Of a stretch of DNA of 64,000 nt, positions 1 to 64,000 are shown in pieces (the stretch's first letter is position 1; each line of letters opens with the position of its first letter). This stretch comes from Gelidibacter sediminis (GTDB lineage: Bacteria > Bacteroidota > Bacteroidia > Flavobacteriales > Flavobacteriaceae). The position numbers and the translations under genes were made by a program. The notes below the pieces were generated by a model that saw only the letters and a program-made list of their open reading frames with translations, did no database searches and was not told the DNA's origin. The stretch spans positions 62,001-126,000 of the forward strand of contig NZ_SOBW01000008.1 of assembly GCF_004364975.1 (NCBI RefSeq), in the 5' to 3' direction.

Positions 1-140
1 GTAACATAGGGTAACGGTTGATTTTGACTAGCATCCAAAACCTTTCCTGAAATTGTACCGTCTTTTAGAGGGGTTGTCGCTGAGGGTTGGGCATATAATG
101 TGGTACACATTACCATGCATAATAAAACTAATGATTTCAT
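1..140 (-). CDS. Exported CarboxypepD_reg-like protein, N-terminal fragment (probable outer-membrane receptor)
   Basis: The gene starts at the ATG read from 140 on the minus strand and runs out of the window, so only 46 residues are visible. They begin with a hydrophobic signal peptide (MKSLVLLCMVMCTTLYAQ) that ends in a typical Bacteroidota YAQ signal-peptidase site. After it comes the start of a beta-sandwich with the motif GTISGKVLDASQNQPLPYV, which is the opening of the carboxypeptidase-regulatory-like domain (PF13715 type). In this phylum that domain usually precedes a TonB-dependent receptor plug and barrel, so an outer-membrane receptor is the likeliest identity, but the body of the protein is not visible. 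A surface or periplasmic protein of another class is possible. Confidence 0.75.
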   Translation of the reverse strand, partial: MKSLVLLCMVMCTTLYAQPSATTPLKDGTISGKVLDASQNQPLPYV

Positions 141-201
141 TTGTGAGTGATTTTTTGATTTGATTGATGAATTTTGATTTGATTGTTATATAGGAGACGA
201 G

Positions 202-222
202 TATTTTTGCGTATTGTTACGC
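202..222 (+). promoter_or_regulatory. Bacteroidota -7 promoter element plus small hairpin
   Basis: TATTTTTG at 202-209 matches the TAnnTTTG -7 element of the flavobacterial housekeeping sigma factor. It overlaps a perfect 5-bp inverted repeat, GCGTA-TTGT-TACGC, at 209-222, close to the expected transcription start. It would serve the CoA-binding protein gene starting at 262. Confidence 0.5.
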
Positions 223-261
223 TCTAATAATATTATTTTTATAAAAATTAGTCTTGAAATT

Positions 262-630
262 ATGGATGTAAATAAAAAAACCTTGGTGTTTGGTGCTTCA
301 CTCAACCCTGGACGGTATTCCAATTTGGCAATTAATAGACTGCAGTCTCACGGACATGATATCGTGGCTTTCGGATTGCGGGAGGGGGAGGTTGCAGGCG
401 TTCAAATTGATACAGAATTGAAACCTTACCCTAATATTGATACGGTTACTCTATACATGAATGCTACAAGGCAGGCGCCATTTTATGATTATCTAATCGG
501 TTTAAAGCCCAAGCGTGTGCTGTTCAATCCTGGTACCGAAAATCCGGAGTTTTTTAAACTGCTAAAAGAGGCAGGTATCGATTTTGAAACCGCGTGTACT
601 TTAGTGCTGCTTGGTTCTAATCAGTATTAA
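262..630 (+). CDS. CoA-binding domain protein (YccU-like)
   Basis: This is a 122-residue single-domain protein of the CoA_binding_2 family. Residues about 6-26 (TLVFGASLNPGRYSNLAINR) form the first strand and the nucleotide-binding loop of a Rossmann fold. FNPGTENPEF near residue 88 and ETACTLVLL near the C-terminus are the other conserved blocks of the family. An upstream in-frame ATG at 214 would add 16 unlikely hydrophobic residues, so I chose the ATG at 262. The family binds CoA or acyl-CoA in the cytosol and its physiological role is not settled. Its last 30 bases overlap, tail to tail, the end of the symporter gene on the other strand. Confidence 0.85.
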   Translation: MDVNKKTLVFGASLNPGRYSNLAINRLQSHGHDIVAFGLREGEVAGVQIDTELKPYPNIDTVTLYMNATRQAPFYDYLIGLKPKRVLFNPGTENPEFFKLLKEAGIDFETACTLVLLGSNQY

Positions 631-2043
631 TCCTGTAAAGGTTAAAAGACCGTTAAGGATGAGAATAAAATAGCCGAATTCGAATCCTAGCCATTTTAAA
701 CTGTTCAAACTGACTAAATAGGACAGAATTGGTGAGAGAATAGCGATAATAGGTACCCATTTATCTTTGATTTGCCATGTGGTAAATAAGCCAAAACTAT
801 AAAGCCCTAATAAGGGGCCGTAGGTGTAGCCTGCAAAAAGTAAGAGTTTTGCAATAACGCTCTCATCTTTTATAGCGTATTTAAAAGCGATGATCACCAC
901 GATTAACACAAGTGAAATTAAGATGTGAATGCGTTTTCTGATTGCAATTTGCTTGGCCGCATCATATTTTTTTTCAATGTCTAAAATGTCAATGCTAAAG
1001 GAGGTTGTCAATGCGGTTAATGTGCTGTCTGCGCTGCTATAAGCTGCAGCAATCAATCCTAATAAAAAGAAAACAAACACGCCAATGCCTAAATGATTTT
1101 TTGCCAATATAGGGAAAAGCTCATCTTTGTGTGCGTCAATGCCATTCTTTTGCGCGTAAACCGTTAGTAATAGTCCTAAACTTAAAATCACAAAGTTGAC
1201 CAGAGTTAAAATAATGGTAAACCAGAACATATTTTTCTGCGCGTCCTTTAGGGTTTTACAGGTCAGGTTTTTTTGCATCATATCCTGGTCCAATCCTGTC
1301 ATCACAATGGCAATAAACGCTCCGGAAATAAACTGGTTCCAGAAATAATCGCCCGATTTAAAATCCTCAAAAAAGAAGATTTTGGTGAGGTCACTTTCCA
1401 AAACAAAACCTAAAAAATTCCCGTCACTGATGCCTAAATCATCGCTTACATAATATATCGCGACCCCAACTGCTATCAACATAAATAAGGTTTGTAGCGT
1501 ATCCGTCCAAATAATAGTCTTGATACCCGACTTAAAGGTGTAGAGCCATATTAAAAACACAGTAATGGTTACCGTTTGCCAAAAACTTACACCTAAATCA
1601 TCAAAAAGTAGCACTTGCAGCACATTAGCTACCAAATACAACCTGAAACTGGATCCTACCAATCTAGAAATCAGAAAAAATGATGCCCCCGTCTTATAGG
1701 AAGCGTTACCAAAACGCTGCTCTAAATAGGTGTAAATGGAGGTCAAATTAAGTTTATAATAGACGGGCAGGAGCACGGTACCAATTACAAGATATCCAAC
1801 AATATACCCCAACACCATTTGCATATAGCTAAATTGTGAAGACTCCACCCAACCAGGAACCGAAATAAAAGTGACCCCAGAAAGTGATGCGCCAATCATT
1901 CCAAACGCTACCACATACCAAGGTGCCTGTTGGTTTGCTTTAAAAAAGGTGCTATTGTCCGATTTTTGTCCTGTGAGCAAAGAAATTAAAACCAAAACTC
2001 CAAAATAAGAGAGGATAAGCAGGATAATGGCTGTAGAATTCAT
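601..2043 (-). CDS. Sodium:solute symporter family transporter
   Basis: A 480-residue polytopic inner-membrane protein of the SSS family (the PutP/PanF/SGLT fold), with about 13 hydrophobic segments distributed over the whole length. Family blocks include the N-terminal unwound-helix region around GMIGASLSGVTFISVPGW (residues about 47-65), the AAAYSSADSTLTALTTSFSIDI segment near residue 335, which provides the second sodium site, and the TYGPLLGLYSFGLF segment near residue 410. These proteins couple uptake of a small organic solute to sodium entry. The substrate cannot be read from sequence or neighbours. It converges with the CoA-binding gene and is divergent from recR. Length is normal and nothing is missing. 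Confidence 0.88.
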   Translation of the reverse strand: MNSTAIILLILSYFGVLVLISLLTGQKSDNSTFFKANQQAPWYVVAFGMIGASLSGVTFISVPGWVESSQFSYMQMVLGYIVGYLVIGTVLLPVYYKLNLTSIYTYLEQRFGNASYKTGASFFLISRLVGSSFRLYLVANVLQVLLFDDLGVSFWQTVTITVFLIWLYTFKSGIKTIIWTDTLQTLFMLIAVGVAIYYVSDDLGISDGNFLGFVLESDLTKIFFFEDFKSGDYFWNQFISGAFIAIVMTGLDQDMMQKNLTCKTLKDAQKNMFWFTIILTLVNFVILSLGLLLTVYAQKNGIDAHKDELFPILAKNHLGIGVFVFFLLGLIAAAYSSADSTLTALTTSFSIDILDIEKKYDAAKQIAIRKRIHILISLVLIVVIIAFKYAIKDESVIAKLLLFAGYTYGPLLGLYSFGLFTTWQIKDKWVPIIAILSPILSYLVSLNSLKWLGFEFGYFILILNGLLTFTGLILIRTKQH

Positions 2044-2153
2044 GCATTATAATTAAGGCGCAAATAACTTATTAAAAAATTCAAAATCCAAAATTATGAG
2101 AATCAATGTAAAATAAGTCTGAAGTAATGCGCTTAAAATGTGGACTAAAATTG

Positions 2154-2161
2154 TAATTTTG
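2154..2161 (+). promoter_or_regulatory. -7 element of the recR promoter
   Basis: TAATTTTG fits TAnnTTTG and ends only four bases before the recR ATG at 2166. The predicted transcription start therefore falls at or very near the start codon, giving a leaderless or almost leaderless message. Confidence 0.6.
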
Positions 2162-2165
2162 TAAC

Positions 2166-2783
2166 ATGGAATTTTCTTCAAAACTACTCGAAAAAGCAGT
2201 CTATGAAATGTCGCAACTCCCAGGTATTGGTAAACGTACCGCATTGCGATTAGTCTTGCATTTACTAAGGCAACCCAAAGAGCAAACCTTGCATTTGGCT
2301 TCAGCTTTGCAACTGATGCGAAATGACATTAAGTTTTGTAAAAGTTGCCACAATATAAGTGATACAGAGCTTTGTGAAATTTGCGCAAATCCGCGACGTG
2401 CCGAAGAAATTATTTGTGTAGTTGAAGATATCAGAGATGTAATGGCCATTGAAAATACCAGTTCATTTAAAGGTTTATACCATGTATTGGGAGGTAAAAT
2501 ATCGCCTATGGATGGCATTGGGCCTAATGACCTAAATATTGCTAGCTTGGTAACTAAAGTGAAAGAAGGCCGTGTAAAAGAATTAATCTTTGCCCTGAGC
2601 TCCACAATGGAGGGCGATACCACTAATTTTTACATTTTTAAGCAAATTCAGGAGTGTGAGATTGTTACTTCAACCATAGCAAGGGGAATCTCAGTAGGTA
2701 ACGAGTTGGAATATACAGATGAAGTCACTCTTGGAAGAAGTATTTTAAACAGAATACCTTTTGAAGCTTCCTTAAAATCTTGA
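2166..2783 (+). CDS. recR: Recombination mediator protein RecR
   Basis: A 205-residue RecR, which with RecO (and RecF) helps load RecA on SSB-coated gaps during recombinational repair. Visible landmarks are the helix-hairpin-helix LPGIGKRTA (18-26), the four-cysteine zinc finger C58-X2-C61-X8-C70-X2-C73, the Toprim domain starting near [16 protein letters not shown] (81-96), and the C-terminal GDTTNFYI and [20 protein letters not shown] blocks. Length is typical. It has its own promoter and is followed after seven bases by a glycosyltransferase gene, so the two are probably co-transcribed although unrelated in function. Confidence 0.97.
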
Positions 2784-2790
2784 GAGGCTC

Positions 2791-3885
2791 GTGAAACTGT
2801 CCGTTGTCATACTAAACTATAACGTGCGCTATTTTTTGGAATTATGTCTCAAAAGTGTAGAGGTAGCAATTACTGACTTGGATGCTGAAATTATTGTAGT
2901 TGATAATAATTCATCAGATAATAGTTGTGTAATGGTGCAACAGTTATTTCCTCGAGTTAAACTTATTCAGAACAGTCAAAATCTTGGGTTTTCTAAAGCA
3001 AATAATCTGGGGGTCGCGCAGGCGAAGGGCCAATATATCTGCATCCTTAATCCGGATACGGTTGTGGCTGAGGATACGTTTATAAACTGTTTGAATTACG
3101 CTAAGAATCAATCTTATTTAGGAATTATAGGTTGTCAGCTAATTGATGGTCGCGGCAAATTCTTACCAGAGAGCAAGAGACATGTTCCCACCCCATTAGT
3201 GGCGTTGAAAAAAATTATAGGCTTTTCAAATAGTTATTATGCCAATCATTTGTCGGCTTCTGAAATTGGAAAGGTAGATGTATTGGTAGGAGCATTTATG
3301 CTTTTAAAAAAAGAGGTTTATGACGCTGTAGGCGGTTTTGATGAAGCTTATTTTATGTACGGAGAAGATATAGATTTGTCTTATAAAGTTTTAAAAGCGG
3401 GCTATTGCAACTACTATTATGGAGAATCCTCCATCATTCATTTCAAAGGGGAAAGCACTCTAAAAAATCGATTGTATGCGAAACGTTTTTATGGGGCGAT
3501 GCAAATTTTTTATAATAAACATTTTAAGTCACATGCGCTCCTCAATGCCATAGTTTGGTTGGGAATAAAATTGTCTATACGTAACAGGAAGTCGCCTAAA
3601 GCAGTGCGCTTTCAAGTTGGTGAGCATATAATAGTGTCTAAAAACGCTGTTTTTAATATGCCCATGCCCTTTAAGTATACCGTTGTCAATCAGCTTAATG
3701 ATGCAGCCACGCATTCCCAAATTATATTTGATGAAAGTACGCTCTCCTATAAGGATATAATATCTGCAATGTCTACATCAGATCAAAAGAAATCGTTCAC
3801 GTTTAGAATTTTATCTTCAAGTGCACAATTTATAATTGGAAGTGATAGCTCACAGCAACGAGGCGACGTGCTTCAACTAAATTAA
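2791..3885 (+). CDS. Family 2 glycosyltransferase
   Basis: A 364-residue GT-A fold glycosyltransferase (GT2, rhamnosyltransferase-like). The start is GTG at 2791, seven bases after the recR stop. The N-terminus LSVVILNYNVRYF begins the nucleotide-sugar binding strand, VDNNSSDNS lies at 37-45, NPDT (87-90) supplies the DXD-like metal site, and GEDIDLSYK (191-199) carries the catalytic-base ED motif followed by a helix that packs on the active site. There is no signal peptide, and one weakly hydrophobic stretch near residue 250 suggests peripheral membrane association. It probably adds a sugar to a surface polysaccharide or glycolipid. Donor and acceptor are unknown. Confidence 0.9.
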   Translation: MKLSVVILNYNVRYFLELCLKSVEVAITDLDAEIIVVDNNSSDNSCVMVQQLFPRVKLIQNSQNLGFSKANNLGVAQAKGQYICILNPDTVVAEDTFINCLNYAKNQSYLGIIGCQLIDGRGKFLPESKRHVPTPLVALKKIIGFSNSYYANHLSASEIGKVDVLVGAFMLLKKEVYDAVGGFDEAYFMYGEDIDLSYKVLKAGYCNYYYGESSIIHFKGESTLKNRLYAKRFYGAMQIFYNKHFKSHALLNAIVWLGIKLSIRNRKSPKAVRFQVGEHIIVSKNAVFNMPMPFKYTVVNQLNDAATHSQIIFDESTLSYKDIISAMSTSDQKKSFTFRILSSSAQFIIGSDSSQQRGDVLQLN

Positions 3886-3956
3886 TGCCAATGAATATAT
3901 GCATAATGATTTCGGAAATTATAGAGGATTATGTAATGAAGTATGGCAATTTTAAC

Positions 3957-3964
3957 TAATTTTG
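3957..3964 (+). promoter_or_regulatory. -7 promoter element upstream of the E2 acyltransferase gene
   Basis: TAATTTTG matches TAnnTTTG, 38 bases before the ATG at 4002, and is followed by the common GCAAG context. Confidence 0.6.
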
Positions 3965-4001
3965 CAAGAGCAAATAAAAATTTTAGCATTAGAATAATAA
4001 T

Positions 4002-5393
4002 ATGGCAAAGTTTGAATTGAAACTTCCTAAGATGGGAGAAAGTGTAGCAGAAGCAACGATTACCTCATGGTTGAAGAATGTTGGCGAAACTATAGAAGCT
4101 GATGAAGCAGTGTTAGAAATCGCTACTGATAAAGTAGATAGTGAAGTGCCTAGCGAAGTGGATGGGGTCTTGACTGAGATTCTTTTTAATGTGGATGATG
4201 TTGTTAAAGTAGGTCAAACCATAGCTATTATTGAAACCGAGGCTGATGCGGCTGCAATATCTACGCCCGTACAAGAGGAGCCTGCTAAGGCGCCTGTTGC
4301 TGAATCGCCTCAGGTGGCACAAGTTGCAAAGACAGTTGAAGCGGCTAGAAACGCTGTTGCAGCTCCTGTATCTTCTACTGAAGATCGCTTTTATTCGCCT
4401 TTGGTTAAAAATATTGCAAGACAGGAAGGGATTTCCCAATCTGAATTGGATCAAATTGAAGGCACCGGAAAAGAAGGTCGTGTGACTAAATCTGATATTT
4501 TGGATTATATTGAGAATAAGGGAACAGCGACTCCTGCGTCAGCGCAAGCGTCTACCGCAGCAACGGCGCAAGACCAAACATCAGCACCTAAAGCGGCGCC
4601 TCAAGAAGAAAAGCTAGAAGCTAGTGCTGCCAAAACAGAAAAAGTAGCTGAGAAACCTAAAGCTACCCCTAGCGTCTCAGATAATGGCGATGAGATTATT
4701 GAAATGACCAGGATGGGCAAATTGATTGCACATCATATGGTAGAATCGGTTCAAAAATCGGCGCACGTTCAAAGTTTTATAGAAGCTGACGTGACTAATA
4801 TTTGGAATTGGCGCAATAAAGTTAAGAACGATTTTGCGAAACGTGAAGGCGAAAGTTTGACATTTACGCCAATCTTTATGGAAGCCGTAGCAAAAGCGCT
4901 TCGCGACTTCCCAATGATGAATATTTCGCTTCAAGATGATAAAATTATCAAGAAAAAACACATTAATTTAGGAATGGCTGCGGCACTTCCTGATGGAAAT
5001 TTAATTGTACCAGTAATTAAGGATGCTGATCAGTTGAATTTACTTGGGATGACCAAGCGCGTTAATGATTTGGCAAACAGAGCACGTGTTAATCAATTAA
5101 AACCTGATGATATACAAGGTGGTACCTATACAGTTACAAATGTGGGAACATTTGGAAGTATCATGGGTACACCAATTATCAATCAACCCCAGGTTGGTAT
5201 TTTAGCATTAGGTGCTATTAGAAAAGTCCCGGCGGTTGTTGAGACGCCTCAAGGCGATTACATAGGCATCCGTTACCGCATGTTTTTATCGCATTCTTAT
5301 GATCATCGTGTTGTAAATGGTGCGCTTGGCGGACAGTTTGTAAAAGCCGTTAAAGATTATTTGGAGGCTTGGGACATGAATAGAGAAATTTAA
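4002..5393 (+). CDS. Dihydrolipoyl acyltransferase (E2) of a 2-oxo acid dehydrogenase complex
   Basis: A 463-residue E2 chain. Domains in order: a lipoyl domain (about 2-77) with the lipoylated lysine K44 in TDKVD; an Ala/Pro/Glu-rich flexible linker; a peripheral-subunit binding domain (about 128-172, FYSPLVKNIARQEG...); a second mobile linker; and the catalytic acyltransferase domain (about 225-463). It moves acyl groups from lipoate to CoA. Whether the complex uses branched-chain 2-oxo acids, pyruvate or 2-oxoglutarate cannot be decided, because no E1 or E3 gene is adjacent. The active-site motif usually reads DHRxxDG, whereas here it is DHRVVNG with H435 and N439 in place of the usual Asp. 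It is a monocistronic unit with its own promoter and terminator. Confidence 0.93.
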   Translation: MAKFELKLPKMGESVAEATITSWLKNVGETIEADEAVLEIATDKVDSEVPSEVDGVLTEILFNVDDVVKVGQTIAIIETEADAAAISTPVQEEPAKAPVAESPQVAQVAKTVEAARNAVAAPVSSTEDRFYSPLVKNIARQEGISQSELDQIEGTGKEGRVTKSDILDYIENKGTATPASAQASTAATAQDQTSAPKAAPQEEKLEASAAKTEKVAEKPKATPSVSDNGDEIIEMTRMGKLIAHHMVESVQKSAHVQSFIEADVTNIWNWRNKVKNDFAKREGESLTFTPIFMEAVAKALRDFPMMNISLQDDKIIKKKHINLGMAAALPDGNLIVPVIKDADQLNLLGMTKRVNDLANRARVNQLKPDDIQGGTYTVTNVGTFGSIMGTPIINQPQVGILALGAIRKVPAVVETPQGDYIGIRYRMFLSHSYDHRVVNGALGGQFVKAVKDYLEAWDMNREI

Positions 5394-5461
5394 TTTCGGA
5401 AATTGTTTCAGATATTAGTAGACTAAAATAATTTTAAGAGTTCAAAACCTAAACAAATCAT

Positions 5462-5493
5462 AAACCCAACCATAAACTGGCTGGGTTTTTTTA
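5462..5493 (+). terminator. Rho-independent terminator after the E2 gene
   Basis: AAACCCAACC and GGCTGGGTTT form a 9- to 10-bp stem with one mismatch and a seven-base loop, followed by a run of seven Ts. The T-run leads straight into the next gene's promoter. Confidence 0.8.
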
Positions 5494-5499
5494 CTTTTG
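5492..5499 (+). promoter_or_regulatory. -7 promoter element upstream of the DnaQ-like gene
   Basis: TACTTTTG fits TAnnTTTG, 45 bases before the ATG at 5545, immediately behind the terminator of the preceding gene. Confidence 0.55.
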
Positions 5500-5544
5500 C
5501 GCCAATTATAAGGCTACTAATAAACATATAATACCAATATCGTT

Positions 5545-6321
5545 ATGACGCTCAACCTTAACAAACCCATCTGCTTTTTCGACCTTGAAACCACAGGTGT
5601 TAACATTACTTCAGATAGGATTGTGGAAATTGCTGTTTTAAAAGTTTTTCCTGATGGTAAAGAGGAGCGTAAGAGTTGGTTGGTAAATCCGGGGGTGCCA
5701 ATTCCGGCAGAGGTTACGGCAATTCACGGTATTTCTGATGCTGATGTAGCAGATAAACCAAGCTTTAGGGAGGTGGCTAAAGATATCCATGCCATGGTAA
5801 AAGATTCAGATTTGGCTGGGTTTAATTCCAATCGATTTGATATTCCACTGTTGGCTGAAGAAATGCTGCGTGCAGATGTCGATTTTGATATGAAAGGACG
5901 CGTAGCTGTGGATGTGCAAACTATTTTTCATAAAATGGAACAGCGCACACTCTCTGCCGCATATAAGTTTTATTGCGATAAGAATTTAGACGATGCCCAT
6001 AGTGCCGCCGCAGATACTGAAGCCACTTACGAAGTTCTAAAGGCGCAGTTGGCAAGGTATGAGGAGTTGGAGAACGACACCAAGTTTTTGGCCGAATTCA
6101 GCTCCCGTAAAAAGTTTGCTGATTTTGCTGGGTTTATCGTCTTTAACAAATATAATGAGGAGTGTTTTTCTTTCGGAAAACACAAGTCGAAACGCGTGGA
6201 AGACGTGTTGAATGAAGAACCTGGATATTTTGGGTGGTTGCTTAATGCTGACTTTCCATTGTACACTAAAAAAGTGTTGACAGCTATTAAGTTGCGGGCG
6301 TTTAATAATAAATTGGCTTAA
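5545..6321 (+). CDS. DnaQ-like 3'-5' exonuclease with C-terminal DUF3820-like domain
   Basis: A 258-residue DEDDh exonuclease. Exo I is FFDLETTG with metal ligands D13 and E15, Exo II is the AGFNSNRFDIPLL region near residue 95, and Exo III is HSAAADTEAT with H152 and D157. After the nuclease domain comes an additional segment, about residues 205-250 (FSFGKHKSKRVEDVLNEEP... then a WLL motif), which resembles the small DUF3820 domain: a GKxKG-like turn, then acidic/Leu and aromatic positions. A separate DUF3820 protein lies at 25101-25331. It could proofread for a polymerase or trim RNA or DNA ends in repair, but it is not the PolC epsilon subunit itself. No close operon partners. Confidence 0.88.
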   Translation: MTLNLNKPICFFDLETTGVNITSDRIVEIAVLKVFPDGKEERKSWLVNPGVPIPAEVTAIHGISDADVADKPSFREVAKDIHAMVKDSDLAGFNSNRFDIPLLAEEMLRADVDFDMKGRVAVDVQTIFHKMEQRTLSAAYKFYCDKNLDDAHSAAADTEATYEVLKAQLARYEELENDTKFLAEFSSRKKFADFAGFIVFNKYNEECFSFGKHKSKRVEDVLNEEPGYFGWLLNADFPLYTKKVLTAIKLRAFNNKLA

Positions 6322-6471
6322 TAGCAATACTGATGAGTTCTTTGTGAACTGTTAATGGAATGTATTGTTACACGACCGTTCCATATTAAAGGTCACGAAG
6401 GTGCTTTATTTTAATTATTTCAACATAACAAAGGATTTAATTATAATAATAAATACAAATAGAGGTAATAA

Positions 6472-7083
6472 GTGAAAATCATTTGCATAGGTCGTAATTA
6501 CACAGAACATATTGAGGAGTTGGCCAATGAAAAGCCAACAGATCCTGTCGTGTTTTTAAAGCCAGACACGGCTGTTTTATTAAAAAATCAACCTTTCTTT
6601 ATTCCAGATTTTTCTAGTGATGTGCATCATGAAGTGGAAATCTTAGTGAAAATTAATAAGGTTGGAAAATACATTGATAAAAAATTCGCCCATAAATATT
6701 ATGATGAAATTGGTCTCGGAATTGATTTCACGGCGCGCGATTTACAACACCAATTAAAGGAAAAAGGATTGCCTTGGGAAAAAGCAAAAGCTTTTGACGG
6801 GGCTGCTGTGGTGGGCAAGTGGCTTCCAAAATCGAGATTTGATTCTGTAGATGCCATTAATTTCTCATTAGAGAAAAACGGATCAGTTGTGCAACATGGC
6901 AATACAAGTCACATGCTCTGGAAAATTGATGAACTTATAGAATATGTCTCAAAATATTTCACTTTGAAGATAGGAGATATTATCTTTACCGGAACTCCAG
7001 CGGGTGTTGCTAAAGTTGAGGCCAATGACGAGCTAAGGGGTATGATTGAAAGCGATGAACTATTTAAAATAACAGTGAAGTAG
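6472..7083 (+). CDS. Fumarylacetoacetate hydrolase family protein
   Basis: A 203-residue FAH-superfamily enzyme started by GTG at 6472, with AGAGG seven bases upstream. The family's metal site is visible as HHEVEI (H53, E54, E56) and GIDFTARD, followed by KAFDGAAVVG and the closing FTGTPAGVAKV motif near residue 165. Members act on 2-oxo-ene acids or oxaloacetate (hydrolysis, decarboxylation or tautomerisation). The short single-domain size fits the YcgM / FAHD1-like acylpyruvase or oxaloacetate tautomerase group more than true FAH. It is followed after two bases by an Hpt gene, so the two are probably transcribed together with cinA. Confidence 0.88.
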   Translation: MKIICIGRNYTEHIEELANEKPTDPVVFLKPDTAVLLKNQPFFIPDFSSDVHHEVEILVKINKVGKYIDKKFAHKYYDEIGLGIDFTARDLQHQLKEKGLPWEKAKAFDGAAVVGKWLPKSRFDSVDAINFSLEKNGSVVQHGNTSHMLWKIDELIEYVSKYFTLKIGDIIFTGTPAGVAKVEANDELRGMIESDELFKITVK

Positions 7084-7085
7084 AA

Positions 7086-7427
7086 ATGGAAAATAATTAT
7101 AAACTTTACCGTGTTCGCGAACTTGCTGATGGCGATGAGGATTTTGTGATGGCGCTTGCTGCTGCATTTGTGGAGGAAGTGCCAGAGGATGCTGCCCGAC
7201 TTAAAGAAGCAGTTGCAGAGGCTGATTATTACACCACTTATCAGGCTGCACATAAAATGAAACCGACCGTTGATTTGTTTGAGCTTGGAGTCTTAGAAGA
7301 CTTGATAATTGTTCAGGATTGGGGTAAATTCGAGAAAAAAGGAGAAGACATAGCACTGCAGCTTAAAACGGTTTTGGAAGCTATTGAAAAGACAGTGGAC
7401 GAAATTAAGAGCGATTTCAACCTCTAA
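7086..7427 (+). CDS. Histidine phosphotransfer (Hpt) domain protein
   Basis: A 113-residue all-alpha protein consisting of one Hpt domain. The phospho-accepting histidine is H56 in AAHKMKPTVDLF, matching the HxxKG/P-type signature that precedes a helix turn. Such proteins shuttle a phosphoryl group between response-regulator receiver domains in a phosphorelay. No kinase or regulator gene lies nearby, so partners must be encoded elsewhere. It sits two bases after the FAH gene, and its TAA overlaps the cinA ATG (TAATG), implying translational coupling. Confidence 0.88.
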   Translation: MENNYKLYRVRELADGDEDFVMALAAAFVEEVPEDAARLKEAVAEADYYTTYQAAHKMKPTVDLFELGVLEDLIIVQDWGKFEKKGEDIALQLKTVLEAIEKTVDEIKSDFNL

Positions 7428-8674
7428 TGTTAGCAGAAATCATAACCATTGGCGATGAGATTCTAATTGGTCAAGTAGTTGATACCAATTCAGCATTTAT
7501 CGCTAAACAACTCAATAAAATAGGCGTTTCCGTTTATCAGATTACCTCTGTTCAGGATGATAAGGATCATATCATTAAATCCTTACAAGAAGCAGAGGCA
7601 AACGCCAATATTATCATTATTACAGGCGGATTAGGCCCCACAAAAGACGATATTACCAAAAACACCCTTGCTGCATATTTTGATGATATTTTAGTTCGCA
7701 ATGAAGATGTTACCCAAAATATTTACCGCATTTGGAAAGATCATCTCAATAATACGCCTACTCAAATTAATTTGGATCAGGCTTTAGTGCCTTCAAAAGC
7801 ACAGGTATTGATGAATTATCATGGCAGTGCTCCTGGTATGTGGCTAGAAAAGGGTGGAAAAGTTTTTATTTCTTTACCAGGGGTGCCGTATGAGATGAAA
7901 GGATTGCTTGATGATGCTGTAATTCCAAAGTTGAGAGCACAATTTAAGTTTCCATATATACAACATGAAACCATCTTGACCTATGGTTTGGGCGAGAGTG
8001 CATTAGCCGAACGTATTGAAGCCTGGGAAAACCAATTACCACCATATATCAAACTTGCTTATTTACCCAGTTTAGGACGGGTGAGATTACGGCTTTCTGG
8101 GAAGTCTATGGACAAGGATTTAATTAAGAATGAAATAAAACGTCAGATTGCGCTTGTATTGCCACAAATTGAAGATATTTTTGTGGGCTTTGAACGCGAT
8201 GATTCAATTGAAGCTGTTATAGGGCAACAATTGGCAGAGTCAAAAAAATCAGTAGCGACTGCTGAAAGTTGTACAGGTGGTAAGATAGCCGAATTGTTTA
8301 CAGCAAATGCAGGAGCCTCACGCTATTTTAAAGGGAGTGTAGTCAGTTATGCTACCCAGTCTAAAATAGAGGTTTTAAAAGTTGATCCCCAATTGATTAA
8401 GGAGTTTTCAGTAGTTAGCGCCCAAGTGGCGGAAGCCATGGCAACATCTGCAATTAAATTGTTTGATTCAGACTATGCCATTGCCACAACCGGTAATGCA
8501 GGACCTAGTAAAGGAGATGCAGATGCTGACATAGGAAAAGTATATATTGCCATTGCAACAAGAGAAAAGGTGTTTTCTGAAGTGTTTACCTTTGGAAATC
8601 ACCGACTTAAAGTTATTAATAGGGCAGCGACAAAAGCGTTAGAAATGCTTCAAAAAGAAATTTCAAAAAAGTAA
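7427..8674 (+). CDS. cinA: CinA family protein (NMN deamidase / ADP-ribose pyrophosphatase type)
   Basis: A 415-residue two-domain CinA. The N-terminal MoaB/MogA-like domain (about 1-170) starts with AEIITIGDEILIGQVVDTNS and contains ITGGLGPTKDD. The C-terminal PncC-type domain (about 255-413) contains ESCTGGKIAELFT and the ATTGNAGPSKG region. In characterised members the C-terminal part deamidates nicotinamide mononucleotide and the N-terminal part cleaves ADP-ribose, so the protein belongs to pyridine nucleotide recycling. It overlaps the preceding Hpt gene by one base. Full length, nothing missing. Confidence 0.95.
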   Translation: MLAEIITIGDEILIGQVVDTNSAFIAKQLNKIGVSVYQITSVQDDKDHIIKSLQEAEANANIIIITGGLGPTKDDITKNTLAAYFDDILVRNEDVTQNIYRIWKDHLNNTPTQINLDQALVPSKAQVLMNYHGSAPGMWLEKGGKVFISLPGVPYEMKGLLDDAVIPKLRAQFKFPYIQHETILTYGLGESALAERIEAWENQLPPYIKLAYLPSLGRVRLRLSGKSMDKDLIKNEIKRQIALVLPQIEDIFVGFERDDSIEAVIGQQLAESKKSVATAESCTGGKIAELFTANAGASRYFKGSVVSYATQSKIEVLKVDPQLIKEFSVVSAQVAEAMATSAIKLFDSDYAIATTGNAGPSKGDADADIGKVYIAIATREKVFSEVFTFGNHRLKVINRAATKALEMLQKEISKK

Positions 8675-8683
8675 CAATTTTAG

Positions 8684-8715
8684 TTTGTTGATATTGTAAA
8701 GTTTTACTAAATTTG
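8684..8715 (+). promoter_or_regulatory. Promoter of the rpmB-rpmG-DUF4295 operon
   Basis: TTTG at 8684-8687 (the -33 element) and TAAATTTG at 8708-8715 (the -7 element) are separated by 20 bases, the expected spacing for the Bacteroidota consensus. Confidence 0.7.
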
Positions 8716-8752
8716 CAAACTGTTTTAAATAACATCATTAAAGTTAGAAAGA

Positions 8753-8989
8753 ATGTCAAGAGTTTGTGAACTTACTGGAAAAAAAGCGATGGTTGGAAAC
8801 AACGTATCTCATGCGATGAATAAAACGAAGCGTAAATTTGATGCAAATTTGATCAAAAAGCGTTTCTATATTCCTGAGGAGGATAAATGGGTAACTTTAA
8901 AGGTTTCTACATCAGCGTTAAAAACCATCAATAAAATTGGAATTTCTGCTGCAATCAAAGAAGCAAAATCTAAAGGATTTTTAAAATAA
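8753..8989 (+). CDS. rpmB: 50S ribosomal protein L28
   Basis: A 78-residue basic protein with the L28 opening MSRVCELTGKKAMVGNNVSH, then NKTKRKFDANLIKKRFYIPEEDKWVTLKVS. It is a structural protein of the large subunit near the peptidyl-transferase exit region. It is first in a three-gene operon with L33 and a DUF4295 protein, the normal order in this phylum. Confidence 0.97.
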   Translation: MSRVCELTGKKAMVGNNVSHAMNKTKRKFDANLIKKRFYIPEEDKWVTLKVSTSALKTINKIGISAAIKEAKSKGFLK

Positions 8990-9015
8990 TAGCCACAAGC
9001 TAAAACGTTAAGATA

Positions 9016-9198
9016 ATGGCAAAAAAAGGTAATAGAATTCAAGTTATATTAGAGTGTACTGAGCACAAAGAGTCTGGGCAACCAGGAACTTCTCGTTACA
9101 TTACTACAAAAAATAAAAAGAATACGCCAGACAGAATGGAGATTAAAAAATTTAATCCTATCCTTAAGCGTATGACAGTTCATAAAGAGATAAAATAA
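9016..9198 (+). CDS. rpmG: 50S ribosomal protein L33
   Basis: A 60-residue L33. The sequence runs [20 protein letters not shown], then a [21 protein letters not shown]-like core. It has one cysteine (residue 14) and lacks the CXXC pairs, so it is the zinc-free (C-minus) form. It lies 26 bases after rpmB and seven bases before the DUF4295 gene. Confidence 0.97.
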
Positions 9199-9205
9199 GT
9201 AAGTC

Positions 9206-9358
9206 ATGGCAAAGAAATCAGTAGCATCGTTACAAACAGGATCTAAACGATTAACCAAAGCTATAAAAATGGTTAAATCACCTAAAACAGGAGCTTACCA
9301 GTTCGTTGAATCAGTTATGGCACCTGAGTTTGTGGACGAATTTTTAAACAAAAAATAA
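9206..9358 (+). CDS. DUF4295 family small ribosome-associated protein
   Basis: A 50-residue basic protein (MAKKSVASLQTGSKRLTKAI...VMAPEFVDEFLNKK). It matches the DUF4295 family that in Bacteroidota regularly follows rpmG, and an association with the ribosome or its assembly is inferred only from this conserved linkage. The start is the ATG at 9206, seven bases after the L33 stop. A strong terminator follows at 9378, so it is the last gene of the operon. Confidence 0.9.
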   Translation: MAKKSVASLQTGSKRLTKAIKMVKSPKTGAYQFVESVMAPEFVDEFLNKK

Positions 9359-9377
9359 ATATATTCACTATATTTTT

Positions 9378-9409
9378 AAAAACTGCTTTCATTTGAAAGC
9401 AGTTTTTTT
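9378..9409 (+). terminator. Rho-independent terminator of the rpmB operon
   Basis: AAAACTGCTTTC, the loop ATTT, and GAAAGCAGTTTT form a perfect stem followed by a T-run. The symmetric A-run on the left could also end transcripts from the other side. Confidence 0.9.
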
Positions 9410-9571
9410 ATGTCTATATTTGAGCTGAATATGACAAATTAGCAGTTTGAATTTAAGGGCAAGAAATTTGTTATTAGTTTTTTGTGCGACCACTTGTAAA
9501 CACACAGGTTACCGCAATCCTAGCATCAATAGTAATGAGCGCAACAACCAATTACAAATAACTTAAGGATC

Positions 9572-10525
9572 ATGAGCTTTTTTAAAAAAATATTCTCTTC
9601 AGAAAAAAAAGAAACCCTTGATAAAGGTTTAGAAAAATCTAAAACTACATTCTTTACAAAGCTCAACAAGGCGGTTGCCGGAAAATCTAAAGTAGATGAT
9701 GATGTGCTTGATAATCTAGAAGAGATTCTAGTAGCTAGCGACGTTGGTGTTAATACGACTCTTAAAATTATAGATAGAATTGAAGAGCGTGTGGCGCGCG
9801 ATAAGTATTTAGGGACTGCTGAACTAAATCAAATTCTACGAGAGGAGATTGCAGGTTTATTGTCGGAGGTAGACAGTGGTAACGCAACAGAATTTACTGT
9901 TCCAAAAGACAAGAAGCCCTATGTGGTTATGGTTGTTGGTGTAAATGGGGTTGGTAAAACAACAACTATTGGTAAGCTAGCTTCCCAATTTAAAAAACAG
10001 GGGTTAAGCGTAGTTCTTGGTGCAGCTGACACTTTTAGGGCCGCAGCTATTGACCAACTTCAAATTTGGGCTGATCGTGTAGATGTGCCTATGGTGCGGC
10101 AGGAATTTGGTAGCGATCCAGCTTCTGTGGCTTTTGATACACTAAAAAGTGGCGTTAATCAAAATGCGGATGTCATCATTATTGATACTGCAGGACGTTT
10201 GCATAATAAAGTAAACTTGATGAACGAATTGACCAAAATTAAACGGGTAATGCAAAAAGTTGTTCACGACGCACCTCACGATGTACTTTTGGTTTTAGAT
10301 GGCTCAACAGGTCAGAACGCTTTTGAGCAAGCAAAACAATTTACAAACGCTACAGAAGTAACTTCTTTAGCCGTTACAAAATTAGACGGGACCGCAAAAG
10401 GTGGTGTAGTCATTGGGATTTCCGATCAATTTAAAATTCCTGTCAAGTATATTGGGGTGGGTGAAGGTATAGACGATTTACAAGTGTTCAATAAGTTTGA
10501 ATTTGTAGACTCTTTCTTCAAATAG
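9572..10525 (+). CDS. ftsY: Signal recognition particle receptor FtsY
   Basis: A 317-residue SRP-GTPase that receives ribosome-nascent-chain-SRP complexes at the inner membrane. The N domain (about 25-100) is followed by the G domain with P-loop GVNGVGKT (123-130, K129), DTFRAAA, the DTAGR motif, TKLDGTAKGG and the closing GVGEGIDDLQVFN block. The acidic A domain found in enterobacteria is almost absent and replaced by a short Lys/Glu-rich leader (MSFFKKIFSSEKKE), as is usual here. The gene stands alone. A short inverted repeat follows at 10558. Confidence 0.97.
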   Translation: MSFFKKIFSSEKKETLDKGLEKSKTTFFTKLNKAVAGKSKVDDDVLDNLEEILVASDVGVNTTLKIIDRIEERVARDKYLGTAELNQILREEIAGLLSEVDSGNATEFTVPKDKKPYVVMVVGVNGVGKTTTIGKLASQFKKQGLSVVLGAADTFRAAAIDQLQIWADRVDVPMVRQEFGSDPASVAFDTLKSGVNQNADVIIIDTAGRLHNKVNLMNELTKIKRVMQKVVHDAPHDVLLVLDGSTGQNAFEQAKQFTNATEVTSLAVTKLDGTAKGGVVIGISDQFKIPVKYIGVGEGIDDLQVFNKFEFVDSFFK

Positions 10526-10557
10526 TGAATTTTCTATAAGCCTATATTTTTATTGCG

Positions 10558-10578
10558 GCACACGCGCTAATCGTGTGC
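10558..10578. other. Inverted repeat after ftsY
   Basis: GCACACG, seven bases, then CGTGTGC form a perfect 7-bp stem 33 bases after the ftsY stop. There is no T-run, so it may protect the 3' end or be a weak termination signal. Confidence 0.4.
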
Positions 10579-10707
10579 TCTTAGTGATGGGTTGTTTCCT
10601 ATATTATGGCTTATAAGCGTTGCATCTGTAACTTCTAAAACCTATTAATCCTATTTTAAATTTATTGTAAGTGGTGGTTTTTGATTATTTTTAGTAAAAA
10701 TAAATTC

Positions 10708-12348
10708 ATGAAACACTTTCTTATTCTCACGTGCATACTATCAGTAATCTCCTGTAAATCTGTTGATACCACTACCACCGTTCCTAATGAGAAAACCTCT
10801 GATGTAAGTGCTATTTCGTCAAAGTCCTTTACTGATTTTAAAGTATTAGATTCAAAATACATTGACAACAATGAACTTTGGAAGCCTTTTTACAAGGAAT
10901 TGGAAACATTTACAGAAGATAATTATGCGGCTTTAAAAGCCTTAATCTTAAATCAAGACATTCCAACATTACAAGACCATATCCAAGAAGGTCGTTTGTC
11001 TTATGAAAGTTTGACAAAATTTTACCTCTACCGCATTAGAAAATTTGATCGTGAGAATGCTTTTTCACTTAATTCTGTTATTTCTTTAAACCCAAATGTT
11101 ATTTCTGAGGCTAAAGCAAAGGATAGGGCGTTAAACAACAAAATGATTAAACACCCTGTTTTTGGAATGCCAATACTTTTAAAAGACAATATAAATACAG
11201 CTTCTATGCCTACTACGGCAGGGGCGGTGGCCTTTAAGGACAATGCAACTTCAGATGCATTTATTGTAGAACGGTTAAAGGAAAACGGCGCTTTAATTTT
11301 AGGGAAGGCCAACTTGAGCGAATGGGCGTATTTCTTTTGTGGCGATTGTCCAAGCGGGTATAGTGCAATTGGCGGCCAGACATTAAATCCGTATGGGCGT
11401 AAAGTGATGGATACTGGCGGATCGAGCTCGGGTAGTGGAGTGGCTGTTGCCGCTAATTTTTGTGTGGCCGCTATAGGAAGTGAAACCTCGGGTTCTATAC
11501 TTTCTCCATCAAGCCAAAATTCCGTTGTAGGATTAAAACCTACCATTGGTGTGTTGAGTCGTAGTGGTATTATTCCAATTTCCTCAACCTTAGATACTCC
11601 AGGTCCCATGACAAAAAATGTTACGGACAATGCAATTGTATTAGACGCCATGTTAGGTCATGATGCCAAGGATTTTAAATCTATGCAGACAAATCTTTAT
11701 GCAAATGCGCTATATAAGGATTTGGAAAAGCATTCTTTGAAAGGGAAGCGGTTTGGAGCCTTCAAAGAATTTATGGAAGACTCGCTGTATAGGCGCGCTT
11801 TAAATGATTTGAAAAATTTAGGTGCTATCATCGTTCAACTTGAAGAAGAACGCATTAAACTGCCTGGGTTTATGAGGCTTTTAAATTTGGATATGCAAAA
11901 AGATTTACCTCATTATATAGCTACTGCAGGAGATCCAACTATCAATTTGAAAACTGTAGATGATATAATTGCGTTCAATAAAAAGGATTCGTTGGCTGTC
12001 ATGCCCTATGGACAGAAGTTATTTGAAGGGGTCGTAGCCGATCGCGCAACAGTAGCTGAGTTTGACGAGATTAAATTGAACCTGAAAACCAACGGTCGCA
12101 CTTACTTTGATGCGCCTGTCAAAACACACAATCTGGACGGGTTCTTGTCTGTAAATAATTATCATGCAGGTGCTGCTGCCGTTGCTGAATACCCAGCCAT
12201 TACGGTGCCAATGGGGTATGATGACAATGGTGAGCCCAAAGGCTTAACCTTTATTACCAAACCTTTAGGCGAGAAATTACTTTTGTCATGGGCGTATGCT
12301 TATGAGTTTGCCTCTAAAAGGCGTATTGCACCAAGGAATTATAATTAA
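10708..12348 (+). CDS. Amidase-signature family lipoprotein
   Basis: A 546-residue amidase. The chosen ATG at 10708 gives a lipoprotein signal peptide, MKHFLILTCILSVISC, with the modified cysteine at 16; the TTG at 10681 would spoil it. The Ser-cisSer-Lys triad is visible as K159 (GMPILLKDN), S239 (GGSSSGSG) and S263 (ETSGSILSP). The 24-residue gap between the serines is the usual one. These enzymes hydrolyse carboxylic or peptide amides. Here the enzyme is anchored in the envelope, so its substrate is probably a periplasmic or extracellular amide. No neighbour hints at the pathway. Confidence 0.92.
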   Translation: MKHFLILTCILSVISCKSVDTTTTVPNEKTSDVSAISSKSFTDFKVLDSKYIDNNELWKPFYKELETFTEDNYAALKALILNQDIPTLQDHIQEGRLSYESLTKFYLYRIRKFDRENAFSLNSVISLNPNVISEAKAKDRALNNKMIKHPVFGMPILLKDNINTASMPTTAGAVAFKDNATSDAFIVERLKENGALILGKANLSEWAYFFCGDCPSGYSAIGGQTLNPYGRKVMDTGGSSSGSGVAVAANFCVAAIGSETSGSILSPSSQNSVVGLKPTIGVLSRSGIIPISSTLDTPGPMTKNVTDNAIVLDAMLGHDAKDFKSMQTNLYANALYKDLEKHSLKGKRFGAFKEFMEDSLYRRALNDLKNLGAIIVQLEEERIKLPGFMRLLNLDMQKDLPHYIATAGDPTINLKTVDDIIAFNKKDSLAVMPYGQKLFEGVVADRATVAEFDEIKLNLKTNGRTYFDAPVKTHNLDGFLSVNNYHAGAAAVAEYPAITVPMGYDDNGEPKGLTFITKPLGEKLLLSWAYAYEFASKRRIAPRNYN

Positions 12349-12424
12349 GGTATAAGTCATTTCAGTTTTTATATCAAGATGTGTAGAAATAATATTCCTA
12401 TCCAATAAATCGTAAATCATTACG

Positions 12425-12432
12425 TATCTTTG
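12425..12432 (+). promoter_or_regulatory. -7 promoter element of rimO
   Basis: TATCTTTG, followed by CACAC, 21 bases before the rimO ATG, matches TAnnTTTG exactly. Confidence 0.65.
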
Positions 12433-12453
12433 CACACTTAATTTTTTTTGGAT

Positions 12454-13761
12454 ATGAGAACGAAATCGCTTAAAAAGAATCGCATCAATGTGGTCACACT
12501 TGGTTGTAGCAAAAATGTGTACGATAGTGAGGTCCTAATGGGCCAGCTTAAAGCGAGCGGTAAAGATGTGGTGCATGAAGAAGAAGGTAATATCGTGGTG
12601 ATTAATACCTGTGGTTTCATCAATAACGCCAAAGAAGAAAGCATCAATACCATTCTCGATTTTATGCAAAAGAAGGAAGATGGTCAAGTTGATAAGGTTT
12701 TTGTGACCGGTTGTTTAAGTGAGCGTTATAAGCCTGACCTACAAAAGGAAATTCCTAATGTGGACCAGTATTTTGGAACTACTGAACTGCCAGGTTTGTT
12801 GAAGGCTTTAGGTGCTGATTATAGACATGAACTGATTGGTGAGCGTTTAACGACCACTCCTAAAAATTATGCGTATCTCAAAATTGCAGAAGGGTGTGAT
12901 AGACCTTGTAGCTTTTGTGCCATCCCTTTAATGCGAGGCAAGCATAAGAGCACACCCATTGAAAACTTAGTGGTAGAAGCTGAAAAACTCGCCGTTAACG
13001 GGGTTAAGGAGCTGATTTTGATTGCTCAGGATTTGACGTATTACGGACTGGATCTTTACAAAAAACGTAATCTGGCCGAATTATTGGAAGCCTTAGTAAA
13101 AGTTGAGGGTATAGAATGGATCCGATTGCATTATGCCTTTCCAACGGGTTTTCCTATGGATGTGCTGGATGTAATGAATAGAGAGTCCAAAATTTGTAAC
13201 TATTTAGATATTCCACTTCAACATATTTCTGATGCTATTTTAAAAAGCATGAGGCGCGGTACTACCAAAGAAAAGACCACTAAACTTTTGCAGGAATTCA
13301 GAAAGACGGTTCCCGGAATGACCATCAGAACAACTTTAATCGTGGGCTATCCTGGAGAAACGGAAGAGAATTTCCAAGAATTAAAACAATGGGTCTCAGA
13401 CATGCGATTTGAACGTTTGGGTTGTTTCACTTATTCACATGAAGAAAACACCCATGCTTTTAATTTGGTGGATGATGTTCCTGAGGAGGTTAAGATGCAA
13501 CGCGCCAACGAGATTATGGAAATTCAGTCGCAAATTTCTTGGGAATTGAATCAAGCTAAAATAGGGCAGGAATTTAAAGTGGTCATTGATCGAAAAGAGG
13601 GTAACTATTTTGTAGGTCGTACAGAGTTTGATTCGCCAGATGTAGACAATGAAGTGCTGATTGATGCTTCTAAATGTTATTTAAAAACGGGTGAGTTTAC
13701 CACAGTGAAAGTGACTGAGGCGGAAGATTTTGATTTATATGCTGAAGTAGTTATTGCCTAA
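12454..13761 (+). CDS. rimO: Ribosomal protein S12 methylthiotransferase RimO
   Basis: A 435-residue radical-SAM methylthiotransferase that adds a methylthio group to an aspartate of ribosomal protein S12. Domains in order are: UPF0004 with its cluster cysteines in TLGCSKN, INTCGF and TGCLSERY; the radical SAM core with C148-X3-C152-X2-C155 (CDRPCSFC); and a C-terminal TRAM domain from about residue 370. I start at the ATG at 12454 rather than the TTG two codons earlier. RimO is preferred over MiaB because of the opening TLGCSKNVYDSE and the SYGLDLY-like block (here TYYGLDLYKKRNL). Confidence 0.95.
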   Translation: MRTKSLKKNRINVVTLGCSKNVYDSEVLMGQLKASGKDVVHEEEGNIVVINTCGFINNAKEESINTILDFMQKKEDGQVDKVFVTGCLSERYKPDLQKEIPNVDQYFGTTELPGLLKALGADYRHELIGERLTTTPKNYAYLKIAEGCDRPCSFCAIPLMRGKHKSTPIENLVVEAEKLAVNGVKELILIAQDLTYYGLDLYKKRNLAELLEALVKVEGIEWIRLHYAFPTGFPMDVLDVMNRESKICNYLDIPLQHISDAILKSMRRGTTKEKTTKLLQEFRKTVPGMTIRTTLIVGYPGETEENFQELKQWVSDMRFERLGCFTYSHEENTHAFNLVDDVPEEVKMQRANEIMEIQSQISWELNQAKIGQEFKVVIDRKEGNYFVGRTEFDSPDVDNEVLIDASKCYLKTGEFTTVKVTEAEDFDLYAEVVIA

Positions 13762-13854
13762 ATTAGACGATTTTTGGTGCTCATATTACTGTTTTGGATA
13801 TTACACTGGTCCATTCCACAAATTATAAAACATAGCAGTTTACAAAAAGTTGTG

Positions 13855-15165
13855 CTAACTGTTGTTTTGTCGTTTTTCTAAATGCTTGTTGATTTTTTCA
13901 ATAGCCGATTCAATGGATTTTTCAGGCTCAATGATGTTGTATTCTCCCCAAAATCTCGGATCGGAAAACCCCGATGCTTCTTCACTTAAAATTACAGTAG
14001 GGCGCAATGTTTCTCTACGGGAAGGATCATCATTCATAACCTTTGACCAATCTGTTACTGCCATTTCACTGCTTAATGTGTAGATACTATTAAATAGGCG
14101 TCCCTTCCAATTAACTTTAAAAGTCAACTGAATATTGCTATAACCATAATGCCACTTGTTATCTTTTAACCTGTAGTCTACTCGATACGCTGCTTCAGTA
14201 GGGTATACAGTTACTCTATTAGGTTTCTTTTTTACAAAAAGTTCTGCAGCCTTTTCTTTATTTTCAACATTTAAATTATAGATGGCGCTAATAAGTGAGA
14301 ATGTTTCGGCATCGATATAAAGTTTTCCGAAGTGCATGGGGTCCATAATCTCAGGCCGTTGCTTAAACTTTACAACATAAACAGATCTGTTGTTGATTTC
14401 AGTAGGCTTATCAAATGAAAATTCATAATCTTCTAAAGTGTGTTCATTAAAGATAAATTGAGGATATTTAATAATATCCGCATAAATCGCGCTATAAGGC
14501 CCACCCTGAAGTTTTACTGCCAGGGTGTCCAATCTGCTATAATCTGTGCTTTTACGTGCTTTGATCAACTTAATCTTATCGCCTTTAGATGAGGTGGAAG
14601 GCTGTCTGTAGATTTCTACTACAGCCTCAGATAACGACGCGTCTCGTCGTCTTTTTTTAATAGTTTCCCTGTAAAAGGCCGTCAACATAGTTTCTTCTGT
14701 AAAATTGTGTTCACCTTTTTTGTCGAGGGCTGCTTTGACTAAGGATTTTGCGTCCTTAGGGGCATTAATTTTGATTTCAGAAAGTTGCATGGCCGATTCT
14801 TCCAACAAAATATGAATATCCTCACCATTTAAACTTGATAAGGGTATAATTTTAGACTGATATCCTAAAAACGAAATGTGCATATCGTTATCAACAAATG
14901 CATTTGGCACTTTTAAAAGAAATTCGCCGTCTGAGTTGGTAATTGTACTGATATTAGTGTCCAAAACATTAATGGTAGCAAAAGCCAAAGTTTCTTTCGT
15001 TTTACTATCAATAACTATACCTGTAAACTCTTTGAAATTTTGATTCATTTCAGGGTTTTGAAACATGTTTTTTGCTGATAAAGAAATATCAGAACACAAC
15101 ATAAAAAACATAAAAAGCCAAATGGTTAGAACTTTTTGATGACTTATTTTGATGAAATTATTCAT
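13855..15165 (-). CDS. Exported carboxypeptidase-regulatory-like domain protein, function unknown
   Basis: A 436-residue protein with an N-terminal hydrophobic export signal (residues about 10-30, ending near SLSA). It is followed by a CarboxypepD_reg-like beta-sandwich (about 47-130: FTGIVIDSKTKETLAFATIN, SDGEFLLKVP, HISFLGYQS). The remaining 300 residues are mixed alpha/beta with no motif I can name, and resemble the uncharacterised periplasmic proteins that carry this domain in Flavobacteriia. It lies 80 bases downstream of an exported M14 peptidase on the same strand, so the two may form one envelope-protein operon. No barrel or plug region is present, so it is not a TonB receptor. Confidence 0.7.
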   Translation of the reverse strand: MNNFIKISHQKVLTIWLFMFFMLCSDISLSAKNMFQNPEMNQNFKEFTGIVIDSKTKETLAFATINVLDTNISTITNSDGEFLLKVPNAFVDNDMHISFLGYQSKIIPLSSLNGEDIHILLEESAMQLSEIKINAPKDAKSLVKAALDKKGEHNFTEETMLTAFYRETIKKRRRDASLSEAVVEIYRQPSTSSKGDKIKLIKARKSTDYSRLDTLAVKLQGGPYSAIYADIIKYPQFIFNEHTLEDYEFSFDKPTEINNRSVYVVKFKQRPEIMDPMHFGKLYIDAETFSLISAIYNLNVENKEKAAELFVKKKPNRVTVYPTEAAYRVDYRLKDNKWHYGYSNIQLTFKVNWKGRLFNSIYTLSSEMAVTDWSKVMNDDPSRRETLRPTVILSEEASGFSDPRFWGEYNIIEPEKSIESAIEKINKHLEKRQNNS

Positions 15166-15245
15166 AACGCCTTATTTAATAAACATTAAATTACTAAAAA
15201 TAAACATGTAAATGAGTGTTTTGGATGTTAATGTTAAAGGTTTAA

Positions 15246-17732
15246 TTACTTATAGGCATTGTTGTTTACAAAGAAAATGGCATTAACGAAAAATAGCTTA
15301 CCATTTTCCCAAAAATTGCGGAATAGGATATTATCTGTCATATAAATAATACTGCCATTCCCCAATCGTTCTTCTCCAAAAATCAGGGAGTTTTGAAGAT
15401 TTTTTAATGTGTTCTTTCCAGCAAATCCCGCAACGTTCTTTGGTTGATCGTCCAAATATGCCACATTAAAACCTTCATCCAAAAGGCTGTACGTACTGGC
15501 ACCTGATTTTAAGGTATAGTACTGTTTATCATACCCAAAAGCTAATGGATGTGTGGGATCTACCACTGATTTAAAAATGGCGCCAGTAATCATCTCATTA
15601 GTGCTTTCTCGTTCGCGTTCTGCGTAAGGCGTAAGGTTTGGTTTGGTTGTGGTTGAGTCTTTAGAAAATTGACGTTTCAGACCAAAATCTTTATGATCGG
15701 CAAAAATGTTGAGGGCACCATCAATTGCAATAACTTTTCCACCTTTTTTGATCCAGCTTTGTAGTTTTTCTAGATTTGATTCATTAAAAAATTGGCTATA
15801 AAAGCCATTTGGAATTACCAAAACTGAATAGTCATCAAGATTGGTTCGTGAAAAATGATCAGTATTTAAAGACGTTGCAGAGTACTTCAATTCTTGTTCG
15901 AAGAAATACCACACTTCACCATAACTTAACGATGATGTATAGTTTCCTGATAGAATTGCAATCTTCTGCCTATTAATTAATTTAACGTCTGGCGATCCGA
16001 AATCAGGACCTGATTTTGAAAATCCGCTAGATGCCGCCACTATTTTCCTTTTAAATTTATTTGCTGCAGCAATCACAACATCATCAAAGTGTTCTATTTT
16101 CTTATTATCACCCCTAACAATAATTAACGCGCCACGCTCAAAAGTATGTTCGGGACTTTTAGTGGTAAGTGGTTTTTCAGAAAAACGGACTTTTAAATTC
16201 TGCTTTAGTAATTCAGCTAAAAACTCAGCATCCTTCAGGTGGTTCCATTTGCTGATATATCCAATGGCTTTTGTATTTGCTAAATTAGGTTGAAATGGTG
16301 TCGATACAGGTGTTGTAGAGACTAAGTTAGTAGACGCAACGGCGTTTAATCCGTAAGCATAAGGTAAGCTCCAAGCTGTAATATCATAAGTTATTGAATC
16401 CGCTAAGATCGTGTTAGGTTCAAACAACACCTGTGCCATTTTCCCTTTGGGCTGATTGGTGCTCACCACTAAATCTTCAGATGTGCCATTAATAGACCCA
16501 TTTTTACCATCTTGAAAGTTATAACCTGAAATCTTTCCAGCCGCTGCCGTCCCGTATGCGATATGATGTTTATCCAATAACGCTTTTAAGTCTTCAATTT
16601 TATCAAAACTGCCGCGCAAAACATAACTTTTATATTTTAAATTAGTAGTCGCGAAATACTTTTTAAATTCTGTATTTAATTTTTCAGCATTTTTAGATGC
16701 CATCTCTACTGTAGACAAGCCTGTGATGTGATGATGTTCTACACGGTCTACAAGGGTTAAAACTTCACCTTCATCATTAAGGATACCTAATCCTGACTGT
16801 CCCCCTTGCTCATAAGTCATCCCAATGGCGCCGAGATATGTTGGGTAGGTATCCCCATAACTTGGGTACAGTAAATCAAATCGTTCACGTGTAAAATATA
16901 ACCACCCATTAGCGTCAAAATAGCGCGCGTGGTTTTCTCCAATTTGCGTTTGGAAATCGCGCTGCCAATCCGTAATGATCTCGTGAAAAGGTTCCGCTGC
17001 GGGTGCAAAATAATAGGGTTCATTAATGCCTTGTTCATGAAAATCGACATGAATTTGTGGTAGCCATTTGTTATAAATTTTTAGGCGTGCTTGTGTTTCT
17101 ATTTGACTGGCCCAAACCCAATCTCTATTTAAGTCAAATAAATAATGATTGGCCCTTCCTCTTGGCCACGGTTCATTCTGTTCACTTGCTTGTTGATTAA
17201 TATCGTATGGTGAACTTTTAGTTTGGTTGTACCAATTGACGTACCGGTCACGTCCATCAGGATTAAGACATGGATCAATAATCACCACCGTGTTTTTTAA
17301 CCAATCTTGTTTTTCTGTCAACAAACTGTGAATCGTTTTCATTGAAGCTTCCGTGCTAGAGGCCTCGTTGCCGTGCACATTATAGCTTAACCAGACGATG
17401 GCAATATCATTTGAGGTAGAATTACCATCGCCAATGCCAGCATTTTTTAAATGATTTTGTCTAATATTTTCGAGGTTTCTGATGTTTTCTTCAGAAGAAA
17501 TAATGGCTGTGTATAATGGACGTCTCTCGTAGGTGTTGCCATAATGTTCAAGTTTAACCTGATTGGGAAGTTGTGTCGCAACCATTTTAAAGTAATCAAC
17601 CACTTGATGATGTCTTGTAAATTCTGTTCCTAAAGTATAACCTAGAAATTCTGAAGGTGATTGTATGCTTTGTGCTTTAGAGACAGAGATGCTAGTCAAT
17701 AGCACAAAAATGATCACTGATAGTTTTTGCAT
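15246..17732 (-). CDS. Exported M14 family zinc carboxypeptidase
   Basis: An 828-residue secreted metallopeptidase. The signal peptide MQKLSVIIFVLLTSISVSKAQ ends in AQ. The M14 catalytic domain occupies about 25-370: zinc ligands H120 and E123 (VHGNEASS) and the later histidine in VDFHEQG near residue 230, plus DPCLNPDGRDRYVNWYN for substrate binding. Residues about 590-720 look like a class-I glutamine-amidotransferase-like fold (VLVIPNGFYSQFF..., GGKVIAIDGA), which is common in large flavobacterial M14 proteins. It probably trims peptides in the periplasm or outside the cell. It is transcribed divergently from bshC. Confidence 0.9.
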   Translation of the reverse strand: MQKLSVIIFVLLTSISVSKAQSIQSPSEFLGYTLGTEFTRHHQVVDYFKMVATQLPNQVKLEHYGNTYERRPLYTAIISSEENIRNLENIRQNHLKNAGIGDGNSTSNDIAIVWLSYNVHGNEASSTEASMKTIHSLLTEKQDWLKNTVVIIDPCLNPDGRDRYVNWYNQTKSSPYDINQQASEQNEPWPRGRANHYLFDLNRDWVWASQIETQARLKIYNKWLPQIHVDFHEQGINEPYYFAPAAEPFHEIITDWQRDFQTQIGENHARYFDANGWLYFTRERFDLLYPSYGDTYPTYLGAIGMTYEQGGQSGLGILNDEGEVLTLVDRVEHHHITGLSTVEMASKNAEKLNTEFKKYFATTNLKYKSYVLRGSFDKIEDLKALLDKHHIAYGTAAAGKISGYNFQDGKNGSINGTSEDLVVSTNQPKGKMAQVLFEPNTILADSITYDITAWSLPYAYGLNAVASTNLVSTTPVSTPFQPNLANTKAIGYISKWNHLKDAEFLAELLKQNLKVRFSEKPLTTKSPEHTFERGALIIVRGDNKKIEHFDDVVIAAANKFKRKIVAASSGFSKSGPDFGSPDVKLINRQKIAILSGNYTSSLSYGEVWYFFEQELKYSATSLNTDHFSRTNLDDYSVLVIPNGFYSQFFNESNLEKLQSWIKKGGKVIAIDGALNIFADHKDFGLKRQFSKDSTTTKPNLTPYAERERESTNEMITGAIFKSVVDPTHPLAFGYDKQYYTLKSGASTYSLLDEGFNVAYLDDQPKNVAGFAGKNTLKNLQNSLIFGEERLGNGSIIYMTDNILFRNFWENGKLFFVNAIFFVNNNAYK

Positions 17733-17822
17733 AATAAGGTAATGTAGCGTAATTAGTAAGGTAAAGATAGCTAGTCAAAGTGAATTAACTAAAATTTAGT
17801 ACTCAAAAAAAGTTAAGAGCGC

Positions 17823-17830
17823 TATCTTTA
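17823..17830 (+). promoter_or_regulatory. -7 promoter element of bshC
   Basis: TATCTTTA resembles TAnnTTTG with the last base changed, 23 bases before the bshC ATG. Confidence 0.4.
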
Positions 17831-17853
17831 CAATTCATTTTTTAAATTCACAT

Positions 17854-19455
17854 ATGCCAACCGATTGTATTCCGTTTAAAGAGACAAATTATTTTTCATC
17901 ATTGATCACCGATTACTTAGATGAAAAAACGGATTTGAAACCCTTTTATAATCGTTTTCCATCGTTAGATAATTTTGAGGCTCAAATAGAAGAAAAGCAA
18001 CAGTCTTATAACAAAAACCATCGCTCAGATTTGGTCAAAGCCTTAATGCTGCAATATGAAGGTTTAAGTATCTCATCAATGACGCTTACCAACATTGATC
18101 TCTTGAAACACGGCACTACTTTTACGGTTACAACAGGTCATCAGCTTAATTTATTTACAGGCCCGCTGTATTTTTTCTATAAGATTATTTCAACAATTAA
18201 TTTGTGCAGAACATTGAAAGAGCGCTATCCGCATTACAATTTTGTACCTATTTATTGGATGGCAACGGAGGACCATGATTTTGAGGAAATCAACTTTTTT
18301 AATTTTAAAGGTAAAAAAGTGCAATGGAACAGAGAGGCTTCGGGGGTTGTAGGCGACTTTGATTTAAACGGTTTAGACCAAGTGTATGAGGTGTTTGCCT
18401 CTCAGTTGAATTCGAGCGTAAATGCAAAAGCCTTAAAACAACTTTTCCATCAGGCCTATATAGAACATGATACTTTAACATCAGCCACACGGTTTTTAGT
18501 CAATAAGTTATTCTCTATTTATGGTTTGGTTATTTTAGACGGTCATGACCCTATCTTAAAAAAGCTTTTTAGACCCTATATTGAGGAAGAATTAGTCAAT
18601 CAATCATCTTTCAAAAAAGTATCAAATACGAATGAGGATATCAATGCCTTACCCTCAAATTATAAAATACAGGTCAATCCTAGAGAGATTAATTTGTTTT
18701 ACATTCACAATGCTATTCGAGAGCGCATTCTTGAGACCGATGGTGTGTTTGGGGTTTTAGATACTGATATACGTTGGAATAAAGAGGAATTATTGGCTGA
18801 AGTAAATGAGCATCCTGAACGGTTCAGTCCGAATGTTATTTTACGCCCTCTTTATCAAGAAGTTATATTGCCTAACCTCTGTTATATTGGAGGTGGTGGA
18901 GAATTGGCCTATTGGTTACAGCTCAAATCTAATTTTGAAGCTCAAAAGGTGACCTTTCCTATGCTGCTGTTGCGAAATTCTGTATTGCTCATAACTAATA
19001 AACAAAAAGAAAAGCTTGAAAAGCTACATGTGTCTGTGGCTGATTTGTTTTTGAAACAGGACGCATTGATGACTAAGGTTACAAAAACGATCTCTGACAT
19101 AACTATTGATTTCAGTCCTCAAAAAAAAATGCTTCAAAAACAATTTGAAGAGCTCTATAAGTTAGCAGCACTTACTGATAAATCCTTCAAAGGTGCCGTC
19201 GCTGCTCAAGAAGTGAAACAAGTAAAAGGACTCGAAAATCTTGAAAAACGATTATTGAAAGCCCAAAAAAGGAAGCTGGAGGATGAGTTGGAGCGTGTAA
19301 AAGTGTTACAGGATGAATTGTTCCCACGGCAAAGTTTACAAGAGCGCCATTTGAATATTTCAGAATTTTACTTAGAATACGGCGAGGGCATTATTCAAAC
19401 ACTAGTTCAAAATCTTGATCCATTACATTCTGAATTTCTAATATTAGAAGTTTAA
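17854..19455 (+). CDS. bshC: Bacillithiol biosynthesis cysteine-adding enzyme BshC
   Basis: A 533-residue BshC, which joins cysteine to glucosaminyl-malate in the last step of bacillithiol synthesis. The conserved core VTTGHQLNLFTGPLYFFYKI (about residues 90-110) and YWMATEDHDFEEINFF (about 133-148), with a HIGH-like nucleotide-binding look, identify the family. The C-terminal third is a Lys/Glu-rich coiled coil (about 450-500), as in the B. subtilis structure. Length is normal. The bshA and bshB genes are not in the window. A PLP decarboxylase gene begins 23 bases downstream and is probably co-transcribed. Confidence 0.95.
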   Translation: MPTDCIPFKETNYFSSLITDYLDEKTDLKPFYNRFPSLDNFEAQIEEKQQSYNKNHRSDLVKALMLQYEGLSISSMTLTNIDLLKHGTTFTVTTGHQLNLFTGPLYFFYKIISTINLCRTLKERYPHYNFVPIYWMATEDHDFEEINFFNFKGKKVQWNREASGVVGDFDLNGLDQVYEVFASQLNSSVNAKALKQLFHQAYIEHDTLTSATRFLVNKLFSIYGLVILDGHDPILKKLFRPYIEEELVNQSSFKKVSNTNEDINALPSNYKIQVNPREINLFYIHNAIRERILETDGVFGVLDTDIRWNKEELLAEVNEHPERFSPNVILRPLYQEVILPNLCYIGGGGELAYWLQLKSNFEAQKVTFPMLLLRNSVLLITNKQKEKLEKLHVSVADLFLKQDALMTKVTKTISDITIDFSPQKKMLQKQFEELYKLAALTDKSFKGAVAAQEVKQVKGLENLEKRLLKAQKRKLEDELERVKVLQDELFPRQSLQERHLNISEFYLEYGEGIIQTLVQNLDPLHSEFLILEV

Positions 19456-19478
19456 ATCCTATAAATTATAGTGAATCC

Positions 19479-20858
19479 ATGACGAGTATGCATAAAATTG
19501 ATATGGACCTCATCGAGATGACTTTAGATGTCATGAAATATGCTATTGGGCGTATTTCGGCAACTGAGCATCCTATCGGGAAGCCCAAAAAAGAAGAAGA
19601 ACTCAAAGCTTTGGTAGGAGAAACCATCACACCAAAAGGAGTGGGTGGTGAATATGCGTTTAACTTATGGAAAGAGCATTTGGCAAAGGCTAATGTTCCG
19701 GTTGATCATCCGCGGAATTTAGCATTTGTGCCAGCATCGCCAACTAAGGCGGCCATTATGTTTGATCTCGTAACTTCGGCTTCGAGCATTCACGGCGCGT
19801 ATTGGATGGAAGGTGCTGGCGGTATTTTTTGTGAAAATGAAGCCATGAAATGGATGGTATCCTTAACGGGGCTTCCTAAAGGTGCCTTTGGGGTTTTTAC
19901 TAGTGGCGGAACTGCAGCAAATCTATCGGCTATTGTAACAGCAAGAGAACATTGGCGCGAAAATCCTGAATTTAAACGCGAGAAGGGATTAATCATAACG
20001 TCAATTGGGGCGCATTCCTCCATAAAAGCTATGGCAAAAGTAGCCGATGTTGATATTCTATTGGTCGATTCTGAAGAACGCCTAACGGGTGTAGATTTAA
20101 TTGAGACCATTCAGAATTTACCTGAACAGCAACGCAAACGGCTTTTTGCGGTGGTTGCCACAGGAGGTACGACGAATGCCGGAATCATTGACGATTTGGA
20201 AAGTGTCGCTCAGGTTTGCGAACAAGAACATTTATGGTTTCATGTTGATGCTGCTTACGGTGGTGGGGCGCTGGTTGCTGATTCCGTACGGCATTTGTTT
20301 AATGGTATTGAAAAAGCTGATAGTATTACCATTGATCCACACAAATGGATGTTTTCGCCCTATGATTGTGGCGCAGTGATTTATAAAGATCCAGAATTGG
20401 CAAAAAATGCACATTCGCAACAAGGGTCGTATTTAGATATTTTTAAAGATGAAGGGGCACACGGTTTTAATCCTACAGATTATCAAATACAATTAACACG
20501 ACGTGTGCGTGGCCTGCCACTATGGTTTTCATTGGCCACACATGGTACGGATCGGTATAAGGAAGCGGTAGAACGGGGTATTGAACTGGCTCAAATTGCT
20601 GGTAAAATGATACAAGCGCACCCTGATTTAGAGTTGGTGCGAGAACCCAGTTTATCTTGTGTACTCTATAGACGAAAAGGTTGGGAACCTGATGACTATA
20701 CCCATTGGACCTATGAAAATCATAAGAAAGGGTTTGCGCTAGTAACACCAACTAAATGGAAAAATGGCGATAGTTTTGAAACGGTATCACGTTTTTGTTT
20801 TATAAATCCTGATACTACTGAAAAAGACATAGAAATGATTTTGAATACAATGGTATAA
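19479..20858 (+). CDS. Group II pyridoxal-phosphate decarboxylase
   Basis: A 459-residue fold-type I PLP enzyme of the aromatic-amino-acid/glutamate decarboxylase group. HVDAAYGGGAL near residue 255 supplies the Asp that pairs with the pyridine nitrogen. K289 in DPHKWMFSPYDCG is the Schiff-base lysine, and TSGGTAANLSAI near 140 binds the phosphate. The substrate is open: aspartate, 2,4-diaminobutyrate, glutamate or an aromatic amino acid are all known for this group. The family relation to PanP-like aspartate decarboxylases is only a possibility. It follows bshC by 23 bases; no obvious functional link to bacillithiol is established. Confidence 0.88.
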   Translation: MTSMHKIDMDLIEMTLDVMKYAIGRISATEHPIGKPKKEEELKALVGETITPKGVGGEYAFNLWKEHLAKANVPVDHPRNLAFVPASPTKAAIMFDLVTSASSIHGAYWMEGAGGIFCENEAMKWMVSLTGLPKGAFGVFTSGGTAANLSAIVTAREHWRENPEFKREKGLIITSIGAHSSIKAMAKVADVDILLVDSEERLTGVDLIETIQNLPEQQRKRLFAVVATGGTTNAGIIDDLESVAQVCEQEHLWFHVDAAYGGGALVADSVRHLFNGIEKADSITIDPHKWMFSPYDCGAVIYKDPELAKNAHSQQGSYLDIFKDEGAHGFNPTDYQIQLTRRVRGLPLWFSLATHGTDRYKEAVERGIELAQIAGKMIQAHPDLELVREPSLSCVLYRRKGWEPDDYTHWTYENHKKGFALVTPTKWKNGDSFETVSRFCFINPDTTEKDIEMILNTMV

Positions 20859-20870
20859 TCTAGGCAATGG

Positions 20871-21011
20871 TTATTGATGATCAGATTGTAATCGTAAAAT
20901 GAGATGATGTCCGTTTGTATCCATTAAATTTTTACAAGGTTCAATCGGGTTATGTTTGAGTAATTTTTTTTGCGCAACACAATTGCTTGGGACGACGTAA
21001 AACTGATTCAT
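20871..21011 (-). CDS. Candidate small protein (46 residues) divergent from guaA
   Basis: An ATG-initiated frame, 46 codons plus TAA, that fills most of the gap between the decarboxylase and guaA. It starts MNQFYVVPSNCVAQKK and ends NGHHLILRLQSDHQ. It is compositionally protein-like (two cysteines, several prolines, no low complexity) and the reading frame stays open across the whole gap. It has no recognisable domain, and neither a clear promoter nor a Shine-Dalgarno is visible, though many genes in this phylum lack the latter. It could equally be a chance frame. Conservation of the protein rather than the DNA in relatives would decide. Confidence 0.35.
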   Translation of the reverse strand: MNQFYVVPSNCVAQKKLLKHNPIEPCKNLMDTNGHHLILRLQSDHQ

Positions 21012-21059
21012 TTTTGTAATTTTCATTGGCCCTAAATGGTAAATCTAAAAATCTATCCT

Positions 21060-21067
21060 TATTTTTG
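21060..21067 (+). promoter_or_regulatory. -7 promoter element of guaA
   Basis: TATTTTTG fits TAnnTTTG and ends three bases before the guaA ATG, so the message would be leaderless or nearly so. Confidence 0.55.
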
Positions 21068-21070
21068 CGC

Positions 21071-22606
21071 ATGCAACACAACAAAGTCCTTATTTTAGAT
21101 TTCGGATCGCAATACACACAGCTTATTGCGAGACGCGTTAGAGAACTCAATATTTACTGTGAGATCCATCCCTTCAACAAAATTCCAACTGATATAGACA
21201 GTTTTAAAGCTGTTATTTTATCGGGTAGTCCTTCTTCTGTAAGAGCGGAGAATGCGCCACATCCGGAGTTGTCAAATATCAGAGGCCATATGCCGTTGCT
21301 TGCCGTTTGTTATGGTGCGCAGTATTTGTCCCACTTCTCGGGTGGACTGGTAGAACCTTCAAATACACGTGAATATGGTAGAGCCAATTTAACGTATGTT
21401 AAAGTAAAAGAACCTCTGTTTAACCATATTGATGCTGGGAGTCAGGTATGGATGAGCCATAGCGATACCATTAAAAAATTACCAACAAACGGTACACTCA
21501 TCGCAAGTACAAAAGATGTTGAAAATGCAGCTTATGTTATTGAAGGGGAGCAGACTTATGGTATTCAGTTTCATCCTGAAGTGTACCACTCTACAGATGG
21601 GAAACAATTATTGGAGAACTTTTTGGTTCATATTGCAAGAGTAGAGCAAGACTGGACCCCACAATCGTTTGTGGAAGAAACAGTCGAGGCCCTTCAAGAA
21701 CAGATAGGTAATGATAAAGTTGTATTAGGTCTTTCAGGAGGTGTTGATTCTTCCGTTGCAGCTATTTTATTACACAAGGCTATCGGTAAAAACCTGTTCT
21801 GCATTTTCGTTAATAATGGCTTGCTTCGTAAAAATGAATTTGAAAGCGTCTTGTCTCAATATGAAGGAATGGGACTAAATGTGAAAGGTGTAGATGCTTC
21901 GGCACGTTTTTTGGATGCCCTTGCAGGATTGAGTGATCCAGAAATGAAGCGTAAAGCTATTGGTCGTGTATTCATTGAGGTTTTTGATGATGAAGCGCAT
22001 CAAATTAAAGATGTTAAATGGTTAGCACAAGGTACAATTTATCCAGATGTGATTGAGAGTGTTTCTGCCACAGGTGGTCCAAGTGCCACTATAAAGAGTC
22101 ATCACAATGTAGGAGGTCTACCAGATTTCATGAAATTAAAAGTTGTAGAACCCTTAAAAGCATTATTTAAAGATGAGGTAAGGCGCGTAGGTGCTTCTAT
22201 GGGTATGGATGTTTCTATTTTAGGCCGTCACCCTTTTCCTGGTCCTGGATTGGCTATTCGTATTTTGGGTGATATCACCGCTGAAAAAGTGCGTATCCTA
22301 CAAGAAGTTGATGCGGTATTTATTGACAATTTAAAATCATGGAACCTCTATGATAAAGTGTGGCAGGCAGGCGCCATTCTTTTACCTGTTAATAGTGTAG
22401 GTGTCATGGGAGATGAGCGTACTTACGAAAAATGTGTCGCCTTAAGAGCGGTAGAAAGTACTGATGGAATGACTGCAGATTGGGTGAATTTACCCTATGA
22501 ATTTTTGCAAAAAACTTCAAATGAAATAATAAATAAGGTAAAAGGCGTTAATAGAGTAGTATATGACATTAGTTCAAAACCACCTGCAACAATTGAATGG
22601 GAATAG
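21071..22606 (+). CDS. guaA: GMP synthase (glutamine-hydrolysing)
   Basis: A 511-residue GuaA converting XMP to GMP. The N-terminal class-I glutamine amidotransferase (about 5-190) has its nucleophile C80 ([11 protein letters not shown]) and the His-Glu pair in [10 protein letters not shown]. The ATP-pyrophosphatase domain begins near 205 with the PP-loop [13 protein letters not shown]. The C-terminal dimerisation domain carries [15 protein letters not shown] and ends [10 protein letters not shown] use the ATG at 21071 because earlier in-frame starts would read through the promoter. Complete and normal. Confidence 0.98.
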
Positions 22607-22666
22607 AAACTATGATATGTTCAGTTATCAGTCATTAGTTAACGATCAATTACATCAAGATAAAAC

Positions 22667-24574
22667 ATGAAAAAACTTATATTAATTTGTATCATCACCC
22701 TGTCGTGTAGTTTGTTTGTACATGCTCAAAAATTCAAGGCACATACTGTCCAGGCAGGAGATACTGTAGAATCTATTGCAAAGAAATATAAAGTTTCTGT
22801 GTCAGATATTTATGCTTTAAATCCGGATGCCAAAAGAAAGTTGAGCCCAAATGCAGTGTTAATCATACCCAATGATTCGGGTTTATCTTCTGTTGCGCAA
22901 GAAGTGACTAAAGAGTTAATTGGTTATAAAGACCATAAAGTAAAACGTAAGGAAACACTATATAGCATCTCTAAGGAGTATAATGTAGAGATTGAGGATA
23001 TAAAAAAACACAACAAAAGCCTTTATTCTGAAAATTTAAGAAAAGGAGATGATATTCGCATCCCACGATATAAAACGATAGTTTCTAAAGTGACCCCTGG
23101 GGCTTCACTTAAAAAATACACAGTGCAACCTAAGGAAGGAAAATGGCGTGTGGCTTATAAATTCGGCATTACCGTAGATGAATTGGAAACTTTAAACCCA
23201 GGGATGAATGCTGTTTTGCAACCTGGAGATATTATAAATGTTCCAGGTAGTTCTGATGAAAAGGTTATTGATGATAACTACAACTATTATACCGTTCAGA
23301 AGAGTGAAGGGTATTACCGATTAAAGGTGAAATTGGGTCTCACCCAAGAACAATTGGAAAAACTTAATCCTGAATTGAAAATTGATGGTTTAAAGGAAGG
23401 GATGGTATTAAAGGTGCCGCAATCGACAAGCGTTGGAGAAGTGGTTGGAAGCGTGGAAAAAACCAATCTTAGCAGAAGTTTAAAGAATTTAAAAACAAAA
23501 AAGATTGCCGTGATGTTGCCTTTCCGTTTAAATAGAGTTGATACTGATTCTGTACAGGAGGCCAAGGCATTAATGAGAAATGATCGTCGTTTGTCTGTGT
23601 CTTTAGATTTTCATTCTGGGGTTTTAATGGCTGTAGATTCAGCAAAACAATTGGGAATATCAACAAAATTGAAAGTGTTTGATACTCAAGATCAGTTATC
23701 TGAGGTGTCAAAAATATTAAATAGCAATGATTTGTCGAGTTACGATGCTATTATTGGGCCATTAATGCCTAATAATTTAGATCGTGTGGCAAGAGCTGTA
23801 CAAAAGGATGGAGTGCCAGTAATATCACCTATTACCAAGCCAGATCAGCTGTTTGAAAATGTGTTTCAAACTGTGGCTGATACTGATGTTTTAGAACGGG
23901 CGATCATCAATTTTATAAAATCAGATTCATTAAATCAAAATGTGATTATAATTGCTGACAATGCTAATACAGCGGTAAGCAACCGGTTAAAATCTGAATT
24001 TCGAAACGCCAGACAAGTATTCTCAAGAAAAAATAAAAACGGAAACGACGCCTACTATATTATGGCATCTGATTTAAGTGGTGCTTTTACTTCTGGAAAA
24101 AATTATGTGTTTTTAGAGACGGCTAATGAAGCCTTAGTGTCTACTGTAACCAGCATGCTTAACGGAATGAGTAATAGAAATCAGGAAATTATTATTGTGA
24201 CAACCAAAATTAATGATGCTTTTGAAGGGCCAAATGTTTCTAATTTTCATTTGGCGAACCTGAAATTTCACTACCCATCTATTAACAGAAGTATACATCC
24301 AGACCAACCCGACAGTTTTGTAAGAGCTTACAAACAAAAGTATGGGATTGAACCTAATAAATTTGCCGTCAGAGGTTTTGATTTGACCTTAGATGTATTA
24401 TTGCGTTTGGCTTCTGATGATAATTTGTACAAAGCTTCCTCCAATGGTGTTGAAACACAGTACACTGAAAATAAGTTCAGATATTCTAAAAAGATTTCAG
24501 GCGGTTACTACAATGAAGCGGTATATGTTGTGAAATATACTAGTGACCTTTCTATACAAGAAGCAAAATTATGA
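22667..24574 (+). CDS. Exported LysM-repeat protein with periplasmic-binding (PBP1-like) domain
   Basis: A 635-residue protein with a signal peptide (about 1-20, ending VHAQ). Four LysM-type modules follow, at about 24-68, 92-137, 150-193 and 207-250; the first two are canonical (HTVQAGDTVESIAKKYKV) and the last two diverged. From about 280 to the end there is a type-1 periplasmic-binding fold like that of branched-chain amino-acid receptors: KKIAVMLPFRLN, LGISTKLKVFDTQ, YDAIIGPLMPNN, AVRGFDLTLDVLLRL. LysM modules bind peptidoglycan, so the receptor-like domain is probably held at the cell wall. The domain is likely a sensor or scaffold rather than a transporter subunit, since no ABC genes are near. 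It overlaps the OsmC gene by four bases. Confidence 0.85.
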   Translation: MKKLILICIITLSCSLFVHAQKFKAHTVQAGDTVESIAKKYKVSVSDIYALNPDAKRKLSPNAVLIIPNDSGLSSVAQEVTKELIGYKDHKVKRKETLYSISKEYNVEIEDIKKHNKSLYSENLRKGDDIRIPRYKTIVSKVTPGASLKKYTVQPKEGKWRVAYKFGITVDELETLNPGMNAVLQPGDIINVPGSSDEKVIDDNYNYYTVQKSEGYYRLKVKLGLTQEQLEKLNPELKIDGLKEGMVLKVPQSTSVGEVVGSVEKTNLSRSLKNLKTKKIAVMLPFRLNRVDTDSVQEAKALMRNDRRLSVSLDFHSGVLMAVDSAKQLGISTKLKVFDTQDQLSEVSKILNSNDLSSYDAIIGPLMPNNLDRVARAVQKDGVPVISPITKPDQLFENVFQTVADTDVLERAIINFIKSDSLNQNVIIIADNANTAVSNRLKSEFRNARQVFSRKNKNGNDAYYIMASDLSGAFTSGKNYVFLETANEALVSTVTSMLNGMSNRNQEIIIVTTKINDAFEGPNVSNFHLANLKFHYPSINRSIHPDQPDSFVRAYKQKYGIEPNKFAVRGFDLTLDVLLRLASDDNLYKASSNGVETQYTENKFRYSKKISGGYYNEAVYVVKYTSDLSIQEAKL

Positions 24575-24972
24575 CCTCAAAAGTAGTATACCTTGGCGAT
24601 TTAAGAACTGAATGCACCCATGAGCAATCTGGAAATGCTTTTATTACGGATGCGCCATTGGATAATAATGGCAAAGGGCTGGCCTTTTCTCCAACCGATA
24701 CCGTTGCTACCGGATTGGCAAGTTGTATGATAACAGTCATGGGTATTAAGGCGCGAGATATGGATGTTGATATGACTGGTACTACAGCCGATGTCATCAA
24801 AACGATGGCTAGTAATCCGCGTAGAATTTCAAAAATTGAAGTGGTAATGCGCTTGCCTTTTGAGGCCGATAAAAAGACGAAAACAATTTTAGAGCATACT
24901 GCCAATACCTGTCCTGTACTGAACAGCCTTCATCCTGATATTGATAAAGTCATAACATTTAATTGGGGTTAA
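24571..24972 (+). CDS. OsmC family peroxiredoxin-like protein
   Basis: A 133-residue OsmC/Ohr-fold protein. FSPTDTVATGLASCMITVMGIKARD (about 48-72) holds the first conserved cysteine, and EHTANTCPVLNSL (about 110-122) the second, the pair used in reducing organic hydroperoxides. It is of the YhfA-like subgroup by length. Its ATG overlaps the stop of the preceding LysM protein (ATGA), indicating translational coupling; a role in envelope stress is only an inference from that. Confidence 0.9.
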   Translation: MTSKVVYLGDLRTECTHEQSGNAFITDAPLDNNGKGLAFSPTDTVATGLASCMITVMGIKARDMDVDMTGTTADVIKTMASNPRRISKIEVVMRLPFEADKKTKTILEHTANTCPVLNSLHPDIDKVITFNWG

Positions 24973-25100
24973 TGCATATAGCGCAATTGGCATTTTCGAT
25001 AATTTTAAAGTCACCAATTACAAAGCACATCTTAGAACAACATTTATTTTCATTGACAGCGCCATGCGTTGTTTGATAACATCAAATCTACACCTCTACT

Positions 25101-25331
25101 GTGCTTCAACCCGATAAAAACTTTCTCATCAAATTGGCCCATACTAAAATGCCGTTTGGCAAATATGAAGGGAAGTTTCTCATTGATCTGCCGGAGTACT
25201 ATGTGGTATGGTATCATAATAAAGGATTCCCTAGAGGCCAATTAGGTTTAATGTTAGAAACCGTTTATGAGTTAAAATTAAATGGTTTAGAGGAATTAAT
25301 CAGGAACATAAAATTGAGGTATCCAAAGTAA
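25101..25331 (+). CDS. DUF3820 family small protein
   Basis: A 76-residue protein started by GTG. The DUF3820 signature is clear: TKMPFGKYEGKFLIDLPEYY near 15-34, then VVWYHNKGFPRGQLG and a C-terminal YELKLNGLEELI helix. The family is found as a standalone small protein or attached to DnaQ-like nucleases, and the window has both (see 5545-6321). Function is unknown. A link to nucleic-acid processing is inferred only from those fusions. The next gene starts 31 bases later. Confidence 0.85.
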   Translation: MLQPDKNFLIKLAHTKMPFGKYEGKFLIDLPEYYVVWYHNKGFPRGQLGLMLETVYELKLNGLEELIRNIKLRYPK

Positions 25332-25362
25332 TTTTTTAATTTTAAATTAAATTGCTATCCTC

Positions 25363-26298
25363 ATGGCTGAAACGCATATTGAAAAAAAATTCGAGCTCCA
25401 ACATTTGCCGTCTTTATTTATAAAGGCGTTTAAAGCGTGGAATGATGATGATCCATGGCGATTAAGTGCCGTAGTGGCCTATTATGCTGTTCTATCGTTA
25501 CCAGGACTTATCGTAATTTTAATAAATGTGGTGGGGAGTATATGGGGAACAGAGATTGTTCAAGGGCATCTCACCAATGAAATTACTGTAGTCTTGGGCC
25601 AAGATGCTGCCGAGACGATAAAAGTTATGATTAGCGAAACGCTAAATACGGAGAAAAATGTAATTTCTACCCTGATTGGTATTGCCAGCATTATTTTTGG
25701 GGCGACAGGTGTGTTTTATCAACTTCAAATATCCCTTAATAAAATTTGGAAGATTGAAGATTCAGGTAAATTTAGTTTTAAGAGATTATTGACGGATCGC
25801 GCACGAAGTTTTGCATTCATCTTAGTCATCGGGTTTTTGCTGCTGATCAGTTTTATTGTCACCGCAGTACTTGGTGCCTTAAATGATTATATTAAACAAA
25901 TGTTTCCTGATATTGTATTGTATGTAGCCTATATATTGGACTTAGTAGTTTCTCTTAGCGTGGTAACGACGTTATTTGCATTGATGTTTAAATACATGCC
26001 TGATACTAAAATCAGATGGAAAACCGTATGGATAGGCGCGCTTGTAACCGCCGTTCTTTTTACGCTTGGTAAATATTTGTTGAGCTTATATTTTGGAACT
26101 GCCAATCCTGGATCCACGTATGGTGCAGCTGGGACAATAGTGCTAATTTTACTATGGGTGTCCTATTCGTGTCTTATATTTTTTTATGGGGCAGCTTTTA
26201 CCCGCGCGTTTTCCTTGCGTTATGGTCATGATTCGCATACCTTATCTGAAGTACTGACAGACATCCATAATGAAAAAGGGCTTCCGAATAATCAATAA
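25363..26298 (+). CDS. YihY/BrkB family inner-membrane protein
   Basis: A 311-residue integral membrane protein with six predicted hydrophobic helices between about residues 40 and 280. Family landmarks are WNDDDPWRLSAVVAYYAVLSLPGL at the start, IIFGATGVFYQLQISLNKIW near 110-130 and GAAGTIVLILLWVSYSCLIFFYGAAFTRAF near 245-275. The family was once called ribonuclease BN by mistake. It is now regarded as a membrane protein of uncertain, possibly transport, function. Confidence 0.9.
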   Translation: MAETHIEKKFELQHLPSLFIKAFKAWNDDDPWRLSAVVAYYAVLSLPGLIVILINVVGSIWGTEIVQGHLTNEITVVLGQDAAETIKVMISETLNTEKNVISTLIGIASIIFGATGVFYQLQISLNKIWKIEDSGKFSFKRLLTDRARSFAFILVIGFLLLISFIVTAVLGALNDYIKQMFPDIVLYVAYILDLVVSLSVVTTLFALMFKYMPDTKIRWKTVWIGALVTAVLFTLGKYLLSLYFGTANPGSTYGAAGTIVLILLWVSYSCLIFFYGAAFTRAFSLRYGHDSHTLSEVLTDIHNEKGLPNNQ

Positions 26299-26316
26299 GT
26301 TTAAAATTTTAAAACT

Positions 26317-26324
26317 TATCTTTG
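26317..26324 (+). promoter_or_regulatory. -7 promoter element of era
   Basis: TATCTTTG matches TAnnTTTG, 16 bases before the era ATG. Confidence 0.6.
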
Positions 26325-26340
26325 TAGAAATTATTAGAAT

Positions 26341-27222
26341 ATGCATAAAGCTGGTTTTGTAAATATCATAGGAAATCCTAATGTTGGTAAATCGACATTG
26401 ATGAATGCTTTTGTGGGCGAAAAATTATCAATTATTACCTCAAAAGCACAGACTACTAGACATCGAATTTTGGGGATTGTTAATGGTGAAGATTTTCAAA
26501 TGATTTTATCGGACACTCCAGGAATTATCAAGCCCGCTTATGAACTTCAGGAATCCATGATGGATTTCGTAAAATCTGCTTTTGATGATGCTGATGTACT
26601 TCTTTATATGGTTGAAATTGGAGAGCAAGAGCTAAAAGATGAGGCCTTCTTTAGGAAAATCACCAATTCAAAAATACCAGTTTTGTTGTTGTTGAATAAG
26701 ATTGATAAATCTGATCAGCAGCAATTGGAAGCGCAAGTGCAATTATGGACAGAAAAAGTGCCAAACGCTGAAATCTATCCGGTATCTGCTTTAGAAGGTT
26801 TTAATGTTAGGGAAATATTCAACCGGATTATAGAATTATTACCAGAATCGCCCGCTTTTTATCCAAAAGATCAATTAACTGACAAACCTGAACGCTTTTT
26901 TGTAAACGAAACCATTCGCGAGAAAATCTTGATGCACTATAAGAAGGAAATACCTTATGCTGTTGAGATTGATACGGAAGAATTTTTTGAAGAAGAACAT
27001 ATTATCAGAATGCGTGCGGTTATTATGGTAGAACGTGAAACCCAAAAAGGGATTATTATTGGACATAAAGGCGCTGCTTTAAAACGTGTAGGTGTAGAGG
27101 CTCGTAAGGATTTAGAGCTGTTTTTTGGTAAACAAGTCCATTTAGAGCTCTATGTAAAAGTCAACAAAAACTGGCGAAGCGACCAGAAACAGTTGAAGCG
27201 TTTTGGATATAACCAAAAGTAG
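26341..27222 (+). CDS. era: GTPase Era
   Basis: A 293-residue Era, which binds the 3' end of 16S rRNA and couples 30S maturation to growth. G1 is GNPNVGKST (11-19), G3 is DTPG near 58, G4 is NKID near 119, and the SAL G5 motif follows. The C-terminal KH domain contains GIIIGHKGAALKRVGVEARKDLE (about 238-260). Full length. The gene ends 17 bases before a heptanucleotide repeat array. Confidence 0.97.
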   Translation: MHKAGFVNIIGNPNVGKSTLMNAFVGEKLSIITSKAQTTRHRILGIVNGEDFQMILSDTPGIIKPAYELQESMMDFVKSAFDDADVLLYMVEIGEQELKDEAFFRKITNSKIPVLLLLNKIDKSDQQQLEAQVQLWTEKVPNAEIYPVSALEGFNVREIFNRIIELLPESPAFYPKDQLTDKPERFFVNETIREKILMHYKKEIPYAVEIDTEEFFEEEHIIRMRAVIMVERETQKGIIIGHKGAALKRVGVEARKDLELFFGKQVHLELYVKVNKNWRSDQKQLKRFGYNQK

Positions 27223-27239
27223 AGCAGGTCAGGGCTTAG

Positions 27240-27379
27240 TAGGCAATCTTCAGTAAGCAGTTTTCAGTAGGCAGTTCTCATTAAGCAGTTCTCAGTAGGC
27301 AGTCTTCTGTTGACAGACTCCAGCATTCAGCATCCAGCATTCAGCATCCAATATTCAGCATTCAGCATTCCGTATTCTG
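27240..27379 (+). repeat. Degenerate heptanucleotide array (20 x 7 bp) downstream of era
   Basis: The 140 bases divide into ten 14-base units without slippage, for example TAGGCAATCTTCAG, TAAGCAGTTTTCAG, TAGGCAGTTCTCAT and CATTCAGCATCCAG, each made of two 7-base halves ending in or containing CAG(T). The first six units follow CAGTNNN; the last four drift to CAGCATY. The rest of the 311-base gap before the next gene also contains a short run of a second heptamer, ACCTNNN (27489-27509), and nothing else I can identify. Confidence 0.9.
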
Positions 27380-27533
27380 GAAGTAGTTTCCTATATGCAA
27401 TAGTGCTATATGCCCAGTTTATTTATGGACAAGATATACATACAGCACACTGTGGAATTTTGGCATCACTTCGAGACGCTGTGTCATAACCTGAAACCTC
27501 ATACCTCAAGCCCAACCTTAAACCTCCATCACA

Positions 27534-28040
27534 TTAAATCAAACCATTGTCAGTGAGTGTTGCATTCATGAAATTATACAGTTTATGCATTTCATCTTTA
27601 CCTTTTGATCTTCCATGGCGTCCTGCAAAATAGAGCACAAACCAAGCAATTATCATCAGTAATGTTACCCCAAGTTGAATGCCATATGGGGTGTTTAACG
27701 CCCAATTGCTGTAGGTCCATATACCAAAAACGATAAAAAGTCCCGCAACAATAAAATGAAGAAACATAAACATGGTCCAAACTGTTGGGTTCGGCCCAAA
27801 TAAACCATGAAGCATAGCCGTGTGCTCATCTACTTCATTAATTTCTAAATGCAATTGCGGCGACCAGAATTGCTGCTCATGGTTGGGTAACCGTATAAAT
27901 ACATGATCATCTACCCGAACAATTTTATAGGTGGAATTTGTAATCTTCAGATTCTCAAAAGCTTTGAGGGCTATCTCATGATTACAACTTAAAGACTTTT
28001 TAAAGCGTGGACTTAACACAATCTCATTTGTAATAGGCAT
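27534..28040 (-). CDS. Hypothetical protein with two transmembrane helices
   Basis: A 168-residue protein that I do not recognise. The soluble N-terminal half (1-85) contains FIRLPNHEQQFWSPQLHLEINE. Two hydrophobic helices follow at about 92-112 (MFMFLHFIVAGLFIVFGIW) and 120-142, with a short basic cytoplasmic tail (GRHGRSKGKDEMHK). It lies between era and der but on the opposite strand. No signal peptide. It is probably a genuine inner-membrane protein because length, composition and absence of repeats are ordinary. Confidence 0.7.
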   Translation of the reverse strand: MPITNEIVLSPRFKKSLSCNHEIALKAFENLKITNSTYKIVRVDDHVFIRLPNHEQQFWSPQLHLEINEVDEHTAMLHGLFGPNPTVWTMFMFLHFIVAGLFIVFGIWTYSNWALNTPYGIQLGVTLLMIIAWFVLYFAGRHGRSKGKDEMHKLYNFMNATLTDNGLI

Positions 28041-28092
28041 AGTTTTAATTTAATGCGCTGAAAAATACCCTTTTTTTTTAATAAGGAAACAC

Positions 28093-28100
28093 TACCTTTG
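28093..28100 (+). promoter_or_regulatory. -7 promoter element of der
   Basis: TACCTTTG, followed by CAAAC, matches TAnnTTTG, 17 bases before the der ATG. Confidence 0.65.
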
Positions 28101-28117
28101 CAAACAATTTAATAGAC

Positions 28118-29422
28118 ATGAGTAATATAGTAGCCATAGTAGGGCGTCCTAACGTAGGGAAGTCAACTTTATTTAATCGTTTAATTCAGCGCAGGGAAGC
28201 CATTGTTGACGCCGTAAGCGGTGTGACAAGAGATAGACACTACGGAAAATCAGAATGGAACGGACGTGAATTTTCTGTAATTGATACAGGGGGCTATGTT
28301 GTGGGCAGTGATGATGTATTTGAAGCAGAAATTGATAAACAAGTGGAGCTTGCTATTGAGGAGGCCGATGTAATTGTCTTTTTGGTTGATGTAGAAACCG
28401 GTGTTACGGGTATGGATGAGGATGTAGCTGCATTATTGAGAAAGGTAGACAAACCTGTGTTTTTGGCTGTAAACAAAGTGGATAATAACAAGCGTGCTGA
28501 AGATGCCGTAGAATTTTATGCATTAGGTTTGGGCGAATATTTTACAATTGCTAGTATTAATGGTAGCGGAACAGGAGATTTGTTGGATGCTGTTGTTAAG
28601 GCTTTGCCAGAACATGTTGAAGTTGAAGAAAGTGATTTGCCAAGGTTTGCTGTTGTTGGGAGACCAAATGCCGGAAAATCGTCATTTATAAATGCGCTTA
28701 TTGGTAAGGACCGTTATATAGTTACTGATATTGCAGGCACCACAAGAGACGCTATCGATACAAAATATAATCAATTCGGATTTGAATTTAACTTAGTTGA
28801 TACTGCGGGAATCCGCCGTAAATCTAAAGTAAAGGAAGATCTTGAGTTCTACTCAGTAATGCGTAGTGTGAGAGCCATAGAACATTGTGATGTGTGTATC
28901 TTAATACATGATGCCACTCGTGGATTTGACGGGCAAGTACAAAACATTTTTTGGTTGGCAGAGCGCAATAGGAAAGGAATTGTTGTGTTGGTTAACAAGT
29001 GGGATTTAGTTGATAAAGAGACCAATTCAGCGAGAGACTATGAAAAACAAATCCGTAAGGAAATGGAACCTTTTACTGATGTTCCAATTGTCTTTATTTC
29101 TGTGCTTAACAAACAACGTATTTTTAAGGCTATTGAAACTGCCGTTGAGGTATATAACAATCGTACCAAGAAAATTAAAACAAGCAAGCTTAATGAGATT
29201 ATGTTGCCTATTATAGAAAACTACCCTCCACCAGCTCTAAAGGGTAAGTTTGTTAAGATAAAATATATCATGCAATTACCAACACCGCAGCCCCAGTTTG
29301 CGTTTTTCTGTAATTTACCACAGTATGTTAAGGAGCCTTACAAACGTTTCTTAGAGAATAAACTACGTGAAGAATTTGATTTTCATGGGGTTCCTATTAG
29401 CATTTACATGCGAAAAAAATAG
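28118..29422 (+). CDS. der: GTPase Der (EngA)
   Basis: A 434-residue tandem GTPase needed for 50S assembly. Domain 1 has [12 protein letters not shown] (8-19), DTGG near 56 and NKVD near 117. Domain 2 has [12 protein letters not shown] (about 183-194), DTAGIRRK near 229 and NKWD near 294. A KH-like domain closes the protein ([23 protein letters not shown]). Complete and typical. Confidence 0.97.
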
Positions 29423-29518
29423 AGTATTGATCTAAACGAGTGCATTTGTGCTAAAAATGTGAGGGTTTTCTTCAGATTTTGTGTTTCTTTGGCGGTCATT
29501 TAAGCGTCAATCAAAATC

Positions 29519-32296
29519 ATGAATAAATATCTTTGCATTCTAGCGTGCTTATGCGCGTGCATCTCATTTTCTCAAGGCACTACCTTCAAAATTTCTGGAA
29601 AAATAATTATTGAAGACGATCAAACACCATTAGAATCGGCAACCATTTATTTGGAGACACTTAAAGATTCTACACTAATTACCTATACAATTTCTGATAA
29701 AAACGGCGAATTTGTTTTAGATAATTCAACCTATGAAGATTCACTGAACCTCACTATTTCTTATGTAGGATTCGAATCTTATTCGCGGGTTGTAAACATC
29801 TCCAAAGATCCAATTACACTAAATACCATTCAACTTAAAACAGCCAATCTTTTAGAAGAAGTGGTCATTAGGTCACGCGCTCCCATTACCATTAAAAAGG
29901 ATACTCTAGAATTTAATGTGGCCTCCTTTAAAACGAAAAAGGATGCCAATGTGGAGGATTTGCTAAAGGAACTACCAGGAGTAGAAGTAGATGAGGATGG
30001 GAGTATTAAAGTTAATGGCAAGTCTGTTAGTCAGATCTATGTAAACAGCAAACCTTTTTTTGGTAACGATCCTACCATTACTACTCGGAACCTCACCAAA
30101 GAATTAATAGAGAAAGTTCAAATTACGGACACAAAATCTAAGGCAGAAGCTTTTAGTGGCGAGAAAGGAGATGGAGATACTAAAACGATAAACCTCACCA
30201 TTAAGGAAGAAAATAACAAAGGTGTTTTTGGTCGTGTTTCGGCAGGGAGCGGTACAGGTAAGCGTTATGAATATGCCGGATTGGTTAATATTTTTGATAA
30301 CGAAAAACGCTTTAGTGTGTTGGCTGGCGGTAACAATATCAATTCTTCGGGTTTTAGTTTTGGCGAAATTCGTAAAATGTTTGGTGGTGTCAGAAGCATG
30401 TCTATGAGTGGAAATAATTCTTTTGTTATTGACGGCCGTTCATTTGGTGGCGGACAAGGCATTACGACTTCAAAAACTGCTGGTGCCAATTATGCCGATG
30501 AATTGGGTAAAGACAACGATTTTTCAGGCGATTATTTTTATTCCGGAAGTCAATCCTCAAACGCTACAAAATCACAACGAGAGAATATTTTACCTACCTC
30601 TAGATACTTTACAAATTCGGCTTCTAATTCAGATAATTCTACAGATAGCCATAGTGCTAACATGTCATTTGATATTAAAGTTGATTCCACTTTTATGGTT
30701 AATGTTAGGCCTTCCTTCCGATTGTCAAATTCAAATACCACTTATGAAAGGCAAGAGTCGTCTAGAGATGAAAACGATGTACTTACCAATCAGTCTGAAA
30801 CCGCATCTTTTGTTGAAAATGTGGGGAAAAATTTTAGCAATAATTTAAGTCTTACCAAACGTTTTGGAAGTAAAGGTGCATTTGTAAGAATGTATGCTAA
30901 CGTAGATGTGAACGATGCAACTTCTGAGGATTTTTTAAATTCTGAGACTAATATCTATGGCGATAATCCCGAAGATATTATAAGAAAACAATTTACGGAT
31001 GGTGATACCAAATCAAATAATCTTAATACTGGAGTGACCTATCGTTTGCCTTTAGAAGCCAAAAAATGGTTCCTTGATTTTAGATATCGATTTGGTTCTA
31101 ACAACCGCAAGAATGTTAGAAGTACATTCAATTTTGATACGGACACACAGGCATATGAAGATTTCAATACGGAGTTAAGTACAGATTTTACGAATAAAAA
31201 TCAAAGCCATAGTCCAAATATCCGACTTGTTTACAACGATGATAAAATGTCCTTTAGAATAGGTTCTGGCTATACCAACAGGTCCATTGAGAATTCAGAT
31301 AGATTGAGACCAGAATTGAGTTTGAAACAATCATTTGATTTTTTAGACTTGGATGCGAATATGAACTACCGTTTCAATCCTAAATCATCTGTGAGGTTTA
31401 ATTACGATTTTGATAATGACGCTCCGTCCATCTCTCAATTACAGCCGTTTCAAGATGTTTCTGATCCATTGAACACGGTGACGGGAAATCCAGATTTGAG
31501 ACCATCCAAAGAACACAGACTCAATTTTGGATATAATAATTTTGATTTTCAAAAACGTACTGGTTTTTATATGTATGGCAATATTAACTTCGTGAATGAT
31601 AAGGTAGTGTCAAAAACTACCGTAGATGAAAATTTTGTCAGAAATACCACGTATACAAATGTTGATGGAAATTATTATATGTCTCTAGGGTCTAGCATGA
31701 GCAAGGATTTTAAAATTGATTCATTGCAAACCGTGAAAGTGCGCTTTGGGCTTTCTGGTAATATGGGTGAGCAAGTTAATTTTAATAATGGCATTGAATA
31801 TGCTACCAAAAGCACGAGAGTATATCCTAATTTAGACATTACATATGCTTGGAAGAAACTCTTCGAAATCAGACCAAATTACCGCTTATCCTTTACTAAA
31901 ACGCGTTATGAACTAGACGATTTGGACGATCGGAATTTTGTAAGCCATAATTTAGGAATTCAAACAGCTACATTTTTTCCTGATAAATTAGAATGGCGAA
32001 ATGACATCAATTATATGTATAATCCCAATGTGGCCAGAGGATTTCAAAATAGTGCATGGTTTTGGAATGCAACCTTAGCATATTCTGTGCTTAAAGACAA
32101 TGGCACCATTACATTAAAAGTGTACGACTTGTTAAATCAGAATACCAATGCGCAACGTACCACTACCGAAAATTTTATTCAGGATTCTGAGAGCACCGTT
32201 TTAGAGCAGTATTTTATGCTGAGTTTTAGTTGGAAATTCAACAGTTTAGGCCCTAAAGGTGAAAGTAGAGGTGGGGATATGCATTTTATGATGTAA
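29519..32296 (+). CDS. TonB-receptor-like outer-membrane beta-barrel protein
   Basis: A 925-residue exported protein. The signal peptide is MNKYLCILACLCACISFSQG, followed by a CarboxypepD_reg-like domain (about 24-110) and a plug-like segment, about 115-220 (LEEVVIRSRAPITIKKDTLEFNVASF, VEDLLKELPGVEVDEDGSIKVNGK). The rest is a long barrel rich in alternating aromatic/polar strands (outer-membrane beta-barrel family PF14905 type). Such proteins resemble TonB receptors but often lack a clear TonB box. No SusD partner is present, so glycan import is not indicated. The ligand is unknown. It stands alone and is followed by repeat DNA. Confidence 0.88.
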   Translation: MNKYLCILACLCACISFSQGTTFKISGKIIIEDDQTPLESATIYLETLKDSTLITYTISDKNGEFVLDNSTYEDSLNLTISYVGFESYSRVVNISKDPITLNTIQLKTANLLEEVVIRSRAPITIKKDTLEFNVASFKTKKDANVEDLLKELPGVEVDEDGSIKVNGKSVSQIYVNSKPFFGNDPTITTRNLTKELIEKVQITDTKSKAEAFSGEKGDGDTKTINLTIKEENNKGVFGRVSAGSGTGKRYEYAGLVNIFDNEKRFSVLAGGNNINSSGFSFGEIRKMFGGVRSMSMSGNNSFVIDGRSFGGGQGITTSKTAGANYADELGKDNDFSGDYFYSGSQSSNATKSQRENILPTSRYFTNSASNSDNSTDSHSANMSFDIKVDSTFMVNVRPSFRLSNSNTTYERQESSRDENDVLTNQSETASFVENVGKNFSNNLSLTKRFGSKGAFVRMYANVDVNDATSEDFLNSETNIYGDNPEDIIRKQFTDGDTKSNNLNTGVTYRLPLEAKKWFLDFRYRFGSNNRKNVRSTFNFDTDTQAYEDFNTELSTDFTNKNQSHSPNIRLVYNDDKMSFRIGSGYTNRSIENSDRLRPELSLKQSFDFLDLDANMNYRFNPKSSVRFNYDFDNDAPSISQLQPFQDVSDPLNTVTGNPDLRPSKEHRLNFGYNNFDFQKRTGFYMYGNINFVNDKVVSKTTVDENFVRNTTYTNVDGNYYMSLGSSMSKDFKIDSLQTVKVRFGLSGNMGEQVNFNNGIEYATKSTRVYPNLDITYAWKKLFEIRPNYRLSFTKTRYELDDLDDRNFVSHNLGIQTATFFPDKLEWRNDINYMYNPNVARGFQNSAWFWNATLAYSVLKDNGTITLKVYDLLNQNTNAQRTTTENFIQDSESTVLEQYFMLSFSWKFNSLGPKGESRGGDMHFMM

Positions 32297-32350
32297 ATTA
32301 CTAAAGCTGATATTACTTTGTAATAAGCTGAGTATTGCATGCGAATCTTT

Positions 32351-32392
32351 GCTGTAGACTGAAGGCTGCCAACTGAAGACTGCCAACTGAAC
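32351..32392 (-). repeat. Heptanucleotide array (6 x 7 bp) after the barrel gene
   Basis: Reading the plus strand, the units are GCTGTAG, ACTGAAG, GCTGCCA, ACTGAAG, ACTGCCA and ACTGAAC, in exact 7-base register, that is CAGTNNN on the minus strand. Between it and the next array (32393-32519) lies a degenerate CACAGAG-rich stretch (32405-32442) with no gene. Confidence 0.8.
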
Positions 32393-32519
32393 AAGTTATT
32401 AAACAGAGCTTCACAGAGGAGCACAAAGTTACACAGAGAGACGACTAAAAGTTAAATTTATTATTTTGTATAGAAAAATTTTAAACTAGATAGGTCAACA
32501 AGAAGATTTTAGGTGGCTT

Positions 32520-32568
32520 ACTGAGAACTGCTTACTGCTTACTGCAGACTGCAAACTGAGTACTGAAA
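32520..32568 (-). repeat. Heptanucleotide array (7 x 7 bp) abutting the TPM gene stop
   Basis: Seven units in exact register (ACTGAGA, ACTGCTT, ACTGCTT, ACTGCAG, ACTGCAA, ACTGAGT, ACTGAAA) end one base before the stop codon of the minus-strand TPM gene. On that gene's sense strand the array reads CAGTNNN. Confidence 0.85.
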
Positions 32569-32569
32569 C

Positions 32570-33439
32570 CTACCATCCTCCAGAAGCACCGCCACCGCCA
32601 AATCCACCGCCGCCAAAGCCGCCACCGAATCCGCCGCCGCCAAAGCTGCCACCACCACCAAATCCACCGCCAGAAGAACCGCCGCCGAGGCCACCCCGAC
32701 CAAGACTACTTAAGATAATGGCGTCCCATATGCTGAAATCGTTTCCTCGGTTATTTCCTGGGCCATTACCGCCACCGCCTCTCTTGTTTTTCGAAATGGA
32801 TATCATGATAATCATAAACACCACAAAAAGCATAAACATAAACCCGACAGGAATCCCTTCAGAAGTAGTGTTAACTTGACGTGTGCCTTGATATTCGCCG
32901 GTCATCACTTCAAAAATTGCATCGGCACCACGATGGAGTCCACCGTTGTAATCATTCCGTTTAAAATATGGAATGATGTCCTGTTCAATAATGCGTTTAG
33001 ACATGGCGTCTGTAAGGAGATGCTCCAGACCATAACCAGTGTTGATAGCAATTTTACGGTCGTCCTTAGCCAATAATATTAAAATACCATTGTCTTCTTT
33101 GGCTTGTCCAATACCCCATTCATGCCCCCATTGTGCACCGAGATAGTTGATGTTTTCACCATTGGTAGAACTAATTATTGCCACTACGATTTGAGTGGAT
33201 GTAGTGTCTGAATATCTAATTAATTTTTGCTCTAGGCTGTTCTTTTCACTCTCAGACAAGAGCGGTGTATATTGATAAACACTGGTTTGCTCTGTTATTT
33301 TAGAGGGTTTCTCAGGAATGGTAAATTGAGTAAAACCAGTCTGTATGCCACACATCGTCATCAATACACTAAAAAGAAAGCGTTTAATAACGCTATTCTT
33401 AATGTATAATAGTTCTTGACTTTTGAGTGCTGATTGCAT
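32570..33439 (-). CDS. TPM domain protein with glycine-rich tail
   Basis: A 289-residue protein. The TPM domain (PF04536) occupies about 50-175: LSESEKNSLEQKLIRYSDTTSTQ, then GWGIGQAKEDNGILILLAKDDRKIAINTGYGLE and IIPYFKRNDYNGGLHRGADAIFEV. One transmembrane helix follows (about 193-212, VGFMFMLFVVFMIIMIS), then a Gly/Ser/Phe tail (GGGGFGGGF repeats) ending GGW. An internal hydrophobic segment at about 20-37 looks like a signal peptide ending FTQ, but it is preceded by 17 extra residues. The natural start may be the ATT at 33388 (IKRFLFSV), which replaces an expected ATG. It is probably an envelope protein working with the neighbouring LemA and second TPM protein. Confidence 0.85.
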   Translation of the reverse strand: MQSALKSQELLYIKNSVIKRFLFSVLMTMCGIQTGFTQFTIPEKPSKITEQTSVYQYTPLLSESEKNSLEQKLIRYSDTTSTQIVVAIISSTNGENINYLGAQWGHEWGIGQAKEDNGILILLAKDDRKIAINTGYGLEHLLTDAMSKRIIEQDIIPYFKRNDYNGGLHRGADAIFEVMTGEYQGTRQVNTTSEGIPVGFMFMLFVVFMIIMISISKNKRGGGGNGPGNNRGNDFSIWDAIILSSLGRGGLGGGSSGGGFGGGGSFGGGGFGGGFGGGGFGGGGASGGW

Positions 33440-33527
33440 ACTTGTTTATGTCTTTTTAATTGCAAGTTCTTAAATTTCTGAGCTCACAGAGAAGTTTTCA
33501 GATTAGCTGAGTGGCATTAAATAGCTG

Positions 33528-33965
33528 TTAACCAATGGAAATATCATCAGAAATTTCATTCTGATCGTCCATTTCCCAAGGGAAATGAGTTTCCAATTGT
33601 TTTCCGGCTTTTAATATGCCATCTACTAAGCCTTGTTTAAAATGGCCTCTTTTAAAGTGCCCTTGCATGATGTTTTTGGTGCTTTCCCAAAAATCATCTT
33701 CAACCACATTGTTAATACCTTCGTCACCAAATATAACAAAGGTCTTGTCTTCTACAGCAACATAGATTAAAACGCCATTTTGAAGTTTAGTAGTGTCCAT
33801 TTTTAGCATATGGAACACTTCTAAAGCACGCTCGTAGACGTCAATTTTAGAGGTTTTTTCAAGGTGTACACGAATTTCTCCTGAGGTGTTTTTCTCAGCC
33901 GTTCGGATAGCGTCAACTACTTGGCGTTCTTCTTCGGCTGTTAGAAAATCTTCTATTTTAGACAT
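33528..33965 (-). CDS. TPM domain protein, soluble
   Basis: A 145-residue protein that is a single TPM domain: LTAEEERQVVDAIRTAEKNTSGEIRVHLEKT at the start and NGVLIYVAVEDKTFVIFGDEGIN near 78-100, then FKRGHFKQGLVDGILKAGKQL. There is no signal peptide or membrane helix, so it probably stays in the cytoplasm unless exported by a partner. It is the second TPM protein of the cluster, between the lemA-like gene and the membrane-bound TPM gene. TPM domains are linked to acid phosphatase activity in plants (photosystem II repair), but a bacterial activity is not established. Confidence 0.88.
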   Translation of the reverse strand: MSKIEDFLTAEEERQVVDAIRTAEKNTSGEIRVHLEKTSKIDVYERALEVFHMLKMDTTKLQNGVLIYVAVEDKTFVIFGDEGINNVVEDDFWESTKNIMQGHFKRGHFKQGLVDGILKAGKQLETHFPWEMDDQNEISDDISIG

Positions 33966-34022
33966 GCATTTTATTTATTGTAACCCCTCTCCAGTAAAGC
34001 AATGAGAGAGGAGGTGTTATTT

Positions 34023-34622
34023 TTATTTGAAATCGAAATCTACATCTGGTGCTTTTTCTGCGCCAGCATCAGCTTTATAATAGCTCATATCGTCAAAATC
34101 GAAGAGTCCTGCCAAAATACTATTTGGGAACGTTTTGATATGCTTGTTGTAAGGTTCTACAGCTTCGTTAAAACGATCTCTAGCGACGTTGATTCTATTT
34201 TCAGTGCCTTCTAGTTGCGATTGCAATTCTAAGAAATTCTGATTGGCTTTTAACTCAGGATAACGTTCTACAGAGACTAATAATCGAGATAAGGCACCAC
34301 TCAATCCGTTTTGAGCTTCTTGAAATTGTGCCATGTTTGCTTCATTTAAGTTGCTGGCGTCAATAGTTGTAGACGTTGCTTTAGCTCTCGCTTCAATAAC
34401 GTCAGTTAAAGTGCCACGTTCAAAATCTGCCGCCCCTTGTACTGTCTTAACCAGATTGCCAATAAGGTCATTACGGCGTTGGTAGCTGCTTTCTACATCA
34501 CCCCAGCTTCTCGTAGCAGTTTCTCTCAGTTCAACGGCAGTGTTGTTGAAGTTTTTACCCCAAGAGTATAGTGCTACTATAATTAAGCCGATGATTATTA
34601 CAGGAATAAGCCATTTTTTCAT
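34023..34622 (-). CDS. LemA family membrane protein
   Basis: A 199-residue LemA protein. An N-terminal helix (about 4-21, WLIPVIIIGLIIVALYSWG) anchors a four-helix bundle with the family blocks SSYQRRNDLIGNLVKTVQGAADFERGTL and VSVERYPELKANQNFLELQSQLEGTENRINVARDRFNEAVEPYN. Function is unknown, but lemA genes very often sit with TPM genes as here. It starts 13 bases after the MerR-type gene and ends 57 bases before the soluble TPM gene. Confidence 0.95.
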   Translation of the reverse strand: MKKWLIPVIIIGLIIVALYSWGKNFNNTAVELRETATRSWGDVESSYQRRNDLIGNLVKTVQGAADFERGTLTDVIEARAKATSTTIDASNLNEANMAQFQEAQNGLSGALSRLLVSVERYPELKANQNFLELQSQLEGTENRINVARDRFNEAVEPYNKHIKTFPNSILAGLFDFDDMSYYKADAGAEKAPDVDFDFK

Positions 34623-34635
34623 AATAAGTTGGTTT

Positions 34636-34965
34636 TTAAAGTTGAGATTTAATTTTTAAAAGTTGAGATTTTATACCTTCTAATTTACTGATAATTTCGA
34701 AAGTATTGAGTGCCTGTTTTTTATCTTCCTTTAAATGGGTTTTGGCACCTTCTAATGTAAAGCCACGCTCTTTTACCAAATGGTAAATAAATTTAAGATT
34801 TTGAATATCTTCTGGAGTAAATTTCCGATTACCTTTAGCGTTTTTTTTAGGCTTTAGAATGTCAAATTCCTTCTCCCAAAAACGGATTAATGACGTGTTG
34901 ACCTTAAAGGCCTTCGCCACCTCACCTATGCCATAATATCTTTTTTCGGGTAGGTCAATGTGCAT
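34636..34965 (-). CDS. MerR family transcriptional regulator
   Basis: A 109-residue protein with the MerR winged helix-turn-helix at about 10-75: YYGIGEVAKAFKVNTSLIRFWEKEFDILKP, then NRKFTPEDIQNLKFIYHLVKERGFTLEGAK. The effector-binding domain is missing, which is normal for the short MerR-like proteins of flavobacteria. A basic helix forms the tail. Its start codon lies one base after the M23 peptidase stop, and LemA follows after 13 bases, so it probably regulates or is simply carried with this envelope operon. Confidence 0.92.
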   Translation of the reverse strand: MHIDLPEKRYYGIGEVAKAFKVNTSLIRFWEKEFDILKPKKNAKGNRKFTPEDIQNLKFIYHLVKERGFTLEGAKTHLKEDKKQALNTFEIISKLEGIKSQLLKIKSQL

Positions 34966-34966
34966 A

Positions 34967-35938
34967 TTAGTCTAAAGATTGATTTTCCAAAGAAGCGCGT
35001 TCTAATAAATTGCTGTATTCTTCCGCAGATAAATTGCCATAATAGAAATTGATAGGATTGATGCGCTCATTGTCTTTCCACACTTCATAATGCAAATGCG
35101 GGGCTTCTGAACGACCAGTACTACCTACAAATCCAATTAAATCGCCACGCTTTACTTTTTGATTGGCGCGTACATTGTATTTGTAAAGATGTGCATATAA
35201 TGACTCATATCCATAACCATGGTCAATTCTAATGTGGTTGCCATAACCTGTTGCAGTATTATCTGCTCTTGTCACCACTCCATCTCCAGCGGCATAAATA
35301 GGGCTGCCCCGCGGCGCGGTAAAATCCATACCATAGTGGAATTTTCTAACTTTCGTAAAGGGGTCCGTTCTATAGCCATAACCTGAAGCCATTCTAGTGA
35401 GATCTTCATTACTCACCGGTTGGATGGCAGGAATGGAGGATAAGAATTTTTCTTTATCTGCAGCCAATACTGCAATTTCATCTAAAGATTTGGATTGTAC
35501 AACAATCTGCTTTTGCAAAATGTCCATACGTTTGTTGGTTTCAATAATGATTTTTGAATTGTCAAAGCCTTCCAAACTTTTATAGCGATTGATTCCTCCA
35601 AAACCAGCTTTTCGTTGTTCTTCTGGGATTGGATTCGCTTCAAAATATAAGCGATAAATAGCATTGTCCCTTTCTTCTACATTCGCAAGTACAGCCTGGG
35701 CTTCATCCATTTTTCTATTCAACAATCGATATTGGAGTTCCATATGCTGTAGTTCTCTAACCAAAGCACGTTCTTTGGGCGATTTTACAAACTGACTTGC
35801 AATTGAAACAAAAAGAAAAGCAAAGAGTGCTGAAGCCAAAATAAAGACAGACGCGTACTTGAGCGTATTTCTCTTTTTACGCTCAATTTTCTTATAAGAG
35901 AGGGTTTCGGAATCGTAATAATATTTTACCTTACTCAT
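34967..35938 (-). CDS. M23 family peptidoglycan endopeptidase, membrane-anchored
   Basis: A 323-residue protein. A cytoplasmic basic N-terminus is followed by one transmembrane helix (about 29-50, ASVFILASALFAFLFVSIAS) and a coiled-coil region (about 55-165). The LytM/M23 domain (about 190-300) has its zinc and catalytic residues in FHYGMD, SLYAHL and the closing HLHYEVW. It cuts peptidoglycan cross-links or activates amidases in the periplasm. It is the first gene of the probable five-gene operon M23-MerR-LemA-TPM-TPM and is divergent from alaS. Confidence 0.93.
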   Translation of the reverse strand: MSKVKYYYDSETLSYKKIERKKRNTLKYASVFILASALFAFLFVSIASQFVKSPKERALVRELQHMELQYRLLNRKMDEAQAVLANVEERDNAIYRLYFEANPIPEEQRKAGFGGINRYKSLEGFDNSKIIIETNKRMDILQKQIVVQSKSLDEIAVLAADKEKFLSSIPAIQPVSNEDLTRMASGYGYRTDPFTKVRKFHYGMDFTAPRGSPIYAAGDGVVTRADNTATGYGNHIRIDHGYGYESLYAHLYKYNVRANQKVKRGDLIGFVGSTGRSEAPHLHYEVWKDNERINPINFYYGNLSAEEYSNLLERASLENQSLD

Positions 35939-36155
35939 TACCTAATTTATACTATTTTTGCACAGTTAATTGACACTAAAAAGTCTTTAAACATTAACCA
36001 AACGAACAAAACTACAAAATATTTTAATTGTAAATTTAGTAAAACTAAAACGATAATTGACGAATGTGGTCGCGTGATCTACAAACTTTAAAACAAATTT
36101 GTGATTAATTGCAGGCTCTAACCATTTTGAAGATTATCAAGACACCAATATTAGC

Positions 36156-38768
36156 ATGAAATCTCAAGACATACGTTCCAAATATTTGACCTTTTTTAAG
36201 AATAAACAACATGATATTGTCCCTTCTGCGCCTATGGTGCTAAAGGACGATCCAACTTTGATGTTTGTCAATTCAGGAATGGCACCGTTTAAAGAGTATT
36301 TCTTGGGAAATGCACAACCCAAAAACACAAGAATTGCGGACAGTCAAAAATGCCTACGGGTTTCAGGGAAGCATAATGATTTGGAAGAAGTAGGTTATGA
36401 TACTTACCACCATACTTTATTTGAAATGTTGGGCAATTGGAGTTTTGGCGATTATTTTAAGAAAGAAGCAATTGCTTGGGCTTGGGAATTATTGACTGAA
36501 GAATATGGTATTGATAAAGATATTCTTTATGTCACTGTCTTTGAAGGTAGTGAAGAAGATAATCTGCCAATGGATCAGGAAGCCTATGATCTGTGGAAAT
36601 CGTTTATTTCTGAAGATCGTATTTTGATGGGCAATAAAAAGGATAACTTTTGGGAAATGGGCGATCAAGGTCCGTGCGGTCCATGTAGCGAAATTCACGT
36701 CGATATCCGATCGGCTGAGGAAAAGGCGAAAGTAGATGGTAAAATCTTGGTGAATATGGACCATCCCCAAGTGGTGGAGATATGGAATCTCGTATTTATG
36801 CAATACAATAGAAAGGCGAATGGTTCTTTAGAAAATTTGCCACAAAATCATATTGATACAGGGATGGGCTTTGAACGTTTGTGTATGGTGTTGCAGGGCG
36901 TACAGTCAAATTATGATACCGACGTATTCACCCCAATCATTCGCGAGATAGAGACTATTGCAAATAAAACCTACGGAAAAGATGTAGAGGTAGATGTTGC
37001 CATTCGTGTAATTTCAGATCACGTGCGTGCCGTTGCCTTCTCTATTGCCGATGGGCAATTACCAAGCAATACAGGCGCCGGTTACGTTATTCGCCGAATT
37101 TTAAGGCGAGCTATTCGTTATAGTTTTACCTTTTTAGATCAGAAGGAACCATTTATCTACAGATTGGTAGATGTGTTGAGCAAAAAAATGGGCGATGCTT
37201 TCCCAGAATTGAAATCACAAAAACAGTTGATTGAAAATGTGATCAAGGAAGAAGAGCAATCGTTTTTAAGAACATTAGATCAAGGATTGGTCTTGTTAAA
37301 TAGAATAGTTGAAGAATCGACTTCCAAAACTATTTCAGGTGAAAAAGCTTTCGAACTTTATGATACCTTCGGTTTTCCAATCGATTTGACAGCCTTGATT
37401 TTGCGCGAAAAGGGCTTGGAATTGGATGAAACTGGTTTTAAAGCCGAAATGAAAAAACAGAAAGACCGTTCTCGTGCTGCTGGCGAAATGTCTACGGAAG
37501 ACTGGATTATTTTGTTGGAAGATAATGACCAGGAATTTATTGGTTATGACGTCCTTGAAGCGACTGTAAAAATCACTAAATACAGAAAAGTCATTTCTAA
37601 AAAAGACGGCGAATTGTACCAATTGGTCTTCAACTTAACGCCGTTTTATGCGGAAGGAGGCGGACAGGTAGGCGATAAGGGCTACTTGGAAGACAGTCAT
37701 GGTGACGTGGTGTATATTTTGGATACCAAAAAAGAAAATAACGTCAGCATTCATGTGACAAAGACATTACCAAAAGATCTCAATGCTACTTTTAAAGCGT
37801 CTGTTGATGAAAAACAACGCAGACGGACTGAAGCAAATCATACGGCCACACACTTATTGCATCAAGCTTTGCGTGAAGTTTTAGGAGAACATGTAGAACA
37901 AAAAGGAAGTGCAGTACATTCAAAATATTTACGTTTTGACTTCTCACATTTTTCAAAAATGACTGCAGAAGAGTTGAGTGATGTTGAAGATTTTGTCAAC
38001 GCACGAATTGAGGGCAAACTGCAACTGCAAGAGCAGCGCAACATCCCAATGCAAAAGGCAATTGATGAAGGGGCAATAGCGCTCTTTGGAGAAAAATACG
38101 GTGATACGGTCAGAACAGTGCGTTATGGAAAATCGTTCGAGTTGTGTGGTGGCACACACGTCAAGAATACAGCCGATATTTGGTATTTTAAAATTCTTTC
38201 AGAAGGCGCGGTAGCTTCAGGAATTCGTAGGATTGAAGCCATCACCAATGATGCGGTTAAGGATTACTACCAAGATCATAATCGGGCTTATTTTGAAATT
38301 AAAGGCCTGTTGAACAACGCCCAAGAGCCTTTAAAAGCCATTCAAAATTTACAATCTGAGAATGCAGATTTAAAGAAACAGATAGAAGTCTTGTTAAAAG
38401 ATAAGACCAAAAATTTAAAGGGCGATCTTAAAACTGAATTGACAGACGTGAACGGTATTCAATTTCTAGCAAAAAAAATCGACTTGGATGCATCTGGAAT
38501 CAAGGACTTAGCGTTCGAATTAGGACAACAGTACGAGAATTTATTTTTGTTGTTTGCGGCTGAGAATGATGGTAAAGCACTCTTGTCTTGTTATATCTCA
38601 AAAGAATTGGTCGCGAGTAAAGGTTTGAATGCTGGTACTATTGTGCGCGAATTGGGTAAATATATCCAAGGTGGCGGTGGTGGCCAACCTTTCTTTGCTA
38701 CTGCTGGGGGTAAGAATCCTGGAGGTATTGATGAAGCTTTAGAAGCTGCCAAGGCATATTTGAAATAA
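36156..38768 (+). CDS. alaS: Alanyl-tRNA synthetase
   Basis: An 870-residue AlaRS. The class II catalytic core (1-240) starts [17 protein letters not shown] and includes [11 protein letters not shown] and NSGMAP. The tRNA-recognition region follows. The editing domain has its metal site at H562-X3-H566 ([12 protein letters not shown]) and C664-GGTH668. The C-Ala domain ends [25 protein letters not shown] TAnnTTTG-like element (TATTTTTG) lies about 200 bases upstream near 35953-35960, so the message may have a long leader. Repeat DNA follows the gene. Confidence 0.97.
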
Positions 38769-38803
38769 TTGATTTAGGTATTGCGGAATGATAATATTTA
38801 TAA

Positions 38804-39049
38804 TTGTCATTCCGAGGTACGAGGTATCACATAACACCGTATTCATTAAAAGAAGATACGGTGTCATAAAAATTGGAAGCAATTATTAATAGACAACATT
38901 ATTGTTTGGCAGTCCTCAGTTGGCAGTCTTCAGTTGGCAGTCTACAGTTGGTAGTTTTCAGTTTGCGGTTTTCAATTGGCATTCTGAAGCAAGAGATCTT
39001 TTTGTCATTCCGAGGTACGAAGAATCACATAACACTGTATTCATCAAAA
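38804..39049 (+). repeat. Pair of 48-50 bp direct repeats (copies at 38804-38851 and 39002-39049)
   Basis: Both copies read TTGTCATTCCGAGGTACGAR, then a few variable bases, ATCACATAACAC, YGTATTCAT, with a handful of substitutions. They flank the heptanucleotide array at 38906-38989. The first copy also contains a perfect 9-bp hairpin, ACACCGTAT (38834-38842) with ATACGGTGT (38856-38864). Similar GTCATTCCGAGG sequences are common dispersed repeats in Bacteroidota genomes. With the array they fill the 359-base gap between alaS and the GSCFA gene, and I see no gene there. Confidence 0.8.
38906..38989 (+). repeat. Heptanucleotide array (12 x 7 bp, as 6 x 14 bp) downstream of alaS
   Basis: Six 14-base units without slippage: TTGGCAGTCCTCAG, TTGGCAGTCTTCAG, TTGGCAGTCTACAG, TTGGTAGTTTTCAG, TTTGCGGTTTTCAA and TTGGCATTCTGAAG. 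Divergence grows toward the distal end. Orientation is CAGTNNN on the strand of alaS. Confidence 0.92.
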
Positions 39050-39127
39050 AACACTGGAATCCCATAATGCTTGTATCTCGCAAAAAAAAGCAGTAAAACA
39101 CACCATGTAACGCTTTACCAGAAAAAA

Positions 39128-40078
39128 ATGAAACTACAAACCCAAATCCCGCTCCAGAAAAGGACAGATCATCAGATTGATTATCAGTCTAAAGTGCTGT
39201 TGCTTGGTTCTTGCTTTGTGGAAAATATAGGGGATAAATTAGCCTACTATAAATTTCAAAGTACGCAAAATCCATTTGGCGTATTGTTTCATCCAAAGGC
39301 AATAGAAAAGCTTGTAGTGAGTGCTCTTCAAAATAAAAAGTATATAGACGACGACTTTTTTTTTTATAATGAGCAATGGCATTGTTACGATGCCCATTCT
39401 CATATGAGTAACAGTTCAAAATCTGAAATACTACAGCAATTAAATACACAACTAAAAGTCACAAAGCAACAACTAACTGCCGTAAGTCATGTGGTAATTA
39501 CTTTGGGGACTGCTTGGGCTTATACCCAAAAAGCAACTAATTTGCCGGTAGCTAATTGTCATAAAGTACCACAGGCCAACTTTCAAAAATCATTATTGTC
39601 TGTGGAGGAAATTACTGTAAGTCTTCAGGCTATATGTAAAGCCATCATGTCTGTAAACCCTACAGTTACCATAATCTTTACAATCTCTCCCATACGTCAC
39701 ATCAAAGATGGGTATATCGAAAATACACGCAGTAAAGCGCATTTAATTGCGGCAGTTCATTACACTATTGCAGCAGCACCTAACACATGGTATTTTCCGT
39801 CATATGAAATTATGATGGACGAACTCCGCGATTACCGATTTTATGCTGAAGATATGCTACATCCAAACACTACAGCCATTACTTATATATGGGAAAAGTT
39901 TCGGATGGTGTGGATTTCTGATCAAGCTTCGGAGATCATGCAAGAAATTGACAGTATTCAAAAAGGACTTTTACATCGTCCTTTCAATATACATTCTGAA
40001 GCCCACCGTAGTTTTCTTCAAGACCTTCACCGCCGAATGAAAATTTTAAAAGCGAAATTTGAACATATCAACTTTTAA
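39128..40078 (+). CDS. GSCFA domain protein
   Basis: A 316-residue protein of the GSCFA family, named from the conserved motif seen here as VLLLGSCFVENIG (about 22-34). Other family blocks are QNPFGVLFHPKAIE near 47 and TLGTAWAYTQKATNLPVANCHKVP near 140-163. The fold is SGNH-hydrolase-like, so an esterase or acyltransferase activity is plausible but unproven. I chose the ATG at 39128 because upstream starts would extend into repeat DNA. There is no signal peptide. A long-loop terminator follows. Confidence 0.9.
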   Translation: MKLQTQIPLQKRTDHQIDYQSKVLLLGSCFVENIGDKLAYYKFQSTQNPFGVLFHPKAIEKLVVSALQNKKYIDDDFFFYNEQWHCYDAHSHMSNSSKSEILQQLNTQLKVTKQQLTAVSHVVITLGTAWAYTQKATNLPVANCHKVPQANFQKSLLSVEEITVSLQAICKAIMSVNPTVTIIFTISPIRHIKDGYIENTRSKAHLIAAVHYTIAAAPNTWYFPSYEIMMDELRDYRFYAEDMLHPNTTAITYIWEKFRMVWISDQASEIMQEIDSIQKGLLHRPFNIHSEAHRSFLQDLHRRMKILKAKFEHINF

Positions 40079-40194
40079 AATTAATAGTCATAATATATCA
40101 ACACCTTTAGTCCTTTTATTTTGGTTTTTTAACGATAAAATGTTGATTATTATAAGTTTATGGTTAAATTATGTGTGCTATTAATCAACTTAAG

Positions 40195-40250
40195 AAAAGC
40201 ATCAGTGATGTTCAGAATTTAAATATTTTGTTGATTTCCGATGCTTTTTT
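40195..40250 (+). terminator. Long-loop terminator after the GSCFA gene
   Basis: AAAAGCATC (40195-40203) and GATGCTTTTTT (40240-40250) form a 9-bp stem ending in a T-run. The 36-base loop may fold further. The A-run on the left allows use by the convergent coaD transcript as well. Confidence 0.6.
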
Positions 40251-40279
40251 GTTGCAATTTTAGCTGGAAAGCACTAATG

Positions 40280-40747
40280 TTATTTTTTTATCACCCTAAC
40301 GCTATCTGGTACTAATACCGTATAATCGCCATTATTCCTGATCACATCTCTTACAATAGAGGACGAGATGTAAGATGTACTCGCCGCGGTCAATAAAAAG
40401 ACGGTTTCAATTCGGGATAGTTTTCTGTTGGTGTGGGCAATAGCCTTTTCAAATTCAAAATCGGCAGGATTACGCAAGCCTCTTAAGATAAATTGCGCAT
40501 CAATTTCTTTACAAAAATCGATCGTTAGGCCTTGATAGGTCATTACTTTTACTTTTGGCTCATCTTTAAACGCTTCCTTAATAAATTTTTGACGCTCTTC
40601 TAATGAGAACATATAATTCTTATCGGCATTGATGCCAATAGCAACCACCACTTCATCAAATAATTTTAGTCCACGTTTAATAATATCGTAATGTCCTAAT
40701 GTAAGTGGATCAAAGGACCCTGGAAAGAGTGCGCGTTTCATTGGCAA
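40280..40747 (-). CDS. coaD: Phosphopantetheine adenylyltransferase
   Basis: A 155-residue CoaD, the penultimate enzyme of coenzyme A synthesis. ALFPGSFDPLTLGHYDII (5-22) contains the nucleotidyltransferase motif ending in LGH, RGLRNPADFEFE near 89 follows, and the C-terminal TSYISSSIVRDVIRNNGD block carries the ISSS(T)xxR motif. It is transcribed in the same direction as ddl, 88 bases downstream of it. This neighbourhood (ddl-coaD divergent from PASTA-rluD) is a common one in Flavobacteriia. Confidence 0.97.
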   Translation of the reverse strand: MPMKRALFPGSFDPLTLGHYDIIKRGLKLFDEVVVAIGINADKNYMFSLEERQKFIKEAFKDEPKVKVMTYQGLTIDFCKEIDAQFILRGLRNPADFEFEKAIAHTNRKLSRIETVFLLTAASTSYISSSIVRDVIRNNGDYTVLVPDSVRVIKK

Positions 40748-40835
40748 GCTTTTGTCAGTCCCTCACAAGAGGGCATCTTAGTTTGGTTTGTAAATCAAAT
40801 ATACAATTCTTTTCAGAATTCTTCTGGAACAAGCT

Positions 40836-41819
40836 CTACGTGCGAACTTTTAAGCACTCTTCAATGGCGTTGCCAAATAAATCTGACAAACTGATTCCCG
40901 CAACGGCAGCTTGTTGCGGTAAAATACTGGCCTTGGTCATCCCGGGTACAGTATTGACTTCCAACAAATGAGGTTCACCATCTTTAAATATATATTCACT
41001 TCTACTAAAACCTTTCATCTTTAGTACTTCGTATACGCGTTTGGCAATACTTCGCACTTGTTCTTCTTGCTCAGCGGTTAATCTTGCCGGTGTGATTTCT
41101 TGCGATTGGCCTAAATATTTTGCCTGATAATCAAAAAAGTCGTTATTGCTCACAATTTCTGTAATAGGAAGAACAATAACTTCACCTTTATAGGTAATGA
41201 CGCCTACTGAGACTTCAACGCCGTCTAAAAACGACTCTATAATAATTTCATCATCCTCTTTAAAAGCGACTTCAAAAGCCTTTTTAAAATCTTCTTTTTG
41301 ATATACTTTGCTGATGCCAAAACTGCTTCCTGCTTTATTAGCTTTTACAAAACAGGGCAAACCTACTTTTGCAATGATGGCTTCTTCATCGATAATATCA
41401 CCTTGATTCACATAAAAAGATTCTGCCGTTTTAATGCCGTAAGGTTTCAGAGTGCTCAAGCAATCGCGTTTGTTAAACGTAAGGGCCGCTTGGTACATAT
41501 TACAACTGGTTTGCGGAATGTTGACAAGCTCTAAGTACGCTTGTATGAAACCATCTTCTCCAGGCGTACCATGAATTGCATTGAAAACACAGTCGAAATT
41601 GATTTTTTGGCTTGCAGTGGTCACGGAAAAATCATTTTTATCAACAGGATGCTCTTCATCGTTCGCATCTACATATACCCATTTGTCTTTAAAAATGTGA
41701 ATGCGGTGCGCATTATATTTTGAAGGATCAAGCGTTTCGTAGACTACTTGTCCGCTTTTAAGGGAGATTTCGAACTCGCTCGAATAGCCTCCCATGATGA
41801 TGGCAATGTTTTTTTTCAT
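40836..41819 (-). CDS. ddl: D-alanine--D-alanine ligase
   Basis: A 327-residue ATP-grasp ligase making D-Ala-D-Ala for peptidoglycan. The N-terminal IAIIMGGYSSEFEISLKSG, CVFNAIHGTPGEDGFIQAYLE near 75-95, PCFVKANKAGSSFGISKV near 155-172, and EVNTVPGMTKASILPQQAAVAG near 290 are all present. Divergent from the PASTA protein gene. Complete. Confidence 0.96.
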   Translation of the reverse strand: MKKNIAIIMGGYSSEFEISLKSGQVVYETLDPSKYNAHRIHIFKDKWVYVDANDEEHPVDKNDFSVTTASQKINFDCVFNAIHGTPGEDGFIQAYLELVNIPQTSCNMYQAALTFNKRDCLSTLKPYGIKTAESFYVNQGDIIDEEAIIAKVGLPCFVKANKAGSSFGISKVYQKEDFKKAFEVAFKEDDEIIIESFLDGVEVSVGVITYKGEVIVLPITEIVSNNDFFDYQAKYLGQSQEITPARLTAEQEEQVRSIAKRVYEVLKMKGFSRSEYIFKDGEPHLLEVNTVPGMTKASILPQQAAVAGISLSDLFGNAIEECLKVRT

Positions 41820-42006
41820 CTCTTATTCCTGTAAATTTAGGAATGGTATTAATTAATGGTTATGTTCCGTTTAATGAGGACGGCGGTAGGTTATTCATCA
41901 TGAAATAATTGTCAAACTCCACCGTTTGATAGTCATGAATTGAAGCCGTATCTTCACAAACAAAAATATCACAATAAAAGCAAAAGAAAAAACGGTTGTG
42001 TTTTTA

Positions 42007-42014
42007 TATATTTG
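42007..42014 (+). promoter_or_regulatory. -7 promoter element of the PASTA-rluD pair
   Basis: TATATTTG, followed by CCAC, matches TAnnTTTG, 19 bases before the ATG at 42034. Confidence 0.65.
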
Positions 42015-42033
42015 CCACTTATAACTAAGGTTC

Positions 42034-42597
42034 ATGAGTTTCATAAAATTTTTAACGAGTAAAGTTTTTTTAATGCAAATTCTACTTGCTGTTGTGGCAA
42101 TTGTAGTGTTTAGTTTTTTAATGTTAAAATGGCTGGACTATAGGACCAACCACGGAAGCTTTGTTACGGTACCAGACCTAGCAGGAAAAACTATTGAAAC
42201 TGCTAAAATGGAAATCAAGGACCATGATTTGACCATGGAAATTCAAGATTCCGCTAACTTTAACCCGAATTACCCAAAATTCTCCGTCATTGAGCAATAT
42301 CCTACTGCAGGTACTCAAGTTAAGGAAGATCGAAAAATATATTTAATTTTAAATCCGTCAGGATACCGCAAAGTTGAGGTGCCTAAAGTTGTTGGACGTA
42401 CGTTTCGCCAAGCAAAACCTACGCTAGAAGCTATCGGGTTTGAAGTTGGAAAAATATCTTATATTGACGATATAGGTAAAGATGAGGTGCAATCCATTTC
42501 ATTTGAAGGTAAATCGGTCAGCGCGGGCGATTTACTCCCAATGACCTCTAAAATTGATGTGGTTTTGGGTAATGGTAATAGAGGCATAAACGACTAA
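42034..42597 (+). CDS. Membrane-anchored PASTA domain protein
   Basis: A 187-residue protein with one N-terminal transmembrane helix (about 13-33, LMQILLAVVAIVVFSFLMLKW) and two PASTA modules facing the periplasm: about 42-107 (FVTVPDLAGKTIETAKMEIKDHDLTMEI) and about 112-183 (KVEVPKVVGRTFRQAKPTLEAIGFEVGKI). PASTA domains bind peptidoglycan or beta-lactam-like ligands, and in Firmicutes they are attached to Ser/Thr kinases or PBPs. Here there is no kinase or penicillin-binding domain. The gene overlaps the pseudouridine synthase by one base (TAATG) and is divergent from ddl, which suggests a cell-wall link. Confidence 0.92.
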   Translation: MSFIKFLTSKVFLMQILLAVVAIVVFSFLMLKWLDYRTNHGSFVTVPDLAGKTIETAKMEIKDHDLTMEIQDSANFNPNYPKFSVIEQYPTAGTQVKEDRKIYLILNPSGYRKVEVPKVVGRTFRQAKPTLEAIGFEVGKISYIDDIGKDEVQSISFEGKSVSAGDLLPMTSKIDVVLGNGNRGIND

Positions 42598-43649
42598 TGA
42601 TAGAAGATACCAACTCAGATTTAGAAGATCAGTATGATGACGATTTGTATGAGCATTACGCTTTTACGGTCGTTAAAGGTCAAACGCCACTGCGTATTGA
42701 TAAATATTTAATGAATTTTATAGAAAACGCTACGCGTAATAAGATTCAAGCTGCCGCTAAAAATGGTAGTATTTACGTGAATGACCTTCCGGTAAAATCG
42801 AATTACAAGGTGAAACCTTTTGATAAGATTCGTGTTCTTTTTGAACATCCGCCTTACGAATACCTCTTGATGCCTGAAAATCTTCCGCTCGATATTGTGT
42901 ATGAAGATGATGATTTGTTAGTTGTTAACAAAGAGGCGGGCATGGTGGTGCACCCTGGTCACGGAAACTATTCGGGCACTTTAATTAATGCCTTAACCTA
43001 TCATTTTGAGAATTTACCAAACAATTCAAGCAACAGGCCTGGTTTAGTTCATCGTATTGATAAAGATACCAGCGGACTGTTGGTTATTGCTAAAACTGAA
43101 GAAGCGATGGCCCACCTTAGCAAGCAGTTTTTCAATAAAACTAGTGAGCGAGAATATATTGCGATTGTTTGGGGCAACGTTGATGCTGATGAAGGTACAA
43201 TAGAAGGCAATATTGGTCGACATCCTAAAAACAGACTTCAAAATACGGTATATTTGGATGATGAAGCTGATAAAGGCAAACCGGCCGTGACACATTACAA
43301 AGTTTTGGAACGGTTAGGCTATGTAACCTTAGTGTCTTGCAAATTGGAAACAGGACGTACACACCAAATACGAGTGCACATGAAACATATTGGGCATACG
43401 CTATTTAACGATGCGCGTTATGGAGGCGATAAAATTTTAAAAGGAACCACCTTTACTAAGTATAAACAATTTGTAGATAATTGTTTTAAAATTCTGCCAC
43501 GCCAAGCCCTGCACGCTAAAACACTTGGTTTTGAACACCCTACCACAGGTAAATTTATGAGTTTTGATTCTGAAGTGCCACAAGATATTCAAGACTGTAT
43601 TGCAAAATGGCAACATTACGCAAAACATAAGGATATGGAGCTGGAGTAA
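42597..43649 (+). CDS. RluA family pseudouridine synthase (RluD-like)
   Basis: A 350-residue enzyme that isomerises uridines in 23S rRNA. An S4 RNA-binding domain lies at about 30-90 (LRIDKYLMNFIENATRNKIQAAAKNGSIYVND). The catalytic domain has VVNKEAGMVVHPGHGNYSGTLINAL, the catalytic aspartate in HRIDKDTSGLLV, and LETGRTHQIRVHMKHIGH. It resembles RluD (sites 1911/1915/1917), but the exact target cannot be read from the sequence. Its ATG overlaps the stop of the PASTA gene. Confidence 0.95.
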   Translation: MIEDTNSDLEDQYDDDLYEHYAFTVVKGQTPLRIDKYLMNFIENATRNKIQAAAKNGSIYVNDLPVKSNYKVKPFDKIRVLFEHPPYEYLLMPENLPLDIVYEDDDLLVVNKEAGMVVHPGHGNYSGTLINALTYHFENLPNNSSNRPGLVHRIDKDTSGLLVIAKTEEAMAHLSKQFFNKTSEREYIAIVWGNVDADEGTIEGNIGRHPKNRLQNTVYLDDEADKGKPAVTHYKVLERLGYVTLVSCKLETGRTHQIRVHMKHIGHTLFNDARYGGDKILKGTTFTKYKQFVDNCFKILPRQALHAKTLGFEHPTTGKFMSFDSEVPQDIQDCIAKWQHYAKHKDMELE

Positions 43650-43807
43650 TTGTCAGTAATTGCTTTAAAATTTGGTGTCATATTGAAGAAGAATTTTAGC
43701 GTATTATTAAGTTTTCTTCTTTGAGTTTACTATTAAGTAGTCGTAACTTTGAATATCAAAAAAGTTATAACCTTTTAATAAAAAAACCTGCTATAGCTGG
43801 CATTACT

Positions 43808-44566
43808 ATGAAACTTGTATTATCTCCAGCAAAATCATTAGATTTTGACACCAAATTACCCACTGAAAAACATACCCAACCTGAATTTTTAAAGCAATCC
43901 GAACGCTTAAATAAGCTGCTCAAGAAAAAATCTGTTAAAGCATTATCAGAACTAATGAGTATTTCTAAGGATTTGAGTCAGCTCAACTATGAACGCAATC
44001 AGCAGTGGCAATTGCCTTTCACAAAAGACAATGCCAGACCGGCTTTATATGCTTTCAGTGGTGATGTGTATAGAGGCTTGGATGCATATACCATACCTAA
44101 ATCTAAAATAGATAAGGTTCAAGATACAGTGAGAATTCTTTCTGGTTTGTACGGTGTTTTAAAACCCTTAGATTTAATACAGCCTTACCGTTTGGAAATG
44201 GGTACCAAAATTGGTGTCGGGAAGGACAAAAATCTTTACGAGTATTGGAAAAAAGATATTACGAATGCCCTTAATAATGAATTGGACGACAACGAAGTAT
44301 TTATTAATTTAGCTAGTGTTGAATATTTTAAGGCTATAGATAAGAAAGCCCTAAAAGTTCCTGTAATTGATGTCGACTTTAAGGAATTAAAGAATGGCGA
44401 TTATAAGACCATTGGCATTTTTGCTAAGGTGGCACGTGGACTCATGACGCGTTATATCATTGACACTAATGCAGAGCATATTGAGGATTTAAAAGGCTTC
44501 GACTTTGAGAATTATAGATTCCACGAAAAGCTTTCAACGGAACATAAATTAGTTTTCACAAGATAG
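43808..44566 (+). CDS. yaaA: Peroxide stress protein YaaA
   Basis: A 252-residue YaaA/DUF328 protein, which limits intracellular iron and DNA damage under peroxide stress in E. coli. The opening MKLVLSPAKSLDF, PALYAFSGDVYRGLDA near 78-93, LRILSGLYGVLKPLDLIQPYRLEMGT near 105-130 and the C-terminal KVARGLMTRYII block identify it. An in-frame ATG at 43721 lies upstream, but the family always begins at the MKLVLSPAK position, so I start there. Confidence 0.95.
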   Translation: MKLVLSPAKSLDFDTKLPTEKHTQPEFLKQSERLNKLLKKKSVKALSELMSISKDLSQLNYERNQQWQLPFTKDNARPALYAFSGDVYRGLDAYTIPKSKIDKVQDTVRILSGLYGVLKPLDLIQPYRLEMGTKIGVGKDKNLYEYWKKDITNALNNELDDNEVFINLASVEYFKAIDKKALKVPVIDVDFKELKNGDYKTIGIFAKVARGLMTRYIIDTNAEHIEDLKGFDFENYRFHEKLSTEHKLVFTR

Positions 44567-44656
44567 TCACGAATAATGGTTTAGGATTGCCATATGGTAT
44601 CCTGTTAGTATTGAAAGTGCAATGACATCTCATACTACCTGAGCCATGGTTCTTTT

Positions 44657-44788
44657 TTAAGGCTTAGACTTCTTATCAATGCTTATTTTTTCAAGCGTTG
44701 TGGGTCTTTTTTTAATGCGAGGACGTCTTACACCGTAACTGCCACGTTGTATCTTTCCTCGTCTCGATTTTTTGTCTCCTTTTCCCAT
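44657..44788 (-). CDS. Ribosomal protein bTHX (Thx-like)
   Basis: A 43-residue, very basic protein read from the ATG at 44788. It starts MGKGDKKSRRGKIQRGSYG, continues VRRPRIKKRPTTLE and ends SIDKKSKP. This is the bTHX pattern of Bacteroidota (GDKKxxRGKIxxGSYGxxRP), a short peptide that stabilises the 30S head near 16S rRNA. It lies alone between yaaA and a TPR protein gene, both on the other strand. No terminator is clear on either side. Confidence 0.85.
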   Translation of the reverse strand: MGKGDKKSRRGKIQRGSYGVRRPRIKKRPTTLEKISIDKKSKP

Positions 44789-44885
44789 TTTTTATAATTT
44801 AATTGCGTTAAAATATTAAAAGATAAGATACTCACTTTTTACAACTTCAAACTGATATATTTGAACTTTAATCTTAATTTAACAG

Positions 44886-45608
44886 ATGTACTATTATTTT
44901 ATTATAGCCTTTCAAGGGTTTTGTATTTATCATCTATTCAAACATAAAAATTCATTTTATTGGATTTTTGCAATTATATTTTTACCTCTAATTGGGTGTA
45001 TTGTGTATTTACTCACCCAAGTATTTACCAAACGTGATACTGAAAAAATTCAAGAGAACTTAACAACTATTATAGATCCTTCTAAAAAGCTCAGAGCGTT
45101 AGAAAAAAAATTGGAATTCACAGATACCTATGAAAATAGAGTAAATCTTGCTGATGCCTATTTGACATCCCATAATTATACCAAGGCTATTGAGCATTAT
45201 GCCAAAGCTTTGGAAGATAAGACTCAAAATGGATTTTATGTAAAGACCCAAATGGTTAAGGCCTATTATTATAACAAAAATTTTGATGAAGTGATCGCTT
45301 TAGGCGAAGCTTTAGAAAACCACAAAGAATTTAACAAGTCAGAGATTCCTTTTTTCTATGGTATGGCATTGGCCGAAGAGGGCAGAACCGTGGAAGCCGA
45401 ATTGCAATTAAGAAATATTGACAAGCCTTATTCCAACTATAATGAACGTTTGGCGTTTGCCAAATTTTTATTGAGTATTGACAAAATTAACGACGGGAAG
45501 GTAGTTTTGGATGAGTTGCATGAGGAAATGCAAAACATGACCAAAATGAACCAACGGATTTACAAATCGACCAGTCTTGAAGTTGAGAAAATGAGAGCCC
45601 AACTGTAA
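44886..45608 (+). CDS. Membrane-anchored tetratricopeptide-repeat protein
   Basis: A 240-residue protein. Two hydrophobic segments near the N-terminus (about 2-17 and 24-45, YWIFAIIFLPLIGCIVYLLTQVF) resemble the PLDc_N membrane module. Residues about 75-215 form TPR-like helical repeats: VNLADAYLTSHNYTKAIEHYAKALE, MVKAYYYNKNFDEVIALGEALE and GMALAEEGRTVEAELQLRNI. It probably holds protein partners at the inner membrane. Its stop is directly followed by the ATG of the UDG-like gene with no gap. Confidence 0.85.
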   Translation: MYYYFIIAFQGFCIYHLFKHKNSFYWIFAIIFLPLIGCIVYLLTQVFTKRDTEKIQENLTTIIDPSKKLRALEKKLEFTDTYENRVNLADAYLTSHNYTKAIEHYAKALEDKTQNGFYVKTQMVKAYYYNKNFDEVIALGEALENHKEFNKSEIPFFYGMALAEEGRTVEAELQLRNIDKPYSNYNERLAFAKFLLSIDKINDGKVVLDELHEEMQNMTKMNQRIYKSTSLEVEKMRAQL

Positions 45609-46298
45609 ATGTTTTTACACCAACATCCATATCCACCATTTATAAATGATGATACTACAAAACTTATTGTAGGGACATTGCCACCACCACGGTTTTCAGT
45701 AGGGGAGCTGTTAGAAAAGGATGTCGATTTTTGTTATGGAAGTTATTATAATTCGCTTTGGTTATTTATTGATAAAATACATCATCTGAATTTGAGATTT
45801 GATAATTCAGAAGAAGCTGTAGATCAACGAAAAGCATTTTTAATTGCTCATAAAATTGGCATATGTGATATTGTTGCTAGCGCGGAGCGCGAAAAAATTG
45901 ATGCATCTGATTTGGGGATGTCCAATATTGAATTGCGAGATATTATTGGTTATTTGAAAGACTTTCCTAATATTGACACATTACTTTTTACTGGTGGGAA
46001 TAGCAAAAACGGTCCAGAATATTTTTTTAGAAAGCATCTTAAATCCTACGGTTTAAAACTTCAAGTGGTTTCTAATGAAGTACCGCGGATACATGAATTT
46101 CGACTGCCAGTTCAATCCAAAACAACAGTTAAAAATAGTTCTGAGTATAGAACCATTAAAACCGTCTCTCTCACATCGGGTTCAGGAGCTGCCAATATCT
46201 CCATTAGTAGGATGCCGTTATATCAGCATCTCAAGGCTAAGAACCCCAATTTCAACACCTTCGATTTTAGGGTGCTCCAATATCGTGAATTTATTTGA
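45609..46298 (+). CDS. Uracil-DNA-glycosylase-superfamily-like protein
   Basis: A 229-residue cytosolic protein. LIVGTLPPPRFSVGELLEKDVDFCYGSYYNSLWLFID (about 20-56) looks like the nucleotide-pocket region of the UDG fold (a GxxPxxx start, then a tyrosine/phenylalanine and an Asn-x-x-W-like continuation). ICDIVASAEREKIDASD near 91-107 would correspond to the middle motif, with TLLFTGGNSKNGPEYF near 130. I cannot find the HPSP motif of family-1 enzymes, so activity is uncertain. It abuts the TPR gene and is probably co-transcribed. Confidence 0.55.
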   Translation: MFLHQHPYPPFINDDTTKLIVGTLPPPRFSVGELLEKDVDFCYGSYYNSLWLFIDKIHHLNLRFDNSEEAVDQRKAFLIAHKIGICDIVASAEREKIDASDLGMSNIELRDIIGYLKDFPNIDTLLFTGGNSKNGPEYFFRKHLKSYGLKLQVVSNEVPRIHEFRLPVQSKTTVKNSSEYRTIKTVSLTSGSGAANISISRMPLYQHLKAKNPNFNTFDFRVLQYREFI

Positions 46299-46403
46299 GT
46301 CAATAGCGCCATCAAAAGTGCTAAGCTATTAAAGAGCATTTTGTAATTTTAGCTCAGACTTCTAACGCAATTATACCTTTTCCTATAACGGGGAACAATT
46401 CTT

Positions 46404-47198
46404 ATGAAAAAACTTCTTCAAATAAGTAATGGCATTGCCCTGATCTGCACCATTGTTATAAATTACCTTTCCAATACAGGTTTATTAAACAATACGACTA
46501 TTGGTGAGGTCTCTAAGAATCTAAATACACTCTTTACGCCGGCGGGTTATGCATTTGCTATATGGGGGTTTATCTATTTACTATTAATTGCATTTGTGGT
46601 GTACCAAGGCAGAAGTCTGTTTGTTAAGGTTAAAAATGATGATTTTGTATTGAAAGTTGGTTGGTGGTTTGTAGTGTCCTGCATTGCAAACTCAGCGTGG
46701 GTGTTCTTGTGGATTTATGGATACACCGGGTTGTCTTGTGTTTTTATATTTCTACTATTATTTTCACTGCTTAAAATTGTGATCAATAATGCGATGGAAC
46801 TTTGGGATGCACCAATACCTGTCATTGCCTTTTTATGGTGGCCATTTGTGATTTATAGCGGATGGGTAGCCGTAGCGAGTATTGTTAATGTAGCGGCATA
46901 TCTCGTTAAAACAGGATGGGGCGGCTTTGGCATGTCGGCTGTAGCATGGACCATTTTTATGATTATTATAGCATTAATAATCAATCTTATTGTAACATGG
47001 ATCCGCAATATGCGCGAGTTTGCAATGGTAGGCGTGTGGGCACTTGCAGCCATAGCATATGCCAATTATGATGAAGCTGTAACAATTACTTATGTTGCTA
47101 GTGTAGCAGCCTTGATCTTACTAATAAGTAGCTCGGTACACGCGTATCAAAATAGAGAAAGCAGTCCTATAGAAAAAATGAAACAGTATTTTAAATAG
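46404..47198 (+). CDS. TspO/MBR-like tryptophan-rich membrane protein
   Basis: A 264-residue polytopic inner-membrane protein with about eight helices. The segment LFTPAGYAFAIWGFIYLLLIAFVVYQ (about 45-70), SCIANSAWVFLWIYGYTGLS (about 93-112), and PVIAFLWWPFVIYSGWVAVASIVN (about 135-160) show the aromatic, Trp-rich helices of the TspO-related family. Members may bind tetrapyrroles or act as permease-like proteins. No cargo can be read. Not a lantibiotic exporter, although similar proteins have been annotated that way. Confidence 0.6.
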   Translation: MKKLLQISNGIALICTIVINYLSNTGLLNNTTIGEVSKNLNTLFTPAGYAFAIWGFIYLLLIAFVVYQGRSLFVKVKNDDFVLKVGWWFVVSCIANSAWVFLWIYGYTGLSCVFIFLLLFSLLKIVINNAMELWDAPIPVIAFLWWPFVIYSGWVAVASIVNVAAYLVKTGWGGFGMSAVAWTIFMIIIALIINLIVTWIRNMREFAMVGVWALAAIAYANYDEAVTITYVASVAALILLISSSVHAYQNRESSPIEKMKQYFK

Positions 47199-47322
47199 AT
47201 TTTTTCTTCATATTAAAATGGGAGAAAACATCATTATACATTTATTTTTTATTTAGTTTTTCCTAGTGTTTTAGGTACCACGTAGTTACTTTAGTTTTAT
47301 TTTTATATACTCATATCTATTT

Positions 47323-47358
47323 CAAAAAAATGGGTGCCAACAAATTGTCAGCACCCAC
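47323..47358 (-). terminator. Rho-independent terminator of ggt
   Basis: On the minus strand GTGGGTGC, an inner loop with its own CAA-TTG pairing, and GGCACCCA are followed by seven Ts. It lies 20 bases beyond the ggt stop. Confidence 0.85.
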
Positions 47359-47377
47359 TAAATTGTATTATAGTTAT

Positions 47378-49066
47378 TTAATACCCGACGGCACCGCCAT
47401 CTGGGCTTGAAGAATCAGAAGCACCAATATAAACCTTGCCGTCAGAAGGGATTAAAATACCCATTAAACGGCCTAAATTTTCTCTACCCTTAACAATGTG
47501 TCCCATGCCCTCCAATGCTTTTTTAGTATCTGGCGACATTAAATCGGTTTCAAAAATCAATTCATCAGGAAACCACTGATGATGAATCTTCAAAGTTTCA
47601 ATGGCTTTTTTGATTGGCATATCATATGCAATAACGTTCAATATGGTTTGAAAAACAGTGTTAATAATAGTCCGCCCGCCCGGGCTTCCGATAATTAAAT
47701 ATGGTTTTCCGTCTTTGGTAACGATGGTTGGACTCATACTGCTTAACATTCGTTTTTCTGGTTGAATGATATTAGGATCGGTACCAATTAGCCACCCACT
47801 GTCAGTATAGCCAGGTTGCGGATTGAAATCGCCCATTTCATTATTTAATATAAAACCGAGTTTTGGAGACCCTAATCCAGAACCGTAAGATTGTTCTAAA
47901 GTATAGGTTAGAGATACTGCATTTCCAACTTTGTCAATCACCGATAAGTGTGTGGTGTTTTTCCCGTCATAGAGTTGTCCAAATTTTAAAGTGTCGCTCA
48001 CAGAGGCTCTATGCATGTCTATATTATCGAATCGCATTTTGGCAAATTCTTTGGACGTCAAACGGTCTAATGGCATTTCCAAATTAAAATCAGGATCGCC
48101 CAAATGTTCCGCTCTATCAGCAAACGCTCTGCGCATTGCTTCTGCTACCAAATGGACATAGGCGGTGGAATTGAATGCTATAGAATCTAAATTTGCCTGT
48201 TCCATAATATTCAACATTTCAATAATCGCCACACCACCTGAGCTTGGTGGCGGCATTGAAACAATACCATAGTCTTTATAGGTTCCCATTACGGGTTCGC
48301 GTTCTACTGCCTCATATTTTTCAAGATCTTTAAGAGTTATAATACCGCCATTTGCTTTCATAAACGAAGCGATTTCTTGGGCAACAGCACCTTTGTAAAA
48401 TCCGTCTTTACCTTTATCTCTAATTAGTTTTAGGGTTTCGGCTAAATTTTTCTGAACCCATATTTCGCCATGCTTTATAAGTTCTCCTTTGGAATTTTTA
48501 TAATAATCCTTCAAAAATTGAGGATACGAACCTTCATCAAAATTTTTTGCATGTTCTGCTAATGTATATGATAATGCAACCCCATTTGCTGCTAACTCAA
48601 CAGAAGGTTGAACTAAATCTTTCCATGGCAATGTTCCATACTTTTGATGAGCCATATATAAACCTGCGACAGTTCCGGGAACACCCACGGATTTCAATCC
48701 TTCGTGGTTACTGCCTTTAATGAGGTTGCCATCTGTATCCAAAAACATGTCTGGAGTTGCCTTTAAGGGTGCTTTTTCTCTAAAATCGATAGTAGTGGAT
48801 TTTCCATTGGCGTCCATATAAACTAAAAAACCACCGCCACCAATATTTCCAGCTTGCGGATGGGTAACCGCCAGAGCAAAAGCCGTGGCAATAGAGGCGT
48901 CAATTGCGTTTCCTCCTTTTCTCAGGATATCTGTGCCTACTTGAGAAGCAACGGTATTGTCAGAAACGACCATGCCATTTTGGGCATAGGTCTGCGCAAT
49001 ACTGGATAGTGGGAAGGAGAGCGTTACAAAGAATGTAAGTGCAATAAAAATTTTGTGTGTTTTCAT
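47378..49066 (-). CDS. ggt: Gamma-glutamyltransferase
   Basis: A 562-residue exported Ntn-hydrolase that cleaves glutathione and other gamma-glutamyl compounds in the periplasm. The signal peptide (about 1-24) ends SIAQ. The precursor is expected to self-cleave before T371 in NTTHLSVID, which then becomes the nucleophile of the small subunit. FREKAP (R96), SYGSGLGSPKLGFILNNEM and the SMSPTIV and GSPGGRTI blocks form the substrate pocket. Length and motifs are complete, so it should be active. It is a single-gene unit with a terminator. Confidence 0.97.
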   Translation of the reverse strand: MKTHKIFIALTFFVTLSFPLSSIAQTYAQNGMVVSDNTVASQVGTDILRKGGNAIDASIATAFALAVTHPQAGNIGGGGFLVYMDANGKSTTIDFREKAPLKATPDMFLDTDGNLIKGSNHEGLKSVGVPGTVAGLYMAHQKYGTLPWKDLVQPSVELAANGVALSYTLAEHAKNFDEGSYPQFLKDYYKNSKGELIKHGEIWVQKNLAETLKLIRDKGKDGFYKGAVAQEIASFMKANGGIITLKDLEKYEAVEREPVMGTYKDYGIVSMPPPSSGGVAIIEMLNIMEQANLDSIAFNSTAYVHLVAEAMRRAFADRAEHLGDPDFNLEMPLDRLTSKEFAKMRFDNIDMHRASVSDTLKFGQLYDGKNTTHLSVIDKVGNAVSLTYTLEQSYGSGLGSPKLGFILNNEMGDFNPQPGYTDSGWLIGTDPNIIQPEKRMLSSMSPTIVTKDGKPYLIIGSPGGRTIINTVFQTILNVIAYDMPIKKAIETLKIHHQWFPDELIFETDLMSPDTKKALEGMGHIVKGRENLGRLMGILIPSDGKVYIGASDSSSPDGGAVGY

Positions 49067-49487
49067 AGTAATTATATTAGGTAATGCTATAATTTGAATC
49101 AGACTCTAATTTTGCGCTATTTTAAGGTGTTTTGATTGCAAAAATGATGGGGATATTTGTTAATGATTTCACCAGTTTAAATGTGATGATGATCTAAATT
49201 TAGTCAAAAAATGTGGGTTATTATTTTTGATTGCAATTTTTGAAGATTTTTAGGATATCATGCTCTGCCACTCATCTAATTTTTACGTAAACACCAATCA
49301 ACTTAATCCGTTATCGTATGCTTTTACATATAAATAGCACATAATTAATCGTATGTATATATCAATTAGCAAGAGCTTTAAGAGAAACTTACGTTACGAA
49401 AACCGATGCTTAGCAAATTAGCCGTACCTTTGCCAAAAATTAGAGGAGTGACCTAAATTAATAGTGTTTGCTTCGTAAACACATTTT
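49067..49487 (+). promoter_or_regulatory. 421-bp divergent intergenic region with DEAD-box helicase promoter and leader hairpin
   Basis: The strongest signal is TACCTTTG at 49425-49432, matching TAnnTTTG, which should start the helicase message at about 49439. In the roughly 50-base leader, GTGTTT (49464-49469) and AAACAC (49477-49482) form a stem closed by a loop containing TTCG, ending five bases before the ATG, so it may cover the ribosome site. The remainder (49067-49420) is AT-rich and holds no gene or repeat I can identify. Confidence 0.55.
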
Positions 49488-50765
49488 ATGTCATTTAACT
49501 CATTAGGATTATCTGATGCTTTACTTAAAGCAGTCAGCAAACAAGGCTATACAACGCCATCACCAATTCAACAAAAAGCAATTCCATTAGTACTAGAAGG
49601 TAAAGATGTTTTGGCATCGGCACAAACCGGTACCGGAAAGACGGCAGGTTTTACATTACCCTTACTACAATTACTATCTCAAGGGCAACCATTGCGTCAG
49701 CGCCCTGTTAGAGCATTGGTCTTAACGCCAACGCGCGAATTGGCAGCTCAGGTGTACCAAAATGTGAAACAATACAGTACATATTTAGATATAAGAAGCA
49801 CCGTGATTTTTGGCGGGGTGAATCAAAATCCGCAAGTCGCAACACTTCGCAACGGAGTAGATGTGCTTGTTGCAACACCAGGTCGACTCTTAGATTTGCA
49901 TAATCAACGATTAGTATCGCTAGCCAATGTCGAAATTCTCGTCTTGGATGAAGCAGATCGTATGTTGGATATGGGCTTTTTGCGCGACATCAAAAAAATT
50001 ATGGCGGTCATGCCAGCGAAACGTCAAAACTTATTGTTTTCGGCTACATTTTCTAAGGACATCAAGGCTTTAGCAAATGAGATCTTAAACCATCCTGTTT
50101 TGGTAGAGGCAACACCGGAAAACACAACTGTGGATGCGATTGATCAACAAGTGTATCGTGTTGCTAAAGGGTTGAAACCTGATTTATTGGTGAAATTAAT
50201 TACTGATGGCAATTGGGAACAGGTTCTGGTGTTTACACGGACCAAACATGGCGCTAATAAATTGACCAAGAAATTGATCAGTAGTCATATTACGGCTATG
50301 GCCATTCACGGTAATAAGAGTCAAGGGGCTAGGACAAAAGCGTTGGACGGTTTCAAAAAAGGAACGGTTCGGGTTTTGGTAGCCACTGATATTGCTGCCC
50401 GCGGATTGGACATCCCGTTATTGCCACACGTGATCAATTTTGAACTTCCAAATATTGCGGAAGACTATGTGCATAGAATTGGGAGAACAGGAAGAGCAGG
50501 GGCTAGCGGATTGGCGATTTCATTAGTAAGTGCTGATGAAACTTCGTTTCTTAGAGATATTGAAAAATTGATTGGCGAACGAATTCCTATGGAAATTGTG
50601 GAAGGTTTTGAATCTGATCCAAATGCGTCTACAGAACCTATAAAACAAGGTCAAGGCAAAGGGAGAAACAATAGACCACAATCCAGAAAGTCATCTGGAG
50701 GTAACACGCCATCTTCAGGTAGTAGCTCCAATAGAAATAGGAATAGAAATAGGAAACGGAATTAG
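49488..50765 (+). CDS. DEAD-box RNA helicase (RhlE-like)
   Basis: A 425-residue helicase. Q motif [13 protein letters not shown] (20-32), motif [11 protein letters not shown] (about 43-52), PTRELA, motif II DEAD (VLDEADRM near 153), SAT (motif III) and motif [12 protein letters not shown] near 325 are all present. The C-terminal tail (380-425) is disordered and rich in Gly, Ser, Asn and Arg ([13 protein letters not shown]), typical of cold-adapted flavobacterial RhlE proteins that assist ribosome assembly or mRNA decay. The short leader hairpin suggests cold or autogenous control, which is an inference. Confidence 0.94.
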
Positions 50766-50880
50766 AAGGTGTAATTGAGGTTGAAATAGATGGTGCATTA
50801 TTGAAAATTTAAATCTCGTGGTTTTTTTGATTACGGAGTAATATTTTTTTATAACAATCAAATCCGTGCTATCAGCTTGC

Positions 50881-50944
50881 TCAGCGCAGCGGCATCAGTG
50901 TTCCTGTTTATGGAGGAAAACACTTCGACTGCGACCAGTGTGAG
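50881..50944. repeat. Dispersed-repeat fragments downstream of the helicase
   Basis: TCAGCGCAGCGG (50881-50892) shares its core GCGCAGCGG with the four copies at 52743-52914. CACTTCGACTGCGACCAGTG (50921-50940) is a palindromic repeat type frequent in Bacteroidota, and its core TCGACTGCGA recurs inside trpF at 59057-59066. They occupy most of an otherwise empty 292-base gap. Confidence 0.6.
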
Positions 50945-51057
50945 AAATGATGTTAAAATTGAAGTTGAAATTGAACTAGTTCTAAATATTAACTATACTT
51001 GATTTGTAGAACCATCAGTCTACTGCATTTAGATCTGAAACATAAATACTCATAGAG

Positions 51058-51279
51058 ATGGAACAACCCAACAATCCCTTACATGGTATAACACTAGAAC
51101 AAATCATTACAGATCTTGAGGCGCATTATGGCTGGGAATATATGGGCACAATCATTAATATTAAGTGCTTTAATGACAATCCTTCTGTAAAATCCAGTCT
51201 TAAGTTTCTAAGACGTACCCCATGGGCACGCACTAAGGTGGAGAATATGTATATGAAAATGTTAAAGAATAAACGCTAA
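51058..51279 (+). CDS. VF530 (DUF2132) family DNA-binding protein
   Basis: A 73-residue protein that is a complete VF530 domain: [20 protein letters not shown], then [32 protein letters not shown]. Its structure in Vibrio fischeri is a small helical dimer, and DNA binding was proposed from charge rather than shown. Its stop overlaps by four bases the end of the convergent DUF805 gene. Confidence 0.92.
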
Positions 51280-51686
51280 AAATCTAGCGGTTTTCCTATC
51301 TCATTTATTTCATCAGTATGAGCAGATTTCGGATTTGGTCCCCATTTGTTTTGCCCCATTTCACTGTCCATAACGGTAAAGATAAAAATGATAATGCCTC
51401 CAATATAAGGGATAAAGGACAGCAGGTAGTACCAGCCACTTCTGCCTGTATCGTGTAGTCTTCTTATTGTTAAGGCCAATGCCGGAAGCAAGGACATTAA
51501 GACATAAACCACCAGCAAAAACATGCCTATCTGAGACATACCAACATCTTCCAAAATAGCATAAAGAAATGCTAACACAAATATGATCAAAAAGTGAAAC
51601 AGCATGAACATCCAATATTCAGTGCGTCTTGCGCGCCCTGTAAAATCTAAATATTTGTATTTAAATGCGTCTAAAAACCAATTCAT
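51276..51686 (-). CDS. DUF805 family membrane protein
   Basis: A 136-residue inner-membrane protein. It opens with the family motif [21 protein letters not shown] (about 9-30), followed by four hydrophobic helices and [23 protein letters not shown] (about 67-90). Function unknown. It ends inside the last codon of the convergent VF530 gene. Confidence 0.93.
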
Positions 51687-51769
51687 AACTAAAAGTGTCT
51701 TGCGTTAAAGGCTAAAATAGAAACATTATTAAATTATCCGCTCTAAAATATCACCTATTCGGTAAACGG

Positions 51770-52609
51770 TTATTTTTCGATATACGGAAACATCAATTTA
51801 AACGTGTCGTTTATACTTTGATGCAAGATAGTGGCATGGTTTTCTTTAGGTAAGAACTGAAACTCGACCTTCATATTTTGTTGGCCTGAATTTTTTAATA
51901 ACTCAGCTAAGGATTTAGCCTCACGTTCCATTACATCACCTTCAGTGCCAACCGAGACATAGACATTTACAAGCATTTTCTTATGCGCTCCTAAAAACAT
52001 TTTTGCATCTTTCAGTAAAGATTCATTATCCCACCACAGACTCGGACTCACAATAATATAATCCGTGAAAAGCGTCGGAATTTTGAATAGGATTTCCGTT
52101 GCTAATAATCCGCCAAGCGATTGTCCGATAAGCATTTTTTTGGCATTGGTGGCGTAATTCGCATTGATGAAAGGTTGTACTTCGTGTTCTAAAAAGTCGA
52201 TAAATTTTCTAGAACCCCCTGTGGTTGGAAAATCTTTTTTTAATTTCCTGTCCGTTGTAGGAAAAGTGAAATCTCGCTTTCTATCGATATTGGCAATGCC
52301 AACCACAATTGTTTTTGGCATGTTCATCTGCAAATTGAAAAACTGAACTAAACCTACAATATGAATAAAATCTTCATCTAAAGAACCATCCAAGACATAG
52401 ATCACCGGATATTTTAGAGTGTCTGAAACCTTATAACCTTCGGGAAGATAAATGTTTAGCATTCTAGATTCCGATAAAATTTTAGAATCGATTGTCACGA
52501 TTTCACCAATAGTTAATTCTGATTTCGAACTTTGATTTACAGAGGTTTGAGCTTTTACAGCTGAGATGCAGAAAATAATTATGAGTATGCTATAGTAAAG
52601 ATATTTCAT
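51770..52609 (-). CDS. Exported alpha/beta-hydrolase esterase (PF00756 type)
   Basis: A 279-residue secreted or periplasmic esterase with a signal peptide (about 1-21, SAVKAQ). The alpha/beta-hydrolase core starts RMLNIYLPEGYKVSDTLKYPVIYVLDGS. The nucleophile is the serine of GQSLGG near 163-168 and the catalytic histidine is in PKENHATILH near 255. It belongs with BesA/Fes-like esterases, some of which cleave siderophores, but no siderophore genes are near, so the substrate stays open. Confidence 0.9.
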   Translation of the reverse strand: MKYLYYSILIIIFCISAVKAQTSVNQSSKSELTIGEIVTIDSKILSESRMLNIYLPEGYKVSDTLKYPVIYVLDGSLDEDFIHIVGLVQFFNLQMNMPKTIVVGIANIDRKRDFTFPTTDRKLKKDFPTTGGSRKFIDFLEHEVQPFINANYATNAKKMLIGQSLGGLLATEILFKIPTLFTDYIIVSPSLWWDNESLLKDAKMFLGAHKKMLVNVYVSVGTEGDVMEREAKSLAELLKNSGQQNMKVEFQFLPKENHATILHQSINDTFKLMFPYIEK

Positions 52610-52676
52610 TGAACAGGTCTATTTTTATTGATTAGGTTTCACTAGATGATTTTTTTTTGACGCGATGCACGAAATA

Positions 52677-52923
52677 CACAAATTTTTAATCCAAGCCAAG
52701 ACATGAATACTTCACGCAACAAGTTTTGATTCTTGATTCTAGCGGCGCAGCGGTCTATTTTCTATTTTCAACAGCGCAGCGGTCTTAATTCACTTTTGAC
52801 ATGAATTTCACAAATTTTTAATCCAAGCCAAGACATGAATACTTCGCGAAACAAGTCTTGATTCTTGGTTCTAGCAGCGCAGCGGTCTATGTTCTATTTT
52901 CAACAGCGCAGCGGTCTTGATTC
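52677..52923. repeat. Tandem duplication (two 115-bp units, 132 bp apart)
   Basis: Copy 1 is 52677-52791 and copy 2 is 52809-52923. Both run from CACAAATTTTTAATCCAAGC through GACATGAATACTTC and two motifs with the core GCGCAGCGGTCT to the end, differing at about ten positions. The GCGCAGCGG core is thus present four times here and once at 50884. The duplication fills the 324-base gap between the esterase and the next gene. No ORF of interest is inside. Confidence 0.9.
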
Positions 52924-52933
52924 TATAAAAAAA

Positions 52934-53593
52934 TTAATCTTCCTCCTCAACAAACATCTCAATCTTAGCATCAAATTCTGCATCCTTAAATTCGTCGCGA
53001 CTGATCCAATATTCGGAAGTTGTCATGGTGTAAGAATTGTCGCCGGTAGATTTTAAATCCCACACAATGGATTCAGCTTCATCAAATGCTTCTTTGCCTG
53101 CTAATTGGTCTGAATACAACCGTTTAATCACACTGTTATTGGCCAAAGTATGGTCTAAGACTTTTAATACGACTTCTTTCGTCACGTCCTTATTAGGCGT
53201 AATTTCAAACTCGATGATGGTTGCTTTGGCGTTAGGGAAGGTTCCGTTATAAGCTTTGAATAGCAATTGGTTAATGTTGAAAAGCTCATGGTGTAAGCTG
53301 ATGTCACTATATTCTTCCGAAATTTTATCCAAAAGCATGTCGTGCGACATTTGTCCAATTTGGCCTTCGTTAAGGTATTCAGAAAGCTTGTAATCTAGTA
53401 AGATAGCAGCGGCTTCAGGTCCTTCAAAATCTGAAATGGCCATGAATAGTAGGTCTTTCAGTTCTTCCGGTTTAGAGTCTTTTGCATCGGGAAATCCAAA
53501 CAATTCCAATAATTTTATGTAATCGGCATTGGTCCATGCGTCTTCAAATTCTTCAACAGTTTTAACACTATTGATAATCATATGATAGGTCAT
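52934..53593 (-). CDS. Hypothetical acidic protein
   Basis: A 219-residue soluble, acidic protein with no signal peptide and no domain I recognise. It begins with helices (VKTVEEFEDAWTNADYIKLLELFGFP, about 9-34) and ends FDAKIEMFVEEED. It sits two bases downstream of the GNAT-nitrilase gene and is probably transcribed with it; that pairing is the only clue to function. Confidence 0.7.
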   Translation of the reverse strand: MTYHMIINSVKTVEEFEDAWTNADYIKLLELFGFPDAKDSKPEELKDLLFMAISDFEGPEAAAILLDYKLSEYLNEGQIGQMSHDMLLDKISEEYSDISLHHELFNINQLLFKAYNGTFPNAKATIIEFEITPNKDVTKEVVLKVLDHTLANNSVIKRLYSDQLAGKEAFDEAESIVWDLKSTGDNSYTMTTSEYWISRDEFKDAEFDAKIEMFVEEED

Positions 53594-53595
53594 AC

Positions 53596-55116
53596 TTATT
53601 TCTTATTAAGTTCAAATAAATCGGTTCTTCTATCTTTTAAGTTTCTAACACTTCCAAATTGGTTGAGTTCCCTTAAAAGGTCAATATCCACATCAGCAAT
53701 GAGAATCATTTCTGCGTTTTGAGTGGCTTCGGCTTTAACCCCGTTGGTTGGGAATGCAAAATCGCAAGGTGTAAAGACCATGGATTGTGCATATTGAATG
53801 TCCATATTCTGAACATTAGGTAAATTACCTACACTTCCAGCAATAGCAACATAACATTCATTTTCAATGGCACGGGCTTGAGCACAATGGCGCACACGAG
53901 AAAATCCATTTTGAGTATCGGTTAGGAACGGTACAAATAGAATGTCCATACCTTCATCAGCTAAAATTCTGCTCAACTCTGGAAACTCAACATCATAACA
54001 AATGAGGATTCCAATTTTGCCACAGTCGGTGTCAAATGCTTTTAATTGATTGCCACCAACCATGCCCCAAACTTTCGCTTCATCAGGAGTAACATGTAAC
54101 TTTTCAAAACGTTCAGTACTACCGTCACGCCTACATAGATAACCCACATTAAAAAGCTGGCCATTCACCACTTCTGGCATACTACCGGTTATAATATTAA
54201 TGTTGTAAGAAATTGCAAGTTTTGAAAAACGCTGTACCATTTCTGGAGTGTGTTTTGCCAGTTCTCTAATTGCTTCGGGTGTAGATAAATGGTTGTTTTC
54301 AGCCATTAATGGCGCATTGAAAAACTCTGGAAACAAAGCAAAGTCACTCCGGTAACCAGAAACGGAATCAATGAAAAATTCTGCTTGTTGCATCATTTCA
54401 TCCATGTCTTTATACAAGCGCATTTGCCATTGTACAAGACCTAAACGCACCACTTTTTTAATAGTCGTGGCTTTCTTAGATTTTTTCTCGTAATAGATAT
54501 TATCCCATTCCAATAAGACTGCATAATCTTGAGACGACGAATCGCCCTCAAGATAATTCTTTAAGATTCGGGTAGGATGAAAATCGTTAGAAATTTGAAA
54601 ATTTAATACCGGATCATGGATTTCCTTACGTCGCACCTTGTCAATATATTCTTTTGGAGTTAAGCTGTCAGAATATTTATGGTAATTAGGAATGCGGCCG
54701 CCAAAGGCTAGACCTCTCAAATTTAAACGTTCACACAATTCTTTACGGTAATCATAAAGTCGACGCCCTAATCTTAACCCTCTAAATTCCGGTTTGATAA
54801 AAACATCAATACCATAAATAACATCACCTTCATCAGTATGCGTGCTGAATGTATAATTACCTGTAATGTCTTTATACGTATGATTGTCTTCAAATTGATC
54901 ATAATCAACTATAATACTTAAGGCACATCCTGCAATCTGATTATTAATTTTTATTACAACCTGACCCTCGGGGAATTTGTCAATTAATTTTTTAATCTGA
55001 CTTTCCTTCCAAAATGCATCCGGCATAGTGGTATAAGATGCTATCATGGCTCGTTTTAATTCTTGGTAATCATCAAGATTTAAATATTTTAATTCGATGT
55101 TTTCAATGTCATTCAT
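53596..55116 (-). CDS. GNAT acetyltransferase / carbon-nitrogen hydrolase fusion protein
   Basis: A 506-residue two-domain protein. The ATG at 55116 (MNDIENIELKYLNLDDYQELK) is preferred over the ATG 12 codons upstream. The N-terminal half (1-210) is a GNAT acyltransferase: IDVFIKPEFRGLRLGRRLYDYRKELCERL is its CoA-binding segment. The C-terminal half (about 215-500) is a nitrilase-superfamily hydrolase with the Glu-Lys-Cys triad visible in ALFPEFFNA, FEKLHVTPDE and GILICYDVEFPE. Such fusions are conserved, but the reaction is not settled; combined acyl transfer and amide hydrolysis on one metabolite is a reasonable guess. Confidence 0.93.
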   Translation of the reverse strand: MNDIENIELKYLNLDDYQELKRAMIASYTTMPDAFWKESQIKKLIDKFPEGQVVIKINNQIAGCALSIIVDYDQFEDNHTYKDITGNYTFSTHTDEGDVIYGIDVFIKPEFRGLRLGRRLYDYRKELCERLNLRGLAFGGRIPNYHKYSDSLTPKEYIDKVRRKEIHDPVLNFQISNDFHPTRILKNYLEGDSSSQDYAVLLEWDNIYYEKKSKKATTIKKVVRLGLVQWQMRLYKDMDEMMQQAEFFIDSVSGYRSDFALFPEFFNAPLMAENNHLSTPEAIRELAKHTPEMVQRFSKLAISYNINIITGSMPEVVNGQLFNVGYLCRRDGSTERFEKLHVTPDEAKVWGMVGGNQLKAFDTDCGKIGILICYDVEFPELSRILADEGMDILFVPFLTDTQNGFSRVRHCAQARAIENECYVAIAGSVGNLPNVQNMDIQYAQSMVFTPCDFAFPTNGVKAEATQNAEMILIADVDIDLLRELNQFGSVRNLKDRRTDLFELNKK

Positions 55117-55185
55117 AAGGTACTGTAATGAGGGTTGTTTTTTTATGTACAAAGATAGTTCTCAAAACAACTAGTTTGTAAACTA

Positions 55186-55638
55186 TTATTTCAGGGCCTT
55201 TATGCCCTCATAGGTGACTATGGCCACGGCATTCGCTAAATTTAAGCTTCTGATATGATCACTGAATAATGGAATTTTATACAAATGTTCAGGATAATTT
55301 GCTAGAATATCTTTGGAGAGACCTACTGATTCTTTCCCAAAAATTAAGAATAAATTATCTTCAAACGGAATGTTCCAATAGTCTTTTTTGCCGTGACTGG
55401 ATAAAAATACCATTTTCTTATCTTGATGTTGTTTAAAAAAGTCAGCAACATTCTCATAATTGGTAATATTGACGTGGGGCCAATAGTCCAGTCCGGCGCG
55501 TTTGAGGCGAGCATCGGTTATTTCGAATCCGAAAGGCTTTACCAAATGTAAGTGCGCCCCAGAAGCGAGTGCAAGTCGGCCAATATTACCTGTGTTGTTA
55601 GGAATTTCAGGTTCAATTAAAACAATGTTTAGAGGCAT
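55186..55638 (-). CDS. trmL: tRNA (cytidine(34)-2'-O)-methyltransferase TrmL
   Basis: A 150-residue SPOUT methyltransferase that methylates the wobble base of tRNA-Leu. LNIVLIEPEIPNNTGNIGRLALASGAHLHLVKPFGFEI (3-40), FGKESVGL near 105 and the knot end IPLFSDHIRSLNLANAVAIVTYE (about 122-144) are all present. It is preceded after one base by a small lipoprotein gene on the same strand. Confidence 0.95.
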   Translation of the reverse strand: MPLNIVLIEPEIPNNTGNIGRLALASGAHLHLVKPFGFEITDARLKRAGLDYWPHVNITNYENVADFFKQHQDKKMVFLSSHGKKDYWNIPFEDNLFLIFGKESVGLSKDILANYPEHLYKIPLFSDHIRSLNLANAVAIVTYEGIKALK

Positions 55639-55639
55639 A

Positions 55640-56128
55640 TTATAAATCTAATGTGTCGCAGGCTACTGCGGTTAATGGGAATTTATCGTCAAAAGTAATT
55701 GTGGCATCTTTTTTAAATACCGTTCTGTTGTGAGCGTCTACTTCTAATTCGCCATAACCTTGAAGAAGTGTTTGTCCTTTTTTAAGAAAAATTATTTCTC
55801 TTTTAGACTTCGTGCCTTCGGCCTCAAAATTATAATCGGCAAACAACGTGTCACCTTTCATAACACCCTCAAAGGAGCCATGACTACCGTCCTTTTGATA
55901 AAAATTAAAGAGCAGGTACCCTGTGGCAGTTGTTTTATATTCTTTCAGAACTAATTGGATAGTATCATTATTTTTGGCGTATAAAAAACAGTGCTCATTA
56001 ACATGGGTATTTTTAAATTCAGTTTTAGTTTCTGAATCCTTTGAAGTGGTGTGTTTTTTAGAATTGTCATTGCAAGAGAGATTCATTAAAACTAACATTA
56101 GGGCGATTACTCTCAAATTTATTTTCAT
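55640..56128 (-). CDS. Putative lipoprotein, function unknown
   Basis: A 162-residue protein with a lipoprotein signal (MKINLRVIALMLVLMNLSC, modified cysteine C19) followed by a Ser/Lys-rich linker. The rest (about 35-160) is beta-rich, with GSHGSFEGVMKGDTLFADYNFEAEG near 80-104 and a C-terminal ITFDDKFPLTAVACDTLDL. No domain recognised. It overlaps nothing and lies one base upstream of trmL, but no functional link is evident. Confidence 0.75.
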   Translation of the reverse strand: MKINLRVIALMLVLMNLSCNDNSKKHTTSKDSETKTEFKNTHVNEHCFLYAKNNDTIQLVLKEYKTTATGYLLFNFYQKDGSHGSFEGVMKGDTLFADYNFEAEGTKSKREIIFLKKGQTLLQGYGELEVDAHNRTVFKKDATITFDDKFPLTAVACDTLDL

Positions 56129-56167
56129 CTTATTTCTAGTGTTTTTCGCGAATTCAGGAACTAAAAA

Positions 56168-56200
56168 GAAACCTATTCCATAATAATTGGAATAGGTTTC
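56168..56200 (-). terminator. Terminator at the end of the trp transcription unit
   Basis: GAAACCTATTCCA and TGGAATAGGTTTC form a perfect 13-bp stem with a seven-base loop. On the minus strand the stem is followed by TTTTTAG, so it ends the transcript that carries the small ORF at 56224 and perhaps trpA. Confidence 0.85.
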
Positions 56201-56223
56201 TTTGGTTTATTTTAGTAAGACAA

Positions 56224-56367
56224 TTATTTTTTTGATTGTTGATCTTTTATCGTCTTATCATTAATGTCATATTTGTTGACATTATTATTTTTTATACCTG
56301 TCGGATTCGTAGGATTTGTTTGCTCTTTTGTCTGTTTAAATTTTTTATTATCTTTTATAATTCCCAT
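56224..56367 (-). CDS. Small Lys/Asn-rich protein downstream of trpA
   Basis: A 47-residue frame from the ATG at 56367: it begins MGIIKDNKKFKQTKEQTNP and ends IKDQQSKK. It is strongly charged and polar, rich in Lys, Asn and Gln, with no hydrophobic core, so likely unstructured. It lies 99 bases beyond trpA on the same strand and its stop is 23 bases before a strong terminator, which supports that it is transcribed. No promoter or Shine-Dalgarno is clear. It may be a real small protein or a chance open frame. Confidence 0.5.
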   Translation of the reverse strand: MGIIKDNKKFKQTKEQTNPTNPTGIKNNNVNKYDINDKTIKDQQSKK

Positions 56368-56466
56368 GACTATTTAGTTTTAAATTCTTTGATAAGTTAA
56401 GAAACTATCGATGAAAATATATTAAGATTGTCTTAAATTTTATATTTCATAAGGGTTCTGCTGGTC

Positions 56467-57234
56467 TTAAGGCTGCAATAATGAGTTGACAAAATATTCT
56501 ATTTTAGTTTTCCCTTCTAATTTTAAATGTTTGACAAATGCGCTCCCAATGATGGCACCTTTAGCATATTGTGTTGCTTGGGAAAATGTTTTATGGTCTG
56601 AAATTCCAAAGCCAATTATTTGCGGATTGTTGAGCTCCATTTGGTGTATGCGTTTAAAATAATTAGTTTGGACATCCCCAAAACCTGAACTGCTACCGGT
56701 AACACTGGCGCTACTCACCATATAAATGAACCCTTTGGATATGGAATCGATAAAACGTATGCGTTCCTCAGAGGTTTGAGGGGTAATTAAAAACACGTTG
56801 ATGATGCCGTGCGTTTCAAAAATGGATTTGTAATGATCATTGTACACATCAACCGGAAGATCTGGAATGATGAGTCCGTCGATACCAACTTCTGCACATT
56901 TTTTACAGAATGCTTCTACGCCATATTGCAGCATGGGGTTGAAATAACCCATGATGATTAACGGGATGCTCACGGTTTTTCTAATGTCCTTAAGTTGATC
57001 AAATAAAACCTCGGTAGTCATGCCGTTTTTTAAAGCTTGCGTGGAGCTGGCTTGAATTGTAGGGCCGTCGGCCAAAGGATCGCTAAAAGGCAAGCCAATT
57101 TCAATCATGTCCACACCGTTTTTTTCTAAACTTTCAATAATACCAACAGTATCACTCAAATCTGGGTAGCCTGCTGTAAAGTATATGGAAAGTAACTTTT
57201 TGTCTTCTTGTAATTTTTTGTTGATTCTGTTCAT
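56467..57234 (-). CDS. trpA: Tryptophan synthase alpha chain
   Basis: A 255-residue TIM barrel that cleaves indole-3-glycerol phosphate to indole and passes it to TrpB. MIEIGLPFSDPLADGPTIQ (43-61) provides the catalytic E45 and D56. YMVSSASVTGSSSG near 172 and GFGISDHKTF near 208 bind the phosphate. It is the last enzyme gene of the operon. A 147-base gap with three hairpins separates it from trpB, longer than usual for a channelling pair. Confidence 0.97.
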   Translation of the reverse strand: MNRINKKLQEDKKLLSIYFTAGYPDLSDTVGIIESLEKNGVDMIEIGLPFSDPLADGPTIQASSTQALKNGMTTEVLFDQLKDIRKTVSIPLIIMGYFNPMLQYGVEAFCKKCAEVGIDGLIIPDLPVDVYNDHYKSIFETHGIINVFLITPQTSEERIRFIDSISKGFIYMVSSASVTGSSSGFGDVQTNYFKRIHQMELNNPQIIGFGISDHKTFSQATQYAKGAIIGSAFVKHLKLEGKTKIEYFVNSLLQP

Positions 57235-57240
57235 GCTTAC

Positions 57241-57368
57241 TTCCCACGAAAGTGGGAATCTTTTTAAATTAAACGTTATGCTTGCGTATCATTTTATAAT
57301 CTAACCCTTCCGACTTCATCCCGTTTTCCTCGGGATGAATTTCCCTTCCCTTGAAAAAAGGGAAGGAA
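57241..57368 (-). other. Three hairpins in the trpB-trpA gap
   Basis: Hairpin 1 is TTCCCAC-GAAA-GTGGGAA (57241-57258). Hairpin 2 is TTCATCCCG...CGGGATGAA (57315-57339). Hairpin 3 is CCTTCCCTT...AAGGGAAGG (57344-57366). None has a proper T-run, so RNA stability or processing is a more likely role than termination. Degenerate relatives of hairpin 1 (CCCACGCAGGTAGG, CCCACAAGAGTGG) lie just 5' of trpB (58571-58589) and trpD (61289-61304). Confidence 0.7.
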
Positions 57369-57381
57369 TTAATTATTGTGG

Positions 57382-58563
57382 CTATAATCCAAAATGATCA
57401 ATATAAGTCTCCAAATCCTTATCCCCACGTCCCGATAAACTCACCACCACAATATCGTCAGGTTTAAATTTTTTATGCTCAAAAATTGCTAGCGCGTGCG
57501 AACTTTCAATAGCAGGGATGATCCCTTCCATTTTGCACAATTCTAAACCAGCAGTCATGGCATCATCATCAGTAATGGCAACGAACTCAGCGCGACCACT
57601 TTTATACAAATGCGCATGCATTGGTCCTACGCCAGGATAATCCAACCCTGCTGAAATGCTGTAGGGTTCTGTGATTTGCCCATCTGGGGTTTGCATCAAA
57701 AGCGTTTTACTGCCGTGGATAATGCCTTCTTTCCCTAGGATTGAAGTTGCAGCACTTTCTCCGGAGTGCACGCCTTTACCTGCGGCTTCTACAGCAACAA
57801 GTTTAACCTCAGTATCCTCTAAAAAGTGATAAAATGCACCGGCTGCATTACTGCCACCACCCACACAGGCCACCACATAATCAGGTTTGGAAGTGCCTTC
57901 TTTTTCTTGCAGTTGCCACTGTATTTCTTGAGAAACAATCGCTTGAAAGCGTGCCACCATATCTGGATATGGGTGCGGGCCGACCACACTCCCGATGATG
58001 TAATGGGTATCTACAGGATTGTTAATCCAATCGCGAATGGCCTCATTGGTAGCGTCTTTTAACGTGCGACTTCCAGAAAGCGCTGGAACTACTGTAGCAC
58101 CCAACATTTTCATGCGGGCAACATTGGGAGCCTGACGCGCGATGTCAATTTCTCCCATATATACGATACATTCCAAGCCCATCAGCGCGCAGACAGTCGC
58201 CGTGGCTACGCCGTGTTGTCCAGCGCCTGTTTCTGCAATAATCCGGTTTTTACCGAGGCGTTTTGCCATCAAAATCTGACCAATTGTATTGTTAATTTTA
58301 TGCGCACCTGTGTGATTAAGATCTTCGCGTTTTAAGTAAATTTTGGTGTTGTACTTCGCACTCAATCGCTTGGCGAAATAGAGTGGGGAAGGACGGCCCA
58401 CATAATCTTTGAGCAAGGCATGGAATTCTTCTTGAAATTCTGGTTCAGCCATGACCTTAAGATAGTTTTGACGTAATTCTTCCACATTTGGATAGAGCAT
58501 CTCAGGAATGTAAGCGCCTCCAAATTCTCCGTAATACCCTTTGTTGTTAATGTTGTATGTCAT
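57382..58563 (-). CDS. trpB: Tryptophan synthase beta chain
   Basis: A 393-residue PLP enzyme that condenses indole and serine. [12 protein letters not shown] opens the protein, K89 in HTGAHKINN carries PLP, and [10 protein letters not shown] near 235 holds the phosphate. It is the TrpB1 type that pairs with TrpA. A 118-base gap with no gene separates it from trpF. It contains a CCCACGCAGGTAGG element and a T-run, but I see no complete terminator. Confidence 0.98.
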
Positions 58564-58681
58564 AATTTATATTCCCACGCAGGTAGGAACCTCATGATTT
58601 AGTGTTCAATAAGTATATCGAACCGATTAATTTTTTTTTTCGAGCAAGACCACAGTCGCTTGTCGATAGTAATTTATAGCA

Positions 58682-59347
58682 CTATTGCGCTGTCAAATCA
58701 CCCGAAGTGATTTGGTTTTTAAATTCTTTTAATTTTTGATAGTCTTTCAATCCTGGCTCACTTTCAAATTTACTATTGACATCAAGCGCATGGCAGAATT
58801 GTGAAGCCTCACCTTGCATAAATTTATTGATGTTTTCAATTTCTTCCAAGCCGATTCCACCACTTAAAAAATATGGTTTAGTAGATGGATAGGCTTGTAA
58901 AACATCCCAATTAAAAGTATAGCCATTTCCTCCTGGAAGTTGACCTTTGGTGTCAAACAGGAAGTAATCACAAACGGGTTCAAAAGGTGTTAATTCATCA
59001 AAATTAAATTGGTCTTTGATGGAAAACACTTTGATGATTTTGATGTGCTTTTTCTCTCGACTGCGATCACCCAGATTTGATCTTAGTTTAGTACAATATT
59101 CCGGCAATTCTTCACCGTGCAATTGAATAAGATCCAAATCGTGTTGTGCTACCTTTTCTAAAATATCTTTCTCCGAAGCATTAACAAAAACGCCTACTTT
59201 TTTGATGTTTTCTGGGAGTTCTGGGATAGTTCCATTAAAATAGCGGCTTGATTTTTTATAAAATATAAAGCCAAGATAATCCGGTTGAAGTGTGGCAACT
59301 TCAGCGATATTCTCTTGATATTTCATGCCGCAGATTTTTAGTTTCAT
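58682..59347 (-). CDS. trpF: Phosphoribosylanthranilate isomerase
   Basis: A 221-residue TIM barrel. LKICGMK (C6) supplies the general base, D-containing FDTKGQLPGGNGYTFNW near 139-157 the general acid and phosphate loop, and LSGGIGLEEI near 170 the C-terminal loop. Residues about 89-101 (RSNLGDRSREKKH) look inserted between LPEYCTKL and IKIIKVFS, where homologues have only a few residues. The matching DNA contains the core of a dispersed palindromic repeat (see findings). The site is a surface helix-strand turn, so the enzyme can remain active. It starts one base after trpC ends. Confidence 0.95.
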   Translation of the reverse strand: MKLKICGMKYQENIAEVATLQPDYLGFIFYKKSSRYFNGTIPELPENIKKVGVFVNASEKDILEKVAQHDLDLIQLHGEELPEYCTKLRSNLGDRSREKKHIKIIKVFSIKDQFNFDELTPFEPVCDYFLFDTKGQLPGGNGYTFNWDVLQAYPSTKPYFLSGGIGLEEIENINKFMQGEASQFCHALDVNSKFESEPGLKDYQKLKEFKNQITSGDLTAQ

Positions 59348-59348
59348 C

Positions 59349-60134
59349 TTATCTGTTTAAATCTTTGATAAATTGTGAGGCACTGTCGCCCGCATTATCT
59401 GTTTTCATAAAATTTTCACCAATTAAAAACCCTTTGTAACCGTAAGGTTGCAAGGCTTTGATCGCCTCAACGCTGCTAATGCCACTTTCAGATATTTTTA
59501 CAAAATCATCAGGGATTAGCGTGCTCAACTGTTTACTCGTTTCTAAGCTGACCTCAAATGTTTTTAAGTTGCGATTGTTGACACCCATCATGTCTAGACT
59601 AGGCATGACCGATTTATGTAATTCTTCCTCATTATGAATTTCTAAAAGCACTTCTAAATTTAAGCTTTTTGAAAGTTCGGACAATTGCTTAATCTCTTGA
59701 CGAGATAATACCGCGGCAATAAGTAAAATAACATCAGCACCATAAGCTTTGGCTTCAATAATTTGATACGGATCAATAACAAATTCCTTGCGGAGTAATG
59801 GCAACTGACAACTTGCTCTAGCTAAGAGTAAATCGTCCAATGAGCCTCCAAAATATTTGCCATCGGTTAAAACAGACATCCCACAAACGTCAGCAGCTTC
59901 ATAACCTTTGGCGACGTCAAAAACATTCAGATTTTGATTGATGACAGATTTGGAAGGTGAGCGCCGCTTGTGCTCGGCAATAATTCCAGAAGTACTCGCT
60001 TTCAATCGTTCCGTAAGTGATATGGTCGATTTCTCAAAGAAAACCGAGTGCTCTAATTGAGACACAGGGATAATTGATTTTTTTAAATCAACTTCCTTGC
60101 GTTTGTCAGCGATGATATGGTCTAATATGTTCAT
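59349..60134 (-). CDS. trpC: Indole-3-glycerol-phosphate synthase
   Basis: A 261-residue TIM barrel. GIIAEHKRRSPSKS near 49-62 holds the catalytic lysine and the anthranilate pocket, VLTDGKYFGGSLDDL near 88, LPLLRKEFVIDPYQI near 109 (second lysine), and SESGISSVEAI near 215 closes the phosphate site. It is a standalone TrpC, not fused to TrpF. A 151-base gap filled by an inverted heptanucleotide array separates it from trpD. Confidence 0.97.
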   Translation of the reverse strand: MNILDHIIADKRKEVDLKKSIIPVSQLEHSVFFEKSTISLTERLKASTSGIIAEHKRRSPSKSVINQNLNVFDVAKGYEAADVCGMSVLTDGKYFGGSLDDLLLARASCQLPLLRKEFVIDPYQIIEAKAYGADVILLIAAVLSRQEIKQLSELSKSLNLEVLLEIHNEEELHKSVMPSLDMMGVNNRNLKTFEVSLETSKQLSTLIPDDFVKISESGISSVEAIKALQPYGYKGFLIGENFMKTDNAGDSASQFIKDLNR

Positions 60135-60156
60135 TTATTCAGTATTCTCTTTTTTT

Positions 60157-60291
60157 AGTCTTCAGTCTTCAGTCCTCAGTCCTCAGTTTTCAGTATTCAG
60201 TCCTCAGTCCTCAGTCTTCAGAGTTTGGACTGCAATCTTCCCACTGCCAACTGCAGACTGACTACTGCCCACTGATCCCTGCCAACTAATC
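60157..60291. repeat. Inverted heptanucleotide arrays in the trpD-trpC gap
   Basis: Plus-strand half A (60157-60219) is nine units AGTCTTC/AGTCCTC/AGTTTTC in exact register. After a 23-base spacer, half B (60243-60291) is seven units (ACTGCCA, ACTGCAG, ACTGACT, ACTGCCC, ACTGATC, CCTGCCA, ACTAATC). Half B is the reverse complement type of half A, since CAGT and ACTG are complementary, so the transcript can fold into a long imperfect stem with about four paired bases per heptamer. The trpD stop codon (60286-60288) lies inside half B. Confidence 0.92.
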
Positions 60292-61281
60292 CTTGCTTAT
60301 GCTCACTAATCGTTCAAATTTCTCCTTTGTTTTACCTCCCAACAACGATTCTTTGGCTAAACCGAAACTGTCTTCTAACGATTTTTTTGTCACAGTAGCA
60401 ATGGCCATTGCGGCATTGGCACACACCACGTTATTTTGAGCCTCGGTACCTTGACCGTCTAGGATGTCTACAAAAATTTTAGCTGCAGATGCTACCGAAT
60501 CGCCTCCATATATTTCAGTTTGGTTTAAGGTGTCAACACCGAAAAACTGAGGATTAATAATCGTTTCTGAAGCATTTCGGATCACTTTTGCCGGTCCAGT
60601 TAATGAGATTTCATCATAACCATCTAAAGCATGTAGAATGGTGTAATTGATATCTGTATTTTGATAAAGATAGCCGTACATGCGCAGTAATTCCAAATTA
60701 AAAACGCCAACAAGTTGATGTTTAGGAAACGATGGATTCACCATTGGGCCTAACATATTGAAAAAGGTTTTAACCCCCAAATCCTTACGAATGGGCGCTA
60801 CATTTTTCATGGCAGGATGAAAGAGTGGTGCGTGCAATATGCATATGCCAATTTCATCTAAAGACCGCTTTAGGAAATCGATGTCCTTGGTGAACTTAAT
60901 CCCTAAAAATTCCATGACGTTAGAGGATCCGCAAGCAGATGATACGCCGTAATTGCCATGTTTGGTGACATTAACACCTGCACCCGCAGTCACAAAAGAA
61001 GCTAGTGTTGAAATATTAAACGTGTCCTTACCATCGCCGCCGGTGCCGCATAAATCGATGCCATTGTAATCGGCCAGATCAACGTGTAAACATAATTCTA
61101 AAAGTGCGTCTCTAAACCCTTGCAGTTCTTCAATAGTTACGCTTCGCATCATATAAACTGTCAAGAATGATGCTATTTGACTTTGATTATATGCGCCTTT
61201 AGAGATGTTGACCAACACGTGTTTGGCTTCATCGCTTGAGATGCTTTCTTGATTGATGAGTCTGTTGAGTATATGTTTCAT
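60286..61281 (-). CDS. trpD: Anthranilate phosphoribosyltransferase
   Basis: A 331-residue TrpD that transfers phosphoribose from PRPP to anthranilate. The ATG at 61281 (MKHILNRL) is preferred to the upstream extension. CGTGGDGKDTFNISTLASFVTAGAGVNVTKHGN near 76-108 is the PRPP loop, and LGPMVNPSFPKHQLVGV near 175 is also conserved. Separate from trpG. The last codons are built from the repeat units described at 60157-60291. Confidence 0.97.
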   Translation of the reverse strand: MKHILNRLINQESISSDEAKHVLVNISKGAYNQSQIASFLTVYMMRSVTIEELQGFRDALLELCLHVDLADYNGIDLCGTGGDGKDTFNISTLASFVTAGAGVNVTKHGNYGVSSACGSSNVMEFLGIKFTKDIDFLKRSLDEIGICILHAPLFHPAMKNVAPIRKDLGVKTFFNMLGPMVNPSFPKHQLVGVFNLELLRMYGYLYQNTDINYTILHALDGYDEISLTGPAKVIRNASETIINPQFFGVDTLNQTEIYGGDSVASAAKIFVDILDGQGTEAQNNVVCANAAMAIATVTKKSLEDSFGLAKESLLGGKTKEKFERLVSISKD

Positions 61282-61350
61282 ATTTATTCCCCACAAGAGT
61301 GGAGGTTTTATTTATTAAACTTTGATTTAAGAAAATTTTTCTGACTATTT

Positions 61351-61450
61351 AGTCTTTAGTACTCAGTCTTCAGTCTTCAGTCCTCAGTTCTCAATAATCT
61401 GCAGACTTTCTGCCAACTGCTTACTGCTTACTGCCTACTATTTACTGATT
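61351..61450. repeat. Inverted heptanucleotide arrays in the trpG-trpD gap
   Basis: Half A, 61351-61392, is six units (AGTCTTT, AGTACTC, AGTCTTC, AGTCTTC, AGTCCTC, AGTTCTC) plus a decayed one to 61399. Half B, 61409-61450, is TCTGCCA, ACTGCTT, ACTGCTT, ACTGCCT, ACTATTT, ACTGATT. The halves are inverted, as in the trpD-trpC gap. The trpG stop (61442-61444) and its last two codons lie within half B. Confidence 0.92.
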
Positions 61451-62008
61451 AACCCAATTTTCCAAAATCTTTTTACCATGTGGTGTCAACACCGATTCAG
61501 GATGAAATTGTACGCCTTTCAAGTCATATTCTTTATGACGTATGGACATTACTTGACCGTTTTCATCTAAAGAGGTGGCTTCTAAAACCTCAGGTAAATT
61601 AGGATCGACCACCCACGAATGGTAACGTCCAACTTCAAATGTGTTTTCCAATCCATTAAATAACGATTCGTCAGTAACCGATTGTGTTACATTGGTCGAT
61701 ACGCCATGATAAACCGTATCTAAGTTGATTAGGGAGCCACCATAAACTTCACCAATAGCTTGCTGCCCTAAACAAACTCCCAAAATACTTTTAGTTGGGG
61801 CATAGGTTTTTATAATGTCTTTTAATAATCCGGCTTCATCAGGAATTCCTGGGCCTGGAGAGAGTACGATTTTTTCAAAGGCCTCTACATCATCCAAGCT
61901 CAGTTGGTCATTTCGTTTTACAGTAACTTCACAGCCTAAGTCTTCTAGATAGTGCACCAAATTGTAGGTAAAGCTGTCGTAATTATCTATAACTAATACT
62001 TTTTTCAT
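61442..62008 (-). CDS. trpG: Anthranilate synthase glutamine amidotransferase component
   Basis: A 188-residue class-I glutamine amidotransferase supplying ammonia to TrpE. VIDNYDSFTYNLVHYLEDLG opens it, the nucleophile is C79 (LGVCLGQQAIGEVYGG), and VQFHPESVLTPHG near 166-178 completes the triad. TrpE specificity over PabB is inferred from the operon. It begins two bases after the trpE stop. Confidence 0.97.
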   Translation of the reverse strand: MKKVLVIDNYDSFTYNLVHYLEDLGCEVTVKRNDQLSLDDVEAFEKIVLSPGPGIPDEAGLLKDIIKTYAPTKSILGVCLGQQAIGEVYGGSLINLDTVYHGVSTNVTQSVTDESLFNGLENTFEVGRYHSWVVDPNLPEVLEATSLDENGQVMSIRHKEYDLKGVQFHPESVLTPHGKKILENWVNQ

Positions 62009-62010
62009 AA

Positions 62011-63414
62011 TTATATCTCTTTGGCCATATCAATGGCTTTTGTTAAGGCTCCTAATTTGTTGTATACTTCCTGTAATTCGTCTTCAGGATTCGATTTGGA
62101 AACAATCCCAGCACCAGCTTGCCAATGCAGTTGGTGATTTTTGCTCAAAAACGTTCGGATCATTATCGCATGGTTAAAATTCCCATCAAAATCCATAAAT
62201 CCGATAGCACCACCGTAAAAATCGCGACTTGTTTTCTCGTACTTTTCAATGAGCTGCATGGCTTTATGTTTTGGTGCGCCACTTAAAGTTCCGGCCGGAA
62301 AGGTATCTGCTACCATTTGCATCGTTGTCGTGTCTTTATGTTTTTGCCCTGTCACTTTACTCACCAAATGGATGACATGTGAAAAGAATTGGACTTCTCT
62401 GTATTTTTCGACGGTGACTTGGCTGCCATGGCGACTCAAATCATTTCGTGCTAAATCGACCAACATCACGTGTTCTGCATTTTCTTTGTCATCAAGAGCT
62501 AATTTTTTGGCGAGCTCTGCATCTTTTTCATCATTTCCTGTACGTTTAAAGGTGCCAGCAATGGGATGGATTTCTGCTTTGTCTTTATTGATGACCAACT
62601 GCGCTTCTGGCGAACTTCCAAAAATCTTAAAATCGCCATAATCGAAATAGAAGAGGTAAGGGGATGGGTTGATACTTCTTAAGGCGCGGTATACATTAAA
62701 TTCGTCACCTTTAAATTGTTGCGAGAAGTTTTTGGAGAGCACCAATTGAAAAACATCGCCTCTAGCACAATGTTTTTTGGCAAGCACCACATTGTCTTTA
62801 TATTCATCATCTGTCAGATTAGAAGTCGTGGCGCCATCAGTAGTAAAATTAAAAGCTGCAAAGTTCTTCGATTTGATCAGCTGCAAGATTTCATCAATAT
62901 TATTATCAGTGTCATAGCAATGGGCAAATACATACGCCTCATTTTTGAAATGATTGATGGCGATAATATTTTGATACACGGCATAATAAATATCAGGAAT
63001 ATTTTGATGGCCTTCTTTTTTTGTGATTTCTACATCTTCAAAATAACGAACCGCATCATAAGCAATATAGCCAAACACACCATTGTTGATGAATTTAAAT
63101 TGGTCTTCAGTATGGGTTTTAAATCGTTTGGTAAACTTATGGATGACGTTAGCCACATCAGTCTCTGCAGTAATGGATTGGGTCAATTGACTCTTGTCTG
63201 GAAAGATTTCCGTAATCACTTCATCTTGAACTTTAATGGACGCAATAGGATTGCAGCAGATGTATGAAAAACTGTTATCGTTGGCGTGGTAATCACTACT
63301 TTCCAACAAAATACTATTCGGAAATTTATCCCTTATTTTTAGATAGATGCTTACAGGGGTAATGGTATCTGCAAGGATTTTTTTGTGATGTGTGTATAGA
63401 CTAAAGGTCTTCAT
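62011..63414 (-). CDS. trpE: Anthranilate synthase component I
   Basis: A 467-residue chorismate-utilising enzyme. I start at the ATG at 63414 (MKTFSLYTHHKK); an upstream TTG would add three residues. SILLESSDY near 34 is the LLES element that binds feedback tryptophan. The catalytic C-terminal domain shows PYLFYFDYGDFKIFGSSPEAQ, HPIAGTFKRTG, DLARNDLSRHG, SGAPKHKAMQLIEKYE and GAGIVSKSNPEDE. First enzyme of the pathway and first gene of the operon, directly behind an attenuator. Confidence 0.97.
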   Translation of the reverse strand: MKTFSLYTHHKKILADTITPVSIYLKIRDKFPNSILLESSDYHANDNSFSYICCNPIASIKVQDEVITEIFPDKSQLTQSITAETDVANVIHKFTKRFKTHTEDQFKFINNGVFGYIAYDAVRYFEDVEITKKEGHQNIPDIYYAVYQNIIAINHFKNEAYVFAHCYDTDNNIDEILQLIKSKNFAAFNFTTDGATTSNLTDDEYKDNVVLAKKHCARGDVFQLVLSKNFSQQFKGDEFNVYRALRSINPSPYLFYFDYGDFKIFGSSPEAQLVINKDKAEIHPIAGTFKRTGNDEKDAELAKKLALDDKENAEHVMLVDLARNDLSRHGSQVTVEKYREVQFFSHVIHLVSKVTGQKHKDTTTMQMVADTFPAGTLSGAPKHKAMQLIEKYEKTSRDFYGGAIGFMDFDGNFNHAIMIRTFLSKNHQLHWQAGAGIVSKSNPEDELQEVYNKLGALTKAIDMAKEI

Positions 63415-63429
63415 AGGTTTCAAAAGTTG

Positions 63430-63470
63430 TTAAAAAAGAAAAAGGCTTGTCGTGAATGACAAGCCTTTTT
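63430..63470 (-). terminator. trp operon attenuator (leader terminator)
   Basis: On the minus strand AAAAAGGCTTGTC (63470-63458), a six-base loop, and GACAAGCCTTTTT (63451-63439) form a perfect 13-bp stem followed by TTCTTTTTT, ending about 16 bases before the trpE ATG. A free 6-base segment of the leader, TCGTGA (63508-63503, overlapping the leader stop), is complementary to TCACGA in the terminator's loop and 3' arm and could act as the antiterminator. Confidence 0.9.
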
Positions 63471-63502
63471 TATATTAAATTTAAATATACAATAGCGTTA
63501 CC

Positions 63503-63559
63503 TCACGAATGTTGTTTCGAAAAGTTCCACCACCAAGTATGATTTAAAATTTTGTACAT
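63503..63559 (-). CDS. trpL: trp operon leader peptide
   Basis: An 18-residue peptide, MYKILNHTWWWNFSKQHS, with three consecutive TGG codons. It starts 9-15 bases after the expected transcription start and stops 33 bases before the terminator stem. The run of Trp codons directly ahead of a terminator in front of trpE is the hallmark of ribosome-mediated attenuation: with little charged tRNA-Trp the ribosome stalls at WWW and leaves the antiterminator segment free, otherwise it runs to the stop and the terminator forms. This layout resembles the Bacteroid-trp RNA class described by comparative genomics. Confidence 0.92.
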   Translation of the reverse strand: MYKILNHTWWWNFSKQHS

Positions 63560-63573
63560 AATTATTGTTTTGC

Positions 63574-63605
63574 CAAATATAGAAATGAAAAATTTAGTTT
63601 TCAAA
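63574..63605 (-). promoter_or_regulatory. trp operon promoter
   Basis: On the minus strand TTTG (63605-63602, -33 element) and TATATTTG (63581-63574, -7 element) are 20 bases apart, matching the Bacteroidota consensus. Transcription should start near 63568, just before the leader peptide ATG. Confidence 0.8.
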
Positions 63606-63630
63606 TAATTTGGCAATAAAATAAAAAAAA

Positions 63631-63652
63631 GGATCCCGAAAAATCGGGATCC
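63631..63652 (-). terminator. Terminator of the yceI-like gene
   Basis: GGATCCCGA-AAAA-TCGGGATCC is a perfect 9-bp stem, followed on the minus strand by eight Ts. It insulates the trp promoter from the upstream gene. Confidence 0.9.
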
Positions 63653-63685
63653 AATCACTAAATGTTGCTATTAATCAATTCTTAG

Positions 63686-64000
63686 TTAGAACTTAAGATT
63701 TACATTTAGATCAAATTCATCATAGATAGCTTTGTCAGCTAATCCATCAAAGAAACTAGTTGATCTGTATTTGATGTCATATTTAGTTCTGTCTACTTTC
63801 AATTTGGCAGTAGCAGTATTATTATCTTTAACAGTCATGTTGAATGTGTTAGGGAAAGTTATGCCTTTGATTGTTAAATCTCCAGTAACTTTATACTTGC
63901 CCGCTTTACCTTCAACTTTAGTGATTACAAATTTTGAAGTTTTATGATTGTCAACTCCGAAGAAATCGTCAGATTTTAAGTGACCTTCAAGTTTTCCTTT
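63686..64000 (-). CDS. YceI family protein, C-terminal part
   Basis: 105 codons, including the stop, are visible; the gene continues beyond the window. The sequence GHLKSDDFFGVDNHKTSKFVI, then GKYKVTGDLTIKGITFPNTF, and DRTKYDIKYRSTSFFDGLADKAIYDEFDLNVNL, is the C-terminal half of the YceI lipocalin-like barrel. The family binds isoprenoid or fatty-acyl lipids in the periplasm and is often stress-induced. The signal peptide lies outside the window. Confidence 0.9.
   Translation of the reverse strand, partial: KGKLEGHLKSDDFFGVDNHKTSKFVITKVEGKAGKYKVTGDLTIKGITFPNTFNMTVKDNNTATAKLKVDRTKYDIKYRSTSFFDGLADKAIYDEFDLNVNLKF

Follow-up and report, generated by a model that had tools for sequence, protein, structure and literature searches.

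The gap between trpD and trpC of Gelidibacter sediminis raises the question of what kind of element is formed by two facing arrays of degenerate heptanucleotides, CAGTNNN and ACTGNNN, within an operon. The window analyzed is a stretch of 64,000 nucleotides from this genome, and its minus strand corresponds to the trp operon mRNA with the gene order G-D-C-F-B-A (names from sequence and order). The parts of the locus are the following:

61442..62008, minus strand: trpG, named from sequence and operon order
61416..61450, minus strand: 5' arm of a second hairpin, overlapping the trpG 3' end; CAGT heptads on the mRNA, four of five exact
61364..61391, minus strand: 3' arm of this second hairpin, within the gap between trpG and trpD; ACTG heptads on the mRNA, four of four exact
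60286..61281, minus strand: trpD, the gene upstream of the focal hairpin, named from sequence and operon order
60229..60277, minus strand: 5' arm of the focal hairpin, CAGTNNN heptads on the mRNA; on the plus strand, ACTG exact in six of seven units
60219..60242, minus strand: loop separating the arms and holding one isolated unit, from sequence and fold
60163..60218, minus strand: 3' arm of the focal hairpin, ACTGNNN heptads on the mRNA ahead of the trpC start; on the plus strand, CAGT exact in eight of eight units
59349..60134, minus strand: trpC, the gene downstream of the hairpin, named from sequence and operon order

The 5' arm starts about 11 nt or less past the stop codon of trpD, which is TAG. 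On the plus strand, TRF reported 9.3 copies of the CAGT heptad from position 60157, a lone ACTG follows the final CAGT unit at a distance of 10 nt, and ACTG units recur regularly from 60243 onward. The initial annotation had counted nine CAGT units facing seven ACTG units across a 23-base spacer; both arrays were confirmed, with exact counts of eight of eight and six of seven on the plus strand, and the spacer is 24 nt, so that the earlier figure is about right provided the isolated ACTG unit is left out. The fold of 171 nt reached -52.3 kcal/mol (z -4.9), a value equaled in none of 200 shuffles, and the periodic, degenerate hairpin claimed for the operon mRNA is thereby borne out, although pairing of CAGT with ACTG in every unit holds for most units and not for all; the NNN triplets pair partially in the predicted stem. 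The trp feature is certainly a real two-armed heptad element.

Arrays of at least three units occurred eight times in the window, whereas 30 order-2 Markov copies averaged 0.03 each, and at least three CAGT followed by at least three ACTG within 130 nt were found from eight start positions in the window and in none of 100 order-3 Markov copies. Further CAGT/ACTG arrays, each in a single orientation, lie in other gaps at 27251-27306, 32358-32568, and 38910-38965. In the whole genome, the exact three-unit pattern CAGTNNNCAGTNNNCAGT matched 205 times and the reversed pattern never. Paired arrays, for which a genome search had been suggested, were found at four places (CAGT then ACTG, two exact units each, 0-30 nt apart), all in this one order and none in the opposite one.

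The orientation of 41 arrays in 31 clusters, among the matches listed, was compared with genes taken as mechanical ORFs of at least 90 aa. For 26 of these 41 arrays, a predicted gene end is no more than 35 nt away, and there 18 CAGT arrays and one ACTG array follow a stop and seven ACTG arrays and no CAGT array precede a start. The sole exception is an ACTG array after the stop of an S23 gene, a place at which a 3' arm is expected. The 15 farther arrays among the matches listed comprised eight ACTG arrays at stops, four ACTG arrays at starts, two CAGT arrays at stops, and one CAGT array at a start. The CAGT clusters among these matches fell into 22 co-directional, six convergent, and three divergent gaps, counts that stand without a genome background. 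The refuting observation named in the initial annotation, an absence of paired orientation in other genomic copies, was encountered in part: 26 of the 31 clusters listed have one orientation only, and 25 of the 26 near-gene arrays obey the polarity. Random microsatellites would not give such a strict orientation relative to genes and are ruled out as a full account by this polarity together with the Markov controls. This polarity at stops and starts is a rule for which every model of the repeats has to account.

Past the stem, the mRNA reads ACUAAAAAAAGAG, an A-tract instead of a U-tract, which excludes an intrinsic terminator, and no Rfam family matched the hairpin above its gathering score, which excludes a known riboswitch; on both points the first description of the element stands. 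The only Rfam match in the window was the Bacteroid-trp leader RNA (RF01692) at 63458-63579 on the minus strand, upstream of the trp operon, with 57.8 bits.

The same gap was then compared among nine species, that of the window and eight further genomes of the genus; among the named loci, the one whose trpD comes closest to that of the window is from G. maritimus, at 90% identity. Lag-7 identity of the trpD-trpC gap ranged from 0.30 to 0.79 and was at least 0.52 in seven of the nine species, and the fold was significant in three (z -4.9, -5.7, and -3.8), with z from -1.7 to 0.2 in the remaining six. More species thus retain the seven-base period than the pairing; of the element first described, sister genomes share the heptads more often than the stem. 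At loci L115, L116, and L118, the downstream heptads are, by eye, of the ACAGAGA or CACACAA kind and are not complementary to CAGT. A functional mRNA element, whose stem would set trpC-F-B-A expression or protect the mRNA, had been put forward in the initial annotation, and the strong folds in both trp gaps of the window's species and two sister species (z -2.8 to -5.7), with trpG-trpD arms of similar length (by eye) within each of these three species, speak for it. Such an element is nevertheless unlikely, given that the trpD-trpC fold is non-significant in six of nine congeners and that this gap is often 0-30 nt across 80 named relatives; a conserved RNA regulator at the trpD-trpC gap is rejected on the three folds in nine, and control of trpC-F-B-A by a conserved stem was not supported.

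Gaps in the trp regions of relatives were scored as heptad arrays when a 35-position window was at least 66% identical at lag 7. This was the case in 23 of 325 co-directional, none of 22 convergent, and two of 69 divergent gaps; the two divergent gaps pass at nearly every lag, and with gaps holding N runs set aside all 23 passing gaps are co-directional. At lags besides 7 and 14, at most four of the 325 co-directional gaps pass. An inverted partner within the gap (reached by at most 14 of 200 shuffles) accompanied 11 of the 23 heptad arrays and was absent from 12, in a count to which self-complementary units alone can contribute. The units include AATAGAG, AAGTGAG, AAGCTAG, AATACTG, AAACTTT, and more, and one heptad family replaces another from species to species at a given gap. 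The architecture that recurs is one of arrays with varied heptad sequences, running from a stop codon and often followed by an inverted array. If a DNA-binding protein recognized CAGTNNN sites in an array with 7-bp (21-bp) phasing, this would account for a constant CAGT and a free NNN over many loci; such a binding array is highly improbable, since unrelated heptad families take these positions in relatives. This replacement among species suggests a passenger that is tolerated, and the trp hairpin is most likely a passenger of the mRNA whose effect on trpC and the genes after it is mild at most.

Between the heptad arms of some trp gaps in relatives lies a small ORF, and S23 genes were therefore used as a starting point. 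With a profile built from S23 loci, S23 (PF05635) was found in four of 160 trp gaps of other genera, three trpD-trpC and one trpG-trpD; the other trp-gap ORFs are GIY-YIG-like, GNAT-like, or other (named by eye). S23 matches are present in all nine genomes of the genus (6 to 13 per genome), in 45 of 60 genomes of the family sample, and in 90 of 118 of the phylum sample, and one copy in the window's genome lies behind a hairpin of 11 CAGT and 12 ACTG units. Flanks were examined at 30 loci of the genus (of 78 matches), at one locus in each of 29 other genera of the family, at 30 phylum-sample loci that include four from the window's family, and at 15 loci of cyanobacterial plasmids, of which 14 were counted since two are near copies. 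The last three samples played no part in forming the S23 idea, and orthologous loci within the samples are non-independent. Over 70 nt upstream and 70 nt downstream of the S23 ORF, lag-7 self-identity was 0.425 and 0.435 in the genus (30 of the 78 matches), 0.450 and 0.426 in the family, 0.372 and 0.385 in the phylum sample, and 0.495 and 0.469 in the cyanobacterial plasmids, and lags except 7, 14, and 21 gave 0.24-0.37. Complementarity of a flank to its own partner exceeded that to a swapped partner in the genus (14.9 vs 9.4), the family (14.5 vs 9.2), the phylum (15.3 vs 8.7), and the cyanobacterial plasmids (17.6 vs 9.7), and none of 10000 permutations of flank partners reached the observed mean in any of the four samples. 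On average, therefore, S23 flanks carry the heptad period and complement each other, both in the three samples of the window's phylum (89 loci) and in the 14 cyanobacterial plasmid loci.

As a control, 27 other small ORFs were treated in the same way, a small and mixed set with seven GIY-YIG-like ORFs (assigned by motif) and a GNAT-like ORF with heptads. The whole control also showed complementary flanks (13.9 vs 10.4, 0/10000) because the seven GIY-YIG-like ORFs have non-heptad inverted repeats; the 20 ORFs that are neither S23 nor GIY-YIG-like gave 10.8 vs 9.7 (629/10000). Complementary flanks are thus not peculiar to S23. Among gaps of at least 55 nt, 24 of 82 next to an S23 gene passed the lag-7 test at 66%, compared with 23 of 325 co-directional gaps of the trp regions (p 4e-7), and lag 8 passed in five of the 82. 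In the predicted RNA, computed on 40 loci drawn at random from the 89, the upstream flank pairs on average 22.9 bases with its own downstream flank and 9.9 with a swapped one. Whether compensatory changes occur, the absence of which had been named as a refutation, was addressed at two orthologous gaps: in a shared gap ahead of a gene that by eye resembles an acyltransferase, with 19 loci of differing heptads, arms matched their own partner better than a swapped one (10/5000), and in a second shared S23 gap with 10 loci the match was weaker (145/5000). S23 genes are co-directional with both neighbors in 29 of 30 loci of the genus, 29 of 29 of the family, and 22 of 30 of the phylum sample. Some loci show low flank pairing; at L144, L145, L148, and L209 arrays of the same orientation lie on both sides of S23 within 120 nt, and none was seen at L210. 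From the sequence type of S23, the type of heptad can be predicted poorly if at all (Pearson 0.12, 10/2000; Spearman 0.03, p 0.08).

Both forms of the architecture are seen at the ffh-folD gap (genes named by eye). In four of nine species, it holds an S23 gene preceded by a CAGT arm and followed by an ACTG arm, and internal stops interrupt two of the four genes; in four others, CAGT remnants alone follow the stop codon (by eye); the gap of the window's species has neither arms nor S23 (by eye).

A parallel is provided by the intervening sequences (IVSs) of 23S rRNA. The Coxiella IVS has GACAGAT heptamers before the S23p gene, two or three by strain, and a 28-bp stem with RNase III cutting, and S23p is described there as having no known function (PMC4990558). 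On an Azospirillum plasmid, a 23S rRNA gene (Rfam LSU match 400 to 3000 of L252) contains an unannotated S23 gene in the same strand sense as the rRNA; the S23 gene is preceded by the arm GACGGAT GACAGAG GACGGAG GACAGAA and followed by the arm CCGTCCT CTGTCTT CTGTCAT CCGTCTT (both by eye); lag 7 in the 3' arm is 0.57 and other lags 0.09-0.39. Heptads nearly identical to these arms flank S23 of the genus before a threonine-synthase-like gene (by eye; L132, L135). The features shared with the rRNA IVSs of Coxiella (PMC4990558) and Azospirillum are complementary arms, heptameric arm repeats, and, in full members, S23. The termini of the focal element likewise form a stem (z -4.9), whereas it sits between trpD and trpC instead of inside an rRNA gene, and its gap is too short to hold an ORF between the arms.

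The position of the arrays points to stop codons. The upstream genes of elements end in TAG in 37 of 88 cases against 120 of 745 in the background, and 25 of 33 5'-arm units contain a stop codon in the sense strand against 11 of 33 in antisense, the corresponding figures for 3'-arm units being nine and 13 of 26. Since orthologous loci are non-independent and the TAG background consists of trp regions of one family, S23 loci being partly from other families, the p-values of these comparisons are too small. The TAG excess and the in-sense stops of the 5'-arm units suggest that the arrays may grow out of the stop codon. The same numbers would suit plain satellite DNA, in which slippage from a stop-codon heptamer and drift produce the arrays, template switching inverts the arms, and S23 merely settles there; perfect single-arm arrays of differing units (AATAGAG, AAGTGAG, AAGCTAG) that start at stop codons, as well as the turnover of heptad families at one gap, also agree with it. 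This account is possible but doubtful, because it has to meet the fixed CAGT/ACTG polarity at stops and starts, the complementarity of arms kept at orthologous S23 gaps, the greater frequency of heptads in gaps beside S23 than in other gaps, and arms of the same kind in an rRNA IVS.

The trp hairpin is best read as an S23-less member or remnant of an IVS-like intercistronic class built of two inverted degenerate-heptad arrays, with a probability of roughly 0.55. The focal hairpin has the inverted heptad arms, the 5' arm at the stop codon, and the polarity of the class, and S23 is carried neither by the hairpin nor at the trpD-trpC gap of any of the nine congeneric species (gaps 67-197 nt). Membership in the S23-associated class is likely from the arrangement of the arms, and indirect because no S23 occurs at the trp gap in the genus. 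Full members would carry an S23/TIGR02436 four-helix-bundle ORF between the arms, and the same architecture within 23S rRNA would be the IVS. The arms probably change length by slippage in 7-nt steps and may fold together in the mRNA so that the operon tolerates the insert; by analogy with rRNA IVSs they could be cut by RNase III, and S23 may bind the stem. More tentatively, heptad hairpins, S23/bAvd-like genes, and rRNA IVSs may be one widespread IVS-like element of bacterial transcripts, with arms grown from stop codons that S23 binds or drives; solo hairpins such as that of trp would then be non-coding derivatives, and the heptamer repeats of Bacteroidota and Cyanobacteria debris. The shared architecture offers a testable explanation for S23p (PMC4990558) and for the heptamer repeats (PMC4679880), and indicates where to look besides rRNA, namely in operon gaps directly after stop codons. 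Heptad repeats and IVSs are each already known. No literature joining heptad arrays in operons with S23 was found, in a search thin on subscription journals, and the Coxiella IVS paper was the only one found there to connect inverted or heptameric repeats with S23 or four-helix-bundle genes.

The cyanobacterial STRR are heptanucleotide arrays. Heptamer arrays are reported for Beggiatoaceae, Cyanobacteria, and Bacteroidetes, with their origin left open (PMC4679880), and the LSSR of Mrazek 2007 are cited in the same paper as heptanucleotide arrays. The TAACTGA repeats of that paper, LSSR, and STRR share intergenic tandem heptamers, 7-nt length steps, and occurrence in Bacteroidetes and Cyanobacteria. 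The TAACTGA repeats are direct, with one indirect repeat mentioned, whereas the focal arms are inverted and their units are CAGTNNN/ACTGNNN, so that the focal element is not a TAACTGA repeat; neither a general occurrence of inverted arms nor any link to S23 appears in the distribution section and summary of that paper (PMC4679880). The P6b stem of the Nostoc tRNA-Leu intron consists of degenerate seven-nucleotide motifs, in two classes that swap at one site, and shares with the focal hairpin a stem built from degenerate heptads, but it belongs to a group I intron in a tRNA gene (PMC4476775). In Flavobacterium columnare, a four-helix-bundle gene between two other genes is described, with no comment on repeats in that part of the report (PMC5524665). 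The TIGR02436 model matched one S23 of the window's genome and two cyanobacterial S23s above its cut-off, and the likeness to Avd of diversity-generating retroelements is a weak match of three S23 proteins (E 2e-6 to 4e-9, below the cut-off). By sequence, 2rld and 2gsc are solved relatives of S23.

Several further loci were observed beside these. The GIY-YIG-like ORFs (by eye) at L039 9216-9519, L047 8819-9119, L076 8832-9117, and L077 8927-9212 are flanked by inverted REP-like palindromes, for example TTTCCGCGAAGGCGGAAAT, in a parallel layout without heptads. A GNAT-like gene (by eye) lies amid several heptad families in a Flavobacterium trpG-trpD gap (L107 4469-4877). On a Gemmatirosa plasmid, the S23 gene (L251) has a CCTCCTGC-like downstream array with an apparent period of 8 and lacks inverted heptads. 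Within the window, a 132-bp tandem repeat at 52677-52923 contains the heptad-like words TTGATTC and TCTATTT and the phrase GCGCAGCGGTCT. Cyanobacterial plasmid S23 genes were also found inside CRISPR operons (L209, L215, and L216), twice between cas6 and cas4 and once between cas10 and Cmr3, where the heptads on the two sides of L209 share one orientation and L215 and L216 are flanked by inverted repeats.
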